Part shown: piece after piece, positions 1 through 53,484 of the stretch
Layout: every line of letters begins with the position of its first letter
Numbering within the stretch: position 1 is the stretch's first letter
Assembly: GCA_000961595.1 (NCBI GenBank)
Contig: LADO01000008.1
Coordinates: 1-53,484 of the forward strand
DNA: 53,484 nucleotides
Reading direction: 5' to 3'
Origin: Peptococcaceae bacterium BRH_c4b
GTDB lineage: Bacteria; Bacillota; Desulfotomaculia; Desulfotomaculales; Desulfocucumaceae
Made by a program: the position numbers and the translations under genes
Notes under the pieces: generated by a model
Seen by the model: the letters and a program-made list of their open reading frames with translations, nothing else
Databases searched by the model: none
Told to the model about the DNA's origin: nothing

Positions 1-146
1 GCGATAGGATCAGAATATTCCTTTTCCAGATCTTCAAGATAGCCAAGCTTCTCAACTGTTTTTTGTTTTACCTTCCCATCTTGCCTGTAACCTTGGACAA
101 AAGATAAATAGGGTTTACCATTGCTCATACTTTTCTTTAGATACAT
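1..146 (-). CDS. IS1634-family transposase, N-terminal part (runs off window)
   Basis: Reading leftward from an ATG at 146, the frame stays open to the window edge and gives about 48 residues starting MYLKKSMSNGKPYL and containing KTVEKLGYLEDLEKEY and a final SDPI. This resembles the N-terminus of IS1634-type (IS4 superfamily DDE) transposases, which start with a short beta-rich segment followed by an ESxGYLDxL-like motif. A good Shine-Dalgarno (AGAGGTG) lies 5 bases before the ATG. The catalytic domain is outside the window, so it cannot be said whether the element is intact. The family call rests on recalled motif similarity only. Confidence 0.7.
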   Translation of the reverse strand, partial: MYLKKSMSNGKPYLSFVQGYRQDGKVKQKTVEKLGYLEDLEKEYSDPI

Positions 147-164
147 AAATTCACCTCTAACCCT

Positions 165-193
165 ATTATATTTATATACACGACAATACACAA
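165..193 (-). promoter_or_regulatory. Candidate sigma-A promoter of the IS transposase
   Basis: On the minus strand, TTGTGT (193-188) is followed after exactly 17 bases by a perfect TATAAT (170-165), about 20 bases upstream of the transposase ATG. Confidence 0.45.
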
Positions 194-222
194 CATAAAA
201 ATGCATAAAGATTGACAAAAGA

Positions 223-244
223 AAAGCCCGAATTCTCGGGCTTT
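223..244. terminator. Perfect hairpin AAAGCCCGA / TCGGGCTTT
   Basis: A 9-bp perfect stem with an ATTC loop, with A-rich and T-containing flanks. It may be a bidirectional terminator insulating the transposase from outside transcription, or part of the IS end. The rest of 147-711 has no recognisable gene; it holds this hairpin, a second dyad at 427-450, a 22-codon ORF at 587-655 and a candidate promoter. Confidence 0.5.
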
Positions 245-426
245 AAAGCGGCTTTTAATATTTAGTTATTGTAAAACAACGGTAGAGGCCCTGCTTTTAA
301 CGTATTGTCCCAATTGTTATCATCCAGGGGGATATGCGAAGACATCTTAATTATTTTGAAGTGAAATAAAATGTTTTTGGTTGTTGTAACTGGTATTTGC
401 TATAAAACGGTTTTTTCCTTCCTATA

Positions 427-450
427 GGTTATCAGGATGACCTGATAACC
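427..450. repeat. Perfect 10-bp dyad GGTTATCAGG / CCTGATAACC upstream of moaA
   Basis: Two 10-base arms separated by ATGA, followed by a T-rich stretch. It could be a terminator of the lost upstream unit or an operator site. It does not contain the conserved blocks of the Moco riboswitch. Confidence 0.45.
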
Positions 451-628
451 ATGGTTTTAACTTTTTCTCCGTACTGAGCAAACTGTAAGACCCGTATTAT
501 AACTGTGGTATTACAATCCAATAGCTTGAAGGCAGGAGTTTGTATATAATAAATATATATTTCTTTATTTACCTGGAGGACTGAAGGTGAATATTAGCAA
601 ATCTGTCGCTCCGGAGATTATCCGGGGC

Positions 629-656
629 CTTACAAAATTGTTCCGGGGTGTATAAT
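629..656 (+). promoter_or_regulatory. Candidate promoter for moaA operon
   Basis: CTTACA (629-634), 16 bases, then a perfect TATAAT (651-656), about 55 bases upstream of the moaA start. The -35 box matches consensus at 4 of 6 positions. Confidence 0.35.
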
Positions 657-711
657 TAACTGACCAGACTTACGGACTTTTTCCTTAGGAGAGGTTGAGG
701 GGGAATAACAG

Positions 712-1692
712 TTGAAGGACGATTGTTCTCGAGAGATTAACTACCTGCGTATATCTGTAACTGATCGCTGTAATTTACGTTGCACCTACTGTATGCCCCG
801 GGAAGGTATAAAACCGATATCTCACCATGAAATTCTGCGCAACGAAGAAATAGAGTGCCTGGTCAGGGCTGCCGCGCTGGTGGGTATTAACAAAATCAGG
901 CTTACAGGCGGCGAGCCGCTGGTGCGCAAAGGCCTGCCGGAATTAATAAAGCTTATTGCTGCCGTGCCGGAAATTGACGACATTGCCCTGACCACAAACG
1001 GAGTTTTATTGCCGGATATGGCAGCCCGCCTGAAAGAGGCCGGTTTAAAAAGGGTTAATATCAGCCTGGATACTTTAAAACCACGCCGTTACGAAGAGGT
1101 TACCAGAATGGGAAAAATTGGCGATGCCTGGCGGGGTATTGAAGCAGCCCTGGAACAGGACTTCCATCCTGTGAAGATTAACGTCGTGGCCATAAGGGGT
1201 TTTAACGATGACGAGATACTGGATCTGGTCGGCTTAAGTTTCAAATATCCGCTGCATGTTCGTTTCATCGAACTCATGCCCATCGGCATTTCTGATGCCT
1301 GGGCTTCCTACCGTCATATACCTGTGTTTGAAATAAAGGATATAATAGAGCGCGGAATGGGAAAACTGCAGGAAGTTAAAAGAATGGACGGCAATGGGCC
1401 GGCGAAATACTACCATCTACCGGGTATTCAGGGATCAATCGGTTTTATCAGCCCGGTGAGCGACCATTTCTGCAGTTACTGCAACCGCTTGCGGCTTACC
1501 GCAGAGGGTAGGCTGCGGCCGTGTCTCTACAGCAATAAAGAAATTGATGTAAAGAAGCCCTTGCGGAGCAATGCCACCGATATGGAACTGGCCAAGCTTT
1601 TTGCCCAGGCTATCAAGTTAAAACCCACCAGGCACAATATTGGTGAAGGTTGGCAGGAGCAGGATAGAATAATGTCCCAAATAGGAGGCTGA
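712..1692 (+). CDS. moaA: GTP 3',8-cyclase MoaA
   Basis: This radical SAM enzyme carries out the first step of molybdopterin synthesis, converting GTP to 3',8-cyclo-GTP. The N-terminal cluster motif is C20-x3-C24-x2-C27 in TDRCNLRCTYC. The second 4Fe-4S site uses C254, C257 and C271 (FCSYCNRL ... RPCLYS). The protein ends in the catalytically important GG (325-326). At 326 aa it is full length for the family. The start is a TTG at 712 preceded by GAGGTTGAGGGGG. It is followed after 6 bases by moaC, so the two form an operon that also includes the MOSC gene. All key residues are present, so it should be functional. Confidence 0.96.
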   Translation: MKDDCSREINYLRISVTDRCNLRCTYCMPREGIKPISHHEILRNEEIECLVRAAALVGINKIRLTGGEPLVRKGLPELIKLIAAVPEIDDIALTTNGVLLPDMAARLKEAGLKRVNISLDTLKPRRYEEVTRMGKIGDAWRGIEAALEQDFHPVKINVVAIRGFNDDEILDLVGLSFKYPLHVRFIELMPIGISDAWASYRHIPVFEIKDIIERGMGKLQEVKRMDGNGPAKYYHLPGIQGSIGFISPVSDHFCSYCNRLRLTAEGRLRPCLYSNKEIDVKKPLRSNATDMELAKLFAQAIKLKPTRHNIGEGWQEQDRIMSQIGG

Positions 1693-1698
1693 TCCGGA

Positions 1699-2202
1699 TT
1701 GAGTGAAACCACTGTATTAACTCATTTTGATAGCCGGGGCAGGACCCGGATGGTGGATGTCAGCGCCAAGGACATTACCCTGCGGGAAGCGGCAGCCCGG
1801 GGCAAAGTTGTCATGCAGCCGGAAACCCTTGACCTTATTGCCAGCGGCGGCATGACTAAGGGAGACGTGCTGGGGGTAGCCAGAGTGGCGGGAATTATGG
1901 CGGCCAAGGAAGCGGGCAGGCTAATACCCATGGCCCATCCATTAAATCTGACCGGGGTTAATATAAATTTCAGGCTAACCCAACCGGACACGGTGGAAAT
2001 AGAGGCTATTGTCCGTACCACCGGCAAAACCGGGGTGGAAATGGAAGCACTCACCGCCGTGAGTGTGGCGGCTTTAACAGTGTATGACATGTGCAAGGCT
2101 GTGGACAGGGCGATGATCATAGAGAATATCCGGCTGGTAAAGAAAAGCGGCGGTAAAAGCGGAGTATTTACCAGAGAGGAAGAGGAGATATGGGAAAAAT
2201 AA
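1699..2202 (+). CDS. moaC: Cyclic pyranopterin monophosphate synthase MoaC
   Basis: MoaC converts the MoaA product 3',8-cyclo-GTP to cyclic pyranopterin monophosphate in the cytoplasm. The 167-residue protein has the family signatures [30 protein letters not shown] and KAVDR, and the C-terminal KSGGKSG lysine/glycine segment. The start is TTG with AGGAGG (1683-1688) overlapping the end of moaA, which indicates translational coupling. Its last 13 bases overlap the next gene. A degenerate copy of a short internal stretch of this gene is found at 5676-5711. Confidence 0.96.
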
Positions 2203-2624
2203 TTGCTGTTTGTACCAGCCCCAGGAAGGGAATGCGGAAAAAGAACGTTGGCGAGGGTACTCTGGTGGTCGAACACGGCCTTGAAGGGGATGCCCACACC
2301 GGGACGTGGCACCGCCAGGTTAGCCTGCTGGCGATGGAAAGTATTGAGAAGATGCAGAAAATGGGATTGAATGTCGGTCCTGGAGATTTCGCCGAAAATA
2401 TAACCACCGAGGGCATGGACCTGGTAAGCCTGCCGGTGGGCACCAGGCTAAAAATAGGCGGCCAGGCTATGGGCGAGGTCACCCAGATAGGCAAGGAGTG
2501 CCACACCAGGTGTGCCATATACCACCAGGCAGGGGACTGTGTTATGCCCAAAGAAGGTATATTTATACGTGTTCTGGATGGTGGTCCGGTAAAGGTGGGC
2601 GACACCGTAAAGGTTGTGGAATAG
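2190..2624 (+). CDS. MOSC domain protein
   Basis: The 144-aa protein is a stand-alone MOSC (molybdenum cofactor sulfurase C-terminal) domain. Visible motifs are [35 protein letters not shown], the cysteine-bearing [17 protein letters not shown], and [19 protein letters not shown] domains bind molybdopterin or sulfur carriers; in Firmicutes such proteins often sit in moa operons, sometimes fused to MoaC or MogA. The exact role here is not known; cofactor maturation or delivery is likely. The start ATG at 2190 lies inside moaC, preceded by the purine-rich GAGGAAGAGGAGATA. Its C-terminal third has a decayed paralogue at 5711-5833. Confidence 0.9.
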
Positions 2625-2643
2625 AAAGATTTGTGATGATATT

Positions 2644-2662
2644 AACCGCGAAGCGGTTTTCG
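2644..2662 (+). terminator. Rho-independent terminator of moaA-moaC-MOSC
   Basis: AACCGC-GAA-GCGGTT followed by TTTTCG, 20 bases after the MOSC stop codon. Confidence 0.55.
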
Positions 2663-2668
2663 TTCTTC

Positions 2669-2714
2669 AATTAAAATGCGATCAAGTTAATTTAAACTTG
2701 ATCGCATTTTAATT
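2669..2714. terminator. Bidirectional terminator, perfect 20-bp stem
   Basis: Two perfectly complementary 20-base arms (2669-2688 and 2695-2714) around the loop AATTTA. The outer arms are AATTAAAA/TTTTAATT, giving U-tracts in both directions. It separates the convergent MOSC and AOR genes. Confidence 0.8.
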
Positions 2715-2745
2715 ACTTATTGAATTACTTGTTATAAGATAAATC

Positions 2746-4470
2746 CTAGAAGTTGAACACTTCGTCCAGTTCGTCTTTTAAGGTAAACCTGGTGTTGTGT
2801 GGAGGCAGTTCCTCGTTATAGAAGAATTCCGGCAGGCGATCGTCAGCCTTGGTAAAGCCGGCCTTTTCGTTAAATTCCCGTTCGGTCTTAAGAACGCTCT
2901 GGCCCAGGGCTATAACATTATCTATGGTAAGGTCAGTACCGTACATGGCGTTGATCATTTCCACCACGGTGGGCAGACCTTCGGGATTGTCCAGCACGGC
3001 AAAGGCGATGAACAGGCAAAAGCCGGTGCTGTCCACTGCGGCGGTGGCGATTTGCAGATTGCGGGAGAGTTCTATCTGGCCCTCATCCTTAAGGGGATCA
3101 ACAAAACCGCCGACTTTCAGAATGTTTGCCGTAACTGCATAACCGGCGGTATGGTCTGCGCCCATGGTAGTGGTGGCGTAAGTAACGCCGTTACCCCTGC
3201 AGGAGCGGGGATCGTAAGCCGGCATGGCCTGTCCCTTAACTGCGGGGATTCTTGTCACGCCGTAAAGTTTGCCTGCGAAGGTTGCACCGGAGCCAATGAT
3301 TCTGCCCAGGGGCGAGCCGGTGTATACTTCTTCAAGTGCTTTGATGGCGGCTTTGCCGTCACCGAAGGGAATTAGTCCGGCTTCCATCAGAACACCCAGG
3401 GTTGCACCGGTTTCGATGGTGTCCAAACCGATGTCATTACAAAGCCAGTTCAACATAGCCACGTCGTCAAGTTCGCCCACTTCCAGATTGGGTCCGAAAG
3501 CCCAGGCGGATTCGTATTCGATGGGGGCGCAGACTTTGCCGTCAGGCATGGGATATACGTTGGAGCAGCGCATTACACAGCCCGGATGGCAGGCATGGGT
3601 AGCCTTGCCGCCCCTGGCGACGGCAATTTCGGCCAGCTTTTCACCGGATACGTTGCTGGCCTTGTCAAAGCGGCCAAATTTAAAATTTCTGGTGGGCAGG
3701 GTGCCAGCCTCGTTGATAATATTCATCAGCACGTTGGTGCCGTAGCTGGGCAGGCCCGAGCCGCAGACCGGATGGTCAAGCAGTATCTTGGAGAATTTTT
3801 TGGCTGCAGCCTTGAATCTTTCGGCATCCTTTAAAGGAACGTCAAAGGTTGAGGGGCTATCTACAACTATAGCCTTCAATCCTTTGGAGCCCATCACCGC
3901 GCCCAGGCCGCCGCGCCCTGCGTAACGGGAGGCATTGCCCTCGCCGTCGTTTGTTCCTACACCGGCGTTGGCCATGAGCATTTCACCGGCGGGCCCGATA
4001 AACATAACGCCGGCTTTCTCGCCGAATTTTGCCCGGCACATGGCCACCGTGTCGTAGCCGCCCTTGCCTTTGAGGTTATCTGCGGGAAGAAGTTCCGCCC
4101 CGGCCGGGGTAATCTTGATCACATAGAATTCGCCTGTGGGTGCCTGTCCTTCAACTATTATAGCCTTGTAGCCGAGATTGGCGATTTTCTGGGAGCTGAT
4201 GCCCCCGGCGTTTGATTCCTTGATGGTTCCGGTCAGAGGGCTTTTGCTGCCGACGGAAAGTCGCCCGGAGGATGGCGCGCTTGTCCCGGAAAGCAAGCCG
4301 GGGGCAAAAATTAGTTTATTGAAGGGACCTAGGGGGTCGCAAGTTGGTACAACTTCATCCAGCACAAACCGGGAAGTCAGCGCCCTGCCGCCTAGAGCGG
4401 CGTATTTCTCGGGAACCGGTTCTACCTTGACTTCTTTGGTGGTCATATTGACCCTTAGGATTTTTTCCAT
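2746..4470 (-). CDS. aor: Tungsten-containing aldehyde:ferredoxin oxidoreductase
   Basis: AOR enzymes use a tungsten bis-pterin site and a 4Fe-4S cluster to interconvert aldehydes and carboxylic acids with ferredoxin. The 574-aa protein has the N-terminal AOR domain (GGRALTSRF, SGRLSVGSKSPLTG) and the cluster ligands C294, C298 and C302 (HACHPGCVMRC). The fourth ligand is about C485 (STGFCLF). Length fits the AOR/FOR family. The start ATG is preceded by AAAGGGGGC. The surrounding moaA, moaC, MOSC, MoaD-like and MoeB genes supply the pterin cofactor. The substrate cannot be told from sequence; a role in fermentation of amino acids or organic acids is likely but inferred. Confidence 0.93.
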   Translation of the reverse strand: MEKILRVNMTTKEVKVEPVPEKYAALGGRALTSRFVLDEVVPTCDPLGPFNKLIFAPGLLSGTSAPSSGRLSVGSKSPLTGTIKESNAGGISSQKIANLGYKAIIVEGQAPTGEFYVIKITPAGAELLPADNLKGKGGYDTVAMCRAKFGEKAGVMFIGPAGEMLMANAGVGTNDGEGNASRYAGRGGLGAVMGSKGLKAIVVDSPSTFDVPLKDAERFKAAAKKFSKILLDHPVCGSGLPSYGTNVLMNIINEAGTLPTRNFKFGRFDKASNVSGEKLAEIAVARGGKATHACHPGCVMRCSNVYPMPDGKVCAPIEYESAWAFGPNLEVGELDDVAMLNWLCNDIGLDTIETGATLGVLMEAGLIPFGDGKAAIKALEEVYTGSPLGRIIGSGATFAGKLYGVTRIPAVKGQAMPAYDPRSCRGNGVTYATTTMGADHTAGYAVTANILKVGGFVDPLKDEGQIELSRNLQIATAAVDSTGFCLFIAFAVLDNPEGLPTVVEMINAMYGTDLTIDNVIALGQSVLKTEREFNEKAGFTKADDRLPEFFYNEELPPHNTRFTLKDELDEVFNF

Positions 4471-4692
4471 TTTAAAGCCCCCTTTTTTTAATACCGTTAA
4501 GTCTCACAAAAAACTATACTGAACCGTTATGCAATTAATATACCATTCGGTAAGTTAAAAAACCATCCTTAAGTTAGTATATTAATAGCATTTTTTTTGT
4601 GGCATTTAACGAAAAAATACAAAAAAAAGCTTTAATACCTCTTTTTGTGTGTTAGTGTAATACAATCAGATGTTCATCTTTGGTACTATTGT

Positions 4693-4720
4693 TTCATAAT
4701 GGAATAAAAGTCTTTGTCAA
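4693..4720 (-). promoter_or_regulatory. Candidate promoter of the AOR gene
   Basis: On the minus strand a perfect TTGACA (4720-4715) is followed after 16 bases by TATGAA (4698-4693). The leader to the AOR start would be about 220 bases and AT-rich. The rest of 4471-5035 holds no clear gene; it contains this promoter and the long hairpin at 4830-4879. Confidence 0.35.
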
Positions 4721-4829
4721 TAATGCTTATTTTTGTAGCAATTATGATTTTTTCTTAACTTGGGCACACAAAGTTCATGGGTATTTGCCGCCCTCAGCAA
4801 ATGGGAAGCCGCCGTCCAGGCGATTATGG

Positions 4830-4879
4830 AGCTTATAAATTAAGAACGCCGCACACGCGGCTCTTATAAAAAATAAGCT
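4830..4879 (+). promoter_or_regulatory. Long imperfect hairpin upstream of the moaD-like operon
   Basis: Nested complementary segments AGCTTAT, TAAGA and GCCGC pair with GCGGC, TCTTA and ATAAGCT around an ACAC tip, giving one extended stem-loop of 50 bases. It could be a terminator, an RNA leader element or a DNA regulatory dyad. No known riboswitch consensus was recognised. Confidence 0.4.
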
Positions 4880-5035
4880 AACTGATGTTTCCCGTCCGGG
4901 CCAACTTGTTGTAAAATCTATTTAAGACAGGCTGGCATAGGCGCGGTTATTGTTGTAAATGTAGCTGTTAAATGGTTTATGCTGTTCAAACTATGTGCCA
5001 AATTAACAGTGGGTAAATTTCTCAGGGGTGATAGC

Positions 5036-5275
5036 ATGAAATTGGAGGTCAGAGTATTTAGCGGTCTCGAAAAATATCTTCCGGGGATAACTTTTGGTCA
5101 GGCTTTTGAAATAGACGTTCCGGAAGGCACTACCGGCCGGGGTTTGCTGGTAAAGCTGGCTATACCGGAGAGTCAGGTTTTTAGTATGTTGGCGAACGGC
5201 AGGCACTTTTCCTTTGATCAGAAGTTTCATCCCGGCGACAGGGTAGCACTTTTCCCGCCGGTGGGAGGGGGTTAA
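5036..5275 (+). CDS. MoaD/ThiS-family sulfur carrier (AOR-linked)
   Basis: This 79-residue beta-grasp protein ends in PPVGGG, so it carries the C-terminal Gly-Gly needed for adenylation and thiocarboxylation by a MoeB/ThiF enzyme such as the one at 5858. Motifs include the N-terminal strand KLEVRVFSGLEKYLP and the GDRVALFPP segment before the tail. The frame is open from an upstream ATG at 4979, but AGGGGTG at 5024-5030 fixes the start at 5036. It overlaps no gene and lies 7 bases upstream of the regulator. It probably supplies the dithiolene sulfur for the tungstopterin of AOR, which is inferred from context. Confidence 0.85.
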   Translation: MKLEVRVFSGLEKYLPGITFGQAFEIDVPEGTTGRGLLVKLAIPESQVFSMLANGRHFSFDQKFHPGDRVALFPPVGGG

Positions 5276-5282
5276 TTTAAAA

Positions 5283-5657
5283 TTGGTTTGTATTATTGGC
5301 GATACGACAGTAACAACAAAGCTGCCGCATTTTAATGTTGGCAGTAAGGTCTGGCTGGAAAGAAACGGCCGTTCCTGTGGTGACGGGCTGTTTATTCTTC
5401 TGTCGGGTGTGGCCAGGCTTGGTTCAATCGCCCGGGCTGCGTCTGATACGGGCATGTCTTACAGGGCTGCCTGGGGCAAAATTAAAGAAGCGGAAAAAAG
5501 TTGGAACATTGTTCTTGTACGTACCCAAATTGGCGGTGAGAGCGGTGGCGGCGCCGTTTTAACGGCCGAGGGTGAGGAATTGCTGGCTAAATTCCAGCGT
5601 TTCAAACAAATGGCGGAAGGTGCGGTTCAGGAGCTTTTTGACGGTTTGTTTAAATAA
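5283..5657 (+). CDS. ModE-like N-terminal winged-helix regulator
   Basis: The 124-aa protein matches the LysR-type winged helix of ModE: KVWLERNG, then the helix-turn-helix region with LGSIARAASDTGMSYRAAW, KIKEAEKSW and GGESGGGAVLTAEGEELL. It lacks the C-terminal molybdate-binding (Mop/TOBE) domains of full ModE, as is common for one-domain homologues in Firmicutes. The start is a TTG with GGAGGGGG upstream at the end of the MoaD-like gene. It probably senses or responds to molybdate or tungstate status and controls the AOR/cofactor genes; the ligand and targets are not shown by sequence. Confidence 0.82.
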   Translation: MVCIIGDTTVTTKLPHFNVGSKVWLERNGRSCGDGLFILLSGVARLGSIARAASDTGMSYRAAWGKIKEAEKSWNIVLVRTQIGGESGGGAVLTAEGEELLAKFQRFKQMAEGAVQELFDGLFK

Positions 5658-5675
5658 AACTATTAGCGGAGTCTC

Positions 5676-5833
5676 TTAATACCCATGGCCCATCCAATAA
5701 TCCTGACCGGTGTCACACCAGATGTGCCATATATCATCAGGCCGGGGACTGTGTTATGCTCAAAGAGGGCATCTTTATACATGTTCTGGATGGTGGTCCG
5801 GTAAAGGTTGGAGATGCCGTAGAAATCGTGTAA
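5676..5833 (+). pseudogene. Relic of a second moaC-MOSC pair fused by internal deletion
   Basis: Bases 5676-5711 closely match the moaC segment encoding IPMAHP...LTGV near 1921-1960. Bases from about 5711 to the TAA at 5833 closely match the 3' end of the MOSC gene (2504-2624) and encode [36 protein letters not shown] and a final EIV. Everything between these two segments is missing, and there is no start or ribosome site. The differences are mostly at codon third positions, which suggests an old duplicated copy that was once functional and then lost about 0.5 kb by deletion. Confidence 0.88.
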
Positions 5834-5857
5834 TATACTATTGTTAGGACTGGTAAT

Positions 5858-6604
5858 ATGCTGACGGAAACCCAGCTTAAAAGATACACGCGCAACATAC
5901 TACTGCCTAATGTTGGCGCTGCAGGTCAGGAGAAACTATTGCAGTCCCGGGTGCTGGTGGTAGGATCCGGAGGTTTGGGCTCACCGGCGGCTTATTATCT
6001 AGCAGCGGCGGGTGTGGGGCATATAGGTCTGGTGGATAGTGACAAAGTGGATTTATCAAATTTGCAGAGGCAGATATTGCATCGCACTGAAGATATCGGC
6101 AGACCCAAGGTTGCTTCCGGGGCTGAGAAACTAAGAGCACTCAATTCCGACACAGAGGTAATCGCCGTTGAGAAACTGATTACGGGGGAAAATGCAGATG
6201 ATGTTGTCCGTAGTTATGACGTGATTGTGGACTGCACCGATAATTTTTCCGTGCGCTATCTGTTGAACGACGCCTGTATAAGCCAGCAAAAGCCCATGAT
6301 TTTCGGTGGAGTTCTTTCCTTCAGCGGGCAGCTTATGACGATAATGCCAGGCGAGGGGCCTTGCCTGAGGTGTCTTTTCCGGGAGGATCCCTCTCCGGAC
6401 GCTTCTTCCTGTGCTGAGGTGGGAATTCTGGGGGCGGTGCCGGGGGTTATAGGGGCGCTCCAGTCCACAGAAGTAATAAAATACCTGCTGGGGCTGGGTA
6501 ATCTGCTTATGGGCAGGCTGCTTACATACGATGCTCTGACGGCCGCTTTTTTTGAGGTCACACTGGAAAGGGATCCTTCATGCCCCTCGTGTGCACAGTT
6601 ATAA
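5858..6604 (+). CDS. moeB: MoeB/ThiF/HesA-type sulfur-carrier adenylyltransferase
   Basis: This E1-like enzyme activates the C-terminal glycine of MoaD/ThiS-type carriers with ATP. The 248-aa protein has the nucleotide loop GSGGLGSPAAYYLAAAG (about residues 33-49), the DLSNLQRQ motif with its arginine, DCTDNFSVRYLLND, a cysteine in DASSCAEVGILG and four zinc-ligand cysteines in CLRC and CPSC (C-terminus). All hallmark residues are present. The start ATG has only a weak ribosome site. With the two MoaD-like genes on either side it forms the sulfur-transfer part of the AOR cofactor island. MoeB and ThiF cannot be separated by sequence alone; context favours MoeB. Confidence 0.9.
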   Translation: MLTETQLKRYTRNILLPNVGAAGQEKLLQSRVLVVGSGGLGSPAAYYLAAAGVGHIGLVDSDKVDLSNLQRQILHRTEDIGRPKVASGAEKLRALNSDTEVIAVEKLITGENADDVVRSYDVIVDCTDNFSVRYLLNDACISQQKPMIFGGVLSFSGQLMTIMPGEGPCLRCLFREDPSPDASSCAEVGILGAVPGVIGALQSTEVIKYLLGLGNLLMGRLLTYDALTAAFFEVTLERDPSCPSCAQL

Positions 6605-6699
6605 TTTTAATAACTCTGAGGCATGGCTGATTCTGCTGCCGGTAATAACTTTATATTTGTTTTCCAGAACAGGGCAATGGCATAAGGGGGTGGAGCATT

Positions 6700-6990
6700 T
6701 TGGAAAATGACAAATGTGTAGAGGTAAGGGCTTTTTCATTTATTAAAGAGATATTCGACCAGAGGGGCTGGCCTTTTCCCATGCAGGTTGAGCTGGAGAA
6801 AGAATGCACTGCGTTAGAGCTGGCGGAAAGGCTGGAAATCCCCACGGAAAAAATTGAAGCAGTTTTTGTCAACGGTATCGTAAAAAAAATGAATGAAAAG
6901 ATTAAACCAGGGGACAGGGTGGCCTTTGTGCCGCCGGGCACGCCTGGCCCTTACAGGGTAATTCTGGGTATAGTGGGGAAGAAGGAATAA
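6700..6990 (+). CDS. MoaD/ThiS-like beta-grasp protein without terminal Gly-Gly
   Basis: The 96-aa protein has the beta-grasp pattern (VEVRAFSFIKEIF, VFVNGIVKK, IKPGDRVAFVPPG), but the chain continues through TPGPYRV to a charged end, IVGKKE, instead of ending in GG. It therefore cannot be a normal thiocarboxylate carrier unless processed. The TTG start has a strong GGGGGTGGAG site just upstream. It is the last gene on this strand before the convergent holA. A structural or regulatory role with MoeB, or an alternative carrier, is possible. The family is reasonably certain; the function is unknown. Confidence 0.75.
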   Translation: MENDKCVEVRAFSFIKEIFDQRGWPFPMQVELEKECTALELAERLEIPTEKIEAVFVNGIVKKMNEKIKPGDRVAFVPPGTPGPYRVILGIVGKKE

Positions 6991-7021
6991 TTTTTTATCA
7001 TAGCGGGTCAACTTGAATCAG

Positions 7022-8122
7022 CTACACCGCGTTTGTCGCGATGACTGTTTCCACTATAAACATCTCCATGGCCGCTGTGAAATCCAGGCGGCCTCCTTTT
7101 ACGTCCTTATCAATTTTATGCAGTATATGTATGGCATGGATCAGTTGGCCAGTTTCAAACCCCTTGGCCTGCTGATAAATTTTTTTAACCACGAAGGGAT
7201 GCATTCCCGTAGCTCCGGCGAGGTCCGCAAAGGGGCAGCCCCCGGCCAGGGCCTCTTTGATTTGTAATAGCAGTCTGAATTGCCTGGCTACCATGGATAG
7301 AATCTTTTGAGGATTTTCACGGCCCAGCAGCAGATCCTTAAGGCCGGAAACCGCCTTGCCGGGGTTTTTCTCACCTATGGCGTCCACCACGCTGAAAATA
7401 CTTTCTTCCAAAGGTACGGCTGTAAGAGTCTTAACCTCGTCAAGGGTGATAACGGGGCCTTCCCCGGCGTGGTCAATCAGCTTTTCCATTTCGCTGTGCA
7501 GGGCTGTAAGATCCCGCCCGACTCTTGCCAGTAGGGCGTCTGCCGCCTGGGATTCTATTTTTTTCCCCGCCAGGTGGGCCTGTTTGTCCAGCCACCTGCG
7601 TATATCAGCGGGTTTAAGGAGGGCAAATTCCACCACTCGCCCGTATTTTTCCACTGCCTTGTATATTTTTTTCCTCTTGTCCACCGGGTCCGGGCTGTTA
7701 AAAACAACACAGCTGGTGGGCATGGGGGAGGCGATATATTGTGTCAGGGGCTCATCTTCACCGTCTTTTTTACTGACTTTTTTTTCTGCTTTGGTGTTTT
7801 CTTCATTGTCTTCAGGGTCCATATCAGCCTCTCCCCGGTCCTTTCCCGGGGAACCCCGGAACTGGACAGGGCGGTCTACGATTATCAATCTGAAATCCGA
7901 AAAGAAGGGTGCAGTTTCTGCCATGGAAACGACTTCCCTGGCAGACGCTTTTTCCCCGTCCAAACTGATAAGGTTCAGTTCCTCGTTTCCCTCGCCAAGC
8001 AAAGCCTCCGTAATTTTTTCCAGAGCCAACCGCCTGAGATAAGCCTCGGGGCCATGAAAAAGGTAAACCGGGGCAAAATCACGGCGTTTTATACTGTCTA
8101 AAAGGCCGGTAAAATATTTCAT
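7022..8122 (-). CDS. holA: DNA polymerase III subunit delta
   Basis: HolA is the clamp-loader subunit that opens the beta clamp. The 366-aa protein shows the family N-terminus (FAPVYLFHGPEAYLRR), the acidic insertion rich in D/E/K near residues 90-120, and the C-terminal helical collar (REN-PQKILSMVARQFRLLLQIKE). It overlaps the upstream thiamine-binding protein gene by 4 bases (ATGA), so the two are co-transcribed and translationally coupled. The position next to rpsT is the usual one in Firmicutes. The charged insertion between the first two domains is somewhat longer than usual. Confidence 0.93.
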   Translation of the reverse strand: MKYFTGLLDSIKRRDFAPVYLFHGPEAYLRRLALEKITEALLGEGNEELNLISLDGEKASAREVVSMAETAPFFSDFRLIIVDRPVQFRGSPGKDRGEADMDPEDNEENTKAEKKVSKKDGEDEPLTQYIASPMPTSCVVFNSPDPVDKRKKIYKAVEKYGRVVEFALLKPADIRRWLDKQAHLAGKKIESQAADALLARVGRDLTALHSEMEKLIDHAGEGPVITLDEVKTLTAVPLEESIFSVVDAIGEKNPGKAVSGLKDLLLGRENPQKILSMVARQFRLLLQIKEALAGGCPFADLAGATGMHPFVVKKIYQQAKGFETGQLIHAIHILHKIDKDVKGGRLDFTAAMEMFIVETVIATNAV

Positions 8123-8427
8123 GGCTGATTCAATTTTCTTTCTACCGAGGCCACCTTACCGGCCATGGTCAGGGTACTGTTCCTACGGTCGTCGATCCGG
8201 AGGGTGGTTACTACCCTTTCTGCACCGCCCAGGAAAGGTTGCTCGTGCATTTCCCTAACCACTTTCAGCAAATACTCCAGTTCGCCTTCAATGACAGTGC
8301 CCATCGGTGTTAGCTGAAAGGTAATGCCGGCGTATTTTTGCAGTACCTTAAGGCATCCTGCTACGTATGCGCTCAGGCTGGTAGATGCTGTGCCGACGGG
8401 GACAATGGTTATTTCTATGATTGCCAA
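8119..8427 (-). CDS. MTH1187/YqgV-type thiamine-binding protein
   Basis: The 102-aa protein has the ferredoxin-like fold signature of the UPF0045 (MTH1187) family: AIIEITIVPVGTASTSLSAYVA, a central FQLTPMGTVIEGEL and the C-terminal RVVTTLRIDDR. Family members bind thiamine or its precursors and form tetramers. The start is TTG at 8427 with GGGGG 7 bases upstream. It is coupled to holA by an ATGA overlap, which is an unusual partner. A role in thiamine salvage is plausible but unproven. Confidence 0.85.
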   Translation of the reverse strand: MAIIEITIVPVGTASTSLSAYVAGCLKVLQKYAGITFQLTPMGTVIEGELEYLLKVVREMHEQPFLGGAERVVTTLRIDDRRNSTLTMAGKVASVERKLNQP

Positions 8428-8540
8428 CGTAATACCCCCAAAATATAAAAAGTTAGTACTACAGTGAAAAAATACAAGTAAGCGAAGCCATGGGGACGGT
8501 TCGATCGTTACCGCAGCGCAGGTTAATTATAATTATAACA

Positions 8541-8567
8541 AAACCACCCTGTGAAGGGTGGTTTTTT
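8541..8567. terminator. Bidirectional terminator downstream of rpsT
   Basis: CCACCCT-GTGA-AGGGTGG with AAA on the left and TTTTTT on the right, just beyond the rpsT stop codon on the minus strand. Confidence 0.75.
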
Positions 8568-8578
8568 GCTCATTTTTA

Positions 8579-8848
8579 TTAGCCTACCATGGTTTTGTTG
8601 AAACGTCGGGTCAGGCGAGACTTTTTGCGGGCTGCAGTGTTTTTATGCAAAATGCCTTTGGTTACGGCTTTATCGATGGTAACCAGCGCACGCCCGAGTT
8701 TGGCTTTGGCATCATCCTGATTGGCGGTGGCCATGGCCTCTTCAAACCTGCGAATCGATGTCCTCAGCGCAGATTTCAATCCGGCGTTTCTGATGGTTCT
8801 CTTGTGAATAGTTTCCACTCTTTTAGCCGCAGATTTAATATTTGGCAA
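8579..8848 (-). CDS. rpsT: 30S ribosomal protein S20
   Basis: The 89-aa basic protein begins LPNIKSAAKR, the S20 N-terminus, and has the helical family pattern KTIRNAGLKSALRT ... KGILHKNTAARKKSRL. The open frame extends to a GTG at 8857, but that GTG is part of the Shine-Dalgarno GGGAGGTG itself. The TTG at 8848 has correct spacing and matches the usual start of S20. S20 binds 16S rRNA early in assembly. It is divergent from the holin-like gene at 8973. Confidence 0.96.
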   Translation of the reverse strand: MPNIKSAAKRVETIHKRTIRNAGLKSALRTSIRRFEEAMATANQDDAKAKLGRALVTIDKAVTKGILHKNTAARKKSRLTRRFNKTMVG

Positions 8849-8972
8849 CGTTCTCACCTCCCAACGGGCTCCATTTTATCACGGTGGGGAAAAAAATGCA
8901 AGCAGAGCATGGTATAGATCAAATACTTTTTGTCAATGATTAATATTAGCCAAAAAGATGGGGGGTGATTTT

Positions 8973-9311
8973 GTGAATTGGATAGGTTCTATTATCAGGT
9001 TCGTGGTTTCGGCTCTGGTCTTGATTGTGGTTAGCTGGCTGTCCCCAGGATTTGTTGTCAAGGGCGGATTTGTGGGTGCGCTGATCGCAGCTGCGGTGAT
9101 TGCCATATTGGGTTATATTGCCGAAGCCCTTCTGGGTGACAGGATTTCCCCACAGAGCAGGGGAATAGTGGGTTTTCTTGCCGCAGCGGTGGTTATATAC
9201 CTGGCCCAGTTTATTATTCCCGGGCTGCTGACCGTTAATCTGTTGGGGGCTTTGATTTCAGCTTTCGTTATCGGCCTTATTGATGCTGTTGTTCCTACGG
9301 TTCTGCGTTAA
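8973..9311 (+). CDS. Phage holin 4-like (YvlD-type) membrane protein
   Basis: The 112-aa protein has about four hydrophobic helices (RFVVSALVLIVVSWLSPGF, GALIAAAVIAILGYIAEALL, GIVGFLAAAVVIYLAQFIIPG, LGALISAFVIGLIDAVVP). This is the pattern of the Phage_holin_4_2/YvlD family, which are chromosomal membrane proteins of unknown role despite the name. An ATG at 8958 is in frame, but GGGGGTGAT overlaps it and points to the GTG at 8973. It stands alone, and in most Firmicute genomes gpr lies in this interval. Confidence 0.8.
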   Translation: MNWIGSIIRFVVSALVLIVVSWLSPGFVVKGGFVGALIAAAVIAILGYIAEALLGDRISPQSRGIVGFLAAAVVIYLAQFIIPGLLTVNLLGALISAFVIGLIDAVVPTVLR

Positions 9312-9390
9312 TAACATTTTTCGGAAATTCCAATCCGGGACAGAATCCAAATGATATTAAGGGTTCTGTCCTTTTTCATATTGTTTCATT

Positions 9391-9518
9391 GGGGACATTC
9401 CTTTGTGAAAATGTTAAAAGGTAGGGGATTTTCTACAACACAGAAGGTGTGTCCCCTGACATAAGTTGGGGACATTCCTCCGACCCAAAAGTCAAGCTCC
9501 AAATGGAGGTGTGTCCCC
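9391..9518. repeat. Tandem pair of GGGGACATTCC...GTGTCCCC dyads, locus 1
   Basis: Two imperfect palindromic units lie head to tail. Unit 1 (9391-9456) runs from GGGGACATTCCTT to AAGGTGTGTCCCC. Unit 2 (9468-9518) runs from GGGGACATTCCTCC to GGAGGTGTGTCCCC and is followed by TTACCTTA. The same two-unit arrangement, with the same trailing TTACCTTA, recurs at 36132-36277. It fills the space between the holin-like gene and the protease gene. Such dyads resemble REP/RAYT-type dispersed palindromes; the mobiliser is not visible here. Confidence 0.85.
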
Positions 9519-9523
9519 TTACC

Positions 9524-10504
9524 TTAAATTGATACGTTCAATTCTCTCAAAACCCTTCCTATGGGTGCTGCATAGGTAATCCGATCGGAGCCGGCAAACA
9601 GCAGACCCACTGCCTGCCGGTCAGGCGTCAGAATTAAAGAACCGCTATCGCCGTTGTCGCTCATGGGGGTAGTGGCAATTTGATCTTCGAATATAAAGGC
9701 CCTGTCTTCGTCTTCCAGGGAAAGAGTGTTGTGGATTGCCGTTATGTGGCCGCTGGTTATGCCGGTGCTTCTCCCGCTTTTTACCACCGGCATGCCGGGA
9801 ACTGCCTCGGTATAGCCGGATATTGTGCCCAATCCCAGTATGTTTCTCTTGACCATATTGGGTTCAACGGGCACGGCCAGGGCGGCGTCTACAAAATTAG
9901 CCGGCGGCTTTTTCCCGTTTTTATAGTCCTTTACGCTTACCCATTTGTACGGCACGAAGCCAGCCAGTCTGGCGATAACATCCTTATCCGAGCCTCCGTC
10001 AAAAGGGCCGGGCTGCAGTATGGGATCTCCCGTTGTTGCACGGCCGTCTCTGCCGTCGGTTCCGTTGGCCAGTATATGATTGTTACTTAAAATCGCCAAC
10101 CCCCCCGGGAAGCGGCCTCTCACCACCGCACCCATTGTTCCCGCCGTGGTTTTATAATGTCCGATACTGACCCCGGGCTGAGCGGGACGGACCCTGGTTT
10201 TGCGAAAATTGGCATTATCCTGGTTATCCGGCGGATTTTCAGCAATCCAGGGCAGGGCGAACCCCTGGAAGCTTATTTTCCCCACTTCCACCACATCGGT
10301 GGGCAGGTTGTCTAAAAAGCGGGGGATTACCTGAGCACGGGTGAGCGTGATCCGGGACCTCTTTTTTTTCACCCCCATCACCAGGGACAGCACGCGGGTG
10401 CGTTTTCCCTGCACTGTTTTTAAACCAATGCCAATGGAGACAACACCCGGTATAGCCAGAAAATAATACTTATGTTTTTCCAGGGCTGTTAAGAAAGTAT
10501 TCAT
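9524..10504 (-). CDS. Trypsin-fold serine protease, probably cytoplasmic
   Basis: The 326-aa protein has a complete candidate catalytic triad in chymotrypsin order: H143 (LSNNHIL), D206 (FVDAALAV) and S287 (NGDSGSLIL). Residues 1-110 are a poorly recognised basic domain with no signal peptide. The layout, with SNNH and GDSGS, resembles Nal1-like and related bacterial trypsin-fold proteins. A GTG at 10513 is in frame, but AAAGGTGAG is spaced for the ATG at 10504. It has no operon partner and the repeat pair lies directly after its stop codon. The substrate is unknown. Confidence 0.78.
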   Translation of the reverse strand: MNTFLTALEKHKYYFLAIPGVVSIGIGLKTVQGKRTRVLSLVMGVKKKRSRITLTRAQVIPRFLDNLPTDVVEVGKISFQGFALPWIAENPPDNQDNANFRKTRVRPAQPGVSIGHYKTTAGTMGAVVRGRFPGGLAILSNNHILANGTDGRDGRATTGDPILQPGPFDGGSDKDVIARLAGFVPYKWVSVKDYKNGKKPPANFVDAALAVPVEPNMVKRNILGLGTISGYTEAVPGMPVVKSGRSTGITSGHITAIHNTLSLEDEDRAFIFEDQIATTPMSDNGDSGSLILTPDRQAVGLLFAGSDRITYAAPIGRVLRELNVSI

Positions 10505-10675
10505 TATTCTCACCTTTGTGCTTTTTAACCATCATATGGCAACCCGCAGGGTAAGGTGATATCGCCGGCTGATTTTTGTTGGTCCGGACAAGGATTAATA
10601 AAAAAAGCCGTTGAATCATATAAGTCAAAGATTTTCAGCTGGGCAGAGAATGTATAAAATGCGGGGTATTTAAAA

Positions 10676-11452
10676 ATGTTTAGAATTGCCAGTTTTAATA
10701 CCAATTCCATTCGTTCCCGGGTGGACATAGTGATGTCCTGGCTGGGCAAGGAACAGCCGGATGTATTGTGCCTGCAGGAGACTAAGGTAGAAGACAAGGA
10801 TTTTCCCCGGGAAGCTTTCGCCGGGGCAGGTTACAATGTTGTATTCAACGGGCGGAAGTCATACAACGGTGTGGCCATCGCCAGCAGGCACGCCATAGAT
10901 AGTGTCAGCACCGACAGCGTGGCGGTGGCGGAACCCGGGGAGGGGCGTATCATAGTCGCTACCATAAAGGGTGTCAGTGTGGTGAACACATACATACCCC
11001 AGGGGCAGTCCCCGGACAGCGAAAAATTCATCTATAAGCTTGACTGGATTAAAGGACTGCGGGATTACTTCCAGGAAAGGTTCAGCCGTGAAGATGATTT
11101 GGTCTGGGTGGGGGATTTCAACGTGGCGCCGGAACCCATCGATGTGCACAACCCCAAGAGACTGTATGGTCACGTGGGTTACCACCCGGAGGAGCACAAA
11201 GCCCTGCAGCATGTTAAAGAATGGGGATTTGAAGACATCTTTCGCAGGCACCAGCAAGAGGGGGGTCTGTACACCTTCTGGGATTACCGGGTAAAAGACG
11301 GGGTGAATAGGAATCTGGGCTGGCGGGTAGACCACATCTGGGCCACCCGGCCACTGGCAGGAAAGTCCCTCCGGGCGTGGATAGATAAAGAGCCCAGGCT
11401 GAAGGAAAGGCCGTCCGACCATACATTTATTGTGGCGGAGTTTGATTTATAG
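10676..11452 (+). CDS. xth: Exodeoxyribonuclease III
   Basis: The 258-aa protein is an EEP-fold AP endonuclease/3'-5' exonuclease for base excision repair. Motifs in order are FNTNSIRSR (residues 6-14), LCLQETK (metal-binding Glu), GDFNVAPEPIDV, the WRVDHIW motif and the final SDH (PSDHTFIVAEF). Length and residues are typical for Xth. A TATAAA lies about 25 bases before the ATG. It is a single gene with its own terminator at 11464-11490. Confidence 0.95.
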   Translation: MFRIASFNTNSIRSRVDIVMSWLGKEQPDVLCLQETKVEDKDFPREAFAGAGYNVVFNGRKSYNGVAIASRHAIDSVSTDSVAVAEPGEGRIIVATIKGVSVVNTYIPQGQSPDSEKFIYKLDWIKGLRDYFQERFSREDDLVWVGDFNVAPEPIDVHNPKRLYGHVGYHPEEHKALQHVKEWGFEDIFRRHQQEGGLYTFWDYRVKDGVNRNLGWRVDHIWATRPLAGKSLRAWIDKEPRLKERPSDHTFIVAEFDL

Positions 11453-11463
11453 TATCGTGTTTT

Positions 11464-11494
11464 AAAGCCGTCCGGTGAAAGGGCGGCTTTATTT
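11464..11494 (+). terminator. Terminator of xth
   Basis: AAAGCCGTCC pairs with GGGCGGCTTT around a short loop (one G-U pair), followed by ATTTC, 12 bases after the stop codon. Confidence 0.7.
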
Positions 11495-11526
11495 CAAGAC
11501 CGGACTCAATAAGCATTTTAACGGAA

Positions 11527-12379
11527 ATGGTTAAACGTGATTTTGTTTTCTTTATCTCAACCAAGTGTTTTATTTCTGAAGAGAAAGCCGAGTCACTTGC
11601 ATCTTTGGTAATCGGAACCCAAAATGTCCATCCCCACTTGAAACGTATTTTTCAGATAAGTATCGATAGTGCTGATAATGAAATAGCAAGCTTTCTTGTA
11701 CGACGCAAGGATTACCTAAAAAGTACCGTTTCAAGTGTAAAAAACTGTATCAAGGCAGGGCTAATTCCTAGAATCAAATGCGTTTTGACAAGCTTTAATG
11801 CTGATGCACCAAGGAGATAGTTGAAAAATTTTCCGGGATGGGCATTACAGAATTCCAGTTTGTACAATATGGACGCAGCAATTTCAGGCATGATGAATCT
11901 CTATTTCTTTCTCTAGAAAATAAACTGCGCTTTATAGAGACTGCAGCCCTCTTACGCAAGGAATACCCATAAATCTCGTTTACATTCCAGGAGGATAAAA
12001 AAACCGGGGAGCAATCAAAAGAAGCAAGGAACAATGGGAGTCCCGTTCTATCTGCTCAGGTGGGCGTGCCAGCTTACTACTAAAACCCAACGGAGATGTG
12101 ATCCTGTGCGAACAGATTCCGCACAGACCGGAATACGTTATGGGAAATTTAGTGGAGCAAAGCTTGAACGAAGTATGGCATTCAAAAAAGATGCTTGATT
12201 TTCTATATGCCCCTAGGGAATTATTTAAAAATACAGCGTGTGAAAAATGCCCTGATTTTGAAAAATGCCACTATGAAAAAGGTTACTGTTATCGTGATGC
12301 ATTATTCAACTATAATACGATTTATGAAGCTCCGTCAGATTGCCCATTTCAAAGCAGGGCTGGAATACGTCAGATATAA
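11527..12379 (+). pseudogene. Broken radical SAM/SPASM maturase
   Basis: Three frames together encode the C-terminal two-thirds of a radical SAM protein. The first part (from 11527) has RIFQISIDSADNEIASFLV and RKDYLKSTVSSVKNCIKAGL, followed by IPRIKCVLTSFNAD. The second (from about 11812) has KEIVEKFSGMGITEFQFVQYG. The third (from about 12020) has SICSGGRASLLLKPNGDVILC and a SPASM-type cluster domain with CEKCPDFEKC and GYCYRDAL. The N-terminal CxxxCxxC is missing, and stops interrupt each part. It probably derives from a peptide-modifying SPASM enzyme. No precursor peptide was seen nearby. Confidence 0.82.
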
Positions 12380-12502
12380 ATGAAAAAAGAGACAGGGAGA
12401 CGGCAGACCAATGTATCTGTTTTTTGCATACTCTCTTTTTCATTAGCTTCATTTGTTGCCAAAGTCATCATGTTTGACAAGTATATGTTTGGAGATCAAG
12501 TT

Positions 12503-12559
12503 GGGGACGGTTCTGTCTTGTCTTGGCAATATTTACCTGGCAAGGCAAGAACCGTCCCT
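12503..12559. repeat. GGGACGGTTCT dyad
   Basis: GGGGACGGTTCTGTCTTG and CAAGGCAAGAACCGTCCC form a nearly perfect inverted repeat. The half-site GGGGACGGTTCT recurs alone at 41637, and a shorter GGGGACGGTTC occurs near 8491. The rest of 12380-12834 has no convincing gene; weak GC-rich dyads and the end of the radical SAM relic are all that can be seen. Confidence 0.7.
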
Positions 12560-12834
12560 GCTTGCCTGTGCTGCTTGCCTGTGGTAAACAAAAAAACCGC
12601 CCTGCGGTGCGACGACTGATTTTCAAAATTCTAGGGCAGTTTGTAGGGCAGGGGGTATCCGGCTGGGCAGAAAGAAAGCCGGCCGCCTGATGGATGGCCG
12701 GGAGTGAAATGATTTCCCCAAGGGGGTGCAGTAATGGCAGTGTATATATCAGATATTTAATTAACCGGCTAGGTATGGGGTTTCATAATCAGCTTTTGCC
12801 GTTCATAGAATTTAGGGATAACCGGAAAGGGGTC

Positions 12835-14034
12835 ATGATATTGTACAGGCTCCGTTATTATATGCACAGAAACCGCTATGCCCTGCGCCGGGTAACCAAT
12901 CTGTCGGCCTGCGGCATAATTATTATAACCCTGCTGCTGGGGCTATCTTATCAGCCGGTTCGTCAGGCCCTTTATGGTTCTTTGATATCTCTTGCGGAGA
13001 AGGGCACTGACCTGGCGTTTCGCTGCAGCGAGAGGGATCCGAGGGGTCTTTTACGGGCTGGTATTCCTGTTTTGGCCTGGGCGGGAAGCGGAGAGGACAT
13101 ACCTGAGCTTGTCACCCCGCGCTCGTTGTTTTCCGCCCTGCTGGCTCCCTTTAGGGTGAAAATGGGTACGCCGCTGGAACTGGTACAAAATGAGATTTCT
13201 GTTTTAAGAGGTTACGACCCGGAAGCGCTGGTTGTTGTGGTGGACCCCCGGGAAAATGAAAGCAATCAACCACCCTCATCCCCCGGACTTACCGAAAAGG
13301 CACTGGTGGGCATTTATCACACTCATACCGGTGAGACTTACGCTCTTTCCGACGGAACCGAGCGCCTTACCGGTAAAAGGGGCGGTGTAGTAACGGCGGG
13401 TGAGGCGCTGAAAAAGGAGCTGGAAGATGTCTATGGCATGAGGGTAGCCCATTCCACCAGGATTAATGACGCAAAATACAGCACGTCATACGCGGAGTCG
13501 GAAAAAGACGCCCGGTCATTGCTGGAAGATAACCCCGAGATCCAAATATTGCTGGATATTCACCGGGATGCGGGCAAGTCAAGGCAAAACAGCCTGGTAA
13601 AGGTGAAGGGCCAGGAGTGCGCCCCGATTATGTTTGTGGTGGGGTCCGGCGCCAGAGCGCCTTTTCCCACCTGGAAACAGAATTACGACTTTGCCAGGGA
13701 ACTTGCCGACCAGCTTGAAAAGGAGTACCCAGGGCTGTGCTGCGGAGTGAAGGTCAAGGAGGGGCGCTATAACCAGTTTCTGCACCCCCGGGCCATCCTG
13801 GTGGAGATGGGCAGCGTCAGCAATTCCACCGAAGAGGCGGAGCGTAGCGCCAGAATGCTGGCAGGAATTATCGCCGGAAAAATGCGGGACATAGCCCCGG
13901 ACAAGGTTAAGCCGGCAGCACCCGGGGCCGGAAAAACACCGGACCCGGAGCAGGAGGGGGTAAAGGCAAGCGTTCATCAGGATGCTGAGATCCAGGCAGA
14001 TCCCGAAAATTATGAGGACAATAACCCGGAATAG
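12835..14034 (+). CDS. spoIIP: Stage II sporulation protein P
   Basis: SpoIIP is a membrane-anchored amidase/endopeptidase that thins septal peptidoglycan for engulfment, acting with SpoIID and SpoIIM. The 399-aa protein has an N-terminal transmembrane helix (about residues 24-42) and then the SpoIIP domain with IYHTHTGETY, LLDIHRDA, and the final LHPRAILVEMGSVSN. The frame is open from 12694, but AAAGGGGTC directly precedes the ATG at 12835. The tail beyond residue 350 is Pro/Glu-rich and unrelated to catalysis. Its presence shows an endospore former. gpr, normally just upstream, is not here. Confidence 0.93.
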   Translation: MILYRLRYYMHRNRYALRRVTNLSACGIIIITLLLGLSYQPVRQALYGSLISLAEKGTDLAFRCSERDPRGLLRAGIPVLAWAGSGEDIPELVTPRSLFSALLAPFRVKMGTPLELVQNEISVLRGYDPEALVVVVDPRENESNQPPSSPGLTEKALVGIYHTHTGETYALSDGTERLTGKRGGVVTAGEALKKELEDVYGMRVAHSTRINDAKYSTSYAESEKDARSLLEDNPEIQILLDIHRDAGKSRQNSLVKVKGQECAPIMFVVGSGARAPFPTWKQNYDFARELADQLEKEYPGLCCGVKVKEGRYNQFLHPRAILVEMGSVSNSTEEAERSARMLAGIIAGKMRDIAPDKVKPAAPGAGKTPDPEQEGVKASVHQDAEIQADPENYEDNNPE

Positions 14035-14107
14035 TCCGGTGCAGTTTGATTCGGTATAAAAAAAGGGGAACAGGACAATAATGGTAATAAATCCGGGGGT
14101 TTTTACC

Positions 14108-14548
14108 ATGACGCGCAACAGCTATTTTATACCCGCATTGATGGGCATATTTACAGGCCTGGTTTTTTTCGGCGTGCAGGTTTCCCTGGATGCCGTGAAC
14201 CATATGGTCAGGCCGCACAACCCTTATACCTTGTGCAGCGTTTGCAGAGTGGAACCGGACAAATGGCATTTTGTGATTCTGGAAAAATCATTCTACGTTA
14301 CATTACCGCCGGCTAAGTTGACGCCGGCAGCGGGTGAAATCTTATTGGAGGCGGAAAGGTTTGCGACTACTGAATACAGTTCACTGCAAGGTGAAAGCTC
14401 AGAGTTCGTGAACGCTATTATGGAAAACTTAAACAATGCCTGGGAAGAGTTTTTACGGATCGCTGGTGATTATTATTACCATGGCTATAAATTCTGCAAG
14501 GAATTGTTCACTGCTGCGGGAATCATTGGCGACTTGCCAGCCGTTTAA
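14108..14548 (+). CDS. Unknown protein with one N-terminal membrane helix
   Basis: The protein is not recognised. It starts MTRNSYFIPALMGIFTGLVFF, a probable signal anchor. The outer part has a CSVC motif near residue 37 and an amphipathic helical C-terminal half. An in-frame ATG at 14081 also has a plausible site (AACAGGAC), so nine residues could be added. Its position directly after spoIIP and before the terminator at 14601 suggests co-transcription and possibly a sporulation role, which is inference only. Confidence 0.6.
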   Translation: MTRNSYFIPALMGIFTGLVFFGVQVSLDAVNHMVRPHNPYTLCSVCRVEPDKWHFVILEKSFYVTLPPAKLTPAAGEILLEAERFATTEYSSLQGESSEFVNAIMENLNNAWEEFLRIAGDYYYHGYKFCKELFTAAGIIGDLPAV

Positions 14549-14600
14549 GACCTGAAACCAGGCGGGAAACACGGGGCCGGGGTATGTCAACAAACCTTTG

Positions 14601-14627
14601 ATCCTGTTAAGGAACAGGATTATTTTT
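14601..14627 (+). terminator. Terminator after spoIIP unit
   Basis: ATCCTGTT-AAGG-AACAGGAT followed by TATTTTT. Confidence 0.85.
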
Positions 14628-14643
14628 ATGCCTGTGCAATCTG

Positions 14644-14673
14644 TTGATAATGGAAAACAATTAATGATATAAT
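14644..14673 (+). promoter_or_regulatory. Sigma-A promoter of lepA
   Basis: TTGATA (14644-14649), an 18-base spacer and a perfect TATAAT (14668-14673), 46 bases before the lepA start. Confidence 0.65.
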
Positions 14674-14719
14674 ATCTCGTTAGTGAAAAACCGGCTATTC
14701 AATAGGAGGCAGGGCTGTT

Positions 14720-16528
14720 TTGGGGAAAGAACGGAAGCATATTCGCAACTTTTGTATAATTGCCCATATAGATCACGGTAAGTCCACCCTGGCAGACAGA
14801 ATTCTGGAAATAACCGGCGCGTTAAGCCAGAGGGAGATGACCGAACAGGTACTGGATAAGATGGACCTGGAGCGGGAGCGGGGCATTACCATAAAAATGC
14901 AGGCTGTGAGGCTGGATTACCGGGCCGCGGACGGCAGGGAATACCGGCTTAACCTTATCGACACCCCGGGACATGTGGATTTTACCTATGAGGTATCCCG
15001 GAGCCTGGCCGCCTGCGAGGGGGCTTTGCTGGTGGTTGATGCCGCTCAGGGCATTGAGGCTCAAACCCTTGCCAATGTGTACCTGGCCATTGAAAATAAT
15101 CTTGAAATAATAATCGTAATCAATAAAATAGACCTGCCCAGCGCCGAGCCGGAGCGAGTGAAAAAAGAAATAGAGGATGTCATAGGTCTTGACGCTTCCG
15201 ATGCGGTGCTGGTGTCTGCCAAATTGGGCACCGGTGTGGAAGAGGTGCTGGAGCAAATAGTGCGCAAAATTCCTCCTCCGGCGGGAGACGATAACCTTCC
15301 CCTGCAGGCCCTTATATTTGACTCCCATTACGACTCCTACAAGGGAGTTATTGCCTACGTCCGGGTTTTGCACGGCAGGCTGGAAAAGGGCATGCGCGTA
15401 AGGATGATGGCCACCGGGAAGGAATTTGAGCTCAATGAAGTGGGCGTATTCCGCCCGGCCATGACTGCGGTGGACGCTCTCGAAGTAGGCGAAGTGGGTT
15501 TTCTGGCTGCCAGCATCAAGAATGTGAAAGACTGCCAGGTGGGGGACACCGTGACCGATGCGGACAACCCTGCCCCGAAGCCCCTGCCGGGTTACCGCAA
15601 GGTTACCCCCATGGTTTATTGCGGTTTGTATCCCATTGACAACGTGGATTATGACGATTTAAGGGACTCTCTGGACAAACTCAAGCTTAATGACGCCTCC
15701 CTGGCTTACGAGCCAGAAACTTCCGAGGCGCTGGGATTTGGTTTCCGTTGCGGTTTCCTGGGTCTTTTGCATATGGAAATTATGCAGGAGAGGCTGGAGC
15801 GGGAATATAACCTCAATCTTATCACCACCGCCCCCAGCGTAGTGTACCGCATTACCACCACGGCGGGCGAGGTGCTGGAAATAGATAATCCCACCAAAAT
15901 GCCACCCCAGGGGAAAATAGAAAAAATGGAAGAGCCCTATGTTACCGCCACTATTATGGTGCCCAAGGATTTTGTCGGAACCGTGATGGATCTATCCCAG
16001 GACCGCCGCGGTACTTTTAAAAACATGGAATACATGGGGGAAAATAGAGTAATGTTGTCTTATCAACTCCCCCTGAGCGAAATAATATTTGACTTTTTCG
16101 ACCAGTTGAAATCCCGCAGCCGGGGCTATGCTTCCCTGGACTACGATTTGGCAGGGTACTGCGAGAGCAAGCTGGTGAAGCTGGACATTATGATCAACGG
16201 CGATCCCCTGGACGCCCTGACCTGCATAGTTCACCAGGACAAAGCCTACTTCCGGGGCCGTCAGTTGGTGGAGAAACTTAGGGGTCTAATACCCCGCCAG
16301 TTGTTCGATGTGCCGGTTCAGGCGGCCATCGGCAGTAAAATTATCTCCCGGGAAACCATCAAGGCCCGGCGTAAAGACGTTCTGGCCAAGTGTTACGGCG
16401 GCGACATCACCAGAAAGCGCAAACTTCTAGAGAAGCAAAAAGAGGGGAAAAAGCGCATGAAGCAGGTGGGGAGCGTGGAGATTCCCCAGGAGGCCTTTAT
16501 GGCCGTGCTGAGTATAGAGGATAAATAA
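14720..16528 (+). CDS. lepA: Elongation factor 4 (LepA)
   Basis: LepA is a ribosome-binding GTPase that acts in 30S biogenesis and translocation fidelity. The 602-aa protein has G1 AHIDHGKST, the switch motif [10 protein letters not shown]3 DTPGH and G4 NKIDLPSA. The elongation factor domains follow, and the LepA-specific C-terminal domain includes [21 protein letters not shown]. Length is normal. The start is TTG with AGGAGGCAGG upstream. It lies in the usual position between spoIIP and hemW. Confidence 0.97.
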
Positions 16529-16544
16529 TATTTAGCGGTACTTT

Positions 16545-16576
16545 GAAGCCTCATACTTTTGTAAGAGGCTTTCTTT
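16545..16576 (+). terminator. Terminator of lepA
   Basis: AAGCCTC pairs with GAGGCTT across a 12-base loop, followed by TCTTTATT. Confidence 0.65.
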
Positions 16577-16588
16577 ATTGGTTTAAAA

Positions 16589-16645
16589 AAAGTCCAAAGT
16601 CAAAAGTCCAAAGACCTTAGACATTGGACTTTAGACCTTTGACCT
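16589..16645. repeat. AAAGTCCAAAGTC-type short palindromic repeats
   Basis: Copies of AAAGTCCAAAG are followed by the inverted TTGGACTTTAGACCTTTGACC. The stretch can fold as AAAGTCCAA with TTGGACTTT. It fills the gap between lepA's terminator and hemW, and hemW's ribosome site lies just after it. This looks like a dispersed intergenic repeat, not a regulatory site. Confidence 0.6.
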
Positions 16646-16667
16646 TATAGACTGGAGGTGGTCGCTT

Positions 16668-17825
16668 TTGGCCGGAAATGATGTTTATAATGCCATGGGT
16701 ATATACGTCCACGTTCCTTTCTGTATCAAAAAATGCTATTATTGCGATTTTGTTTCCTATGTTTATGATCGGGAGAAGGTGCAGCGGTATCTGTCCGCCC
16801 TGGCCCGGGAGGCCCGGTTTTACGCCGGCATGCTGACCAGGGAGGAGAAGCGGGCAGCCACTCTGTATATCGGGGGAGGCACGCCCACCTGTCTGGCAAC
16901 GGAAGATTTGGTGGAGATTATAAACTTCATTATCAAGCATTTTGATTTGTCTGCTGTGAGGGAAATAACCGTGGAGGCCAATCCTGGCACTGTGGACAGA
17001 GAGAAACTGACAGCCCTGCGCCGGGCGGGAGTGAACAGGATTAGTATCGGAGTGCAGTCGTGCAGCGGCAAACATCTCTGTAATCTGGGCAGGATACACA
17101 CCTTCAGTCAGGCTGTTGAGGCAGTGGAGACGGCTGCGGAGGCAGGCTTTGATAATATCGGAGCAGACTTGATTTTTGGCCTGCCGGGTCAGTCGACGGG
17201 GGAATGGAAATCCTGCCTTAATGCCGTGGCCGGGCTGGGGTTGCAGCATATTTCCGCGTATGGCCTGCAGATAGAGGAAGGCACACCTCTGGCGGGGAAG
17301 ATCGCGGCTGGTGAATTATCTCCCTGTGACGAGGATGACGAGGCTGAGATGTTCACGGACACCATGCAAATACTTAGGAAAAAAGGCTACCGCCATTATG
17401 AGATTTCCAATTATGCCTTACCCGGCAGGGAATGTCAGCATAATCTGGGCTACTGGCGCAACGGGCACTACCTCGGGCTGGGGCCGGCCGCCCATTCGTA
17501 TTTATGGGGGGCCAGATTTGCCAATGAATCTTCCCTTGGATTGTATGAAGAGAGTGTAAACTCCGGCAGTTTTCCCATATTGAGCGCCCGCAGTAACAAT
17601 CAGGAGACTGCCATGGCGGAGACCGTTTTCCTGGGACTGAGACTGATTGAGGGCTTAAATCTGGAAGATTTCAGGCTCCGGTTTGGCAAGGATGTAGAAA
17701 GTATTTACGGAGAGCAGGTTAATAAGCTGGTAGGGGACGGCCTGCTGATCCGCCGGCAGGGCAGATTGCGCCTTACAGAGAGGGGGATTGCTCTGGGTAA
17801 CAGGGTTTTCTCGGAATTCGTTTGA
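16668..17825 (+). CDS. hemW: HemW, radical SAM heme chaperone-like
   Basis: The 385-aa protein belongs to the HemN-like radical SAM group. The cluster motif is CIKKCYYCDF (CxxxCxxC). SAM-binding signatures are YIGGGTPT, ITVEANPGT and ISIGVQS, with the later LIFGLPGQ and HYEISNYA. HemW lacks HemN's extra catalytic features and is thought to deliver heme rather than oxidise coproporphyrinogen. The TTG start is preceded by TGGAGGTGG. It keeps the usual Firmicute position between lepA and hrcA. Confidence 0.93.
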   Translation: MAGNDVYNAMGIYVHVPFCIKKCYYCDFVSYVYDREKVQRYLSALAREARFYAGMLTREEKRAATLYIGGGTPTCLATEDLVEIINFIIKHFDLSAVREITVEANPGTVDREKLTALRRAGVNRISIGVQSCSGKHLCNLGRIHTFSQAVEAVETAAEAGFDNIGADLIFGLPGQSTGEWKSCLNAVAGLGLQHISAYGLQIEEGTPLAGKIAAGELSPCDEDDEAEMFTDTMQILRKKGYRHYEISNYALPGRECQHNLGYWRNGHYLGLGPAAHSYLWGARFANESSLGLYEESVNSGSFPILSARSNNQETAMAETVFLGLRLIEGLNLEDFRLRFGKDVESIYGEQVNKLVGDGLLIRRQGRLRLTERGIALGNRVFSEFV

Positions 17826-17881
17826 AAGACAGCCGCCCTTTGCCGGTCTGTCCTGCTTCCCGCCAGCGGCGTGGAGATTTA

Positions 17882-18010
17882 TCATTGTGCCGCCTTCACT
17901 TTAAAATGCTCCAATAGGCACTTCAGGCACAGTTTTACACCGTTTTCAACACTGCCGGCGGCGTGGTGACCGTTAATATGAGCTCCGCATTTAGAACATT
18001 TTTCGCTCAT
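17882..18010 (-). CDS. Small zinc-ribbon-like protein (42 aa)
   Basis: Reading left from the ATG at 18010, a 42-codon frame encodes MSEKCSKCGAHINGHHAAGS followed by a segment containing LCLKCLLEHFK and ending VKAAQ. Two CxxC pairs separated by about 26 residues, plus a HH pair, suggest one zinc site. The Shine-Dalgarno GGAGGGA is 5 bases before the ATG, which argues for a real gene. It lies convergent to hemW and divergent from hrcA. It is not recognised as a named family. Confidence 0.7.
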   Translation of the reverse strand: MSEKCSKCGAHINGHHAAGSVENGVKLCLKCLLEHFKVKAAQ

Positions 18011-18353
18011 TTGTCCCTCCGAATCATGTGGTTTTTTATATTATTTTTTATATTATAAGGAAAGGATTAGCTGCCGGGTTACAAAATTTAGTTGTAGTGA
18101 TGGTTATTGGCTTTAAGCGGCAGTGCAGCCCCGGTATTGAGTATGCAGCAATCCGTTAAACTATGCTATTGGCCGTTTGGCGATGTAATTATTTATAATG
18201 TGTACATAACTTTTTAGTACGGGCAGTATTGTCGTCCGCAGGTTTGTTTTTGTTTTCTCATTCCTGTGGAATTATTTTTAAAATGCAAAAAATCGGGACA
18301 TGCTTTTGATATGGGTTCGGGTTTTTTGCGGCTTGGCTGTTTCCTTTAATACC

Positions 18354-18382
18354 TTGACAAAATTTACAGCCGGTGATATTTT
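18354..18382 (+). promoter_or_regulatory. Promoter of the hrcA heat-shock operon
   Basis: TTGACA (18354-18359), 17 bases, then TATTTT (18377-18382), directly upstream of CIRCE. The remainder of 18011-18442 shows nothing else that can be named. Confidence 0.6.
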
Positions 18383-18394
18383 TTAACGTAGAGG

Positions 18395-18421
18395 TTGGCA
18401 CTCGACACGTTAGAGTGCTAA
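18395..18421 (+). promoter_or_regulatory. CIRCE operator (HrcA binding site)
   Basis: TTGGCACTC, 9 bases, GAGTGCTAA. This matches the CIRCE consensus TTAGCACTC-N9-GAGTGCTAA with one change. It lies between the promoter and hrcA, so HrcA represses its own operon together with the chaperonin, grpE and dnaK. Confidence 0.96.
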
Positions 18422-18442
18422 CAAAAAGAGGTGAGCTCAAAA

Positions 18443-19483
18443 ATGAAAATGGATACCCGGAAACAGCAGGTGCTGATGGCGCTTATCACTGACTTTATCG
18501 CCACGGCAGAGCCGGTGGGTTCCAGGACCATTGCCCGAAAATACGAAATGGGCGTGAGCCCGGCCACAATCCGCAATGAGATGGCGGATTTAGAGGAAAT
18601 GGGTTTCATTGAGCAGCCCCACACTTCGGCGGGCAGGGTGCCATCGCATATGGGATACCGCTATTACGTGGATTTTCTCATGAAAAAGCACAGCCTGTCC
18701 AACAGGGAAGAGGAGATGATCCGCCGCGGCTACGAGGACAAGGTCAGAGACGTAGGACAGGTGGTTCAGCGTACTGGCAACCTGCTGTCACAGATAACCA
18801 GTTATGCGGCGGTGGTGGTTAGGCCAAGGGCCGCCGGTTCTTTTAAACATGTTCAGATGGTGTTGATGAACCCTGGTTCGGCTATGGTAGTGGTGGTGAT
18901 GAACACCGGTGCGGTGCACCACCGGATTATCGAGGTGGCCGGGGGTATAACCCAATCCGATCTTGATACCATTTCCCAGGTTTTTAATGCCAAACTGCAG
19001 GGTCACAATATGGACAGTATAAAACTCACCCTGATAAAAGAAATATATTTTGAGTTATCCAAGCACAGAAATCTACTTGACCTAGCCATGTACCTGATCA
19101 AGGACAGTTTTGATCTTGACGGCGAGGAAAAGATTTATCTGGGAGGAGTATTCAATATACTCAACCAGCCCGAATTCAATAACGTGGATAAGGTTAAAAC
19201 GCTTTTAAGCCTGCTGGAGCAGGAGGAAATGTTTTATAGCCTGCTGGAAAGAAACACCGATCCCGATGGGGTAACCGTCCGCATTGGGGAGGAAATTAAC
19301 CGTGACGAAATGAAGGAATGCAGCATGGTAACTGCTGCCTACCGTATCGGTGATACGCAGCTGGGTACTATTGGCGTGCTGGGTCCCACCAGGATGGATT
19401 ATGCCCGGGTGGTGAGCATCGTGGAGTGCATGACCAGAAATTTGTCCCAGACCCTGGAAAAGATGTCCCGGGGCTGGAAATAA
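18443..19483 (+). CDS. hrcA: Heat-inducible transcription repressor HrcA
   Basis: The 346-aa protein has the HrcA winged helix (KQQVLMALITDFIATAEPVG and ATIRNEMADLEEMGFIEQPH) and the GAF-like and dimerisation segments to the C-terminal GVLGPTRMDYARV. It binds CIRCE at 18395. The frame opens at a GTG (18431) that overlaps the Shine-Dalgarno AGAGGTG, so the ATG at 18443 is the better start. It is the first gene of the stress operon. Confidence 0.96.
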   Translation: MKMDTRKQQVLMALITDFIATAEPVGSRTIARKYEMGVSPATIRNEMADLEEMGFIEQPHTSAGRVPSHMGYRYYVDFLMKKHSLSNREEEMIRRGYEDKVRDVGQVVQRTGNLLSQITSYAAVVVRPRAAGSFKHVQMVLMNPGSAMVVVVMNTGAVHHRIIEVAGGITQSDLDTISQVFNAKLQGHNMDSIKLTLIKEIYFELSKHRNLLDLAMYLIKDSFDLDGEEKIYLGGVFNILNQPEFNNVDKVKTLLSLLEQEEMFYSLLERNTDPDGVTVRIGEEINRDEMKECSMVTAAYRIGDTQLGTIGVLGPTRMDYARVVSIVECMTRNLSQTLEKMSRGWK

Positions 19484-19503
19484 GCAAGGGGGATTTAAGT
19501 TCA

Positions 19504-21060
19504 TTGAGTTTAAAACAACAGGCCAGTACCGGCTCGGAGGTGGATGAACGCCTGGCTGCACTGGTCACCAATGCCAATGCCATCAGGGCCATTTCCTCTG
19601 CTGTGGAGGGCACCCTCGGCCCCAAGGGGCTGGACACCATGTTGGTGGACCAGTTCGGAGAGGTGGTTATAACCAACGACGGGGTAACCATACTGACCAT
19701 GATGGAGGCCAACCATCCCGCTGCCAGGATGCTGATCAATATCGCCAGGGCGCAGCAGGAAGAAATAGGAGACGGTACCACCACCGCCACGGTGATGGCC
19801 GGGGCTCTGGTGAGCACCGGTGTAGATCAGGTTGCCAGGGGGGTGCCGGTGGCCCGGGTGATAGAAGGTTTGAGGGCCGGGATAAAACGGGGCCTGCAGG
19901 CCATAGAGGATTATTCCAGGCCGGTGGAGGACACTGACGACCCAGTGCTACTGCAAGTGGCGCTGGTAGCAGGGCGCGAGCACCAGGATATAGCTGATCT
20001 GGTGGTGAGGGCGGCAGCCCTGGTGGGCAAGGAAAAGTTAAACGACCGGGCCTTTAAGCTGTCCGATACGGTGGCAGCGGAGGAAGGCGCGGATAACCAG
20101 GTTTTTATGGGGGTTATAATTAATAAGGAAAAGATGAACCGCCATATGCCGGTTGAAATTTGTGCGCCGGCGGTATTAATTATTGATGATGCCCTGGAAC
20201 CCGAGGAAATTGAAGAAGAGGCCCTGGCCACTGAGGCCGGCTTTGCCCGTTATCTTGAGCTACAGAATCAGCACCGGCAGGGCGTCCAAAAAATAATCGA
20301 AATTGGTGTAGGATTGGTGCTGGTGGACCGGGGAGTGGATGATACGGCGGAGGAAATGCTTACCGACGCCGGCATCATGGTGGTGCAGCGGGTCTCAGCC
20401 AGGGAACTGCGCAAGGCAGCGGAACACACCGGAGCCCGCATGATTAAGCGCACCGGGCTGAAAAAGGACGCCGGGATTTTGAAACAATACCTGGGTAAAG
20501 CCTTACGGGCCTATAATGATGAAAAGCTTGAACAGGTTTGGATACTGGAGGGCAGCGGCAAGCCCATGGCCACCGTGCTGGTTGGCGCTGCCACCTCGGA
20601 AGTGGTTGGCGAGCGTGAACGTATTGCCAAGGACGCGGCCTCCGCGGTTCAGGCTGCAGTAAAGGGTGGCGTCATTCCGGGAGGAGGAGCGGTGGAAATG
20701 GCAGCCGTTCCCGATGTGGAAAAAGTCAGGGCAGGCATGCGGGGCATGGCGGCCTACGGCGTGGACTGCGTATTGGAGGCATTGAAAAGACCAATGGCCC
20801 AAATCGTGGCCAATGCCGGCTTCAACCCCCTGGAAAAGCTGGGGGATGTGCTGGCGGCCCAGGCTGAAACGGGCAAGCCTTCTCTGGCCGTAGACTGTGA
20901 TACCGGTAATATATGCGATATGTATGAACTGGGCGTGATGGACCCGACCCTGGTAAAAACCTATGCCCTGAAAGCCGCCGGGGAAATAGCCGAGGCCATC
21001 CTTAGAATAGATACAATTATAAAAAAGCGTGAAGTAAAAAAAGATAGTCTAGAGGTTTAG
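19504..21060 (+). CDS. Group III (archaeal-like) chaperonin
   Basis: The 518-aa protein is a thermosome/CCT-type chaperonin, not GroEL. Motifs are AVEGTLGPKGLDTMLVD, ITNDGVTIL, the ATPase GDGTTTATVMAGAL, VDRGVDD, GGVIPGGGAVE and the C-terminal ICDMYELGVMDPTLVK. Group III chaperonins were described in Carboxydothermus and some other Firmicutes, encoded in the dnaK operon, and fold proteins without GroES thanks to a built-in lid. The frame runs back into hrcA, but AAGGGGG at 19487-19493 selects the TTG at 19504, giving the usual SLKQQA start. It is under CIRCE control with hrcA and grpE. Confidence 0.94.
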   Translation: MSLKQQASTGSEVDERLAALVTNANAIRAISSAVEGTLGPKGLDTMLVDQFGEVVITNDGVTILTMMEANHPAARMLINIARAQQEEIGDGTTTATVMAGALVSTGVDQVARGVPVARVIEGLRAGIKRGLQAIEDYSRPVEDTDDPVLLQVALVAGREHQDIADLVVRAAALVGKEKLNDRAFKLSDTVAAEEGADNQVFMGVIINKEKMNRHMPVEICAPAVLIIDDALEPEEIEEEALATEAGFARYLELQNQHRQGVQKIIEIGVGLVLVDRGVDDTAEEMLTDAGIMVVQRVSARELRKAAEHTGARMIKRTGLKKDAGILKQYLGKALRAYNDEKLEQVWILEGSGKPMATVLVGAATSEVVGERERIAKDAASAVQAAVKGGVIPGGGAVEMAAVPDVEKVRAGMRGMAAYGVDCVLEALKRPMAQIVANAGFNPLEKLGDVLAAQAETGKPSLAVDCDTGNICDMYELGVMDPTLVKTYALKAAGEIAEAILRIDTIIKKREVKKDSLEV

Positions 21061-21095
21061 CGGGACACCTTTAAAATTTGAGGGGTGAAAAGCCA

Positions 21096-21725
21096 ATGTT
21101 TAAAAACGATGTTCAAAACGGTCCGGATGCTGAGGTTGTTGCCGAAACGGAGGCTGTGGAAAACGCCTCCGGACAGGGTGAGGATGTAGCCGTGCCGGTG
21201 GATGATAGCGCCGGTGATGCTCAGACAGAGCAGGCCGGTGATGCTCCGGAGGAAAATCTGACTGAGGAAGAGAAACTAAAAAAACTGCTGGGGCAGGAGA
21301 CTGCCAGGGCGGAGGACTATTATAATCGCCTGGTGAGGCTGCAGGCGGATTTTGAAAACTTTCGCCGCAGGACCCAAAAGGAAAAAGAAGACTTTTACAA
21401 ATATGCTTCAGAACAGCTTATTGTCGCCCTCCTGCCGGTAATGGATAATTTTCAGAGGGCACTGGAGGCCAGGGATGATGATCCCCGTAAGGTTATAGAA
21501 GGGGTTGAAATGATTTACCGTCAGATTGAAGACATTTTGAACAGGGAAGGCCTTAAAAAGGTTGATGCGGAGGGCGAGGAGTTTGACCCCACCAGGCACG
21601 AGGCGGTAATGCAGGAGCCGGCCGGGGAACATCCGGACAATACCGTTACCCAGGAGTTGAGGTGCGGTTATTGCCTGAAGGGCAAGGTTATACGTCCGGC
21701 CATGGTCAAGGTGGCCAAAGCTTGA
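21096..21725 (+). CDS. grpE: Nucleotide exchange factor GrpE
   Basis: GrpE promotes ADP release from DnaK. The 209-aa protein has an acidic disordered N-terminal 60 residues, the long coiled-coil (EEEKLKKLLGQETARAEDYY, NRLVRLQADFENFRRRTQKE) and the beta domain with EFDPTRHEAVM and VTQELRCGYCLKGKVIRPAMV. GAGGGGTG lies correctly for the ATG at 21096, not the upstream TTG. It is cotranscribed with the chaperonin and dnaK. Confidence 0.96.
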   Translation: MFKNDVQNGPDAEVVAETEAVENASGQGEDVAVPVDDSAGDAQTEQAGDAPEENLTEEEKLKKLLGQETARAEDYYNRLVRLQADFENFRRRTQKEKEDFYKYASEQLIVALLPVMDNFQRALEARDDDPRKVIEGVEMIYRQIEDILNREGLKKVDAEGEEFDPTRHEAVMQEPAGEHPDNTVTQELRCGYCLKGKVIRPAMVKVAKA

Positions 21726-21772
21726 GCAGGGTTAATAAAAAATAAAGTTGCAATATATTGGGAGGTATAGGA

Positions 21773-23617
21773 ATGAGTAAAGTTATAGGTATAGACCTTG
21801 GTACCACAAACTCCTGCGTGGCAGTTATGGAAGGCGGGGAGGCAGTAGTTATACCCAACGCCGAGGGCGGCAGGACCACACCTTCGGTGGTCGGTTTCTC
21901 CAAAACCGGTGAGCGTCTGGTGGGCCAGGTGGCTAAAAGGCAGGCGGTGAGCAATCCCGACCGTACTGTAAGCTCCATCAAGAGGCACATGGGCTCAGCA
22001 CATAAAGTAAATATTGATGGCAAGGAATACACCCCGCAGGAAATTTCTGCCATGATTCTGCAGAAATTAAAAACCGATGCCGAAGCCTACCTGGGCTCCA
22101 AAGTAACCCAGGCGGTAATTACCACACCTGCTTATTTTACCGATGCCCAGCGCCAGGCAACCAAGGATGCGGGTAAAGTCGCCGGCCTGGAAGTGCTGAG
22201 AATTATCAATGAACCCACCGCTGCGGCACTGGCTTACGGGCTGGATAAGGGGGAAGACCAGACCATACTGGTATTCGATTTGGGTGGCGGCACCTTCGAT
22301 GTATCCATTCTGGAATTGGGTGAAGGCGTATTTGAGGTCAAGGCCACCAGCGGTAACAACCGGCTGGGTGGAGACGATTTTGACCAGAGGATCATAGACT
22401 GGATGGTGGCGGAATTTAAAAAGGACAGCGGCATAGACTTGAGCAACGACCGCATGGCCATGCAGCGCCTGAACGAGGCTGCGGAAAAGGCCAAAGTCGA
22501 GTTAAGCGGCGTAGCCACCTCCAATATCAACCTGCCCTTTATCACCGCCGACGCCTCGGGCCCCAAGCACCTGGATTTAACCCTGAGCAGGTCAAAATTT
22601 GAAGAGCTTACCGCCGACCTGGTGGAAAAAACTATGGGCCCCACCAGGCAGGCCATGTCCGACGCCGGACTGGAGCCCAAGGACATCCACAAGGTATTGC
22701 TGGTAGGCGGCTCCACCAGGATTCCGGCAGTGCAGGAAGCCATCCGTAAATACCTGAACAAAGAGCCCCATAAGGGCATTAACCCCGACGAGTGCGTGGC
22801 CCTGGGGGCTGCCATCCAGGCCGGCGTACTGGCCGGTGAGGTAAAGGATGTGCTGCTGCTTGATGTAACGCCTCTTTCTCTGGGTATCGAAACCCTGGGT
22901 GGGGTTTTTACCAGGCTCATTGAGCGCAATACCACCATACCCTCATCCAAGAGTCAAATTTTTTCCACCGCCGCTGACGGGCAGACCAGTGTGGAAATCC
23001 ACGTTATGCAGGGCGAAAGGCAGATGGCGGCGGGCAATAAAACACTGGGTAAATTTCAACTGGCGGGCATACCCCCGGCGCCCAGAGGGGTACCGCAAAT
23101 TGAGGTCAAGTTCGATATTGATGTTAACGGCATAGTAAATGTATCTGCTAAAGATATGGGTTCCGGTAACGAGCAGAAAATCACCATAACTGGAGGCAAA
23201 GGTTTAAGCGACCAGGAAATCGACCAGATGGTCAAGGATGCCGAGGCCAACGCTGAGGAAGACCGCAAACGTAAGGAAGAGGTTGAGTTGCGCAATCAGG
23301 CCGACAGTATGATTTACCAGGCTGAAAAAACCGTCAAGGACCTTGGCGACAAGGCCGATAAGACCCAGGTAGATAATGTCAACAAAGCCGTGGAGGAACT
23401 CAAAGAAGCATTAAAGGGCAGCGATATGGATGATATCAAGCAAAAAACTGAAAACCTTTCCAAACCGCTGTATGAGATGACATCCGCCATGTACCAGCAG
23501 CAGGCACAGGAAGGCCAGGGAGGCTGCGGCGCGGGGGGCTGCGGTGCGGGCGCGGGGAGCGATCAGAAGGATAATGTTGTTGATGCTGACTTTGAAGTGA
23601 AGGATGAAAACAAATAA
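21773..23617 (+). CDS. dnaK: Chaperone DnaK (Hsp70)
   Basis: The 614-aa protein has the ATPase domain ([46 protein letters not shown]), the linker [15 protein letters not shown] and a substrate-binding domain with VNVSAKD. The C-terminal tail includes a Gly/Cys-rich stretch (GGCGAGGCGAGAG), which is an unusual pair of GGCGAG repeats before the acidic end. GGGAGGTATAG precedes the ATG at 21773. A TATAAT after its stop suggests that dnaJ can also be transcribed separately. Confidence 0.98.
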
Positions 23618-23661
23618 GGATTGAAGGTTAAGTACGGGAACCGGCGTCTTGCTCCGTCAGC

Positions 23662-23688
23662 TTGTATGTCAGGCATTTACTGTATAAT
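23662..23688 (+). promoter_or_regulatory. Candidate internal promoter for dnaJ
   Basis: TTGTAT (23662-23667), a short 15-base spacer and a perfect TATAAT (23683-23688). A GGAGGG/CCCTCC hairpin (23712-23736) follows in the leader before dnaJ. Confidence 0.35.
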
Positions 23689-23767
23689 TTGATTGTGGTA
23701 TGCTGATATACGGAGGGTCGTAAAAGGCGGCCCTCCCTGTAATGTTTATAAAGGTGGTGCCATCACC

Positions 23768-24889
23768 GTGTCTAAGCGCGACTATTATGAGGTTTTGGGC
23801 GTAACAAAGCAGGCTACGGCCGATGAAATCAAAAAAGCATTCCGTAAGCTGGCACGCCAGTACCACCCCGATGCTAATCCCGGGGATAAGACTGCTGAGG
23901 CGAAATTTAAAGAGATGGCGGAAGCGTACGAGGTATTGAGCGACCCGGAAAAGCGGGCCGGCTATGACCGCTTTGGCCATGCCGGAGCCGACGGCCAGGG
24001 TTTTGGCAGCGGCTTTGGAGGTTTTAACGCCGATTTTGGTGGTCTTGGTGATATTTTTGATATGTTTTTCGGCGCTGGGGGCCGTCAGCGCAGGGGTCCT
24101 GAAAGGGGCGCCGACTTGAGGATAGATGTAGAGATTTCTTTTAAAGAAGCGGCCTTTGGTCTGGAAAGGGATTTAAAAGTTCCTCGTACCGAGGAGTGCG
24201 GGACCTGCGGCGGGTCTGGCGCCGCCCCGGGAACATCGGCCAACACCTGCCCCACCTGTAACGGACAGGGACAAATTCAGTTCGCCCAGAGTACACCCTT
24301 CGGAAGGATGATTCAGAGCAGAACCTGCGACCGTTGTCACGGCACCGGGAAAATTATTGAAAAGCCCTGCGCCACCTGTCACGGGGCCGGCCAGGTCAGG
24401 CGCAACCGCAGCATACATGTAAAAATACCGGCCGGAGTCGACAGCGGCACCAGGCTCAGAGTTTCCGGAGAAGGGGAAACCGGCTCCAGGGGAGGTCCCA
24501 GGGGAGATTTATACGTTTATCTTTACGTTAAGCCGCATAAAATATTTACCAGGGAAGGTAACGATGTGGTCTGCGAGGTTCCTGTATCCTTCGCTCAGGC
24601 AGCCCTGGGAGATGAGATAGAAGTCCCCACCCTGGAGGGAACAGCCAAAGTCAGGGTGCCCGAGGGCACCCAGCACGGGACTGTTTTCCGGCTGCGGGGT
24701 ACGGGGATACCGGATGTCAGCGGCTACGGCAGGGGAGACCAGCATGTGCGTGTGAAAGTGGTAACCCCCACCAAGCTTACCGACAAGCAAAAGGAAGTTT
24801 TACGGGAATTTGCCCTATTGAATGGAGAAAAACCTGCAGGAGTAGAAAAAAATCTGTTTGAAAAAGTAAAGGATGCTTTTATGGGATAG
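23768..24889 (+). CDS. dnaJ: Chaperone DnaJ (Hsp40)
   Basis: DnaJ stimulates the DnaK ATPase. The 373-aa protein has the J domain (YYEVLGV ... YHPDANP with HPD), the Gly/Phe region ([20 protein letters not shown]) and four zinc motifs: [24 protein letters not shown] and CATCHGAG. The two C-terminal beta domains follow. AAAGGTGGTG supports the GTG at 23768 over the upstream frame. Length is standard. Confidence 0.97.
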
Positions 24890-24901
24890 GGGAAATTTAT
24901 A

Positions 24902-25822
24902 TTGAAATGGCTGGAAATAACCGTTCGCACCACCCCGGAGGGGCTGGAGCCGGTTTCGGAAATATTTGTTGATTTGGGTACCGGCGGGGTTGTCATTGAG
25001 GACCCCGCCTTAATTTATAATCTGGCCTTGCAAAAGGGCCCTGAAGAGGTTGCCCTGCAAGCTGGCGCAGCGCCTCCGGAATTACTGTCCGTAAAGGGTT
25101 ATCTTCCCGTGGAACCTGGCCTGGAGGAGCGGGTAGAACAACTTCGTAACGCCCTGTTAGCCCTCCGCCTGCAGCCTTCCCCTGAAATTTCCACCCGGGA
25201 GTTGGAGGATGCCGACTGGGCCAATAACTGGAAGAAATACTACCATACCACTAAGGTAGGAGAGAAACTGGTAGTGAAACCTTCCTGGGAAAATTATATA
25301 CCCGAATCCGGTAAAGTGGTGCTGGAGATGGACCCGGGCATGGCCTTCGGCTGCGGTACGCATCCCTCCACCTTACTTTGTTTGAAACTGTTGGAGGAAG
25401 TTATCCGGGGCGGGGAAATTGTTTATGATGTGGGCACGGGGTCTGGTATTCTGGCCGTGGCTGCGGCCAGGCTGGGTGCTGCCCGGGTGCTGGCCGTGGA
25501 TATGGACGCCGTGGCCGTCAGGGTAGCCCGGGAAAACGTGGAACTGAACGGTGTGGCAGGTACGGTAAGGGTGGTGGAAGGAAATCTACTGGATTCTGTT
25601 GAACGGCCGGCAGACATTATCGTGGCCAATATTGTAGCGGACGTAATTATAGTGCTGGCTCCCACCGCCGCTTCCATATTAAATGCTGGCGGTCTATTCA
25701 TTTCCTCCGGCATCTACCAGGGGCGTGAAGACGAGGTCGGGGCTGCTCTGGCGGCAAACGGCTTCACAGTGCTAGACAGCCGCCGGGACGGAGAATGGAC
25801 AGCCTTTCTGGCCAGACTTTAA
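24902..25822 (+). CDS. prmA: Ribosomal protein L11 methyltransferase
   Basis: PrmA trimethylates L11. The 306-aa protein has the N-terminal substrate domain (KWLEITVRTTPEGLEPVSEI, DADWANNWKKYY) and the class I SAM domain with GMAFGCGTHPSTLL, VYDVGTGSGILAVAAARLGA and NIVADVII. TTG start. It is 12 bases after dnaJ and begins the RNA/protein modification tail of the operon. Confidence 0.95.
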   Translation: MKWLEITVRTTPEGLEPVSEIFVDLGTGGVVIEDPALIYNLALQKGPEEVALQAGAAPPELLSVKGYLPVEPGLEERVEQLRNALLALRLQPSPEISTRELEDADWANNWKKYYHTTKVGEKLVVKPSWENYIPESGKVVLEMDPGMAFGCGTHPSTLLCLKLLEEVIRGGEIVYDVGTGSGILAVAAARLGAARVLAVDMDAVAVRVARENVELNGVAGTVRVVEGNLLDSVERPADIIVANIVADVIIVLAPTAASILNAGGLFISSGIYQGREDEVGAALAANGFTVLDSRRDGEWTAFLARL

Positions 25823-25850
25823 ATTATTTTTCAGATATAGGATGCTTACT

Positions 25851-26588
25851 ATGCACAGATTCTTTGTTGCCCCGGGGGATCTCGGGAAAGATAAAATAAT
25901 TGTTACCGGCCCGGATGTGAAGCATATAACCCGGGTACTGCGCCTGGGACCCGGTGAGGTGATCGAACTGCTGGACGGCAGTGGGATGGCCGCCCGGGCC
26001 CGTATAGAGGTCATAGAAAGGGACACCGTTATCTGTTCCAGGCTGGAAGTTTATGAGCCTCCGGGGGAGCCTCCGGTCAGGGTTACCCTGCTGCAGGGGC
26101 TGCCCAAAGGGGAAAAAATGGAGTTAATCATCCAAAAGGCAACCGAACTGGGGATATCTGAAATAATTCCGGTGGCCTGCCAGCGATCGGTGGTTCAACT
26201 GACCGGGGAAAAGGCTGGGGCCAGGCGGGAAAGATGGCAGCGGGTAGCTATGGAGGCGGCCAAACAGTGCCGGAGACCGCTGGTTCCCGTGGTTCGCGCC
26301 CCGGAAAATTTTGCGGCGGCAATGGCGTCCATTCCCGGGGGGGCATTATTTTTGCTCCCCTGGGAGGATGAGCATACCTGCTCACTCAAAGAAATTATAG
26401 CCGGAGACTCTCCCCTGGAAGTTTTTATTATGATCGGTCCGGAAGGCGGTTTCGATCCGGAGGAGGTTGAACAGGCGGTGCGCCGGGGAGCCGTTGCCGT
26501 CTCGTTGGGACCAAGAATACTGAGGACTGAGACCGCCGGACTCGCCTGTCTGGCCGCGGTGATGTTCAGGTGGGGAGATCTGGGTTGA
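25851..26588 (+). CDS. rsmE: 16S rRNA (uracil(1498)-N3)-methyltransferase
   Basis: The 245-aa protein is a SPOUT methyltransferase: an N-terminal PUA-like domain (HRFFVAPGD, HITRVLRLGPGE) and the knotted SAM domain with LIIQKATELGISEIIPV, RWQRVAMEAAKQCRR, IGPEGGFDPEEVE and LGPRILRTETA. An ATG at 25842 is in frame, but the spacing of ATAGG and the usual MHRFF start favour 25851. Confidence 0.94.
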   Translation: MHRFFVAPGDLGKDKIIVTGPDVKHITRVLRLGPGEVIELLDGSGMAARARIEVIERDTVICSRLEVYEPPGEPPVRVTLLQGLPKGEKMELIIQKATELGISEIIPVACQRSVVQLTGEKAGARRERWQRVAMEAAKQCRRPLVPVVRAPENFAAAMASIPGGALFLLPWEDEHTCSLKEIIAGDSPLEVFIMIGPEGGFDPEEVEQAVRRGAVAVSLGPRILRTETAGLACLAAVMFRWGDLG

Positions 26589-26627
26589 TTAAAAAAGTTA
26601 TTCTTTGTAAGCCGGAGGTTAGGGATC

Positions 26628-27935
26628 GTGGTCGGAAAAACGGTGGCTATCACCACTCTTGGGTGTAAGGTCAACCAGTACGAGTCAAATGCCATTGCCG
26701 GCATGTTTAGGGCCGCTGGCTACCAAACAGTAGATTTTGACGGGCCTGCGGATATATATATAATTAACACCTGCACCGTGACCCACCTGAGTGATAAAAA
26801 ATCCAGACAGTTTATCCGGCGTGCCGTGAGGGTTAACCCGGAAGGGCTGGTGGTGGTGACCGGCTGTTATGCCCAGACCTCCCCCGGCGAGGTAATGGAA
26901 ATACCCGGGGTGGATCTGGTGGTGGGCACCGTCGACAGAAGCAGGATGGTGGAACTGGTGGAGGGCACGGCCAAGGGTGGCCGGATCAGTACGGTGGGGG
27001 ATGTCTTCGCTGTCAGGGAGTTTGAGGAACTCCCGGCGGTGGCTTATACGGGGCGGGTCAGGGCTTTCTTAAAAATTCAGGAGGGCTGTAATAATTATTG
27101 CTCCTACTGCATCATTCCCTACGCCAGGGGGGCGTTAAAAAGTCGCAGGCCGAAAAACGTTTTGGAAGAGGCCGGCAGGCTTGTGGCCGGCGGTTTTCAG
27201 GAAATTGTGCTTACGGGCATCCACACCGGTGCCTACGGGCAGGATTCTAATCAGCATATAAGCCTGGCGGACCTGTTGCGCCGCTTGTCAACCATACCGG
27301 GTCTGGCCAGAATTCGCCTGAGTTCCGTTGAGCCGATGGATTTTAACGACGGATTAATCGATGTTTTTGCATCCGGTCCGCCGGTATGCCGGCATATACA
27401 TATACCTCTGCAAAGCGGGGATGACACCATTCTAAAAAATATGCGCCGTCATTATACCACTTCCGGTTTTCAGAAGCTCGTGGAAAAACTTCACTGCCGG
27501 GTGCCCGGGGTGGCTATTACAACTGACGTCATAGTGGGCTTCCCCGGCGAAACGGAGGAACAGTTTCAAAACACGTATAATTTTGTACAGGCCAGCGGGT
27601 TTGCCGGTATGCATGTGTTTAAATACTCTCCCCGCAGGGGTACTCCCGCCGCTGATTTTCCGGGGCAGGTAGAGCCCCCTGTAAAAGATGAGCGCAGCAG
27701 GATGCTAATTACCCTGGGTGAAAAAATGACGGCTGCGTATGCCAAAAAATTTATTGCCACCACACAGGAGGTTTTGGCGGAGGAGTATTATGATGCGGAC
27801 AATGACCTTTACCAGGGATATACAGATAATTACCTTAAAGTTGTTTTTTCCGGTAATAATAATTTAAGGGGAAAAATAATAAAAGTTTATATTGAGGTAT
27901 TAAAAGGTATGCACCTGACTGGCAGAATAATTTAA
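26628..27935 (+). CDS. mtaB: tRNA t6A37 methylthiotransferase MtaB
   Basis: MtaB converts t6A to ms2t6A at tRNA position 37. The 435-aa radical SAM protein has the N-terminal UPF0004 domain with cysteines in TLGCKVNQYES, NTCTVTH and GCYAQ, the radical SAM motif CNNYCSYC, LSSVEPMDF, and a C-terminal TRAM-like domain. GGAGGTTAGGG precedes the GTG start. The usual neighbour of prmA and rsmE. Confidence 0.95.
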   Translation: MVGKTVAITTLGCKVNQYESNAIAGMFRAAGYQTVDFDGPADIYIINTCTVTHLSDKKSRQFIRRAVRVNPEGLVVVTGCYAQTSPGEVMEIPGVDLVVGTVDRSRMVELVEGTAKGGRISTVGDVFAVREFEELPAVAYTGRVRAFLKIQEGCNNYCSYCIIPYARGALKSRRPKNVLEEAGRLVAGGFQEIVLTGIHTGAYGQDSNQHISLADLLRRLSTIPGLARIRLSSVEPMDFNDGLIDVFASGPPVCRHIHIPLQSGDDTILKNMRRHYTTSGFQKLVEKLHCRVPGVAITTDVIVGFPGETEEQFQNTYNFVQASGFAGMHVFKYSPRRGTPAADFPGQVEPPVKDERSRMLITLGEKMTAAYAKKFIATTQEVLAEEYYDADNDLYQGYTDNYLKVVFSGNNNLRGKIIKVYIEVLKGMHLTGRII

Positions 27936-28078
27936 TCCTCTTGAAGGAGTTAAAGGGTTGGTGTTGAATAAAATAAAATTACACGCCACTATCAGGATGA
28001 TATCAAATATTTCGCGGGGGTACGCTGCGGCCAAAAGAATCCCATTACTAAGGGAAAATGTTACCGGGGGGAGGTGTT

Positions 28079-28423
28079 ATGATGCAGGACTGTATCTTTT
28101 GCAAAATTATAAACAAAGAAATTCCGGCCGAAGTGGTATACGAAAATGAAACCGTCCTGGTTTTCAAGGAAATCCACCCGGCAGCTCCTGTACACCTCTT
28201 GCTAATCCCCAAAAAGCACATACCTACCTTTTTTGATTTGCAACAGGAGGACGCCGGACTGCTGGGAGACGTGCAACTGGTAGCCGCCGAGTTAGGGCGC
28301 AAGCTGGGCCTGGAGAAGGGTTTTCGCCTAATCAGTAACTGTAATCAGGATGGCGGTCAGCTGGTAATGCATATTCACTATCATTTGATGGCCGGAAGGC
28401 CGCTACATTGGCCTCCGGGCTAG
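28079..28423 (+). CDS. HIT-family nucleotide-binding protein
   Basis: The 114-aa protein is a histidine-triad hydrolase of the HINT branch: DCIFCKIINKEIPAEVVYE, then a zinc-like CxxC and the triad HIHYHLM near residue 100. These enzymes hydrolyse AMP-lysine and aminoacyl adenylates. GGGGGAGGTGTT lies before the ATG pair at 28079/28082. It sits between mtaB and rpsU as in relatives. Confidence 0.93.
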   Translation: MMQDCIFCKIINKEIPAEVVYENETVLVFKEIHPAAPVHLLLIPKKHIPTFFDLQQEDAGLLGDVQLVAAELGRKLGLEKGFRLISNCNQDGGQLVMHIHYHLMAGRPLHWPPG

Positions 28424-28452
28424 TTGACGGTTATTGATGGCAATAGTATAAT
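28424..28452 (+). promoter_or_regulatory. Sigma-A promoter of rpsU
   Basis: TTGACG (28424-28429), a 17-base spacer and a perfect TATAAT (28447-28452), immediately after the HIT stop codon. Confidence 0.8.
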
Positions 28453-28535
28453 AATAAGGTGTTGTTAATTTTCAGGGTGGTGCAGTATTTATATGGTATA
28501 CCAGGTTTACGGTTTGGCGGAGGGAGGGAAAAAGC

Positions 28536-28712
28536 ATGGCAGAGGTACGTGTCGGTAAAAATGAGACACTAGACAGCGCCCTCCGACGCTTCAAACGCAC
28601 ATGTCAGAAGGCAGGCGTGCTGGCGGAGGCCAGGAAACATGAACACTATGAAAAACCCAGCGTAAAACGTAAGAAAAAATCGGAAGCAGCCAGAAAGCGC
28701 AAGTTTCATTAA
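28536..28712 (+). CDS. rpsU: 30S ribosomal protein S21
   Basis: A 58-aa basic protein too short for usual ORF cut-offs. It starts [20 protein letters not shown], has [16 protein letters not shown] and ends ARKRKFH, the S21 pattern. GGAGGGAGGG precedes the ATG at 28536. S21 helps mRNA selection on the 30S subunit. It has its own promoter and terminator. Confidence 0.96.
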
Positions 28713-28770
28713 TTGCCAGAGCTGCTTTTAATCAGGCAGGCCGCTGAACGGCCGCAATGAAAAGGCAAAC

Positions 28771-28799
28771 AATGCCCGGCGGAATGCCGGGCATTTATA
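28771..28799 (+). terminator. Terminator of rpsU
   Basis: AATGCCCGGC-GGAAT-GCCGGGCATT, a perfect 10-bp stem followed by TATAT. Confidence 0.75.
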
Positions 28800-28834
28800 T
28801 GTGAAATTGTAACTATTCAGCAGGGGGTGTCGAG

Positions 28835-29332
28835 GTGTCCCAGGAATTATTGACATGGTTGGCAGTACTGGCGTTTATGTTGGGATTAATCGCCTTGCTG
28901 GCGGAGATTCTCATCGTGCCCGGTTTTGGTGTTGCCGGGGTAGCCGGCATTATTTTGCTTGGCTGGGGAGTATTACTGCTGTCGGTGGACTTTACCCAGG
29001 CCACGGAGTCGCTGGTGGTGGCGCTGATAGCTACGGTGGTGTTGTTTGCGGCGGGGATAAAAATTTTTTCAAAATTACGGCTGTGGCAGCGCATGACCCT
29101 GGAGGACAGGCAAAAGAAAGAATCAGGCTACGTTGCTCCGGTATCTGAACTTGCGGTGGCACCCGGTATGATCGGTACGGCCCTTACGCCGCTAAGGCCT
29201 GCCGGCTCCATGGATTTAAACGGCAAGCGCCTTGATGTGGTGACCAGGGGGGAATACATCGCACCGGGAACAAGAGTGGAAATAATGAAACTGGAGGGAA
29301 CCAGAACGGTAGTCCGTGCTATTCCGGAATAA
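28835..29332 (+). CDS. NfeD-type membrane protein
   Basis: The 165-aa protein has two to three transmembrane helices in the first 75 residues (LLTWLAVLAFMLGLIALLAE, GVAGVAGIILLGWGVLLL, LVVALIATVVLFAAG) and a C-terminal OB-fold domain with GMIGTALTPLRPAGSMDLNG and GTRVEIMKLEG. This is the short NfeD1b-like form. NfeD proteins work with stomatin/flotillin or ClpP-fold proteases. No stomatin gene is adjacent, but a ClpP-fold protease lies 3 kb away. GTG start at 28835. Confidence 0.85.
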   Translation: MSQELLTWLAVLAFMLGLIALLAEILIVPGFGVAGVAGIILLGWGVLLLSVDFTQATESLVVALIATVVLFAAGIKIFSKLRLWQRMTLEDRQKKESGYVAPVSELAVAPGMIGTALTPLRPAGSMDLNGKRLDVVTRGEYIAPGTRVEIMKLEGTRTVVRAIPE

Positions 29333-29333
29333 T

Positions 29334-31799
29334 TTATTGAAAAACATGTCCTTGCATAAGAATATTTTCCATTTCAATTGCCGGCAGGGGCTTGCCGAAG
29401 AGGTAGCCCTGTATTTCGTCGCAGTTTTGCTCCCTGAGAAAATTCAGTTGTTCTTCTGTTTCCACGCCTTCCGCAATTACTCCGAGATTCAGGCTTTGTC
29501 CCAATACAATCACCGCCGAGGCGATAGCGGCATTGTCGTGGTCGGTGTTAATTTCCTGGACAAAGGATTTATCAATTTTTAGATTATTGATGGGAAAACG
29601 TTTCAGATAGCTTAAAGATGAATAGCCGGTGCCGAAATCGTCTATGGAAATTTGTATGCCCATCTCTTTGAGATCATTCAGCGTCTTTATGGTAAATTCC
29701 GCATTCTGCATGGCAATACTTTCGGTTATCTCCAGTTCCAGCCAACTGGGGTCCAGTCCGGTTGCAATCAATACTCCTGCTACCGTTTGTACCAGGTTTT
29801 GTAGCTGGAATTGCCGGGCGGAAAGGTTCACGGCCATCCTAACCGGTGGATAGCCTGCGTCCTGCCAGGCTTTGTTCTGGGCGCAGGCGGTGTGTAGAAC
29901 CCACTCTCCAATGGGCACAATCAGTCCGGTATCCTCGGCTACCGGTATAAAATCGCCCGGCAGAATTAGCCCCAGTTCGGGGTGCTGCCAGCGCACCAGT
30001 GCCTCCACTCCTGCCACTTGCCTGTTTTGTATATCCACCTTAGGCTGGTAATACACGGTAAACTCGTTTCTCTCCAGCGCCCGGCGCAGGCTGTTTTCCA
30101 GGGTAAGACGCTCAAAGGCCCGGGCATTCATGGTTGGTGTATATAGCTGGTAATTGTTTCTGCCCTGCTCCTTGGCCCGGTACATGGCGGTGTCGGCGTT
30201 TTTCAACAGTATCTCAATATCCCTGCCGTCGTTAGGATAAAGAACTATACCCATGCTGGCGGTAATATACAGTTCGTGGTCGTCGATAAATAATGGCTGC
30301 CTGATCTGTTCCATTAATTTCTGGGCTAGCTTGGCGGCGTCCTCGATTTTAATAATCTCCGGCAGGAGCAGCAGGAATTCATCACCCCCCTGGCGGGCCA
30401 CGGTATCGTCTTCACGCAGGGAGTTGGTCAGTCGTTCGGCAATTTGCTGTAGCAATTTGTCGCCTGTAGCATGTCCCAGGGTATCGTTGATTAGTTTGAA
30501 TCTGTCCAGATCAAGCAGCAGTACGGCCAGCATCATCTTGTTGCGTCTGGCGTGCGCTATGGCCAGAGATAACCGGTCCTTGAAAAGCAGCCGGTTGGGC
30601 AGGTCGGTTAGGGCGTCGTGGAAAGCCTGATGGCGGATTGTTTCTTCATAGCGCTGCCTTTCGGTGATATCTCTGGATACGAACACTCCCCGGGTTTCAC
30701 CTGTCTTGGTCCGGTATGTTTTGGCTGTGCTCTCAAACCAGCGCAACTCTCCATTTTTATGTGAAAACCTGAATACTATCTGTTCCGAGGCCCGGTTTTC
30801 AATGGCCCGTTTGAAGCCGGTAATAACTGCCGGGCGGTCTTCCGGGTGTATAAAGTCAATGAAAGTCTTACCCAGCAATTCGCTGGTGTTGTAGCCCAGA
30901 ACTTCCTTGAAATTGGGAGTGAGATAGAGATAATTTCCGTCGGTGGCTAACTCGCTAATCAGATCATAGGTATTTTCGGTCAGGGTACGGTATTTTTCCC
31001 TGCTTTCCCGGAGTTCCTCCTCCACCAGTTTACGGTGGGTTACATCCCGGAAGATAACTATATAAAAATTTTGCTGGTGGACGGTAAAACGGCTCAGTGT
31101 CAGCTCAAGGTTGATGACTGAGCCCTTATTGTTGATACCTGCTGCTTCCAAAATGCTGCCGGTTTGATATTCGCTGCCTGATTGTGGGCCGCTAAAGAAT
31201 ATTTGATAGCGCTCACTGAATCTGGGCATAACGCAATCGATATTTTTTCCTATGGCGTCCTGGGAACTGTAGCCGAGAATTACTTCTGCGGCTGGGTTAA
31301 AGGATTTGATTAGTCCCAGGGAGTCCAGGGTGATAATTCCATCCAGGGCATTACTGATAATAGATTGGGCAAATGCTTCGCTCTGGTCCAGGGATACCTC
31401 GGTTCGCCTGGCTCGGGTAAGCCTGCGCACTCTCTGACGTAGAACGGCCCAGTTTATTGGCTTGGTTATGTAGTCCGTAGCCCCTGAAGCAAAGGCCAGA
31501 TCTACGGCGTTCGCGTCTTCAAGGCCGGTGATCATAATCACCGGTGTAGTGCTGCCGCCGGGGAGTTGCTGCAGTCTGGAACAGGCGGTGAATCCGTCTA
31601 TTATAGGCATAACGCAGGCCATGAGGATTAAGTCCGGCTGCCGTTGCTGATATAAATTCAGGGCATCTTCACCATCTCCCGCTTCAATTACGGAAAAGCC
31701 GTCTTCTTCCAGGAACTGGCGAAGTTTTAAACGTATGTATTTGGAATCGTCAACCACCATGATCGTAGATTTATATGTTGACAGCGAAGATTCAGCCAT
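29334..31799 (-). CDS. REC-PAS-PAS-GGDEF-EAL c-di-GMP signalling protein
   Basis: The 821-aa protein has five domains: receiver (10-130), two PAS domains (about 145-265 and 270-390), GGDEF (about 405-560) and EAL (about 570-820). The cyclase motif GGDEF and the inhibitory RxxD (REDD) five residues before it are intact. EALVRW and [16 protein letters not shown] in the EAL domain are also intact, so both synthesis and breakdown of c-di-GMP are possible. In the receiver, the segment usually reading LMDVMMP is LMACVMP, so the phospho-accepting Asp is replaced by Ala. AAAGGAAAATT precedes the ATG at 31799. It faces the NfeD gene and has no kinase neighbour. Confidence 0.92.
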
Positions 31800-31940
31800 A
31801 ATTTTCCTTTCTGTCAATTAATTATTTAAAATAGCAATATTGGCATAGTTCTCCATTTTATGAAAAATTCCTTCGGGCCAGCACAGTTTGTCAACGAAAA
31901 ACAATTGTTTTTTTGTATACACTTTACTTGATCTTAACAA

Positions 31941-32117
31941 TTATATGATATTGTCGGGATTGTTTACCACCATCCCCGCTTCCTGCCGGCCTGCGCGCAA
32001 AGGAAATTTAAAATCAGCCGAGGGCAGTCCGGAGCCGCCGGTAAGCAGGAAATATTTCGGTTTCCCAGTATGGTATAGAAAGACCATCTGTTCAGTTCTT
32101 TTGTTGTACACATTCAC
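31941..32117 (-). CDS. Possible small protein of unknown function
   Basis: A 58-codon frame starting at GTG 32117, with GGGGG 8 bases upstream, contains VNVYNKRTEQMVFLYHTGKP and GGSGLPSADFKFPLRAG. It starts 35 bases after the stop codon of the ClpP-fold protease and could be its operon partner. No family is recognised. The composition looks protein-like, but the evidence is limited. The remainder of 31800-32151 is AT-rich and includes an AAAAACAA/TTGTTTTT dyad at 31897-31912 in front of the c-di-GMP gene. Confidence 0.4.
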   Translation of the reverse strand: MNVYNKRTEQMVFLYHTGKPKYFLLTGGSGLPSADFKFPLRAGRQEAGMVVNNPDNII

Positions 32118-32151
32118 TGTGCTTACCCCCATGAACATATTGTTTTTCCGG

Positions 32152-33138
32152 TCATATCACCGTTTTCCAGCCCTGCTGCATGATGTTGACATTAGTTCCT
32201 TCCTTATCGGGATAGTCTGTTCGTTCCACAATTCCCCTGTAAGTGAATGCGTCCAGACCGAAGGCTGATTCCACGATCCCCCCCGCCACTTCGAATTCGT
32301 TCTGATTTCCCTGAAGTATATCTATGGGGTTAAAAGGTTCATCGAATTTCAATTCCTCGGTGTATCCCTTGTACAGTTCCCACAGCAAACTTTCCTCCTC
32401 CCCGGATGGAACGGAGATGTGCAGCCCTATTTCTTCTACCGCTTCGCGCCGGGAGACCATATGGTTATGGGCGTATAGCTTTTCCGTCAGGTTATCCACG
32501 ATGCTTTTCAGTTTTTCCGGCTCGCAGTAATTGCAGCGCAGGCGCAGCATCTTATAAGCCAGGGAGCGGATCAGCAGATAGTTGCGGTGGACATTGCCCA
32601 GGGCCAGGGGGTGGATGCGTTCCGCCAGCAGGGTAAAGGCCTGGGCCAGGGCAGTATCGCTGTTTAGCCCACCCTTTTCCCGGGCCAGGGCCAGATAGGA
32701 ATAAACGTCCTCCACATTGACTGGGACCCGGGCCGCCGGGTTTACAGGGTCCTGGGGATTAAAAGCATTTACCACGCTGGGGTCGATAGGTCCCAGTTCA
32801 CCCATCTTGGTCATGACAATTTCGTTGGCTCCCAGACATAACAGTGTTCCCGCGCTGGATGCCCGGAATGGAACAAGCACGTTGAAATGCCCGGTATATT
32901 CACGGATCAGGTGTACCAACCTCCAGGGCGTCAGCACATCGCCGCCCCGGGTGTAAAGAAACAATTCTATTTTATCCCGCTTTTCGCTTTGCTCTAGGTG
33001 CCTGTAAAACACCGGTATTACATCCGGGGCAATCCGTGTATTGACATTTTCGCGCTCTCCGGTGATATAGCAGATAACCGTGCTTCCGCGCAATTCTTCC
33101 AACTGCCGGATGAGCTTTAACCTTTCTTCACGAATCAT
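32152..33138 (-). CDS. ClpP-fold serine protease (SDH_sah family)
   Basis: The 328-aa protein resembles the serine dehydrogenase proteinase family, whose fold is ClpP/SppA-like. The motif LYTRGGDVLTPWRLVHLIRE (61-80) forms the oxyanion region, and FRASSAGTLLCLGANEIVM holds the probable nucleophile S95. GPIDPSV follows, as in SppA-like proteins. There is no signal peptide or membrane helix. The C-terminal half is helical and family-specific. The substrate is unknown. Such proteases often pair with NfeD-type proteins, and one lies at 28835. Confidence 0.85.
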   Translation of the reverse strand: MIREERLKLIRQLEELRGSTVICYITGERENVNTRIAPDVIPVFYRHLEQSEKRDKIELFLYTRGGDVLTPWRLVHLIREYTGHFNVLVPFRASSAGTLLCLGANEIVMTKMGELGPIDPSVVNAFNPQDPVNPAARVPVNVEDVYSYLALAREKGGLNSDTALAQAFTLLAERIHPLALGNVHRNYLLIRSLAYKMLRLRCNYCEPEKLKSIVDNLTEKLYAHNHMVSRREAVEEIGLHISVPSGEEESLLWELYKGYTEELKFDEPFNPIDILQGNQNEFEVAGGIVESAFGLDAFTYRGIVERTDYPDKEGTNVNIMQQGWKTVI

Positions 33139-33281
33139 TGGCCAGTCCTTCCATCATATGGTCTTTTCTGACGTTGATAGTATACCCAAAAGAATAGATT
33201 TCTCCCTTGATTTTTGGCCTGTGCCGGGCACATTGCCTGAAATTATATTTTTGTTGATTCCGGAGATGGTAAAGTTTACTA

Positions 33282-33644
33282 TTGTATTACAGGGACATGG
33301 TGTGGCGGGTGATCCGGCAGACACATTTAAAGAAGGACGGATGTTTGCCGCTGGCCAGGCGGCTTGGCGGGGAGCCTGCAGAAAAAATAGCCAAAGCCTG
33401 CCTGGAACTGGGAGCAGAGCTGGAGGAAAATGCCGATGTATGCGCCAGGTTCTTCTTTTTGCCGAAGTTTCCGGTAACGGTGAAAATATGGCTGCAGGAC
33501 GATGAAATGGAGGGCTCGGCAAACATCCTTTTCGATGCCTCGGCTAATAGTTTTCTACATTCCGAGGATATAGTGGCGGTGGGAGACATGGTGTCTCACT
33601 TTCTTATCAAACAGTACAAATTGATGTATGGCGCCGGTGTGTAA
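33282..33644 (+). CDS. DUF3786-like protein, short form
   Basis: The 120-aa protein has the DUF3786 core: FFFLPKFPVTVKIWLQDDE, GSANILFDASANSFLHSED and a final HFLIKQYKLMYG. Full-length family members in anaerobes are often longer (about 200 aa) with an N-terminal extension; here an in-frame TAA lies just upstream, so the protein is short. The start is TTG at 33282 or ATG at 33297. DUF3786 proteins are often linked to corrinoid/Fe-S proteins; nothing here confirms that. Confidence 0.65.
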   Translation: MYYRDMVWRVIRQTHLKKDGCLPLARRLGGEPAEKIAKACLELGAELEENADVCARFFFLPKFPVTVKIWLQDDEMEGSANILFDASANSFLHSEDIVAVGDMVSHFLIKQYKLMYGAGV

Positions 33645-33708
33645 TCACGGATTTATTATATGATATAGGGAGGGCGGCGGGACTTGCCATGCAGAGGTCC
33701 CGGCAGGA

Positions 33709-35685
33709 TTGAAAAAGTTATATGTAAGGTTACTACTGGTTTTTTGTGGCTTTATTACCGGGGCTGCAATTTTTTGTATGTATAGCGGTTATAATTATTA
33801 CAATTTGATAGCGGAACAGTACCGCATCCGGGATTACCAGTACAGCACAGCGGGCAAGAGCTACATATACGCAGCTGATGGATCATTGATAACCGAATTG
33901 TATGATTACAACAGGGTTTTCGTGCCTCTGGACCGCATATCACCGGTCATGATACAATCGGTAATTGCCATCGAGGACCACCGTTTTTATGAACATTTCG
34001 GAGCAGATGTCAGCGGGATGATCAGGGCCTTCTGGATTAATTATCAGAGCGGGGAAACGCTGCAAGGGGGTAGCACCATCACCCAGCAGCTGGTCCGCAA
34101 GCTGTTCCTTAGCGACGAAAAGACATTCAGCAGAAAGATTAACGAAATAATGCTGGCCGTAGCCTTTGAAAAGAAATTTAGCAAAGACCAAATACTTGAA
34201 ATGTACCTCAACGAGGTATATTTTGGCAACGGCTGCTACGGGGTGGAGGCTGCGGCGCAAAAATATTTTAGCAAGCACGCAGCGGAACTGGGTGTGCGCG
34301 AGGCTTCCGTACTGGCTGCTATACTTAGATCCCCTGGTTACTATGACCCCTATACCAATATTGAAGCATTATGTGACAGGCGTAATGACGTGTTGGACCG
34401 GATGGAGGTAATGGGCTTTGTCTCCCACGAAGATAAAATAAACTTCAAGGGGGAAACACCCGTTTTTAGCAGGTCTCAGGAGGATTTGCAGTTATTAAGA
34501 TACCCATATTTTACCACTGAGGTGATTAAGCAGTTAACATCCAGGTTCGGCAGGGAAAAGCTATATCGTGGCGGGCTGAGCATACACACAACTCTGACTC
34601 CGGCTATGCAAGCCCGGGCTGAGCAAGTGGTGCAGAAAAGCGTGGAGCGCTTTAAAACCAGCAAAATAAACGCCACCAATATGTCCATAGTTTCAATTAA
34701 TCCACGTAGCGGGGCCGTGATGGCCCTGGTGGGAGGGATTAATTTTAAAATCGACCAAAACAATATGGCCGTTATTCCCAGGCAGCCTGGTTCAGCCATT
34801 AAGCCTCTGCATTACGCTGCCGCCATGGAAAAGGGACTTATCAGTCCTTCTTCACTTATCAATGCGGGCACCAGGTCTTTTGGTAAATACCTGGTTAAGA
34901 GCAATATGAACGGTAAAATATCCGTCAGGGATGCCCTTAAGTATTCTGTTAACGTATCCGCGGTTGAGTTGGTGAACATGATGGGGCCGGCAGAGGCCAT
35001 AGAAAACCTCAGGCAGCTTGGTATCAGCTCGCTGGCGGCGGAAGACGCCAATTTGTCTCTGGCCCTTGGCGGTATGACCTATGGTGTAAGTCTCCTGGAA
35101 CTGACGGCGGCCTATGTACCCTTTGCCGCAGGGGGCGAGTATTATCAGCCCTACCTTGTGTCATGGGTGGAGGATGCTTCCGGCCAGGTGTTGTACCGCC
35201 ATAAGGTTGCGGAGAGACAAGTTTACCCGGCCGGGGTGGCGGCGGATATGAACGCTATGCTAACCCGGGTGGTTACCGGCGGCACCGGAACCGGCGCGCG
35301 TATACCCGGCGGGGCGGCTGGAAAAACCGGAACCACCGACAATAGCAGATGCGTATGGTTTCTGGGGTACAACAAGGAGCTTGTAACCGGCGTGTGGGCG
35401 GGAAATACAGACAACAGTCCTATAGGCAGCTATAGTGGGGGCGATCTGGTTGCCCCGGTATGGCGGGAATATATGACCGGGCTGATGGAAAGTGGGTTAA
35501 TAGGGGTGGGCGGGGTATCTTCCGGATTGCAGGAAAAAAGGTATCCCGCGTTAAGGGCTGGTGTAACTTCCGCCAAACCGGAAAAGAAAGCCGGCGCTGA
35601 AATTAAGGAATCACCAGACGAAAATGATCATGGCGAGACCGGTAAAGACAATTCGGACCGGACTGCAGCAGGCGGAACAAACTAA
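33709..35685 (+). CDS. Class A penicillin-binding protein (PBP1A family)
   Basis: The 658-aa bifunctional enzyme polymerises and cross-links peptidoglycan. It has an N-terminal membrane helix (7-27), a GT51 glycosyltransferase domain with AIEDHRFYEHFGAD, GGSTITQQLVRKLFLS and LNEVYFGNGCYGVEAAA, and a transpeptidase domain with S362-x-x-K365 (GSAIKP), SVN (SVNVS) and K539-T-G (KTGTT). The C-terminal 50 residues are charged and disordered. TTG start at 33709. All catalytic motifs are present. Alone in its unit, between the DUF3786 gene and the T-box. Confidence 0.95.
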   Translation: MKKLYVRLLLVFCGFITGAAIFCMYSGYNYYNLIAEQYRIRDYQYSTAGKSYIYAADGSLITELYDYNRVFVPLDRISPVMIQSVIAIEDHRFYEHFGADVSGMIRAFWINYQSGETLQGGSTITQQLVRKLFLSDEKTFSRKINEIMLAVAFEKKFSKDQILEMYLNEVYFGNGCYGVEAAAQKYFSKHAAELGVREASVLAAILRSPGYYDPYTNIEALCDRRNDVLDRMEVMGFVSHEDKINFKGETPVFSRSQEDLQLLRYPYFTTEVIKQLTSRFGREKLYRGGLSIHTTLTPAMQARAEQVVQKSVERFKTSKINATNMSIVSINPRSGAVMALVGGINFKIDQNNMAVIPRQPGSAIKPLHYAAAMEKGLISPSSLINAGTRSFGKYLVKSNMNGKISVRDALKYSVNVSAVELVNMMGPAEAIENLRQLGISSLAAEDANLSLALGGMTYGVSLLELTAAYVPFAAGGEYYQPYLVSWVEDASGQVLYRHKVAERQVYPAGVAADMNAMLTRVVTGGTGTGARIPGGAAGKTGTTDNSRCVWFLGYNKELVTGVWAGNTDNSPIGSYSGGDLVAPVWREYMTGLMESGLIGVGGVSSGLQEKRYPALRAGVTSAKPEKKAGAEIKESPDENDHGETGKDNSDRTAAGGTN

Positions 35686-35721
35686 AAATAATATGTAAAA
35701 GATTTAAGGACAACCCACCTG

Positions 35722-35750
35722 TTGACAGTTGCGTCTCATGCTGGTAAAAT
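35722..35750 (+). promoter_or_regulatory. Sigma-A promoter of the leucine T-box
   Basis: TTGACA (35722-35727), exactly 17 bases, TAAAAT (35745-35750), just upstream of the T-box leader. Confidence 0.8.
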
Positions 35751-35757
35751 CCTAATA

Positions 35758-36047
35758 ATATTTCAAAATGACGATGACAGGGAATAGTAAGCGTTTATCT
35801 TGCTGGTTCAGAGAGCCGCCGGTTGGTGCGAGGCGGTCAAAGGCAAGGCGCAGAACTCTCCTTTGGAGTAGCCGACCGAAATCCTTTGGAAAGTAGGCCC
35901 GGACGGGATCTTCCGCCGTTAAAAGGAAGGAGATATCGGATTTTTTAATCCCGTATCTTTTTAAGAGAACGGCTTTTATGCCGTTAAATTGAGTGGTACC
36001 GCGGAGGTAAACCCTTCGTCTCATATTGTGAGGCGAGGGGTTTTTTA
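35758..36047 (+). ncRNA. T-box riboswitch, Leu specifier (CTC)
   Basis: The leader has the T-box landmarks in order: AATAGTA at the base of stem I, CAGAGAGCCG (AG bulge), GGTTGGTGCGAGG, the specifier loop GAA-CTC-TCCTTTGGAG with codon CTC at 35856-35858, and the 14-base T-box core GAGTGGTACCGCGG (35991-36004). A terminator hairpin follows (36009-36046). Uncharged tRNA-Leu would stabilise the antiterminator and allow reading into leuA. This identifies the downstream enzyme as leucine-related. Confidence 0.95.
36009..36046 (+). terminator. T-box-controlled terminator
   Basis: AAACCC...CGTCTCA pairs with TGAGGCG...GGGGTTT around TATTG, followed by TTTTTT. It competes with the antiterminator that includes the T-box core. 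Confidence 0.88.
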
Positions 36048-36131
36048 ATTTACATCGGGAGGGGGTGGTTCGATGGAACCTGACCTTAGCGACCTTATGA
36101 ATTCCAGACGGGAAAATAATTTAAACAAATT

Positions 36132-36277
36132 GGGGACATTCCTTCCCGAAAAAAGTCTATATGTAAGACGTTTTAGAAAATCCAAAAAGGAATGTCCCCT
36201 AACACAAATTGGAGACATTCCTTCTCGAAAAAAATTAATAAGTAAGGGGATTAGATTATCCAAGAAGGTGTGTCCCC
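36132..36277. repeat. Tandem pair of GGGGACATTCC...TGTCCCC dyads, locus 2
   Basis: Unit 1 (36132-36199) has perfect 13-base arms, GGGGACATTCCTT and AAGGAATGTCCCC. Unit 2 (36211-36277) runs from GGAGACATTCCTTC to GAAGGTGTGTCCCC and is followed by TTACCTTA, as at locus 1 (9391-9518). It lies between the T-box and leuA, inside a frame (36073-36363) with its own ribosome site. Confidence 0.88.
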
Positions 36278-36302
36278 TTACCTTAGACGGAGGAGATTTT
36301 AG

Positions 36303-37442
36303 GTGCGCAGGCTCTATATATTCGATACCACCCTCAGGGATGGAGAACAGTCGCTGGGAATAACGTTGAACGTTAACGAGAAGCTGGAGATAGGAAAGCA
36401 GCTGGTAAAGCTTGGTGTAGATATTATCGAAGCAGGTTTTCCGGCCTCTTCGCCCGGAGATCTGGATTCGGTGCGGACCATCGCCCGGGAGGTGAAAGGG
36501 GCGATCATATGCGGCCTCTCCCGGACAGTGGAGCGGGATATCGACTGCTGCGCCGAGGCGCTGCGGGAGGCTGAGTACCCGAGAATCCACACCGGGATAG
36601 CGGTATCCCCGGTGCATATGGAACGAAAGTTGCGGCTTTCTCCCGATCAGGTGATTGAAGCTGCGGTGGCAGCGGTCAAGCGCTCCAAAAAATACGTGGG
36701 GGACGTTGAATTTTATGCGGAGGATGCTTTCCGCAGCGATCCTCCCTTTCTGGTGCGGGTTCTGGAAAAGGTCATTGAGGCCGGGGCGACGGTGGTCAAC
36801 ATCCCGGACACCGTTGGTTACGCCACCCCCTGGGAATATGGTGAACTGGTTTCCTATGTCATGAATCATGTCAGAAATATCGGGCGGGCCGTGGTCAGTA
36901 TCCACTGCCACAACGATCTGGGGATGGCCACCGCCAACGCCTTGGCAGGAATAAAGGCGGGCGCAAGCCAGGTAGAGGGTACCATCAATGGAATAGGGGA
37001 GCGGGCCGGCAATACCTCTCTGGAAGAAGTGGTTATGGCAATATATACACAGCGCGGCCGGTACGGGGTTGAGATGGGGGTAAATACCCGGGAGATATCG
37101 GCCACCAGCAGGCTTGTATCACGGATCAGCGGAGTGCCGGTGCCCAGCCATAAAGCCATCGTGGGAGCCAATGCCTTTATGCACGCCTCGGGTATTCACC
37201 AGGACGGTATATTAAAGGAGAGGACGACTTACGAAATTATTAACCCGGACGTGGTTGGCGTCCCCAGGAACAGGATTGTTTTGAGTGCCAGGTCAGGCAG
37301 GCACGCGCTCAAGCACAGGCTGGGGGAACTGGGCTATCATGTAGGGCGGGAGGACCTGGAGACGGTATATCAGAGTTTTCTGCAACTGGCCGATCAGAAA
37401 AGGGAGATCTTCGACCAGGACCTGCATGCTTTGATGGAATGA
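36303..37442 (+). CDS. leuA: 2-isopropylmalate synthase-type enzyme lacking the LeuA regulatory domain
   Basis: The 379-aa protein has the DRE-TIM metallolyase core of LeuA: FDTTLRDGEQSLG (8-20), ISIGL-like substrate segments, VSIHCHNDLGMATANAL and NGIGERAGNTSLEEVVMA, plus the linker subdomains to KREIFDQDLHALME. In usual LeuA (about 510 aa) the leucine-binding dimer domain starts right here; it is missing. GGAGGAGATTTTAG precedes the GTG start. The Leu T-box upstream supports leucine synthesis, although homocitrate synthase-like function cannot be excluded by sequence. Confidence 0.85.
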   Translation: MRRLYIFDTTLRDGEQSLGITLNVNEKLEIGKQLVKLGVDIIEAGFPASSPGDLDSVRTIAREVKGAIICGLSRTVERDIDCCAEALREAEYPRIHTGIAVSPVHMERKLRLSPDQVIEAAVAAVKRSKKYVGDVEFYAEDAFRSDPPFLVRVLEKVIEAGATVVNIPDTVGYATPWEYGELVSYVMNHVRNIGRAVVSIHCHNDLGMATANALAGIKAGASQVEGTINGIGERAGNTSLEEVVMAIYTQRGRYGVEMGVNTREISATSRLVSRISGVPVPSHKAIVGANAFMHASGIHQDGILKERTTYEIINPDVVGVPRNRIVLSARSGRHALKHRLGELGYHVGREDLETVYQSFLQLADQKREIFDQDLHALME

Positions 37443-37470
37443 GTCAGGGGACGATTCCCTGACTCGTTCT
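37441..37470 (+). terminator. Hairpin at the leuA stop codon
   Basis: GAGTCAGGG-GACGATT-CCCTGACTC begins within the TGA stop codon and is followed by GTTCTT. It contains the motif GGGGACGATTCC, close to the other GGGGAC repeats. Confidence 0.6.
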
Positions 37471-37605
37471 TGAATTGCATGAATCTGGGGATGGTTTCGG
37501 CTCAAATAGAGAAGTTTAAATACCTTTCATTATTATACCTATTTTTTAGCCTTAAGTTAACTTAAAATTAACTGTGTTAATTAAAAAGAAACAGGAGGGA
37601 ACAAT

Positions 37606-38180
37606 ATGCCCTATAGTAATTTCAATTTAAAGGCTGCCACTTGCGAACAGAACGCGTTGGTTCAAAAATCAGCGTCAGAGGTGTTGCTAAAACTTATTTC
37701 CATTCAGGAAAATGAGGATGTACTTGATTTATGTTGCGGACCTGGTAACGTAACCCGGAAAATAGCCAGCCTTACCGATGGTAAGGTGGTAGGAATTGAT
37801 ATTTCTGAAGGTATGGTTAAAGAAGCAATTCGTTCCAATAGTGATCTGCCCAATGTAAACTATTTTGTAAAAGATGCCGAAAACCTGGGATTTACAAATA
37901 GATTTGATGTTATTTATTGCAACTCTGCATTTCAGTGGTTCCTTAACCCCAAGAAGACATTGGAGCAGTGTCTTGAAGCCCTTAAGCCCGGCGGGCGGAT
38001 GGGTATCCAGGCTCCCGCCACTGCGATGTATTGTCCTAACTTCGTTGCCGCTGAAGAAAAGCATTTCGTCATCTTGTCAAGGAGAGTATTAAGGAGCAAG
38101 CGGATACAGCCGGAATCGTCGAATTGAAATTTTTCCGGATCTACCTTATTGCACAAAGATTGGAAAAGTCGAATGAATAG
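37606..38180 (+). pseudogene. Class I SAM methyltransferase, frame broken near the 3' end
   Basis: Residues 1-145 form a normal methyltransferase domain: VLDLCCGPGNVTRKIA, VVGIDISEGMV, YCNSAFQWFLNP and LKPGGRMGIQAPA. Near 38060 the frame changes. The original continuation is visible in another frame from about 38071 to the TAG at 38180: HLVKESIKEQADTAGIVELK followed by FFRIYLIAQRLEKSNE, a typical C-terminus. About 60 residues between them appear lost, so this is more than a base-call error. A short active form of 173 residues could still be made. AGGAGGG precedes the ATG. Confidence 0.75.
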
Positions 38181-38364
38181 AAAATGATTATAAAGGAACC
38201 GTTCGTAATTGCTGGGAAAATACTTTTTAGCCAAATGAACACGGTAGCATAAGTTTGCGCATTCATTTTTGGCAAAAAGCCCGACTTTCTAGTGGTTTCG
38301 AACGGTTTCCTGATTCCCAGTCTATAATAATATTAATAGATATTGGTGGAAATGGAAGGAAGGC

Positions 38365-38376
38365 GCAAATATTTGC
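38365..38376. repeat. Perfect 12-bp palindrome GCAAATATTTGC
   Basis: It lies 113 bases upstream of the M48 protease gene and is a possible operator. The rest of 38181-38488 has no gene; GGAACCGTTCG (38195) and CGAACGGTTTCC (38299) form a long-range inverted pair. Confidence 0.3.
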
Positions 38377-38488
38377 AGAAATATCTAAATGTGATAACGG
38401 GCGCTTTTTAGGATTAAGGCATAGGATTAACTAGCTTATCGTGTCCTATATAATCATTGCGCATCAAAAAAGGAGGTTTGCAACTGCT

Positions 38489-39277
38489 ATGGAGTCATTA
38501 GTGCATCCGAAAGAAAAAATTTATTTCCGCATCTTACTGGTAATTAGTCTGATAGGCTATCTTATTCTTATTTTTTCGATTGCAGGGATAGGATACTTAG
38601 TGGCAGGGATGATTATTACACTAATTCTCCACGGGTTGTTTATCGGCGCTCTCAGAGGTAATGGTATTCGTGTGTCTGAAAAGCAATTCCCTGAAGTCTA
38701 TCGTCTTACGGAGCAATATGCCAATCAAATGGGGCTCAGCCCGGTTCCGTCCGTTTATGTTTTGCAGGCCGGCGGTTTGCTAAATGCTTTTGCTACAAGA
38801 TTTCTCGGTAGAAACTTTGTAATTATTTATTCCGATGTGTTTGAACTCGCGTACGAAAAGGAATCTGCTCTTGCTTTCATCATATGTCATGAGTTAGCGC
38901 ATCTCAAACGCAAACATCTCACCAAGCTTTGGCTCCTGTATCCCGCCATGATCATTCCGTTTTTGGGTTCAGCTTATTCCCGGGCCTGTGAATATACCTG
39001 CGATCGTTTTGGCGCTCACTTTCGGCCGGACGGCGCCGCTTTAGGGCTCCTTATTTTGGCTGCCGGGAAAAAGCTATATCGTAACGTCAACCTTCAAGAA
39101 TACATTGGCCAGGCGGAGAACGAACGTGGCTTCTGGGTCTGGTTTTCTGAAATCGTTTCGTCACACCCGAACCTGCCCAAAAGAATTAAGGCTTTGAGTC
39201 TACAAGATGAATTTCCCTCTTATCCAGCTTCCACAACCACAGGGGAATACACAGCTTCCAGAGGCGAAGGGATTTAA
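38489..39277 (+). CDS. M48-family membrane metalloprotease
   Basis: The 262-aa protein has two N-terminal transmembrane helices (about 12-55) and a zinc protease domain with H134-E135-L-A-H138 and the third ligand E169 in CEYTCDR. This is the HtpX/Ste24-like arrangement, lacking the last membrane helices of HtpX. AAAGGAGG lies 12 bases before the ATG at 38489; the frame is open further upstream. It may be involved in membrane protein quality control. The genes around it are accessory and lower in GC. Confidence 0.85.
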   Translation: MESLVHPKEKIYFRILLVISLIGYLILIFSIAGIGYLVAGMIITLILHGLFIGALRGNGIRVSEKQFPEVYRLTEQYANQMGLSPVPSVYVLQAGGLLNAFATRFLGRNFVIIYSDVFELAYEKESALAFIICHELAHLKRKHLTKLWLLYPAMIIPFLGSAYSRACEYTCDRFGAHFRPDGAALGLLILAAGKKLYRNVNLQEYIGQAENERGFWVWFSEIVSSHPNLPKRIKALSLQDEFPSYPASTTTGEYTASRGEGI

Positions 39278-39323
39278 TGTACCTGAGTGATTTGCTGATA
39301 AACGTATTCCACAAGGGGTATTT

Positions 39324-40154
39324 ATGAAGAAAATAAGCATCAGAAAAATGACTTGTTATTCGATTTTATTGTTAATTGCACTGTTCTCTTATTCCCTGTG
39401 TGAACCATATTGGTTAATAATAAAGAGAGTTGACATTGACGATAAAGATATCCCTGGTTCTTTTGACGGTACCAAAATCGCATTCATATCTGATATTCAC
39501 CACGGGCCTTTTTTCTCTCGGAACAGAGTTCGCAGCTTGGTGGGTAAAGTCAATGAATTGGATCCCGATATTGTTATCCTGGGCGGCGATTATGTTCACA
39601 GGGACCCCAAATATATAGCTCCTTGCTTTGATGAACTAAAAAACCTGAAGGCGGATACCGGCAAATTCGGGGTTCTCGGCAACCATGATCATTGGGAAGG
39701 GGCTGCCCTGACGAGAGAATGCATGAAAAAATCAGAAATAACTCTCATCGACAATCAAGCCGGATGGATCCGCAAAGGCAGTGAAAAAATAAAGATCGGC
39801 GGGGTTGGGGAGTTCTGGGAAGATGCTCAGGATATTTATCCCACCATCCATGATGTTAAGGAAGAGGATTTTGTCATCCTGGTTTCTCATAATCCTGATT
39901 TTGCGGAAAAAATAAGCGGACATTATATTGATTTAGTTTTAAGCGGGCACACGCATGGTGGTCAGGTAACGCTTTTTGGATTGTGGGCGCCGCTGGTACC
40001 ATCGGCATATGGCCAGAAATACAGGACGGGTATGGTATATACAAAATTTACGAATGTTTTAATAACCAACGGAGTAGGGACGATAACTCCTCCGGTCAGA
40101 TTTTTTGCAAGGCCTGAGATAGTCCTAATTACCCTGAAGCATAAACAAAAATAA
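39324..40154 (+). CDS. YkuE/YaeI-type metallophosphoesterase
   Basis: The 276-aa protein has an N-terminal membrane anchor (residues 10-27) and a calcineurin-like domain with the metal motifs FISDIHHG, LGGDYVH, GNHDHWEG and SGHTHGGQ. These belong to the membrane-facing phosphodiesterase group near YkuE/YaeI. No partner gene indicates the substrate. The start ATG follows AAGGGGTATTT. Confidence 0.9.
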   Translation: MKKISIRKMTCYSILLLIALFSYSLCEPYWLIIKRVDIDDKDIPGSFDGTKIAFISDIHHGPFFSRNRVRSLVGKVNELDPDIVILGGDYVHRDPKYIAPCFDELKNLKADTGKFGVLGNHDHWEGAALTRECMKKSEITLIDNQAGWIRKGSEKIKIGGVGEFWEDAQDIYPTIHDVKEEDFVILVSHNPDFAEKISGHYIDLVLSGHTHGGQVTLFGLWAPLVPSAYGQKYRTGMVYTKFTNVLITNGVGTITPPVRFFARPEIVLITLKHKQK

Positions 40155-40174
40155 CTGTTTTTAAATGATCACCT

Positions 40175-40417
40175 GGATAGGTGCAACCGGAAAGTGGATG
40201 GCATTGAGAAGTTCTTACGCATTAACCGCGTTGATGATGAGGTGGTTTTCCAGGTGAGAAATAAAAATACTGTAATAACCATTGTTAAAACCAACGGTAA
40301 ACGCCAAACCGTTTTGACTACTGTTACACCGTCAAATACCCCCAGAGAACCGTAGGAATCACGGCACTGACGTTTAACTTGCCGCAAGGCGCCTGGATGC
40401 TAGAAGTAGATTTATAA
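40175..40417 (+). pseudogene. Relic of the C-terminal end of an unrecognised protein
   Basis: One frame encodes NRKVDGIEKFLRINRVDDEV, VFQVRNKNTVITIVKTNGKR and QTVLTTV. It shifts at about 40330 to a second frame encoding TVKYPQRTVGITALTFNLPQ and GAWMLEVDL, with a TAA at 40417. The combined segment looks like a beta-rich domain. No start codon or ribosome site is present. Family unknown. Confidence 0.5.
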
Positions 40418-40460
40418 ATTCCCAACTGTTGCTGTGGCTTAAATTCGCTGGAGACGGGAG

Positions 40461-41294
40461 ATGTTTGAAATGAAACAAAATAGGATGACTGATATAGATC
40501 AATATTTAAAGAGGCTGTATCTGTCAAATCCGTTGAGGGAGCCTGTTATTAGAACTGCAATAGATACGATGCGACTTCCTGCAGGAAGCTATGGCCTGGA
40601 TGCAGGGTGCGGAATTGGGTTGTATACTCTTTTGCTGGCGGAGGCGGCAGGACCTGCCGGACATATCATAGGACTTGATACAACTAAGGAGTTCCTGGTC
40701 AAGGCACGCTCATTAGCCTCGAAGTCCGTCCTGGAGGACAGGATTTCATTCAAGGAGGGTGACGCAAGCAGACTTCCTTTCGATGAAAACTCCTTTGACT
40801 GGGTCTGCAGCATGGATTTCGTTGGTGTTGTGCGCCTTGACCCCGTGCTCTTGTTAAAGGAGCTTGCCAGGGTGGTGAAGCCGGGCGGCATCGTATTTAT
40901 TCTTATCTGGTCTTCTCAAATGCTGCTGCCTGGATATCCAATGCTGGAGGCCCAGTTAAATGCAACCGCTTCGGGGATTGCTCCGTTTGCAACAGGTATG
41001 AAACCTGATTTGCATTTCATGCGCGCTTTGGGATGGTTTCATCGGGCGGGTTTGATAGAACCGACGGTCCGGACCTTCGTGAGTGATATTTACGCCCCAT
41101 TAAGTTCTGAAATGCGAAACGCCTTGATTGAACTTTTTCAAATGCGTTGGGGGGAAGCCCATGCTGACGTTGCACCGGAGGATTGGGCGGAATATCAGCG
41201 TCTGTGCCGTGCGGATTCACCGGATTTTATACTGAATGTCCCTGAATACTACGCTTTTTTTACATATTCTTTGTTTTGCGGTAATGTGGTTTGA
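40461..41294 (+). CDS. Class I SAM-dependent methyltransferase
   Basis: The 277-aa protein has motif I GLDAGCGIGLYTLLLAE, motif II HIIGLDTTKEFLV, DASRLPFDENSFDWV and LARVVKPGGIVFIL. This is the Ubi/Gnt-like small-molecule group; the substrate is unknown. The start could be 40461 or the ATG at 40470, since GGAGACGGGAG fits either. It forms no obvious operon. Confidence 0.85.
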   Translation: MFEMKQNRMTDIDQYLKRLYLSNPLREPVIRTAIDTMRLPAGSYGLDAGCGIGLYTLLLAEAAGPAGHIIGLDTTKEFLVKARSLASKSVLEDRISFKEGDASRLPFDENSFDWVCSMDFVGVVRLDPVLLLKELARVVKPGGIVFILIWSSQMLLPGYPMLEAQLNATASGIAPFATGMKPDLHFMRALGWFHRAGLIEPTVRTFVSDIYAPLSSEMRNALIELFQMRWGEAHADVAPEDWAEYQRLCRADSPDFILNVPEYYAFFTYSLFCGNVV

Positions 41295-41789
41295 ATTAAG
41301 ATACCTGTCAGGCAGTTTTTCTCCCGCTCAGCCTCTTTGCCGCGCGTCTCAGGGTCAGGTCTTGACATTTGACATCTGAAACTCTCAAAGCATGGCAGCC
41401 AACATTTCCATAAGCTCCTTGCTCTCTAAAATCCTTTCTTTTCATTTCATTGCTCAGCCGGTGGACCTGGTAGAACTGAATCGAATACCGGCCCGGTTGC
41501 CGGATTGGGAATTATCAGTGGGACTGGTTTATTGACAACGTTTTCAGCTTGAGATAACTTATGCTAAGGCTGTATTTTTTTCGCCAAGAAGAGTAAAGTA
41601 AGAAAAGTGTAAGCGGAATATGCAAGTATTTTAAGGGGACGGTTCTCCTGATATATTATAGTCTTTCCCTTTACCTCGTGCTGATTGCTTCCGTTTTATT
41701 CCTACCAGACTTTTTCCTGGCTATAGGAACGAGGAGATTGTCAGGAATAATGAAGGAACCTCCATCCCGAAGGGAAGAAAGGTGGGGCC
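41295..41789. other. Gene-free stretch with coding relic and repeat half-site
   Basis: No intact gene. On the minus strand, around 41380-41500, the segments RYSIQFYQVHRLSNEMKRKD and ESKELMEMLAAML in two frames look like a decayed C-terminus of unknown origin. The sequence GTCAGGTCTTGACATTTGAC (41356-41375) resembles dispersed intergenic repeats in related bacteria. GGGGACGGTTCT (41637) is a single half of the dyad at 12503. Confidence 0.4.
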
Positions 41790-43682
41790 ATGGATCACCC
41801 GGTTTTCGATCTGTTTCATCCGCTTATCCGCAAATGGTTTGCCGAAAAGGTGGGCATGCCTGCCGATATTCAGGTCCAAGCCTGGCCCCGCGTTGCCAAA
41901 GGCGAGCATGTCCTAATCACTGCTCCCACGGGCAGTGGCAAAACCCTGACCGCCTTTCTCTGGGCACTGCAAAAGCTAATTACCGGGGATTGGCCGGGTG
42001 GACGGGTACGGGTCTTGTATGTTTCGCCCCTGAAGGCCCTCAACAACGACGTGCAGCGCAACCTGCTGAAGCCCCTCAAGGAGCTGCGGACGTATTTTAC
42101 AGAGGCGGGTGAGATGTTTCCCCCTATCCGGATACTCACCCGCAGTGGTGACACCCCGCAAAACGAACGCCAACAGATGCTGCGCAGGCCGCCTGAGATC
42201 CTGATCACCACACCTGAGAGTCTCAACCTGCTGCTCAGTTCCAAAAACAACCGCATGATTTTAAGCGGGGTGGAATCGGTTATACTGGACGAAATTCATG
42301 CCGTCCTGGACAGCAAACGGGGCACCCATCTGATCACGGCGGTGGACCGGCTTATTCCTTTGGCGGGTGAATTCCAAAGGATCGCCTTATCCGCCACGGT
42401 CCGCCCCCTGGAACCTGTGGCCGATTTTGTGGGCGGCTTGAAGGCATACCAAAGCGGCGAGGATTACCGTTATGAAAAGCGGCCGGTGGTTATCCTGAGG
42501 TCGGCTGTCAAAAAACACTATAACCTAACCGTTGACGCTATTGAACAGAACAATGACGGAGTGGAGGGGGTGGAGCAGGACGCCCTCTGGCAGACATTAG
42601 CTGCTGCCTTGACGAAGGTGATTCGCGAAAATACCGCCACCCTGGTGTTTTGCAACAACCGACGGACAGTTGAAAAACTGACCCGCTATATCAATGATGC
42701 CGCGGGCGAGCCCCTGGTTTATTCTCACCATGGCTCACTGGCCCGGGAACTCCGCCTGGCGGTGGAACACAAACTTAAAAACGGTGAACTGAAGGGGATT
42801 GTGGCCACCAATTCCCTCGAATTGGGGATCGATATTGGCGAACTGGATGCTGTGCTTTTGGTGCAAACCCCGCCCTCGCTGACTGCTGCCATCCAAAGGA
42901 TTGGCCGGGCCGGCCACGGGGTGGGCCAGGTGAGCCGGGGAATTTTGTTTCCCATTTGCGGACGCGATTTTGTGGAAGCCGCGGTGGCTTCACGCAACCT
43001 GCCCGCGGCCGGGATTGAACCCATCGCCCCTATTGAAGCGCCCTTGGATGTGCTGGCGCAAGTGCTTTTGTCCATGACCGCCGTTGAAACCTGGGACGTG
43101 GATGAGCTATACGCCTTCCTCAAGACCAGTTATCCCTATCGCAACCTGTCCCGGAAGAGTTATGACCTGCTGCTTGAAATGTTGGCGGGCCGCTATGCGG
43201 ATACCCGCTTGCGCGAACTTAACCCTCGCATCATTTTGGATAAGCTGGACCATACGGTCAAGGCCCGTGACGGGGTGGCCCGCCTGGTCTACCTGGGAGG
43301 CGGCACCATCCCTGACAGGGGTTACTATGATCTCCGCCTGATGGACACCAAGGCCAAGATCGGTGAACTGGATGAGGAGTTTGTTTGGGAGCGGAGCGTT
43401 GGCGAAACCTTCATGCTGGGCACCCAGGTATGGCGGATTATGCGCGTTACGCACAATGATGTGGAAGTGATTCCCGGTGACCGGACAATTAACATCATAC
43501 CCTTCTGGCGGGCGGAAGAGCAAAACCGGGATTTCTTTTATTCCGAAAAAATAGGCCTCTTTTTGGAAGAGGCGGATAAAAACCTGGAAACGGAATCGTT
43601 CGCGCATCAGCCGGCGACCCACGCCTGGTCCGCATACGCGGTCGAACGGCTCATTGAATTTCTTGAACGGCAAAAGAAGTGA
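41790..43682 (+). CDS. Lhr-type ATP-dependent helicase, N-terminal part
   Basis: The 630-aa product holds the motor of an Lhr (large helicase-related) protein. Motifs are Q/Walker A APTGSGKTLTAFLWAL, YVSPLKALNNDV, the DEAH-type DEIHAV, SATVRP, VFCNNRRTVEK, and TNSLELGIDIGELD with QRIGRAGH. The winged helix and the start of the Lhr beta-barrel (DEAD_assoc) follow, up to IEFLERQKK. The barrel domain continues in the next gene, whose GTG overlaps this TGA in GTGA. AAAGGTGGGG precedes the ATG. Lhr acts in DNA repair; the chain is normally one polypeptide. Confidence 0.88.
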   Translation: MDHPVFDLFHPLIRKWFAEKVGMPADIQVQAWPRVAKGEHVLITAPTGSGKTLTAFLWALQKLITGDWPGGRVRVLYVSPLKALNNDVQRNLLKPLKELRTYFTEAGEMFPPIRILTRSGDTPQNERQQMLRRPPEILITTPESLNLLLSSKNNRMILSGVESVILDEIHAVLDSKRGTHLITAVDRLIPLAGEFQRIALSATVRPLEPVADFVGGLKAYQSGEDYRYEKRPVVILRSAVKKHYNLTVDAIEQNNDGVEGVEQDALWQTLAAALTKVIRENTATLVFCNNRRTVEKLTRYINDAAGEPLVYSHHGSLARELRLAVEHKLKNGELKGIVATNSLELGIDIGELDAVLLVQTPPSLTAAIQRIGRAGHGVGQVSRGILFPICGRDFVEAAVASRNLPAAGIEPIAPIEAPLDVLAQVLLSMTAVETWDVDELYAFLKTSYPYRNLSRKSYDLLLEMLAGRYADTRLRELNPRIILDKLDHTVKARDGVARLVYLGGGTIPDRGYYDLRLMDTKAKIGELDEEFVWERSVGETFMLGTQVWRIMRVTHNDVEVIPGDRTINIIPFWRAEEQNRDFFYSEKIGLFLEEADKNLETESFAHQPATHAWSAYAVERLIEFLERQKK

Positions 43683-46285
43683 CGGGCCGGCCCTTGCCCC
43701 ACCGTCATCATATTTTAATTGAACACTTTGCAGACCCCCTGAACACGGCGGACAGCAAACAGGTTATTGTGCATACGCTTTGGGGCGGCAAAGTCAACCG
43801 GCCTTTGGCCATGGCTTTGGCCGCCGCCTGGGAGCGAAAGTTCGGCTACCCACTGGAGATTTATGTCAGCAACAACAGCATCATGTTAATGCTGCCCCAC
43901 AGTTTTGCGCTGATGGATCTTTTCTCCCTGGTCTTGCCCCAAAATCTGGAGACTCTTTTGCGGAGCAAATTGGAAAGCTCAGGCTTTTTCGGAGCCAAAT
44001 TTCGGGAAAACGCGGGACGTGCCCTGCTGTTGCCCAGGGCCAATTTCAAAAAGCGCATGCCCTTGTGGCTCAACCGCCTCAGGGCCAAAAAATTGATGGC
44101 GGCGGTCACACCGTATGCCGATTTTCCCATCATGCTTGAGACCTGGCGCACCTGCCTTAAGGACGAATTCGATTTGGAAACGGTCAAACAACTGCTGGAC
44201 GAAATAAACGATGGCCGGATCAGTATAAGCGAAACAGTTACTCACCAACCGTCTCCCTTTGCGTCTGATGTGATCTGGCGCCAGATCAACAAATACATGT
44301 ATGAAGACGACACACCTTTTTCCGATAAGCAGTCGGGCTTGAGCCAGGAGCTATTGAAAGAGCTGGTGTATTCACCTCATTTACGGCCCGAAATCCCGGA
44401 GGCCTTAGTCCGGGAATTGGACGGCAAGCTCAAGCGGACCGCCCCGGGGTATGCGCCCACTGATGGGGAGGAACTATTGCTCTGGATCAAAGAACGCCTT
44501 TTCATTCCCGCTGATGAAGCGGCCTCCCTTTTCGCCGCCATGGAACGGGATCATCAGTCAAACGATCACAATTTAACCTTAGAAAAGATTAAGAGCACCC
44601 TGGGGGGTAAGGTGGCCTGGCTTCACCTGCCGGAGACGGAACAGCCGGGCTTGTGTGCCCTGGAAATCCTAACGAGAATCGCTGCCGGCTTGGGTATCGG
44701 CTTTTCCGACTTTTCCCTGCGCCCCTTAATCCCTCAGGCAGCCGGCCAGCTGTCGGCAGGCCTGAACAAGGCTGCCGCCCTTTTTGAACAGGAGGCGGCC
44801 GCGGAGCCGGAGGAATTCAGGAGCGATACCGCCCTCTTGGTTAGCCAGTGGTTGTCCTACTACGGTCCCGTGTCCCGGGATTTTGTCGGCCGGCGCCTTG
44901 GTTTGCCGGCTGAAGTTTGCGCGGCCGTGTTGGCCACCTTGCTGGAAGAGGAATGTATCGTGGCGGATGTGCTTACTCAGGGAGCCCGCGAAGAAGAGGT
45001 ATGTGACCGTGAAAATTTGGAGCGCTTGTTTACCATGGCCAGGCGTGCCCGCCGGCCGGAATTCAAGCCTTTGCCGGTGACCGCGTTGCCCTTGTTTTTA
45101 GCGACCCACCAGGGGGTTGTGGAAAAAGGAACCACCATGGAGGATTTACAGGAGCGCCTGGAACAATTGTTTGGTTATGTCAGCCAGGCCCAACTTTGGG
45201 AGGAAGCCATTCTGCCCGCCCGCATGGAGCCCTATTATACCGCCTGGACGGACAGCCTCATGCAAACCAGTGATCTGATTTGGTTCGGTCGCGGCAACAA
45301 GCGGCTGGGCTTTTGCTTTCGCGAAGACTTGGAGCTGTTTCCCCCCGGCGAAGAGATTCAGGGAGAAGAAGATGAAGCGCAGGAGCGGACTCTATTTCCG
45401 GATCCGTGGGGCAAATACGATTTCTTTGCGCTCAGCCGGCATACGGGTTTGCCCAGCGATGTTCTGACCCGAAGGTTATGGAGGCATGTTTGGCAGGGCA
45501 GCATCACTAACGATAGTTTTGCCGTGTTACGCAGGGGAATCCTCACCAAATTTACACTCCTCCAGGCGGAAGATAAGCGTGGTTTCGGCCGCCGCGCGGG
45601 ATACAGCCGCTGGTCTGCTTCGCGCCCTTTACACGGCAACTGGTATGCCTTGCCGGAAAGCGAAGAGCGGGATCTCATTGAGCGGGAGGAGATGGTCAAA
45701 GAGAGAATCCGTCAACTTTTTTCCCGCTATGGCGTGCTTTTCCGTGAGCTGGTCCAGCAGGAAATGCCCGAAATGCAGTGGCGGCGAATTTTTCGTGCAC
45801 TGCGTCTCATGGAGTTTTCCGGGGAGATTTATGCCGGGCATTTTTTTGAACAAATCACCGGTTTACAGTTTGCTTCCCGGGAAGCAAACCGTTTCTTGCG
45901 CCAGGGATTAAACGAGGAAAGTATTTACTGGCTGAACGCGGCCGACCCGGCATCGCCCTGCGGGCTCAAGTTGCCCGGTATAGACGAAGACCTTCCCGCC
46001 CATCTGCCAACCAATTATGTCGTGTTTCATGGCACCCGGTTGAAAGTGGTGGCCAAACGTAACGGCAAAGAGCTTTTGATCAAAGCCGGACCCGATGATC
46101 CGGCCTTACCCGCGTATTTTGCTTTTTGTAAAACTCTCTTGACGCGTGAGTTTAATCCATTAAAAAGCGTGGTTGTGGAATCCATTAACGGTCTACCGGC
46201 CCTGGCAAGCCCCTACAAAAAAGCTTTACAAAGTATTGGTTTTACCGGCGAGTATAAAAGTCTGAAATTGAGACGACAATATTAG
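43679..46285 (+). CDS. Lhr-type helicase, C-terminal part
   Basis: The 868-aa product begins with the rest of the barrel domain (HHILIEHFADPLN, VIVHTLWGGKVNRPLAMALA, VSNNSIMLMLPH) and continues through the long winged-helix C-terminal region typical of Lhr (LLVSQWLSYYGPVSRDFVGR, RLWRHVWQGSITNDSFAVLR). It has no ATPase motif. The break from the first part falls in a linker, and the joined text reads smoothly as LERQKK-VTGRPLPHRHH. There is no good ribosome site before the GTG, so this is either a split gene by translational coupling or one frameshifted gene. Confidence 0.85.
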   Translation: MTGRPLPHRHHILIEHFADPLNTADSKQVIVHTLWGGKVNRPLAMALAAAWERKFGYPLEIYVSNNSIMLMLPHSFALMDLFSLVLPQNLETLLRSKLESSGFFGAKFRENAGRALLLPRANFKKRMPLWLNRLRAKKLMAAVTPYADFPIMLETWRTCLKDEFDLETVKQLLDEINDGRISISETVTHQPSPFASDVIWRQINKYMYEDDTPFSDKQSGLSQELLKELVYSPHLRPEIPEALVRELDGKLKRTAPGYAPTDGEELLLWIKERLFIPADEAASLFAAMERDHQSNDHNLTLEKIKSTLGGKVAWLHLPETEQPGLCALEILTRIAAGLGIGFSDFSLRPLIPQAAGQLSAGLNKAAALFEQEAAAEPEEFRSDTALLVSQWLSYYGPVSRDFVGRRLGLPAEVCAAVLATLLEEECIVADVLTQGAREEEVCDRENLERLFTMARRARRPEFKPLPVTALPLFLATHQGVVEKGTTMEDLQERLEQLFGYVSQAQLWEEAILPARMEPYYTAWTDSLMQTSDLIWFGRGNKRLGFCFREDLELFPPGEEIQGEEDEAQERTLFPDPWGKYDFFALSRHTGLPSDVLTRRLWRHVWQGSITNDSFAVLRRGILTKFTLLQAEDKRGFGRRAGYSRWSASRPLHGNWYALPESEERDLIEREEMVKERIRQLFSRYGVLFRELVQQEMPEMQWRRIFRALRLMEFSGEIYAGHFFEQITGLQFASREANRFLRQGLNEESIYWLNAADPASPCGLKLPGIDEDLPAHLPTNYVVFHGTRLKVVAKRNGKELLIKAGPDDPALPAYFAFCKTLLTREFNPLKSVVVESINGLPALASPYKKALQSIGFTGEYKSLKLRRQY

Positions 46286-46388
46286 GCCGGGGTGTTAAGA
46301 GGACGCAAGATAAGGAAAGGCGGATTATTCTACTGGAGCAGTTGTACAGAGCCTTTAAGATAAACCGTGGTGAGCCGTACCATAAATA

Positions 46389-46420
46389 GTTGATAATGTT
46401 TACAAGTAAACATTATCAAC
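46389..46420. promoter_or_regulatory. HicBA operator: perfect 15-bp inverted repeat
   Basis: GTTGATAATGTTTAC-AA-GTAAACATTATCAAC. The right arm overlaps a candidate -35 (TCAACA, 46416-46421), 17 bases before TACAAT (46439-46444). HicB antitoxins autoregulate by binding such palindromes, so this is the probable operator. Confidence 0.8.
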
Positions 46421-46462
46421 ATTCCCAAAGATTTGTGATACAATAAAGGTGAGGTGATTGTA

Positions 46463-46681
46463 ATGAAAAAATATAATTTTACAATCCTGATAGAAAAAGA
46501 TGAAGATGGCATGTATATTGGGTCAGTTCCAGCTCTAAGAGGTTGCCATACACAGGCAAAGACTGTTGAAGAATTGTTCCCAAGGATAAAAGAGGCCATT
46601 GAGCTTTGCCTGGAAGTAGAACAGGATGAACTGCTGCAGAATGAGTTTGTAGGTGTTCAACAGATTGAGATAGTGATATGA
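46463..46681 (+). CDS. hicB: HicB-type antitoxin
   Basis: The 72-aa protein has the HicB partial RNase H fold: KKYNFTILIEKDEDGMYIGS, VPALRGCHTQAKTVEELF and IKEAIELCLE. Short HicB forms lack a separate DNA-binding domain; this one ends at QQIEIVI, so autoregulation may involve the HicA-HicB complex. AAAGGTGAGGTG precedes the ATG at 46463. It overlaps hicA by ATGA. Confidence 0.9.
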   Translation: MKKYNFTILIEKDEDGMYIGSVPALRGCHTQAKTVEELFPRIKEAIELCLEVEQDELLQNEFVGVQQIEIVI

Positions 46682-46908
46682 GCAGGCTAACCATAATTTC
46701 CTCTAAGGACATGCTAAGAATATTAGAAATGCTGGGGTTTAAGGAGATCAGGCAGAAAGGTAGTCATAAGCACTTCAGGCATAGAGATGGAAGAACAACT
46801 CTTGTCCCGTTTCATGGCGAAGATCTGGCAAGAGGCTTAATAAGAAAAATACTGAAAGATATTGAAGTTTCTGTAGAGGAATATGAAAAGTTAAGAAAAC
46901 AAATTTAA
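46678..46908 (+). CDS. hicA: HicA-type mRNA interferase toxin
   Basis: The 76-aa protein has the dsRBD-like HicA fold with the catalytic H30 in KGSHKHFRH and VPFHGEDLARGLIRKILKDI. HicA cleaves mRNA and is neutralised by HicB. The antitoxin-first order is the alternative arrangement to the classic hicAB. Four-base overlap with hicB gives coupling. The terminator overlaps its stop codon. Confidence 0.92.
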   Translation: MSRLTIISSKDMLRILEMLGFKEIRQKGSHKHFRHRDGRTTLVPFHGEDLARGLIRKILKDIEVSVEEYEKLRKQI

Positions 46909-46939
46909 GACCTCCTGCAATCGGAGGTCTTAAATTTTT
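46904..46939 (+). terminator. Terminator of hicBA
   Basis: TTTAAGACCTCC-TGCAATC-GGAGGTCTTAAA, a perfect 12-bp stem that includes the hicA stop, followed by TTTTT. Confidence 0.88.
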
Positions 46940-47392
46940 GGGAGTGTAAATTATTTTGTGTAAATGGTTTTACTTTCCTGAAAAATTGGTTAGCCTATAT
47001 ATTGGCTCTTAACCACCTGGAGGGTAGGGCTCTACTGGAGAGTAACCCGAGCGCCAGGGTGGGGTTCTGCCGGGGACAGCAGTCTTTTTTGCCCTGCTTC
47101 CTTTTTTATGACTGTTCCTGCGGAGAACGTAAGCGATAAACTCTGGGGCGAAGCCCCATAATGTTTTACGCTGTTAGCTCTGATTCTAGCCTATCACCAA
47201 AATAGATTGCAAATTGCGATATGCAGTTTTTCCATTCCCTAATAGGCATGGTCCATTTTTTTGAGGCCTCAATGGTAGCCAGGTAAATTATCTTTCTTAG
47301 GGCATCATCCGTGGGATACGCTGTTTTAGTCTTGGTTACTTTTCTTAACTGCCTGTGGTAGCCTTCGATAACATTGGTGGTATATATTATTA
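46940..47392 (-). mobile_element. IS256-family remnant (transposase 3' end)
   Basis: On the minus strand the frame ending at TAA 47168-47166 reads IYTTNVIEGYHRQLRKVTKT, KTAYPTDDALRKIIYLATIE and ASKKWTMPIREWKNCISQFA, the C-terminus of a Mutator-type (IS256) transposase. The N-terminal three-quarters is missing. GGGAGTGTAAATTATTTTGT at 46940 looks like the terminal inverted repeat of the element. TGGGGC-GAA-GCCCCA at 47144-47158 is a hairpin just after the stop. The break with the next remnant is at about 47390. Confidence 0.8.
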
Positions 47393-47651
47393 TCCCAACA
47401 GGGGAGAACAGCTTGTCCGGTATTACGGGTACTATTCAAACAAGTCACGGGGAATGCGCAAAAAAACAGAGACTGACAACCATGTGCCTTCACTAGTTGA
47501 TTACGATATTTCAAAAAAGGCATTCCGCAGGAACTGGGCCCGCCTGATTCAAAAGGTTTACCATACCGGCCCGTTGCTATGCCCCAAGTGCAATGGCTCC
47601 ATGCGCATCATATCCTTTATAGATGAAGCAGCCAGGCTATCGTTCATATAA
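47388..47651 (+). mobile_element. IS91-type transposase C-terminal fragment
   Basis: From about 47388 the plus strand reads YPNRGEQLVRYYGYYSNKSR followed by SLVDYDISKKAFRRNWARLI, QKVYHTGPLLCPKCNGSMRI and ISFIDEAARL. This matches the end of IS91-family (HUH) transposases, with the CPKC pair and the RYYGYYSN segment. The N-terminus is replaced by the IS256 remnant, so this is a nested or recombined scar. Confidence 0.78.
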
Positions 47652-47809
47652 AACCGGTAAAGTAACGGTTTTAGAAAAATTATCGATAAATTATGCATAA
47701 ATCGCCTATAATTTTATGTTTGACGGGTAGTAATATACTGTGTTATTAATGAGATGGAAAAAGCAAATTCCTATCATAATCATATTAAAACAGAAAGGAG
47801 AAATGATTC

Positions 47810-47869
47810 ATGTTACGTAAAGAGTCTGTCGGAATTGCATTAATAAAGGAGGGTGATATAGAAAACTAA
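47810..47869 (+). other. 19-codon ORF with strong ribosome site
   Basis: MLRKESVGIALIKEGDIEN and a stop, preceded by AGAAAGGAG. It lies 50 bases before rsgA. It may be a leader peptide or the truncated start of a lost gene. Confidence 0.3.
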
Positions 47870-47919
47870 TCTAAAAACCCTCCAAAGTATATTCTATAAT
47901 ACATGTTTTGGAGGAAAAA

Positions 47920-48999
47920 ATGAATTATATAAATCTAAAAAGGTATGGATTAAGTGACTGTTTTGAGCAGGAAGCCACTTTATATGAAGAGACGTTCCTG
48001 GCAAGGGTTTCCGAGCAACATCGTAATTTGTACAAAGTGATAGGCGAACAAGGAGAGCTTCAGGCAAGCGTTTCCGGAAAACTGTTTTATACCGCAGACG
48101 GCACTATGGATTTTCCGGCTGTCGGCGATTGGGTAATGGTTGATAGAATGGATGGCAATGCTGGAAACGCAATTATTCACCATATACTGCGGCGCAAAAG
48201 CGTTTTTACGCGAAAGGCAGCAGGCACATCTAATGCAACACAAATTGTGGCGGCAAATATTGATGTGGTTTTGATCTGTATGTCATTAAACGCCGATTTT
48301 AATTTGCGGCGTCTGGAACGGTATTTGTCGATTGCATGGGATAGTATGGCAACGCCTGTTATTGTTCTGACAAAAGCGGATTTGTGCGATGATTTGCAAC
48401 AGAGGCTTGTTGAAATTGCATCGGTAAGCGTAGGAACAGACGTAATTGTATGCTCCTGTAAGGAAGAAAATGGCTATCAGAGCGTTAACGCCTATATTGC
48501 CGAAGGCAAAACCATCGCGTTTATCGGTTCTTCGGGAGTTGGCAAGTCAACTCTTATTAACCGCTTGATGGGGCAGGATGTCCTTGCCACAAAGGAAATC
48601 CGCGAAGATGACGACAGAGGGAGACACGCCACGACACACCGCCAGCTTCTTCTCCTGCCGAACGGCGGCATAGTAATTGATACGCCCGGTATGCGGGAAT
48701 TACAGCTTTATGTCGGCAATCTTCCAAAGGCATTTGAAGATATAGAGGAGCTGGCCGCAAAGTGCAAATATAAGGATTGTTCCCATATTACAGAACCGGA
48801 TTGCGCAGTAAGAAACGCAATTGAGGCAGGAGAGCTGTCGGAAAAGCGTTTCGAGAATTATTTGAAACTGCAAAGGGAAATAGTATACGAAGGACTAAAC
48901 CCCCGTCAGTTGGAACAGGAAAAAATCAATAGAATGTTCGGGAGTAAGGGAGAAATGAAACAGGCAATGAAGTATGTAAAAAACAAAAATGATAGGTAA
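47920..48999 (+). CDS. rsgA: RsgA-type ribosome biogenesis GTPase
   Basis: The 359-aa protein has the N-terminal OB fold, then the circularly permuted GTPase: G4 LTKADL comes before G1 GSSGVGKSTLINRL, then the switch GRHATTHRQ, G3 DTPGMREL and the zinc domain with CKYKDCSHITEPDC. RsgA releases 30S subunits. The low GC content and transposon surroundings suggest a second, acquired copy and not the housekeeping one, which normally sits near rpe and the PASTA kinase. TTTGGAGG precedes the ATG at 47920. Confidence 0.92.
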   Translation: MNYINLKRYGLSDCFEQEATLYEETFLARVSEQHRNLYKVIGEQGELQASVSGKLFYTADGTMDFPAVGDWVMVDRMDGNAGNAIIHHILRRKSVFTRKAAGTSNATQIVAANIDVVLICMSLNADFNLRRLERYLSIAWDSMATPVIVLTKADLCDDLQQRLVEIASVSVGTDVIVCSCKEENGYQSVNAYIAEGKTIAFIGSSGVGKSTLINRLMGQDVLATKEIREDDDRGRHATTHRQLLLLPNGGIVIDTPGMRELQLYVGNLPKAFEDIEELAAKCKYKDCSHITEPDCAVRNAIEAGELSEKRFENYLKLQREIVYEGLNPRQLEQEKINRMFGSKGEMKQAMKYVKNKNDR

Positions 49000-49074
49000 T
49001 AACCAATTCTGCGCATGAAGAATATTTGCGAAAGGGGTGGGATTTTATTAACATGGAGTCGGTTCGTTATGCAT

Positions 49075-49126
49075 AGCAAAGGCTATCGCATAGCGTCGAA
49101 AATTTGATATATGTATAGCCTTTGCT
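49075..49126. repeat. Inverted repeat AGCAAAGGCTAT / ATAGCCTTTGCT
   Basis: Perfect 12-base arms separated by 28 bases, between rsgA and the CD3324-type gene. It may act as a terminator or attenuator. Confidence 0.5.
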
Positions 49127-49158
49127 CATTCCTAAATAATCAAATTAGGAGGAGCATA

Positions 49159-49436
49159 ATGAGCTATATGAGAGCGGTAGATGTATTACCGGAAGAATTA
49201 ATAGACAAAATCAAAACTACATTGACGGTGAATACATTTATATTCCAAGGAAAGCAAGCAATAGAAAGACCTGGGGTGAAAAAACTAAAAGCAAAGAGGA
49301 AATTGCTGTTAGAAACATGGAAATATACGAAAAATTCACAAAAGGAATATCCATAAATTCTCTTTCGGCAGTTTACTATTTATCATCCAAAAGTTTACAG
49401 AAAATTATTGCAAAAGTAAAATCAGAAATCCAATAA
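49159..49436 (+). pseudogene. CD3324-type small protein, single-base frameshift
   Basis: The start MSYMRAVDVLPEELIDKI is in one frame. From about 49217 the next frame reads YIDGEYIYIPRKASNRKTWG, EKTKSKEEIAVRNMEIYEKF and TKGISINSLSAVYYLSSKSL, with TAA at 49436. Together these give a normal ~92-aa CD3324-like helix-turn-helix-containing protein. One missing base in AAAATCAAAAC (for example C before the A-run) would explain it. AGGAGGAGC precedes the ATG. This may be a true mutation or a base-call error. Confidence 0.75.
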
Positions 49437-49440
49437 TAAG

Positions 49441-49476
49441 ATGCGCCATGAAGTGAAAACTACATGGCGCATTTTT
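49441..49476 (+). terminator. Terminator of the CD3324-type gene
   Basis: ATGCGCCATG pairs with CATGGCGCAT across a 12-base loop and is followed by TTTTTG. Confidence 0.8.
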
Positions 49477-49759
49477 GTTTCTGAAAAATGTTTGCGGTTG
49501 TGACTTTAGAAAAACGTAATATATAATAATAAGGGCTAAAAAGGAAGAAGTGGAGGTACTTGGAATATGAAGCAATGGTACGAATCATTAGCTGCTTCAG
49601 TTCATTTATGTTTACGAGGCCACACCCGGCGAAATACAATCTTACTTCCTGGTCTGTCATTAGGTATTTTTCATCATTTTCTAAACATTTATCCTCAGCG
49701 TGCTCATTCATATATTTGCTTAATAACTCAACTGCTTTGGTCTTATCTTTAGAAAACAT
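49460..49759 (-). pseudogene. Possible fragment of an unknown gene
   Basis: The first 62 residues from the ATG at 49759 (KDKTKAVELLSKYMNEHAED, CLENDEKYLMTDQEVRLYFA, GLVNINELKQLM) look protein-like, but the frame then runs into AT-rich noncoding text and a terminator. There is no ribosome site. No family recognised. The gap 49774-49873 contains two further hairpins. Confidence 0.3.
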
Positions 49760-49773
49760 TCCCAGGGCAAAAT

Positions 49774-49809
49774 CGCGTTAAAAACGGTGAATCCCTTTTT
49801 AACGCGTTT
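49774..49809. terminator. Hairpin CGCGTTAAAAA / TTTTTAACGCG
   Basis: Perfect 11-bp arms, followed by TTTC. A second weaker hairpin, AAAGG-ACCC with GGGGT-CCTTT, follows at 49846-49873. Both isolate the Phd-Uma2 gene from upstream transcription. Confidence 0.5.
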
Positions 49810-49918
49810 CAAGTTCGAATATGAAGTGCGTTTCAACAATATGTTAAAGGCACCCGGTATAGGGGTTACCTTTATTAACCATTCTCCTTGACGCAGATTT
49901 CCCTGCGGCTTATAATTA

Positions 49919-49948
49919 TAATAGCTAATTTAGCTATTATAGCTATTT
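49919..49948. promoter_or_regulatory. TAGCTA iterons upstream of the Phd-Uma2 gene
   Basis: A perfect palindrome TAATAGCTA-ATT-TAGCTATTA (49919-49939) is part of three direct 9-base steps, TAGCTAATT, TAGCTATTA and TAGCTATTT (49922-49948). It lies just before GGGAGGTG of the fusion gene. Phd/YefM proteins bind palindromes at their own promoters, so this is a probable operator. Confidence 0.75.
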
Positions 49949-49962
49949 CGGGAGGTGCGTTC

Positions 49963-50700
49963 ATGAAAGTCAACTCAACGGAGTTGCAGAACAACTTCGG
50001 AAAATACCTGATGCTTGCAGCGCAGGAGGATATCATAATTACGCGAAACGGTATGGAAATAGCAAAACTGTCGGCCATAAGAGATGTGGTCTCAGATCAC
50101 GGCGCGGTGCCCGGCACGGTAATGGAAAAGGCGGTAGTATACGGTTACGGCGGCAGAAAGGCATCCTACGAGGAGTTTCTGGAATTGACCAGAGATACCG
50201 AAGAAAGATACGAATACATTGATGGTGAGATATACCAGCTGGCCTCACCTAAAACCGCGCACCAGACAACTTTAACCGAACTTTTTGTGATTTTTTACAA
50301 TTGGTTTCAGGGGAAAAAGTGTATTACCCTGATTGCCCCTTATGATATTACACTCAAAAGAAGCCCAGAGAATATTAATGTTGTCCAGCCCGATATCATG
50401 GTCATTTGCGACCTTGAGGAAAAGTTGGATGAAAACGACTATTACAAGGGTATTCCGGCACTTGTGGTGGAGATTTTGTCAGAGAGTACGCGGAGCAAGG
50501 ATTTGGTAAAAAAGCTTGACTTATACATGTCATGCGATGTCAGTGAATACTGGATTGTGAACCCGATAAGCAAAGAAGTTACCGTTTATCTTTTTGAAGA
50601 CAAAAACATCAGCAGAAATATCACTTACAGAAAACACGAGATCGTGCAGTCCTACTTTTTTGAAGGATTATGCGCAGAGCTTGACAGAGTCTTTAAATAG
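49963..50700 (+). CDS. Phd/YefM antitoxin-like domain fused to Uma2 nuclease-like domain
   Basis: The 245-aa protein joins two domains. Residues 1-40 (KVNSTELQNNFGKYLMLAAQ, EDIIITRNGMEIAKLS) are the Phd/YefM DNA-binding antitoxin fold. Residues 67-240 are a Uma2 (DUF820) PD-(D/E)xK nuclease-like domain with YIDGEIYQLASP, QPDIMVICDLEE (D144), ALVVEILSESTRSKDLVKKL (E170, K183) and EYWIVNP. All candidate metal-binding residues are present. GGGAGGTG fixes the ATG at 49963. It has no toxin partner. It may be a self-regulated nuclease; the function of Uma2 proteins is poorly known. Confidence 0.85.
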   Translation: MKVNSTELQNNFGKYLMLAAQEDIIITRNGMEIAKLSAIRDVVSDHGAVPGTVMEKAVVYGYGGRKASYEEFLELTRDTEERYEYIDGEIYQLASPKTAHQTTLTELFVIFYNWFQGKKCITLIAPYDITLKRSPENINVVQPDIMVICDLEEKLDENDYYKGIPALVVEILSESTRSKDLVKKLDLYMSCDVSEYWIVNPISKEVTVYLFEDKNISRNITYRKHEIVQSYFFEGLCAELDRVFK

Positions 50701-50751
50701 GCCCGGGGGTAAGCCGTATAAACCCGGGCCGGGTCGGGTTCAATTTTTTTT
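50700..50751 (+). terminator. Terminator of the Phd-Uma2 gene
   Basis: GGCCCGGG pairs with CCCGGGCC starting within the stop codon, and AACCCG pairs with CGGGTT before CAATTTTTTTT. Confidence 0.7.
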
Positions 50752-50792
50752 CCATACTATAGTTGATCTATGAATGGGATGCTTTAAAGTTA

Positions 50793-50905
50793 TCAGTCTC
50801 TGTCCCCTCCTAAGATGCCTCCCAGAATGCCCCCGCCTATACCGGCGATGCCTCTCTGTTCATCCCTTTGCTGAAAGCGTGAGGCTGCCACAATCCGGTC
50901 GGCCA
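50793..50905 (-). pseudogene. Gly-rich C-terminal fragment
   Basis: On the minus strand LADRIVAASRFQQRDEQRGI followed by AGIGGGILGGILGGDRD ends with TGA at 50795-50793. It is in a different frame from the truncated ORF at 50860 and directly abuts it, so the end of one gene has been joined to the start of another. Family unknown. Confidence 0.45.
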
Positions 50906-51153
50906 AACGTGAAAAGGGCAGGCTTTTTGATCAATTCTTCAAACGATAATCCAATATGTTCTAGGTTAGCCGGTCTTTTACCTAAACCTAACATGCCGTA
51001 AATCCCCCGTAGAGAAAATAGTATTCTTATAATTTTTGATTTGTTTATATCTAAACTCCAAATAGCTTGAAAAACCTTCTCCTTTGATGAATTAATATTG
51101 ATTTTATGCTTTTCAACAAAGTCATATTTAGGTAAATAGTAATTTAGTCTCAT
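50860..51153 (-). pseudogene. N-terminal fragment of an SRPBCC-like protein
   Basis: The first 85 residues (LNYYLPKYDFVEKHKININS, KEKVFQAIWSLDINKSKIIR, ILFSLRGIYGMLG) fit the start of a START/SRPBCC-like family of about 170 residues; the pattern VEKHxIxIxAxxEKVxxAI is typical. The frame then leaves homologous text at about residue 85 (ALFTFG). It has a good ribosome site (GAGGGAAATG). The C-terminal half is lost. Confidence 0.5.
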
Positions 51154-51348
51154 TTTTCATTTCCCTCTTCTTTTTCTCCCCAAGCACGTGTCCGATCAAA
51201 CCTCGCAATATCAGGCGCAATTGTCTTTTTGCTTCCAGCAGCGGCTCCCGCACTTCTTCCGGCAGTTTTCCAAGCGCTCTTTTTTCCATTAACCGGTGAA
51301 TTTTCTGCAGGTTTTAACAAAGCATTCACCGCAGTCTCTGTCCGCCAT
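51128..51348 (-). pseudogene. Small Cys-rich protein after arsA, frameshifted
   Basis: The frame from ATG 51348 reads MADRDCGECFVKTCRKF and then stops, while the next frame reads KIHRLMEKRALGKLPEEVRE, PLLEAKRQLRLILRGLIGHV and LGEKKKREMKNETKLLFT to the stop at 51128. One extra A in the run AGAAAATTC would fuse them into a 73-aa protein. Its start lies within the last codons of arsA, so both are co-transcribed. Function unknown; three cysteines within ten residues suggest metal or arsenite-like binding. Confidence 0.6.
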
Positions 51349-52517
51349 TTTTCATACCCCCAAACTTTATTTTCAACACGCCGGCATCTAACTTCGCTCC
51401 AACGGCGTCCCTGCCCAGAAGTTTACGGGGCAAAAAGATATTTCGCTTATAATCTCCTACCCTGACGGTCAGCTCATCCCCCTTCTGGGATAGTGAGATA
51501 TCCACTTTCTCCACAAAGGGCAGAGTCAATTCCAACACATAGCCGTTTTCAGCCTGCCTAATCTTTTGTGTTTGCCCGCAGAAAAAGAACTTTTCGGGAG
51601 GTTTTTTTCCAAAATACGCACTGCCCATTTTTTCAAGAGCTTCAAAACCTACCACTTCCTCCATGAATAACGGCACGGTAAAGACAGGTACCGGACTGAA
51701 CTGGTCTTTGATGTACCGGAAGTAGGTATGGTGAACTTCCCCCCATTTTTCGAAGTACTGTCCCAGGTTTTCGGAAGGCAGCAACCGGTTGACAATCACG
51801 GCGTCCGTATTGAATCCATACAGGTTCAAATACATAAAGCTCCTTTCGGCTTCCCTGATGACCATTTTCTCCGGATTCACCACGATCCTGACGGAAGTAA
51901 TCTCCTGGTCGGTCAACACCTCATGCATTTTCCTAAGTTGTTGAAACAGCTCTGCAATACTGACCATGTTATCATCACCCGGCAGAGGCACTCCAAACAA
52001 CGGTTTGGATATAGGGCGGGCAATTTTTAAAAGGAGTTTTTCAACCGGGAAGATCTTTTCCAGCCACCACCTGAGGACATCGGGAAAACTGAGCAACCTG
52101 AGGGTTTCACCCGTGGGAGCACAGTCGACGATGACAACATCGTATTTCCCTTCCTTGCAGTGGTTAAGGATTTCGAGCAAGCTGAAAAGCTCCTCCAGTC
52201 CCGGGAAAACAACCAGTTCATCGGCAGTTATGTCTTTTATATTCTGGGATATGAGCAGTGCCGAAAGATATTCCTGCACCTTGCCCCAGCTCTTCTCCGC
52301 GCTGAACAAGGCGCTAATTTCCTGAGCCCAAAGGTTTTCCCGTATTTTTACCGGCTCATAGTTTAAGTTCCAGGTCAAAAGAATCACCAAGGCTGTGTGC
52401 GGCGTCCGTGCTGACCACTATGGTCTTTTCCCCCGATGCGGCAGAGGCAACGGCAGTTGCAGCGGCCAAACTGGTCTTCCCGACACCGCCTTTTCCTGTG
52501 TAGAGAATAATCCTCAC
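51326..52517 (-). pseudogene. arsA: ArsA/GET3-family ATPase with HSP20-like tail, one frameshift
   Basis: The N-terminal part, from GTG 52517, has the deviant Walker [20 protein letters not shown] and [16 protein letters not shown], then a stop. The remainder lies in the next frame from [20 protein letters not shown], with VVIVDCAPTGETLRLL, IVVNPEKMVIREAERSFMYL and INRLLP-like text. It ends in an alpha-crystallin-like domain (LELTLPFVEKVDISLSQKGD, KRNIFLPRKLLG). One extra A in CTTAAACTATGAG (near 52372) would explain the break. Bacterial ArsA homologues with such tails are not necessarily arsenite pumps; no arsB or arsR is nearby. Confidence 0.8.
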
Positions 52518-52633
52518 CCTTAGCACTCCCCCTAAAATCTTCAATTCATTTATTACCCTTACCGTAAATTTCGATTAATGATTATTTTATATTACGAAAT
52601 ATTTATGGAAAAAATTTTACACAGTACTTTGCA

Positions 52634-53049
52634 TTATTCTATTTCGATGCTTCTTCTCTGTTGTGCCGGTTTTTCATCCGGGTCCCGGGCGCTTTTTTGG
52701 AATTTTAGTATTACCTTCCGCACTAATTTCAGACCCGTTTCAAATTCTTCTTCCGTGAGCAAACTCCGTACCCTGTCAAGAAAATCATGAAAATGTTCTT
52801 TCAAATCCTCTACCAAAGCCTTGCCGTTGTCAGTAAGGGACACCGTTACGACTCTGCGGTCTTCTTCACTCCTGCCTCTTTGCAACAGTCCTTTTTTAAC
52901 CAGGCGGTCGACAATTCCGGTGGCAGTACTCATGGGCACAGACATACCCTGGGCCAGATTGCTCATGGTAATGGTTTGAAACTTTTCAGAAAGCATTAAT
53001 GCTAAAAGTTCAAACCGGGATATCGACAATTTATAATGCTCCCATAGAG
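52634..53049 (-). pseudogene. MarR-family regulator, N-terminus removed by IS3 insertion
   Basis: From WEHYKLSISRFELLALMLSE through NLAQGMSVPMSTATGIVDRL and GRSEEDRRVVTVSLTDNGKA, this is the winged-helix core of MarR. The usual 25-35 residue first helix is missing because the IS element begins at about 53050. A short start can be read from the IS end (TTG at about 53059), so a truncated protein might be made. It lies upstream of arsA; an ATTTCG/CGAAAT dyad (52567-52605) between them may have been its operator. Confidence 0.75.
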
Positions 53050-53087
53050 TGAGACACAAAATTTAAAATGTAAGTTATACTGGAAAC

Positions 53088-53411
53088 ATGAAAAAGCGAA
53101 ACCATTATTCAGCCGAATTTAAAAGCAAGGTGGTCCTGGAGGTGTTGCAGGAAGCCTCCACTGTCAATGAAATCGCCGCTAAGTATGGTATAAGCCCTGT
53201 GGTTATCGGCCGCTGGAAAAGCGAGTTTCTGGAACGAGCTGCCGAGGTGTTTAAAAAAGGCCCCTCCTCAGCCGAAAAGGAACTGGAAGAAAAGAACGAG
53301 AGAGTGGCCCAGTTAGAGCGTAAAGTCGGTCAGCTCACCTGCGAGGTGGACTGGCTCAAAAAAAAATCTGAAGAAATTATCGGACCAGACTGGAAGAAAA
53401 GATTTCGTTGA
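53088..53411 (+). CDS. IS3-family OrfA (transposase HTH subunit)
   Basis: The 107-aa protein has the HTH_Tnp_1 pattern: YSAEFKSKVVLEVLQE, EIAAKYGISPVVIGRWKSEF and a leucine-rich coiled coil, KNERVAQLERKVGQLTCEVD, ending with WLKKKSEE. OrfA binds the element's ends and is joined to OrfB by frameshifting. A run of nine A at 53358-53366 in the LKKK codons is the probable slip site. It starts 38 bases inside the IS end. Confidence 0.9.
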   Translation: MKKRNHYSAEFKSKVVLEVLQEASTVNEIAAKYGISPVVIGRWKSEFLERAAEVFKKGPSSAEKELEEKNERVAQLERKVGQLTCEVDWLKKKSEEIIGPDWKKRFR

Positions 53412-53484
53412 CCGAAACAATCCTCACATCAGCGTCAAACGTCAGGCCGAATTATTAAGCATAAATCGCACTAGCGTTTACCGC
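53368..53484 (+). CDS. IS3-family OrfB transposase, N-terminal end (partial)
   Basis: In the +1 frame relative to OrfA, the text LKKLSDQTGRKDFVDRNNPH is followed by ISVKRQAELLSINRTSVYR, the OrfB N-terminus. It continues beyond the window. The start coordinate marks where the frame leaves the A-run; the DDE motifs are outside. Confidence 0.75.
   Translation, partial: MKKLSDQTGRKDFVDRNNPHISVKRQAELLSINRTSVYR

Follow-up and report, generated by a model that had tools for sequence, protein, structure and literature searches.

Does a single gene in which an antitoxin-type DNA-binding domain is fused to a Uma2 domain constitute a self-contained system that represses its own promoter while carrying a nuclease, or does it belong with the two-gene toxin-antitoxin systems? 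This question is raised by a gene in the stretch of DNA analyzed here (henceforth, the window; 53,484 nucleotides in total). The locus comprises the following features:

49888..49916, + strand: predicted sigma-70 promoter, with TTGACG (49888-49893) and TATAAT (49911-49916) separated by a 17-bp spacer, and 11 of 12 consensus positions matched
49920..49946, no strand assigned: putative operator of three 9-bp repeats, AATAGCTAA / TTTAGCTAT / TATAGCTAT, each with a TAGCTA palindrome (49922-49927, 49931-49936 and 49940-49945; pitch 9)
49950..49957, + strand: Shine-Dalgarno sequence GGGAGGTG, read from the sequence, between the operator and the ATG
49963..50700, + strand: phd-uma2 fusion gene encoding 245 amino acids (ATG at 49963, stop codon at 50698-50700), with Pfam and NCBIfam matches and 65 further intact homologs
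49963..50076, + strand: Phd/YefM-type DNA-binding domain, residues ~1-38, with a predicted β-α-α-β-β arrangement
50080..50148, + strand: flexible linker (residues 40-62) whose sequence and length vary, pLDDT below 50
50152..50697, + strand: Uma2/COG4636 PD-(D/E)XK-like domain, residues 64-245, with H100, D144, E170 and K184 as predicted catalytic residues
50721..50750, + strand: hairpin resembling an intrinsic terminator, with a T run behind it, 3' of the stop codon

Given the predicted promoter and the terminator-like hairpin, the gene has a predicted promoter and terminator of its own.

Domain architecture and conservation of the fusion

Profile searches bear out the original prediction that an antitoxin-type domain is joined to a complete Uma2 domain. 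The only Pfam families matched by the protein are Uma2 (PF05685; residues 70-228, 112.8 bits, cut-off 27) and Phd_YefM (PF02604; residues 2-41). The latter match, at 27.1 bits, lies slightly below its cut-off of 29.8 and stops at position 44 of the 74 in the profile; the NCBIfam phd_fam model TIGR01552 is matched above its cut-off (22.3 versus 20.8 bits). In an AlphaFold2 model based on 66 homologs (mean pLDDT 86), the two domains flank a disordered segment comprising residues 40-62. Structure comparisons of the Uma2 part with 6okh, 9y1l, 1wdj and 3ot2 give Z-scores of 20-24 (23.7 to 6okh and 20.2 to 1wdj), pointing to a restriction-endonuclease-like fold. The first 41 residues match the N-terminal domain of VapB46 (6jqy; Z 6.7, rmsd 1.4 over 41 residues) and the DNA-binding domain of P1 Phd (4zlx; Z 5.8), Z-scores that are modest because the domain is small, and further Phd/YefM entries occur among its structural matches. 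The active-site pattern H-PD-EXX-K, which Feder and Bujnicki described for COG4636 with a migrated lysine (PMC551604), is present as H100, D144, E170 and K184; the numbering of D144 and E170 given in the original prediction is correct.

A single scan of 84,980 species genomes recovered 68 loci with relatives, 65 of them with intact fusions, which together with the gene at 49963-50700 make up the set of 66 used below; since it was drawn from short peptide patterns, this set leans toward close relatives. The original prediction named occurrence in only one genome as grounds for abandoning it; instead, no fewer than 66 intact genes combine the two domains. The further fusions come from dozens of Firmicutes species, with nearly all of them in Bacillota. 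All 66 aligned proteins match both Pfam families (E up to 0.01), and none of the four predicted catalytic residues varies among them. Mean conservation is 0.84 in the Phd part, 0.77 in Uma2 and 0.40 in the linker, and dN/dS is ~0.1-0.2 in nearly all close pairs. Nearly all the fusions cluster in a tree of the Uma2 domain on a weakly supported branch, a picture clouded by L139, L112 and two split fragments; the fusions may have had a single origin.

The fold and the H-PD-E...K residues of the fusion are those of Uma2 proteins at large (COG4636/DUF820). The ordinary members, three of which are encoded in the same genome, differ in having neither a Phd domain nor the operator pair described below. 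The Uma2 part also matches the PADLOC candidate PDC-S03 (E 6e-58), whose profile of 188 positions spans Uma2 alone and which is a candidate label for Uma2 proteins in general. This label is the one positive pointer seen here toward an effect on phage or plasmid entry. In the portions available of the open papers on Uma2, DUF820 or COG4636, we found no description of a Phd-Uma2 fusion.

A TAGCTA operator in fixed promoter register

The original prediction placed a palindrome and three 9-base repeats ahead of the gene and termed the repeats iterons. The repeats are real, with TAGCTA occurring three times at a pitch of 9 bp. The apparent palindrome is simply a consequence of the repeats, as every hexamer reads as a palindrome and the hexamers stand in a row. 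The term iteron is likewise better replaced by operator repeat. We rejected plasmid-type iterons, as the repeats are confined, within this genome, to the interval from the -10 box to the ribosome-binding site of one gene; nothing suggestive of a replication origin was seen at them.

The repeats are retained in most homologs, as the original prediction required. TAGCTA-N3-TAGCTA is found upstream of 52 of the 66 fusion genes, against 0.01 expected from dinucleotide shuffles, and three hexamers in a row precede 23 of the 66. Among 50 non-redundant representatives (<85% identity), the pair is seen in 38 and the triple in 18. Successive TAGCTA sites are exactly 9 bp apart in 56 of 62 cases. The promoter layout is the same upstream of most homologs, and the register of the repeats to it is fixed: in the window, 5 bp separate the -10 box from the first hexamer, and the first exact TAGCTA lies at this distance in 26 of the 46 representatives with a site and at 14 bp (5+9, i.e. 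a shift of one repeat) in 8 more, giving 34 of 46 in total. The exact pair is absent in 14 of the 66, most of which have a version with 1-2 mismatches; L027, L052 and L059 show no recognizable TAGCTA array upstream.

The operator is linked in cis to the fusion gene. Within the 3.62-Mb genome, the pair is unique to the fusion promoter and is found at none of the 15 other Phd-type genes above the family cut-off. We surveyed 113 genomes of the class, 9 with a close fusion and 104 others. All nine fusion genomes have the pair, solely at the fusion promoter, as against 12 of the 104 others with the pair anywhere (Fisher p 5e-8), and one of these 12 (L151) holds a decayed fusion whose operator survives. 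Elsewhere in the fusion genomes, the pair was seen 0 times against ~1 expected, numbers too small to bear on avoidance. A regulon in trans is ruled out at the level of the exact pattern in these nine genomes.

Variation among the homologs bears on what is being read. Lysine replaces glutamine at residue 9 in L054, L058 and L059, and all three lack the exact pair, versus 11 of the other 63 (p 0.008); no pair is seen either in the distant fusions L134 and L142, which have Lys-Asn at the corresponding position. As related sequences are not independent, this association is suggestive only. Residue 9 presumably aligns with the DNA-contacting Arg10 of YefM. A divergent Phd-Uma2 fusion (L139, on the - strand in genome G112) has three TAGCTA sites in its promoter at a pitch of 22 bp, or about two helical turns, which points to the TAGCTA hexamer as the unit read. 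Another genome (G015 C337) has tandem Phd-Uma2 genes, L134 and L144, the second truncated; none of its four divergent fusions has the TAGCTA pair.

Gene neighborhood, possible mobility and decay

No conserved partner gene was found across 67 loci, with the commonest neighbor family, ABC transporters, occurring at no more than 11 of the 67. Neighbor orientation is random, with the same strand used in 21 of 45 and 17 of 42 cases. As the neighboring genes are not conserved, we regard the fusion as a solo transcription unit rather than part of a two-gene toxin-antitoxin operon. This comparative evidence supports the single-gene, apparently self-repressing layout, unlike that of two-gene systems, put forward in the original prediction. 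The neighbors gave no clear signal of linkage to defense islands: the 87 nearest are dominated by ordinary families, ABC transporters and hydrolases among them, and the PADLOC matches, from a scan with no control set, are scattered and include many generic ATPases.

Between-species homology of L017 and L018 extends little beyond promoter to stop (-94 to 734), and the syntenic blocks of L053/L065 and of L017/L021 lie on different sides of the gene, as expected if the cassette moves independently. We found no mechanism for such movement. Phage or plasmid cargo was rejected: the full fusion was not found in the plasmid and phage collections, and viral contigs gave Phd-type matches only.

Some copies have decayed. 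L071 and L072 have lost the nuclease core and kept the Phd part with remains of the operator; in L072 (4001-4189), an in-frame deletion leaves the Phd domain and the last 17 residues, and this reduced fusion may persist as a bare repressor. Taken with L151, these decayed or deleted copies indicate that the gene is dispensable.

The window holds several other genes of note. A HicB-like/HicA pair (46454-46905, +), antitoxin gene first, precedes the fusion by about 3 kb. Downstream, an ArsA-type ATPase (51326-52544, -) is split over two reading frames, with the P-loop part at 52356-52544 and the remainder, which matches Pfam ArsA from profile position 51 onward, in another frame near 52360; a frameshift, decay or a sequencing error may account for the split. 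An ORF at 53088-53411 (+) resembles, by eye, an IS3-type transposase OrfA.

An operator layout shared with RptR

The closest parallel to the operator comes from an E. coli island of type I restriction and DarTG2 (RRDM), whose repressor RptR, an all-helical protein of 79 residues, has been shown experimentally to bind three 9-bp TAGCTA repeats and repress the promoter, two sites being enough (PMC12255303). We also read this operator in the sequence of E. coli E2348/69, and the fusion promoter displays the RptR-like pattern of two or more TAGCTA at a pitch of 9 bp. The two systems have in common TAGCTA repeats at the promoter of a DNA-cutting system and autorepression, with both the cutting and the autorepression being predictions for the fusion. 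They differ in that RptR (HTH_73, PF24718) is encoded separately from the nuclease and its repeats overlap the -10 box, whereas those of the fusion follow it. The proteins share no sequence similarity, and the fusion protein lacks the HTH_73 domain. The agreement in operator looks like convergence, and it could be partly coincidence, as only 64 hexamer palindromes exist. Since RptR acts through three such repeats, the layout is proven for a dimeric repressor.

A probable self-repressing nuclease cassette and its alternatives

The fusion is conserved, its predicted active site is intact, its operator stands in promoter register and exclusively in cis, and it has no partner gene; we interpret it as probably a one-gene, self-repressing nuclease cassette. 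Autorepression by the fusion protein is its firmest element, being very likely in light of the conserved operator and the RptR precedent. Judging from this conservation, the Phd-type domains would dimerize, with each dimer seated on one TAGCTA palindrome. Up to three dimers could then sit side by side at the 9-bp pitch over the transcription start that follows the -10 box, blocking the promoter. The Uma2 domain would be tethered to them through the flexible linker, whose length is ~24-36 residues in almost every member. From its sequence and modeled fold, this domain is likely an active DNase, most plausibly one directed at foreign or damaged DNA. Fusing repressor and nuclease would keep the nuclease dose low and self-correcting: as the protein level rises, the promoter would shut, and expression would return once the repressor domain is diluted, titrated or proteolyzed. 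Dose control alone might thereby replace a neutralizing antitoxin and make a partner gene unnecessary.

The contrasting possibility of a one-gene toxin-antitoxin system in cis, with the Phd part neutralizing a Uma2 toxin within the same chain until its proteolysis frees the toxin, is unlikely. It would agree with the antitoxin role of Phd domains elsewhere, with the listing of Uma2 by Makarova et al. as a likely solo toxin, rarely accompanied by antitoxins (PMC2701414), and with the exposed, disordered linker of the model. However, the C-terminal neutralizing half of Phd antitoxins, beyond the point where the profile match ends, is absent, the model offers a flexible linker and nothing to suggest that an inhibitor segment is bound, and there is no known toxicity. 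The fusion does resemble the Phd/YefM antitoxins (VapB46 N-domain, P1 Phd and Sa2YefM) in having palindromic operators at the promoter, but, unlike them, it has no partner toxin gene. The nearest stand-alone Phd genes (~42-56% identical) lie, where readable and as judged by eye, upstream of genes for PIN-like toxins, and they have no TAGCTA pair. As the fusion has neither the adjacent gene pair nor the toxin-binding C-terminal antitoxin segment of type II systems, and so falls outside the two-gene definition, we class Phd-Uma2 as a regulator-nuclease fusion variant of Uma2 and not as a toxin-antitoxin system.

If nuclease activity is taken away, the fusion might be a pure autoregulator or DNA-binding scaffold, its Uma2 domain serving oligomerization or the sensing of DNA ends or modified DNA. 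Inactive PD-(D/E)XK folds are known (PMC551604), the literature searched yielded no demonstration that a Uma2 protein has enzymatic activity, and conservation within the fusion peaks in the Phd part. Yet, the invariance of the four predicted catalytic residues in all 66 proteins and the purifying selection on the Uma2 domain run against a loss of cutting, and we judge this reading distinctly unlikely.

Another use of the two domains would be a targeted nuclease, in which the Phd part directs Uma2 to invading DNA that contains TAGCTA arrays, and binding at the fusion's own promoter serves repression. Fusions of sequence-reading domains to PD-(D/E)XK domains have been described in NaeI and COG1395 (PMC1189080), with DNA-binding folds other than Phd. 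Within the same family as the present genome, a Uma2 protein whose N-terminal domain is HTH_17 (L113, genome G005) provides a second type of DNA-binding domain joined to Uma2. While this protein, the flexible linker and the sequence-specific DNA-binding domain would suit such a role, the sites adjoin the nuclease's own gene, which would get cut, and the general scarcity of the pair among genomes means that invaders would seldom carry it; targeting is thus highly unlikely. That the operator is instead served in trans by another repressor, such as an RptR homolog, leaving the Phd domain a different job, is most improbable: RptR does bind exactly this layout in E. coli, but there is no RptR-like match in this genome (best E 0.8), no HTH_73 was seen in the 113 genomes of the class in a search whose controls were equally silent, and the operator accompanies the fusion gene and nothing else.

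Returning to the self-repressing nuclease cassette, defense against foreign DNA is a tentative candidate for its main role, somewhat short of an even chance. Further still, and rather doubtfully, it could be a portable one-gene immunity module with the occupancy of its own operator as the sensor and a TAGCTA code shared by convergence with RptR-controlled islands; titration or degradation of the repressor, for instance upon phage takeover, would then raise the nuclease dose.

Implications

RptR and Phd-Uma2 would represent unrelated repressors, of a known and a predicted DNA-cutting system, respectively, that employ one and the same TAGCTA layout of three repeats. Proteins of the Uma2 family are abundant and still lack an explanation. 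With its DNA-binding domain and operator both conserved and easily testable, Phd-Uma2 could offer a first functional handle on a branch of this family.
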